DNA of 6,717 nt from Anaerolineales bacterium UBA877 (GTDB lineage Bacteria; Chloroflexota; Anaerolineae; Anaerolineales; Villigracilaceae), in assembly GCA_002294405.1 (NCBI GenBank), contig DBFP01000036.1, positions 23,575 through 30,291 of the forward strand, given 5' to 3'. The notes beneath the pieces were generated by a model that saw only the letters and a program-made list of their open reading frames with translations, was not told where the DNA came from and searched no databases. Position 1 is the stretch's first letter. Each line of letters opens with the position of its first letter. The translations under genes and the position numbers were made by a program. Positions 1-6,717 of the stretch are shown here, piece after piece.

Positions 1-59
1 GGTGTGCTGCCGAGGGGAGGCAGTATAATGCGGGGGTAATTGACATTTTGGAGGAAACC

Positions 60-464
60 ATGAGTGAACAAAAAATCCGCGTCCTGGTTGCAAAGCCGGG
101 TCTGGATGGTCATGATCGGGGAGCCAAGGTGGTCGCGCGTGCCCTGCGTGACGCCGGGATGGAGGTTATTTACACCGGTCTGCGCCAGACACCAGAGATG
201 ATTGCCGAAGCCGCTCTCCAGGAAGATGTGGATGTAATCGGACTTTCCATTCTATCAGGTGCACACATGGCAATTATTCCCCGCATCCTCGATCTCCTCA
301 AGGCTAATGGCCAGGAGGGCGTTAATATCTTCGTTGGCGGGATCATTCCGGATGAAGATGCCCCGCGCTTGAAAGACATGGGTGTGAAAGGGGTTTTCGG
401 TCCGGGTGCTCCCACCGACATAATCGTCAATGAAATTCGCGCCGCCGCCAAGCCATCTAAATAA
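60..464 (+). CDS. mcmA2: Methylmalonyl-CoA mutase-type small subunit, cobalamin-binding domain protein
   Basis: A 134-residue stand-alone B12-binding subunit of a split acyl-CoA mutase. With a separate large subunit it would carry adenosylcobalamin for carbon-skeleton isomerisation, most likely (R)-methylmalonyl-CoA to succinyl-CoA. The cobalamin signature is complete: D16-x-H18-x-x-G21, where His18 is the expected lower axial ligand of cobalt; S63-x-L65; and G93-G94. The length fits a lone Rossmann-like B12 domain with no TIM-barrel part. An in-frame TTG at 48 would add four residues, but the GGAGG at 50-54 lies inside them and is spaced 5 bases from ATG 60, so ATG 60 is the start. meaB follows after 3 bases. 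The large subunit is absent from the window. Small subunits of 2-hydroxyisobutyryl-CoA and isobutyryl-CoA mutases look similar, so the substrate is inferred; the family is certain. Confidence 0.9.
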
Positions 465-467
465 GAA

Positions 468-1487
468 ATGGGAAAGACTCACGTTGATTCCATCCTTTCC
501 GGCAACCTCCCCTTGATGGCGCGCCTGCTTACCCAGGTGGAAAACGGAACCGCAGAAGGGCTTGCGGTTCTGAATGAACTCTTTCCATATACTGGAAAAG
601 CGCACCTTATCGGGGTGACCGGAGCTCCTGGAACCGGGAAATCATCCCTCGTAAACCAGATCGCACTTCATTACCGCAAATCAACGCAACCGAATCCCAA
701 ACGGGTCGCCATCATCGCCGTTGATCCAACCAGCCCGTTTACCGGCGGAGCGGTGCTTGGAGACCGTGTGCGCATGCGTGACCTGTCTGGTGATCCGGGG
801 GTTTTCATCCGCTCAATGGCGTCTCGCGGGTCGCTTGGCGGTCTGGCGCAGGCAACAGCGTCCATGGTCCAGGTATTCGATGCTTCCGGGTTTGAGGTGA
901 TCCTGGTCGAAACGGTCGGGGCTGGGCAGACTGAAGTGGATATTGCCCGGTTGGCCCATACCACGCTCGTGGTCGAGTCTCCCGGGCTGGGCGACGAAAT
1001 CCAGGCCATCAAGGCGGGTATCCTTGAAATTGCCGATATCCTGGTCCTGAACAAGGCGGACATGCCGGGAGTGGATAACACTGAACGAGCCCTGAAAGGA
1101 ATGCTTGGGTTGTCACATCCGGTGGAGAAAATATTCCACCACGGGGAAACGATGGTGACCAAAGGCAGCATTCCTGCCGCCTTGTCCGGGTGGGTGCCAC
1201 CCATCCTGCGCACGATCGCAACAGACGGGACGGGCGTGGCGGAATTGGTGGTTGCCATCGAACAACACGCCCAACACCTGCACCAGGTTGATGAGTGGCG
1301 CAGTCGTGAAAAGGTCAGACTCGAAGTGGAACTCGACGCGCTGCTTACCGAAACGCTGGCGGCAAGGTTTCGTCAAAAACTTCCCGAGGGTTTTTTCGAC
1401 AACCTGGTTGGGCGGTTGGTCAAGCGGACACTTTCTCCCCGGGAGGCGGTAAAGCTGCTCCTGGATGAGTCTGAGAATGCAATATAA
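468..1487 (+). CDS. meaB: MeaB/ArgK-family GTPase, chaperone of B12-dependent acyl-CoA mutase
   Basis: A cytosolic P-loop GTPase (G3E/MeaB family) of 339 residues, the usual size. MeaB proteins gate loading of adenosylcobalamin into the mutase and help replace damaged cofactor. Visible motifs: Walker A G52-A-P-G-T-G-K58-S59; the family block D86-P-T-S-P with G-D-R at 98-100; the switch segment E148-T-V-G-A-G-Q at 148-154; the G-D-E-I-Q segment at 175-179; and the guanine-specificity motif N195-K-A-D198. The C-terminal part (about 260-339) is helical and matches the dimerisation region. The start at 468 fits the normal short N-terminal helix before the G domain. There is no good Shine-Dalgarno upstream, only A-rich sequence over the previous gene's stop, so translation is probably coupled to the mutase subunit 3 bases upstream. 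The pairing supports both assignments. The gene ends before a hairpin terminator. Confidence 0.95.
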   Translation: MGKTHVDSILSGNLPLMARLLTQVENGTAEGLAVLNELFPYTGKAHLIGVTGAPGTGKSSLVNQIALHYRKSTQPNPKRVAIIAVDPTSPFTGGAVLGDRVRMRDLSGDPGVFIRSMASRGSLGGLAQATASMVQVFDASGFEVILVETVGAGQTEVDIARLAHTTLVVESPGLGDEIQAIKAGILEIADILVLNKADMPGVDNTERALKGMLGLSHPVEKIFHHGETMVTKGSIPAALSGWVPPILRTIATDGTGVAELVVAIEQHAQHLHQVDEWRSREKVRLEVELDALLTETLAARFRQKLPEGFFDNLVGRLVKRTLSPREAVKLLLDESENAI

Positions 1488-1537
1488 AGAATCATGTATC
1501 AGGCATTTCCCCCTGCAGGCTGAGAGCGCGAAACGAA

Positions 1538-1569
1538 AACCAGGATGCATTCATCCTGGTTGCTTTTTT
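1538..1569. terminator. Hairpin terminator between convergent genes
   Basis: A perfect 10-bp inverted repeat, AACCAGGATG (1538-1547) and CATCCTGGTT (1552-1561), encloses a 4-base loop CATT. On the plus strand it is followed after GC by six T (1564-1569), giving a canonical Rho-independent terminator for the mutase-subunit/meaB unit. Read on the minus strand, the same stem runs into TTCGTTT, a weaker and interrupted T tract, so it could also end the minus-strand operon whose last gene stops at 1605. Strong for plus, moderate for minus. Confidence 0.85.
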
Positions 1570-1604
1570 CCACAAGGCAGTGAAAGTCCGTCCTATTCCT
1601 GGTT

Positions 1605-2747
1605 TCAAAGGTCCAATACCTGGCGGGCAATGACCAGGCGTTGAATCTCGTTCGTCCCTTCACCGATGGCGCACAAGCGCTGATCCCGGTACATTCGCTC
1701 AACTGCATATTCGCGCATATACCCGTAGCCCCCATGGATCTGAATGGCCTTGTAACAAACGCGCTCCGAAACTTCCGTGGAAAACAGTTTGGCCATGGAA
1801 GCCTCCCTGCTAAACCGCATGCCATTCCCCTTCAGCCAGGCGCCGCGATGGACCATCAACCGTGCGGCTTCGATTTCAGTCGCCATTTCGGCGATCATCC
1901 ATTGGATGGCTTCAAATTTGGCGATGGGTTGATTGAACTGCACCCGTTCCTTGGCATATGCCACAGCTTTATCGAGCGCTCCCTGCGCCAACCCCACGGC
2001 CATGGCAGATATTGCCAGCCTGCCGGCATCCAGGGTGGTCATGAATTGTTTGAAGCCTTCATTCTCCTTCCCCAGCAGGTTTGCGGCAGGGATGCGGCAG
2101 TTCTCAAAAAAGAGTTGTGAAGTCACCGATCCCTTCAACCCCATCTTTTTTTCATCCCGTCCCGGTTGGAACCCCGGGGTACCTTTTTCAATGATGAAGG
2201 AGGAGATGCCGCGCGTGCCTTTTTCAGGATCCGTTTTGGCTGTTACTACGATCACACTAGCAAGAGAACCGTTGGTGATAAAGATTTTCTCCCCGTTAAT
2301 TACCCATTCCTTGCCTTCGCGTACGGCGCGCGTGCGGGTGGCGCCCGAATCTGACCCGGCGCCTGATTCTGTTAAACCAAATGCGCCTATCTTTTCTCCG
2401 CTCAACAGCTGGGGAAGATATTTCTTTTTTTGTTCTTCTGTGCCGAACAGGTATATTGGTTCACAGCATAACGACGTTTGGGCATCATATATGATTGCCA
2501 ATGAACCGGATACCCGGGCGATCTCTTCCAGCGATATCAGCAGGCTGAGATAGTCGCCCCCTCCCCCCCCATATGCCTCGGAAAATGGAATCCCAAACAA
2601 CCCCAATTCACCCATGCGCTTGAATAAGTCCGCGGGAAACTTGTCGGTTGCGTCAATTTCTTCGGCTAGCGGGGCAATTTCCTTCTCGGCAAAAGCCCGC
2701 ACGGTTTGTTTTATCAACTGGTGTTCTTCGCTCAAATGGAAATCCAT
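1605..2747 (-). CDS. Acyl-CoA dehydrogenase, short/medium-chain type
   Basis: A 380-residue FAD-dependent acyl-CoA dehydrogenase, full length, that makes the 2,3-enoyl-CoA and passes electrons to electron-transfer flavoprotein. The N-terminal helical domain (about 1-115), middle beta domain (about 120-215) and C-terminal helical domain (about 225-380) are all present. The first family signature is at 121-133 (G-A-F-G-L-T-E-S-G-A-G-S-D) and the second spans about 336-355. The catalytic base is Glu363 in I-G-E-G-T-N-E-I-Q-R, the position used by short- and medium-chain and many bacterial enzymes. The alternative position used by isovaleryl-CoA dehydrogenase has no Glu near 240-243 (D-A-G-R). 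The ATG is preceded by AGGAGA at 2754-2759. It is the last gene of the minus-strand set, 43 bases after the CoA-transferase beta gene. The chain-length or branched substrate cannot be read from sequence. A G-rich run encodes Gly60-Gly64. Confidence 0.95.
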   Translation of the reverse strand: MDFHLSEEHQLIKQTVRAFAEKEIAPLAEEIDATDKFPADLFKRMGELGLFGIPFSEAYGGGGGDYLSLLISLEEIARVSGSLAIIYDAQTSLCCEPIYLFGTEEQKKKYLPQLLSGEKIGAFGLTESGAGSDSGATRTRAVREGKEWVINGEKIFITNGSLASVIVVTAKTDPEKGTRGISSFIIEKGTPGFQPGRDEKKMGLKGSVTSQLFFENCRIPAANLLGKENEGFKQFMTTLDAGRLAISAMAVGLAQGALDKAVAYAKERVQFNQPIAKFEAIQWMIAEMATEIEAARLMVHRGAWLKGNGMRFSREASMAKLFSTEVSERVCYKAIQIHGGYGYMREYAVERMYRDQRLCAIGEGTNEIQRLVIARQVLDL

Positions 2748-2753
2748 TTCGTG

Positions 2754-2759
2754 TCTCCT
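2754..2759 (-). promoter_or_regulatory. Ribosome binding site of the acyl-CoA dehydrogenase gene
   Basis: AGGAGA on the minus strand, 6 bases before the ATG at 2747. It supports this start and shows that translation does not need coupling to the CoA-transferase gene. Confidence 0.75.
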
Positions 2760-2790
2760 GATTATTCTTTAAAAACAATATCATGATCGA

Positions 2791-3567
2791 TCACTTGCCG
2801 ATCACCAACCCTCGCGGGTCAATTTCGCGCAGGATGTGGACCTGCTCATCCGTTGGCTCAGGGCTTACGCCCACATTCTCTGGAATTAATATCTCAAATT
2901 CGCTGGCTTCCTGGACTTGTTCCACTGTCACGCCAGGATGGAGGGCCAGCAGCTGCAAACATTTGGTGGATTCGTCAAAGCCGTATACACCCAGTTGTGT
3001 AATAACGCGGTAGGGACCATTGCCTGCAGGCAATCCTGCCATCTCGCGTGCCCCGGGTCCGGAAAGATAACCCGGAGTGGTGATAAAATCCAGCTTTTTA
3101 ACAAAAGTTCGCCGGGACTGCTGACGTAAAAGATAAATGGTGCGCCAGCAAAAGGATCCGACATCACTGCCTCCCCCACTGCCGGGCAACCGGGCCTTGG
3201 GGTGAGCCCAGTCCCCGATAACGGTGGTGTTGACATTGCCGTAACGGTCCATCGCCGCGCCGCCAAGGAAGCCGTAATCCACATAACCCGACTGGGAGGC
3301 TGACATCACATCGTGCATGCTTGAGGCTGCCGAAGCCTTGTAATATGTACGCGAGTCGCCCACTGATATTGGCAGCGCGGGCACCTGGGGTCCAATGCCA
3401 CCGGCTTCGAAGATGATTAAAAGCCCGGGAGCGTGCGTTCGCTGTGCCAGCATCCCGGCGACAAGGGGCAGGCCTGTTCCAACAAATACCGAGCAGCCGT
3501 TCTCAAGGAGGCCGGCAGCCACGCAAGCCAGCAGTTCGGTCAGGTTGTATCGATTCTCCTGGCTCAT
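2791..3567 (-). CDS. CoA-transferase family I, beta subunit (GctB-like)
   Basis: A 258-residue beta subunit of a class I CoA-transferase, closest in appearance to glutaconate CoA-transferase subunit B (about 266 residues). It would move CoA from a donor thioester to a free carboxylate through a glutamyl-CoA intermediate. Glu54 in I-I-F-E-A-G-G (51-57) coincides in position and context with the catalytic Glu54 of Acidaminococcus GctB. Other family traits are the G-x-L-G-G-A-A-x-D-R-Y-G-N stretch around 98-112 and the P-G-S-G-G-G-S-D segment near 128-135. GGAGG (minus strand, 3575-3579) lies 7 bases before the ATG, inside the alpha gene, and the ATG overlaps the alpha stop codon as ATGA (3564-3567), so translation is coupled and a 1:1 complex is expected. 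IpdB of steroid-ring degradation is a homologue with a different reaction; as I recall, that branch lacks the nucleophilic Glu, which favours a true transferase here. The substrate is unknown. Confidence 0.88.
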   Translation of the reverse strand: MSQENRYNLTELLACVAAGLLENGCSVFVGTGLPLVAGMLAQRTHAPGLLIIFEAGGIGPQVPALPISVGDSRTYYKASAASSMHDVMSASQSGYVDYGFLGGAAMDRYGNVNTTVIGDWAHPKARLPGSGGGSDVGSFCWRTIYLLRQQSRRTFVKKLDFITTPGYLSGPGAREMAGLPAGNGPYRVITQLGVYGFDESTKCLQLLALHPGVTVEQVQEASEFEILIPENVGVSPEPTDEQVHILREIDPRGLVIGK

Positions 3568-4580
3568 GAGGCACCCTCCATCGGGTAAGGGATATCCGGC
3601 TGCAGTTTCATCACCTGTTTTAAATGGGTGAGCTTCCGGATGCCGCCGACTTTTTCCAGGTAAGCGTTGAAATCGGGCAGGCCGAAAACGAATTCCTCGA
3701 AATATTCACGGGTGCCCTCCGGGGTTTTGGAAACCTCCAACCAGTGGGCGATATGCTCCTCGTCGAAATAATATGTTACGGGCATTTCGGTGGGGTGGGC
3801 TCCGAAGGGAACCTCGATTACAGCGTCTACCAGATAGAACGGGATCAAGGTGCGCCACGGCTGGCGCTGTATCTCCTCATGCTCAATGATCTCTTCAGTC
3901 GTGATGATGAGCCGCCGGGCAGCACGTGCCAGCTCGAAATCTTCCACCATGATCCCATCGATTTGTGCATTGCCGTACTGGTCACATCGGTGAACATGGA
4001 AAAGTGCAACATCAGGGTAGCAGGCGGGAACCAGGCCAATGGGTTTGCCGCTCCAGGGATCTTCAATCACCCTGGCCGAACTGTGTTTGATGGTATCCGT
4101 CCCCAGCATGGTCCGCACTGGCATGAAAGGCACCCCCATGGCTGCCGCTAGGAAGCGCCACTGGAATCCGGCATTGCTGATTTCGCCGGTCACCTTCACC
4201 TCGCCGCTTTCGACAGCCCGGCGTCCGCAGGGGGATAATCCGCGCAATTCATGCCCGAACGCATAAGCCACTTCCACCCTGCTGACACAACCGCCGCCGA
4301 TTAAAATGTCAATGTCATGCACGGCAGTCTTCCCGATGAGCGTTAAATCCCGCCTGTGCTGGCGTACCAGTTCATAGATCAGCGCCATGGGAATGCGGAT
4401 GTGACCGAAACCGCCCACAGCTACCAGGCTGCCATCCGGGACGTATTTTCGGATTGCCTGAGCGACAGTTGTGCGCTTGTCTGCCATTTGCCGGGACTTG
4501 TTTTCCCGCACCCACTGTCTATTTTCGTCCGGGTCGTGCCAGCCGATGAGTTCTCCGTTATATTTAACAGGATCCTTCAT
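3564..4580 (-). CDS. CoA-transferase family I, alpha subunit (GctA-like)
   Basis: Alpha subunit partner of the overlapping beta gene, 338 residues from the chosen start. The core begins with a V-P-D-G segment (48-50) followed by V-G-G-F-G-H (55-60), the usual alpha-subunit glycine loop. It continues with Y-P-D-V-A-L-F-H and D-Q-Y-G-N (188-204) and the V-P-F-G-A-H-P-T block (257-264), all typical of GctA and related alpha subunits. About 35 charged residues precede the core, which Acidaminococcus GctA (about 320 residues) lacks. An upstream in-frame ATG at 4601 would add seven residues, but GAGGAG at 4586-4591 lies between the two and is 5 bases from ATG 4580, so the inner start is preferred. 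Family assignment is firm; glutaconate as substrate is not established. IpdA-like hydrolase/lyase activity is the main alternative. Confidence 0.88.
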   Translation of the reverse strand: MKDPVKYNGELIGWHDPDENRQWVRENKSRQMADKRTTVAQAIRKYVPDGSLVAVGGFGHIRIPMALIYELVRQHRRDLTLIGKTAVHDIDILIGGGCVSRVEVAYAFGHELRGLSPCGRRAVESGEVKVTGEISNAGFQWRFLAAAMGVPFMPVRTMLGTDTIKHSSARVIEDPWSGKPIGLVPACYPDVALFHVHRCDQYGNAQIDGIMVEDFELARAARRLIITTEEIIEHEEIQRQPWRTLIPFYLVDAVIEVPFGAHPTEMPVTYYFDEEHIAHWLEVSKTPEGTREYFEEFVFGLPDFNAYLEKVGGIRKLTHLKQVMKLQPDIPYPMEGAS

Positions 4581-4742
4581 TACTTCTCCTCGCATGAACA
4601 TTTGAATGGGTTTGTCCCATGTGTTGAGGAAGGAAAAGAACCCAGCCCTGATATCATAACGCTGCCATTAGATCCTTTGGACTGCCAAACTTCTCCAGGA
4701 AACATTTCAATATTGGATGGTCGGTGTACCAGGACCCTGGAG
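4581..4742. other. Intergenic gap between the DUF35 and CoA-transferase alpha genes
   Basis: The only sizeable break in the minus-strand set (162 bases). It holds the alpha-gene ribosome binding site, a short ATGGG/CCCAT hairpin (4606-4620), and a 7-bp inverted repeat CTCCAGG (4693-4699) / CCTGGAG (4736-4742) with a 36-base loop and no T tract. I find no sigma70-like -35/-10 pair with proper spacing on the minus strand and no Rho-independent terminator. No gene fits. Confidence 0.4.
4586..4591 (-). promoter_or_regulatory. Ribosome binding site that decides the CoA-transferase alpha start
   Basis: GAGGAG on the minus strand, 5 bases before ATG 4580. The longer reading from ATG 4601 would place this site inside the coding region and has no comparable site of its own, so the shorter protein is preferred. 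Confidence 0.75.
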
Positions 4743-5285
4743 CTAATCTGCCAGGTTAAAGTAAATATCCGTTGGTTTTAGTTTGGTGTTTCTCAAGAAC
4801 CGGCCGCGAACTTTTTTCCCGATCCATTCAATGCCGGCCTCATCTGGATCAACGCCAACCAGGCGGCCCAGGAACAGGGTGTTGCATTCCTCAAATTCAA
4901 CCAGGGTCAGCACAAATGGACATTCCGGCAGGAAGGCTTCCGACCCAAAAAAGCACACGGTGAAGGCATGGATCTTGCCCTCCGGTTTGATTTCCACCCA
5001 CTCAGTCTCGCGACCAGAGTACATGTCGTGACCCCGCGGGTTGGCATAGGTATAGCCGGTTTCCGGTTCCCGCGAAACAATAAAGCGCCCATTTGCAAGA
5101 GCCGCAAAGAAGGGGGAATCCTGCCCATATGAATAGTTGTAATCAATCTTGTAGGGCTGCTTGATCACGATGGGGGACATCTCTTTTAATATCGAGAGAT
5201 CATCTCCAGTGGGAAAAGGAACGCTGAAAACAACCGTACCTTCCAGGTTATCCTCGATTCTGTTTGATATTATTTTCTTGGTCAT
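4743..5285 (-). CDS. DUF35 OB-fold protein with degenerate zinc ribbon, thiolase partner
   Basis: A 180-residue protein of the DUF35 family (rubredoxin-like zinc ribbon plus OB fold), whose members bind thiolase-superfamily enzymes and often help position acyl-CoA. A long N-terminal stretch (about 1-56) precedes the family's S-P-F-F-x-x-L-x-N-G entry (57-66). The ribbon region is 72-91 and the OB fold about 95-165, with C-F-F-G-S-E-A-F at 111-118 and L-V-G-V-D at 142-146. The ribbon keeps Gly77, Pro83, Arg84, Gly91 and the E-T-E-W exit, but the four expected cysteines are Glu73, Thr76, Asp87 and Ser90. The only cysteines are 111, 122 and 134, all outside the ribbon. AGGAG (5295-5299) overlaps the TAG stop of the thiolase gene, so the two genes are tightly coupled. 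This strongly suggests one complex with the thiolase. Zinc binding is doubtful; a structural or CoA-binding role is inferred. Confidence 0.85.
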   Translation of the reverse strand: MTKKIISNRIEDNLEGTVVFSVPFPTGDDLSILKEMSPIVIKQPYKIDYNYSYGQDSPFFAALANGRFIVSREPETGYTYANPRGHDMYSGRETEWVEIKPEGKIHAFTVCFFGSEAFLPECPFVLTLVEFEECNTLFLGRLVGVDPDEAGIEWIGKKVRGRFLRNTKLKPTDIYFNLAD

Positions 5286-5297
5286 GGCGTCTTTCTC

Positions 5298-6656
5298 CTA
5301 TTTTTCCTGTTCCAGGATGCTGACTGTCACATAGGTGCCTGTCCCCGCGTGGGAGTGGATGGCACCCCGCCGGGCATTCGGGACCTGCAGGGTTGGGTCA
5401 CCAAAATGCTTCTTGATGGTCCCCTGGAGCTGCCACAATGCAAATACTCCCTGCATCAGGCCGGTCGCCCCAACCGGATGCCCGCAGGCGATCAGCCCAC
5501 CGGAGGGGTTCACCGGGCAGACCGTCCCTTCTGGTAATTTAAGCCCATAATCAATACCGGGCATGAAGGTCTTTCCGCTGGTTGCAAATGACCCGCCCTC
5601 CCCATAACGGCATAATCCCATGTCCTCATAAGTCTGGATTTCTGACGAGGTATAGGCGTCGTGCAGTTCGATAAAATCCATCTCGTGCAGCGGATCGGAA
5701 AGCCCGGCGTTCTTGTAAGCTTCCCGCGAAGCCATCCTCCCAGCCCGAAACGAGTGGACCCCCGGGTAGCGGAATCCCTTTTTCCACAGTTTTTTATAAT
5801 AACCCTGGGCATCATCATTCATTTCATTGGGCAGCGCGTTGTACCTGTAGAAATCATCATAGGATTGGTGGGGGCGATCCGCCATGCGCATGGCATCCGT
5901 GCCGCGGCCAATCCCGGTGACGCACACGCGTGGAATCCGCAGACCGGAAGCCTTCTCCAATTTTGTCAGGCCGTCTTCCGAGCAGAAGATGACCGCTGCG
6001 GCACCATCACTCATCACGCAAATATCGTTGCGGGTGAGCGGCCAGGCTACCATTGGCGACGAACGTACATCTTCAATGGTCAAGCGCTGACGTTTTTGGG
6101 CGTATGGATTGTGGTATGCATTGATGTGATTTTTAACCGAGACGTGGGCCAGCTGTTCCACTGTCGTCCCGAATTCTGCCATGTGGCGGGTGACCATCAT
6201 GGCATAGTACCCGGAGTAAAACCCTCCCACGGGATAATCAAAGGAAATATCCGAGGCCAGGGCAATAAACTCGTTGCCTTTCCAGGTTTCAACATGGCTC
6301 ATTTGTTCAAAGCCAAATGCCAGGCAGATATCCATGTATCCCGAGGCGACGGCTTTCCATCCTTCCTGGAAGCAAATCCCACCTGTGGCTCCGCCCCCCT
6401 CCACGCGGTGCGACGGCTTGGGGCACAGCCCCAGGTAATCCTGGGCCATGATGCCCGCCATGAGCTGGCGCGTGAAATGGTCGGAGAAATAAGATGCCAC
6501 ACTGCCATCGACCAATTCGAAGAACTGGGGGTGTTCTATTCCCAGGTCGGCAAGCGCATAATCGTAGGCCTCTTTCACAAGACCTTGGAAAGTTTTATCA
6601 GGGCGGGCTTTGGCAAATTTAGAGACTCCTCCCGAAACAACATAAACTGGTCGCAT
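5298..6656 (-). CDS. Thiolase-superfamily protein (SCP-x/lipid-transfer type) lacking the nucleophilic Cys
   Basis: A 452-residue thiolase-fold protein, longer than the usual 385-400 residues; much of the extra length appears to be around 260-310. The N-terminal half should carry V-E-x-x-C-A-S/T-G. Here it reads V85-E-G-G-G89-A-T-G92, so glycine replaces the cysteine that forms the acyl-enzyme; Cys95 nearby is six residues too late. The E-L-H332-D-A-Y motif and the C-G-H393-P-V-G-A-T-G motif of the C-terminal half are intact. The C-terminal H-S-H-A-G-T-G-T segment (434-441) takes the place of the second catalytic cysteine loop, as in other DUF35-linked thiolases. AGGAG at 6665-6669 lies 8 bases before the ATG. 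It is the first gene of the visible minus-strand set, 12 bases before the DUF35 gene. Automated annotation would likely say acetyl-CoA acetyltransferase; classical thiolysis seems unlikely. An aldolase/lyase or other CoA-ester reaction is inferred. Confidence 0.85.
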   Translation of the reverse strand: MRPVYVVSGGVSKFAKARPDKTFQGLVKEAYDYALADLGIEHPQFFELVDGSVASYFSDHFTRQLMAGIMAQDYLGLCPKPSHRVEGGGATGGICFQEGWKAVASGYMDICLAFGFEQMSHVETWKGNEFIALASDISFDYPVGGFYSGYYAMMVTRHMAEFGTTVEQLAHVSVKNHINAYHNPYAQKRQRLTIEDVRSSPMVAWPLTRNDICVMSDGAAAVIFCSEDGLTKLEKASGLRIPRVCVTGIGRGTDAMRMADRPHQSYDDFYRYNALPNEMNDDAQGYYKKLWKKGFRYPGVHSFRAGRMASREAYKNAGLSDPLHEMDFIELHDAYTSSEIQTYEDMGLCRYGEGGSFATSGKTFMPGIDYGLKLPEGTVCPVNPSGGLIACGHPVGATGLMQGVFALWQLQGTIKKHFGDPTLQVPNARRGAIHSHAGTGTYVTVSILEQEK

Positions 6657-6717
6657 AAGTCTGTCTCCTTTTTCTTGGGGTTAAGGTATTTTCATGGTTG
6701 CGATAATTTTATACCTG

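Follow-up and report, generated by a model that had tools for sequence, protein, structure and literature searches.

A conserved cysteine-less, histidine-retaining clade of the thiolase superfamily with a DUF35 partner, a candidate C–C lyase of Anaerolineae and other prokaryotes

The thiolase-fold protein encoded in a 6,717-nucleotide stretch of DNA from Anaerolineales bacterium UBA877 (the window; Table 1) belongs, as judged from sequence comparisons, to a widespread bacterial and archaeal clade, conserved within the thiolase superfamily, that lacks the nucleophilic cysteine, retains its histidines, and has a DUF35 protein as partner. This protein, here called THIO, probably breaks C–C bonds by a non-thiolase route, perhaps like that of the steroid side-chain aldolases. 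We give about an even chance to the more specific proposal that THIO and its DUF35 partner would form a two-protein, Cys-free C–C lyase, with retro-aldol cleavage of 3-hydroxyacyl-CoAs as its most likely reaction. For the thiolase superfamily, the Cys-to-Gly replacement is already published for CtSal and MsTLP1; what the described Cys-less enzymes do not share with the THIO family is its combination of a lost nucleophile with the histidine of the HDx motif instead of tyrosine, the retained GHP motif, and the fixed His436. No paper on such a His-keeping, Cys-less family was found in a search of the open-access literature. This combination makes the family a test of how the thiolase fold changes its reaction. 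Many of the 240 homologues considered below are named acetyl-CoA C-acetyltransferase in their source; if they are lyases, pathways reconstructed for uncultured Anaerolineae and other organisms with these proteins taken as thiolases would have the wrong cleavage step.

Table 1. Features of the window and the basis of their assignment.
Feature	Coordinates	Strand	Basis
Methylmalonyl-CoA mutase B12-binding subunit and meaB, 3 bp apart	60–1487	+	Domain search
Stem-loop, 10 pairs, T tail, between meaB and the convergent acyl-CoA dehydrogenase gene	1538..1561	.	Scan total not above shuffles
Acyl-CoA dehydrogenase	1605..2747	-	Best NCBIfam model acryloyl-CoA reductase-like, 492.8 bits (cut-off 640)
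CoA-transferase beta subunit; nearest 1poi_B	2791..3567	-	Glu of FEAGG aligns with Glu of 1poi_B (VESGL)
CoA-transferase alpha subunit; nearest solved relative glutaconate CoA-transferase 1poi_A	3564..4601	-	Domain and structure-sequence search
DUF35 (OB_ChsH2_C) protein, 180 aa, 12 bp 3' of THIO	4743..5285	-	Domain search
Degenerate zinc-ribbon region of DUF35 protein, no Cys	5013..5090	-	Homologue comparison
THIO, Cys-less thiolase-fold protein, 452 aa	5298..6656	-	Thiolase_N, Thiolase_C, Thiolase_C_1 domains
HSHAGTGTY, residues 434–442	5331..5357	-	Homologue columns
CGHP, residues 391–394	5475..5486	-	His393 240/240, Cys391 226/240
HDAY, residues 332–335; His332 at the thiolase HDCF/HDAF His site and the Ltp2/Sal catalytic Tyr site	5652..5663	-	Alignments; catalytic roles from PMC12329534
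Family-specific stretch, ~residues 256–300, largely without counterpart in Cys thiolases	5757..5891	-	HHalign and conservation
VEGGGATG, residues 85–92, site of thiolase nucleophile motif	6381..6404	-	HMMER and HHalign register
Gly89 codon GGA replacing nucleophilic Cys	6390..6392	-	Sequence and homologue columns
Shine–Dalgarno AAGGAG, 8 nt 5' of THIO ATG	6665..6670	-	Sequence

The original prediction, made from the window alone, had recognized glycine at the nucleophile position. Its placing of VEGGGATG at residues 85–92 holds, but its end coordinate of 6378 does not, since the motif runs from 6404 to 6381 and 6378 includes Gly93. The codon, read at 6392–6390, is indeed two changes away from TGC or TGT, and the open frame, His332 (HDAY), His393 (CGHP), and ribosome binding site that it described as intact were all borne out in the sequence. 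HMMER paired the motif with IEAACASG (7yvy), VEAACASG (6esq), VQSACSAG (7pxp), and VNNNCSTG (6hsj); among the five solved relatives with alignments, position 89 faced Cys in all except 4yzo, which has Ser. With a profile built from eight Cys thiolases, HHalign gave the same register, with Gly89 at the nucleophilic Cys, and in a profile–profile alignment with seven Ltp2-like proteins, Gly89 aligned with Gly.

Conservation was examined in two sets of nearest homologues, the 120 nearest the window THIO (set 1) and the 120 nearest a 58%-identical member (set 2), these being the best 120 of 5809 and the best 120 of 7293 matches. The proposed check for Gly89 in close homologues gave Gly in all 240, including 120/120 of those nearest the window, from Anaerolineae to Thermoplasma acidophilum. 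Genome loci were taken for 80 of 235 relatives, the nearest contigs being Anaerolineae/Chloroflexi MAGs (94% for L001 and 93% for L002), and all four Gly codons were used at this site across the 80 loci (GGC 46, GGG 19, GGT 8, and GGA 7). These two observations indicate that the glycine is old and under selection and is neither chance nor an error, in line with the earlier view that a single sequencing error is unlikely. By source name, the sets include Thermoplasma acidophilum, Carboxydothermus pertinax, other Bacillota, and Dehalococcoidia, and the members in the first two organisms make an assay feasible. The top NCBIfam model for THIO was NF004982 (PRK06365, "thiolase domain-containing protein"), an equivalog model without assigned function, which matched at full length with 611.9 bits, below its cut-off of 695. 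Because a 66%-identical protein (L091) reached 743.5 bits, the window protein represents a divergent branch adjoining the PRK06365 family.

The second and third thiolase catalytic positions (Asn or His, and the His of GHP) are retained: His332 occurs in 239/240 homologues, the remaining one having Tyr, and His393 in all of them. Ala334 lies at the site of the Cys in HDCF of SCP-2 thiolases and in YDCY of Sal, as published. Altogether, 98 residues are invariant across the window THIO and the 240 homologues in bacteria and archaea. Asp260, Arg261, Pro262, Tyr287, Pro298, and Gly299 are invariant in the family-specific stretch, and His434, Ser435, His436, and Tyr442 near the C-terminus are each present in 240/240. 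His436 was found in 21/21 family rows of the tree described below and in L100–L102, but in 0/8 Cys thiolases, 1/7 Ltp2-like rows, and 1/6 other rows, whereas His434 was present in 3/8 Cys thiolase rows.

A DUF35 gene lay downstream of THIO, on the same strand and within ~350 bp, at 78/80 loci, and the partner that characterizes the Ltp2/Sal aldolases was thereby found at the gene level, as adjacency. At the two other loci, the L069 sequence stops ~145 bp past THIO, whereas L039 has room yet no match. The window DUF35 protein had no match to the PF12172 zinc ribbon (zf-ChsH2) and has 0 Cys in place of a four-Cys ribbon. The 120 nearest DUF35 homologues all have 0–2 zinc-ribbon Cys, and at least four occurred in 14/96 DUF35 locus rows, some of which represent the same genome twice; four or more are kept by the deeper members L117 and L118 and by seven Myxococcota/Deltaproteobacteria loci. 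The zinc ribbon has thus decayed in the clade of the window and been retained in deeper relatives.

An alignment and tree with Ltp2-like and Cys thiolase rows, which had been suggested as a check, confirmed that the nucleophilic Cys is absent and that Gly is family-wide. The tree comprised 45 chosen rows, with the motif columns excluded and long branches flagged. Eight rows have Cys at position 89, each together with His332 and GHP, and the other 37 all have Gly. Among the Gly rows, both histidines occur only in the THIO family (21 rows, HDAY/HDAF and GHP) and in L100/L101 (HDAF, MHA), so that both histidines without the Cys are a rare combination in this 45-row sample. The THIO family forms one clade (support 98/87), which adjoins L100/L101 and then L102 (YDSY, GAP). 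The seven Ltp2-like rows form a separate branch with 100/100 support, and L088/L090, reading EAAGASG with YDAY/FDMF, form a separate Gly clade beside the Cys thiolases. At least two changes between Cys and Gly are required on the tree, indicating that the switch is recurrent.

The comparison with Ltp2 made in the original prediction is therefore only partly upheld: the glycine is shared, but the family keeps HDAY and GHP and lies outside the Ltp2-like branch (a placement judged with the seven Ltp2-like rows standing in for Sal and a characterized Ltp2). GHP occurs in none of the seven Ltp2-like rows, two of which read GH. As described in PMC12329534, the base of Ltp2/Sal is the Tyr of Y-D-x-F/Y, where THIO has His332. 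The same source describes CtSal of Comamonas testosteroni as a bile acid side-chain aldolase with a thiolase fold and an accompanying DUF35 domain, in which Gly replaces Cys and, in a model, the substrate hydroxyl is bound by the backbone of Gly89; the enzyme is said to be incapable of thiolysis. CtSal and the THIO family thus share the fold, the Gly for Cys, and the DUF35 association; however, by the paper's description of Sal (Y302-D-C304-Y, with Tyr and Cys essential) rather than its sequence, THIO differs in reading H-D-A-Y, and DUF35 is a separate gene beside THIO whereas it is a domain of the hydratase Shy in the Sal system (PMC12329534). TcLtp2 with its ChsH2 DUF35 (the same paper; L103 as proxy) likewise shares the Gly at the Cys site and the DUF35 partner, but both Ltp2 and L103 read YDHF with the catalytic Tyr, and L103 has no GHP and stands apart from the THIO family. 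The Ltp2-like protein of L103 scores above the PRK07855 cut-off and also has GGG at the nucleophile site, and upstream of its gene lies one for a MaoC-like/zinc-ribbon/OB protein. MsTLP1 of Mycobacterium smegmatis has a thiolase fold with Gly102 for Cys and no thiolase activity; it differs in being monomeric, in carrying an added C-terminal domain, and in not conserving the remaining thiolase fingerprints (PMC3406046). By sequence score, the top solved relatives of THIO are 6esq and 7yvy (archaeal-type acetoacetyl-CoA thiolase) and 7pxp (BbsB, benzoylsuccinyl-CoA thiolase), which resemble it in HDAF or HDCF and GHP or GHA; they keep the nucleophilic Cys, whereas the THIO family is set apart by Gly89, a longer linker, and an invariant His436. 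According to PMC12329534, the complexes of the M. thermolithotrophicus thiolase and of BbsB also have DUF35 partners.

In the window, the gaps between the minus-strand genes from THIO onward are 12, 141, -4, and 43 bp, so THIO to the acyl-CoA dehydrogenase (ACAD) may form one operon. The mutase and meaB genes are convergent with it, and the stem-loop at the junction is a possible candidate terminator; an Rfam search of the window returned nothing reaching the gathering score. An IpdAB-like hydrolase was considered for the CoA-transferase and rejected, because both subunits score higher with glutaconate CoA-transferase and the Glu of FEAGG, which we take to be the catalytic residue, is kept. 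A methylmalonyl-CoA mutase large subunit in a related contig (L002:3174-4850) has a good TIGR00641 score yet reads AIHATGQ near the substrate Tyr site, where known mutases read RGPYATMY.

Within 4 kb of THIO, the 80 loci contained ACAD (15), methylcrotonyl-CoA carboxylase (MCC) beta (10), CoA-transferase (9), methylmalonyl-CoA mutase large subunit (6), CitE-like (6), ETF (5), crotonase (2), MaoC (2), canonical thiolase (1), and 3-hydroxyacyl-CoA dehydrogenase genes (1, with one type searched). One of the 15 ACAD loci is weak (L025, 26% identical, opposite strand). None of the neighbors searched for was found at 45/80 loci, only 49/80 loci spanning 3 kb on both sides. Two related genomes (L118 and L119) have the order THIO-DUF35-MaoC hydratase-ACAD, which parallels the TcLtp2-type set of ACAD, MaoC, DUF35, and thiolase-like genes, a set that the papers describe for steroid side-chain cleavage by the aldolase pathway. 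At L003, a canonical Cys thiolase and a 3-hydroxyacyl-CoA dehydrogenase occur near the pair, as in ordinary beta-oxidation. AMP-forming CoA ligases were found near the pair at L005, L020, L036, L053 (4.6 kb off), L068, L071, and L010; the first six are acetate ligase-like, L005, the sole one scored, being below the cut-off. The ligase adjoining a 39% relative (L120) is an acetoacetate-CoA ligase (820 bits against a cut-off of 521), and the L010 ligase is 70% identical to it. The carboxylase found near 10/80 loci was judged not to be a propionyl-CoA carboxylase: the top solved matches at L045 were AccD1 (4q0g) and methylcrotonyl-CoA carboxylase (3u9r) at 779–789 bits, and among classical propionyl-CoA carboxylase beta subunits none scored above 1vrg at ~297 bits, although 9tps, an entry with propionyl-CoA carboxylase as its deposited name, gave 760.6 bits.

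The inference in the original prediction that THIO catalyzes a different reaction survives in part. Ordinary Cys-dependent thiolysis is very unlikely, because a family-wide Gly stands in for the nucleophile in proteins whose thiolase domains and remaining motifs are intact; catalytic residues of the Ltp2 type were not found. In the proposed mechanism, the pair would cleave (or form) the C–C bond adjoining a CoA thioester without an acyl-enzyme. An acid would be converted to its CoA ester, and an acyl-CoA dehydrogenase and a hydratase would yield the 3-hydroxyacyl-CoA, such neighbors supplying the substrate without a 3-hydroxyacyl-CoA dehydrogenase. The backbone NH of Gly89 and the cavity left by the Cys would hold the beta-hydroxyl, as modeled for Gly89 of CtSal, and His332, in place of the Ltp2/Sal Tyr, would remove its proton. 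The C–C bond would then break to give an aldehyde or ketone and an acyl-CoA enolate, which His393 (or His436) would help to hold and protonate. What remains without the Cys, two histidines together with a Gly NH directed at the beta carbon, would suit such a retro-aldol cleavage of 3-hydroxyacyl-CoA. Probably, either different lineages use different substrates or the substrate is a branched short-chain 3-hydroxyacyl-CoA. Gly89 with its four codons, the four histidines, the DUF35 neighbor (as DUF35 also accompanies CtSal and an OB protein gene the L103 Ltp2-like gene), the ACAD/MaoC order in L118/L119, the ACAD genes near 15/80 loci against 3-hydroxyacyl-CoA dehydrogenase near one, and the L046 operon described below count in favor of a C–C lyase. 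Counting against it are the His in place of the Ltp2/Sal Tyr, the lack of a proven second acid, the 45/80 loci without the searched neighbors, the crotonase or MaoC genes within 4 kb at only 4/80 loci, the beta-oxidation-like neighbors at L003, and the fact that no single substrate suits all loci.

Retained histidines without the Cys also meet the needs of a decarboxylase or a hydrolase. KSQ ketosynthase domains, in which the Cys is replaced and which decarboxylate, provide a model for a decarboxylase of malonyl- or methylmalonyl-type CoA esters that works with two His and no Cys. We consider this unlikely, although His332 and His393 are kept and the Cys is lost, methylmalonyl-CoA mutase parts adjoin in the window, and the mutase large subunit lies within 4 kb at 6/80 loci. 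According to PMC12329534, TbSLP slowly decarboxylates malonyl-CoA, but CtSal, with the same Gly, leaves it undecarboxylated. Moreover, few loci have mutase genes nearby, and the ACAD and MaoC neighbors would be left unexplained. Since the His of the thiolase GHP motif activates the nucleophile, His393 might instead activate water, in the space that Cys89 would fill, for a retro-Claisen hydrolysis of 3-ketoacyl-CoA. The invariance of this His, the acetoacetate-CoA ligase beside the L120 relative, and its 70% homologue beside the L010 pair are compatible with such a hydrolase, which is nevertheless also improbable and ranks next: it would waste energy beside CoA-activating enzymes, 3-hydroxyacyl-CoA dehydrogenase is seldom near, and we know of no precedent for it in the thiolase fold.

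That THIO is a thiolase whose nucleophile has moved to Cys391, Cys213, or Cys95 seems less probable again. Cys213 is present in 240/240 homologues and Cys391 in 226/240, many source names speak of acetyl-CoA C-acetyltransferases, and some loci are tied to acetoacetate and leucine metabolism; however, no Cys aligns at the nucleophile site. Cys391 is Ala, Ser, or Thr in 14/240, Thermoplasma acidophilum among them, and Cys95, which the original prediction had named as a conceivable residue at the nucleophile position, lies six residues beyond it and, though kept by 118/120 of set 1, is missing in about half of set 2 (Cys in 57/120). The Cys213 column is also Cys in 3/8 Cys thiolases and 6/7 Ltp2-like rows and is therefore not special to the THIO family. 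The lowest probability goes to a pseudoenzyme serving as a non-catalytic scaffold or CoA-binding subunit, for which the lost nucleophile and the lost DUF35 zinc ribbon in the clade of the window would speak, but against which stand the 98 invariant residues, including His, Tyr, Arg, and Asp, that bacteria and archaea share.

To return to the C–C lyase reading, one locus has the pair inside an apparent leucine operon. In a Myxococcales MAG (L046, genome G330), the plus strand carries MCC beta (64% identical to that of L045), crotonase (below every NCBIfam cut-off), THIO, DUF35, biotin carboxylase, and biotin carrier genes, with THIO-DUF35 in what we take to be the HMG-CoA lyase place of the liu operon order. 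In this genome, searches found neither a classical HMG-CoA lyase (E ≤ 1e-50) nor a CitE-type lyase (E ≤ 1e-20), an absence that MAG incompleteness could explain. A role in leucine breakdown through MCC was rejected as a general one. Among 301 surveyed genomes of Chloroflexota, 4/10 with the family and 117/291 without it carried MCC beta (E ≤ 1e-160; Fisher p = 1); G086, G244, and G246, which match NF004982 with other motifs, were excluded from the 10. Classical HMG-CoA lyase was rarer with the family (1/10 versus 150/291, p = 0.01, uncorrected for relatedness). In the genomes of 50 of the 80 loci, classical HMG-CoA lyase was found in four (E ≤ 1e-50; three above the cut-off) and MCC beta in 13 (E ≤ 1e-140), of which one had a classical lyase, seven the CitE type, and five neither. 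The lower rate of the classical lyase is partly due to the CitE-MaoC type of leucine operon; the CitE homologue Rv2498c has an (R)-HMG-CoA lyase role, according to PMC6689899. As the leucine-type carboxylase is absent from 6/10 Chloroflexota and 37/50 family genomes, no single substrate fits all loci. It is conceivable, if rather doubtful, that the pair would constitute a third, unrecognized HMG-CoA or branched 3-hydroxyacyl-CoA lyase, a His-based retro-aldolase on the thiolase fold that replaces the classical and CitE-type lyases in leucine/isovalerate breakdown in some Myxococcota, Chloroflexota, and perhaps archaea.

Three genomes (G334, G339, and G340) have an MCC-like operon away from the pair, which holds a BKACE gene in the two long-enough stretches. 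Such genes for a beta-keto acid cleavage enzyme (BKACE, PF05853) follow crotonase in Deltaproteobacterial/Myxococcal MCC-like operons (L126:4925-5344 and L127:2689-3564). Further Cys-less thiolase-like genes, with the motifs TTGGTVG, MDGSTA, EGDGTFG, and TTGGTTG, were found in one Anaerolineae genome (L003:11256-13567 and L089; G001 contig C195), on the same contig as a family member.
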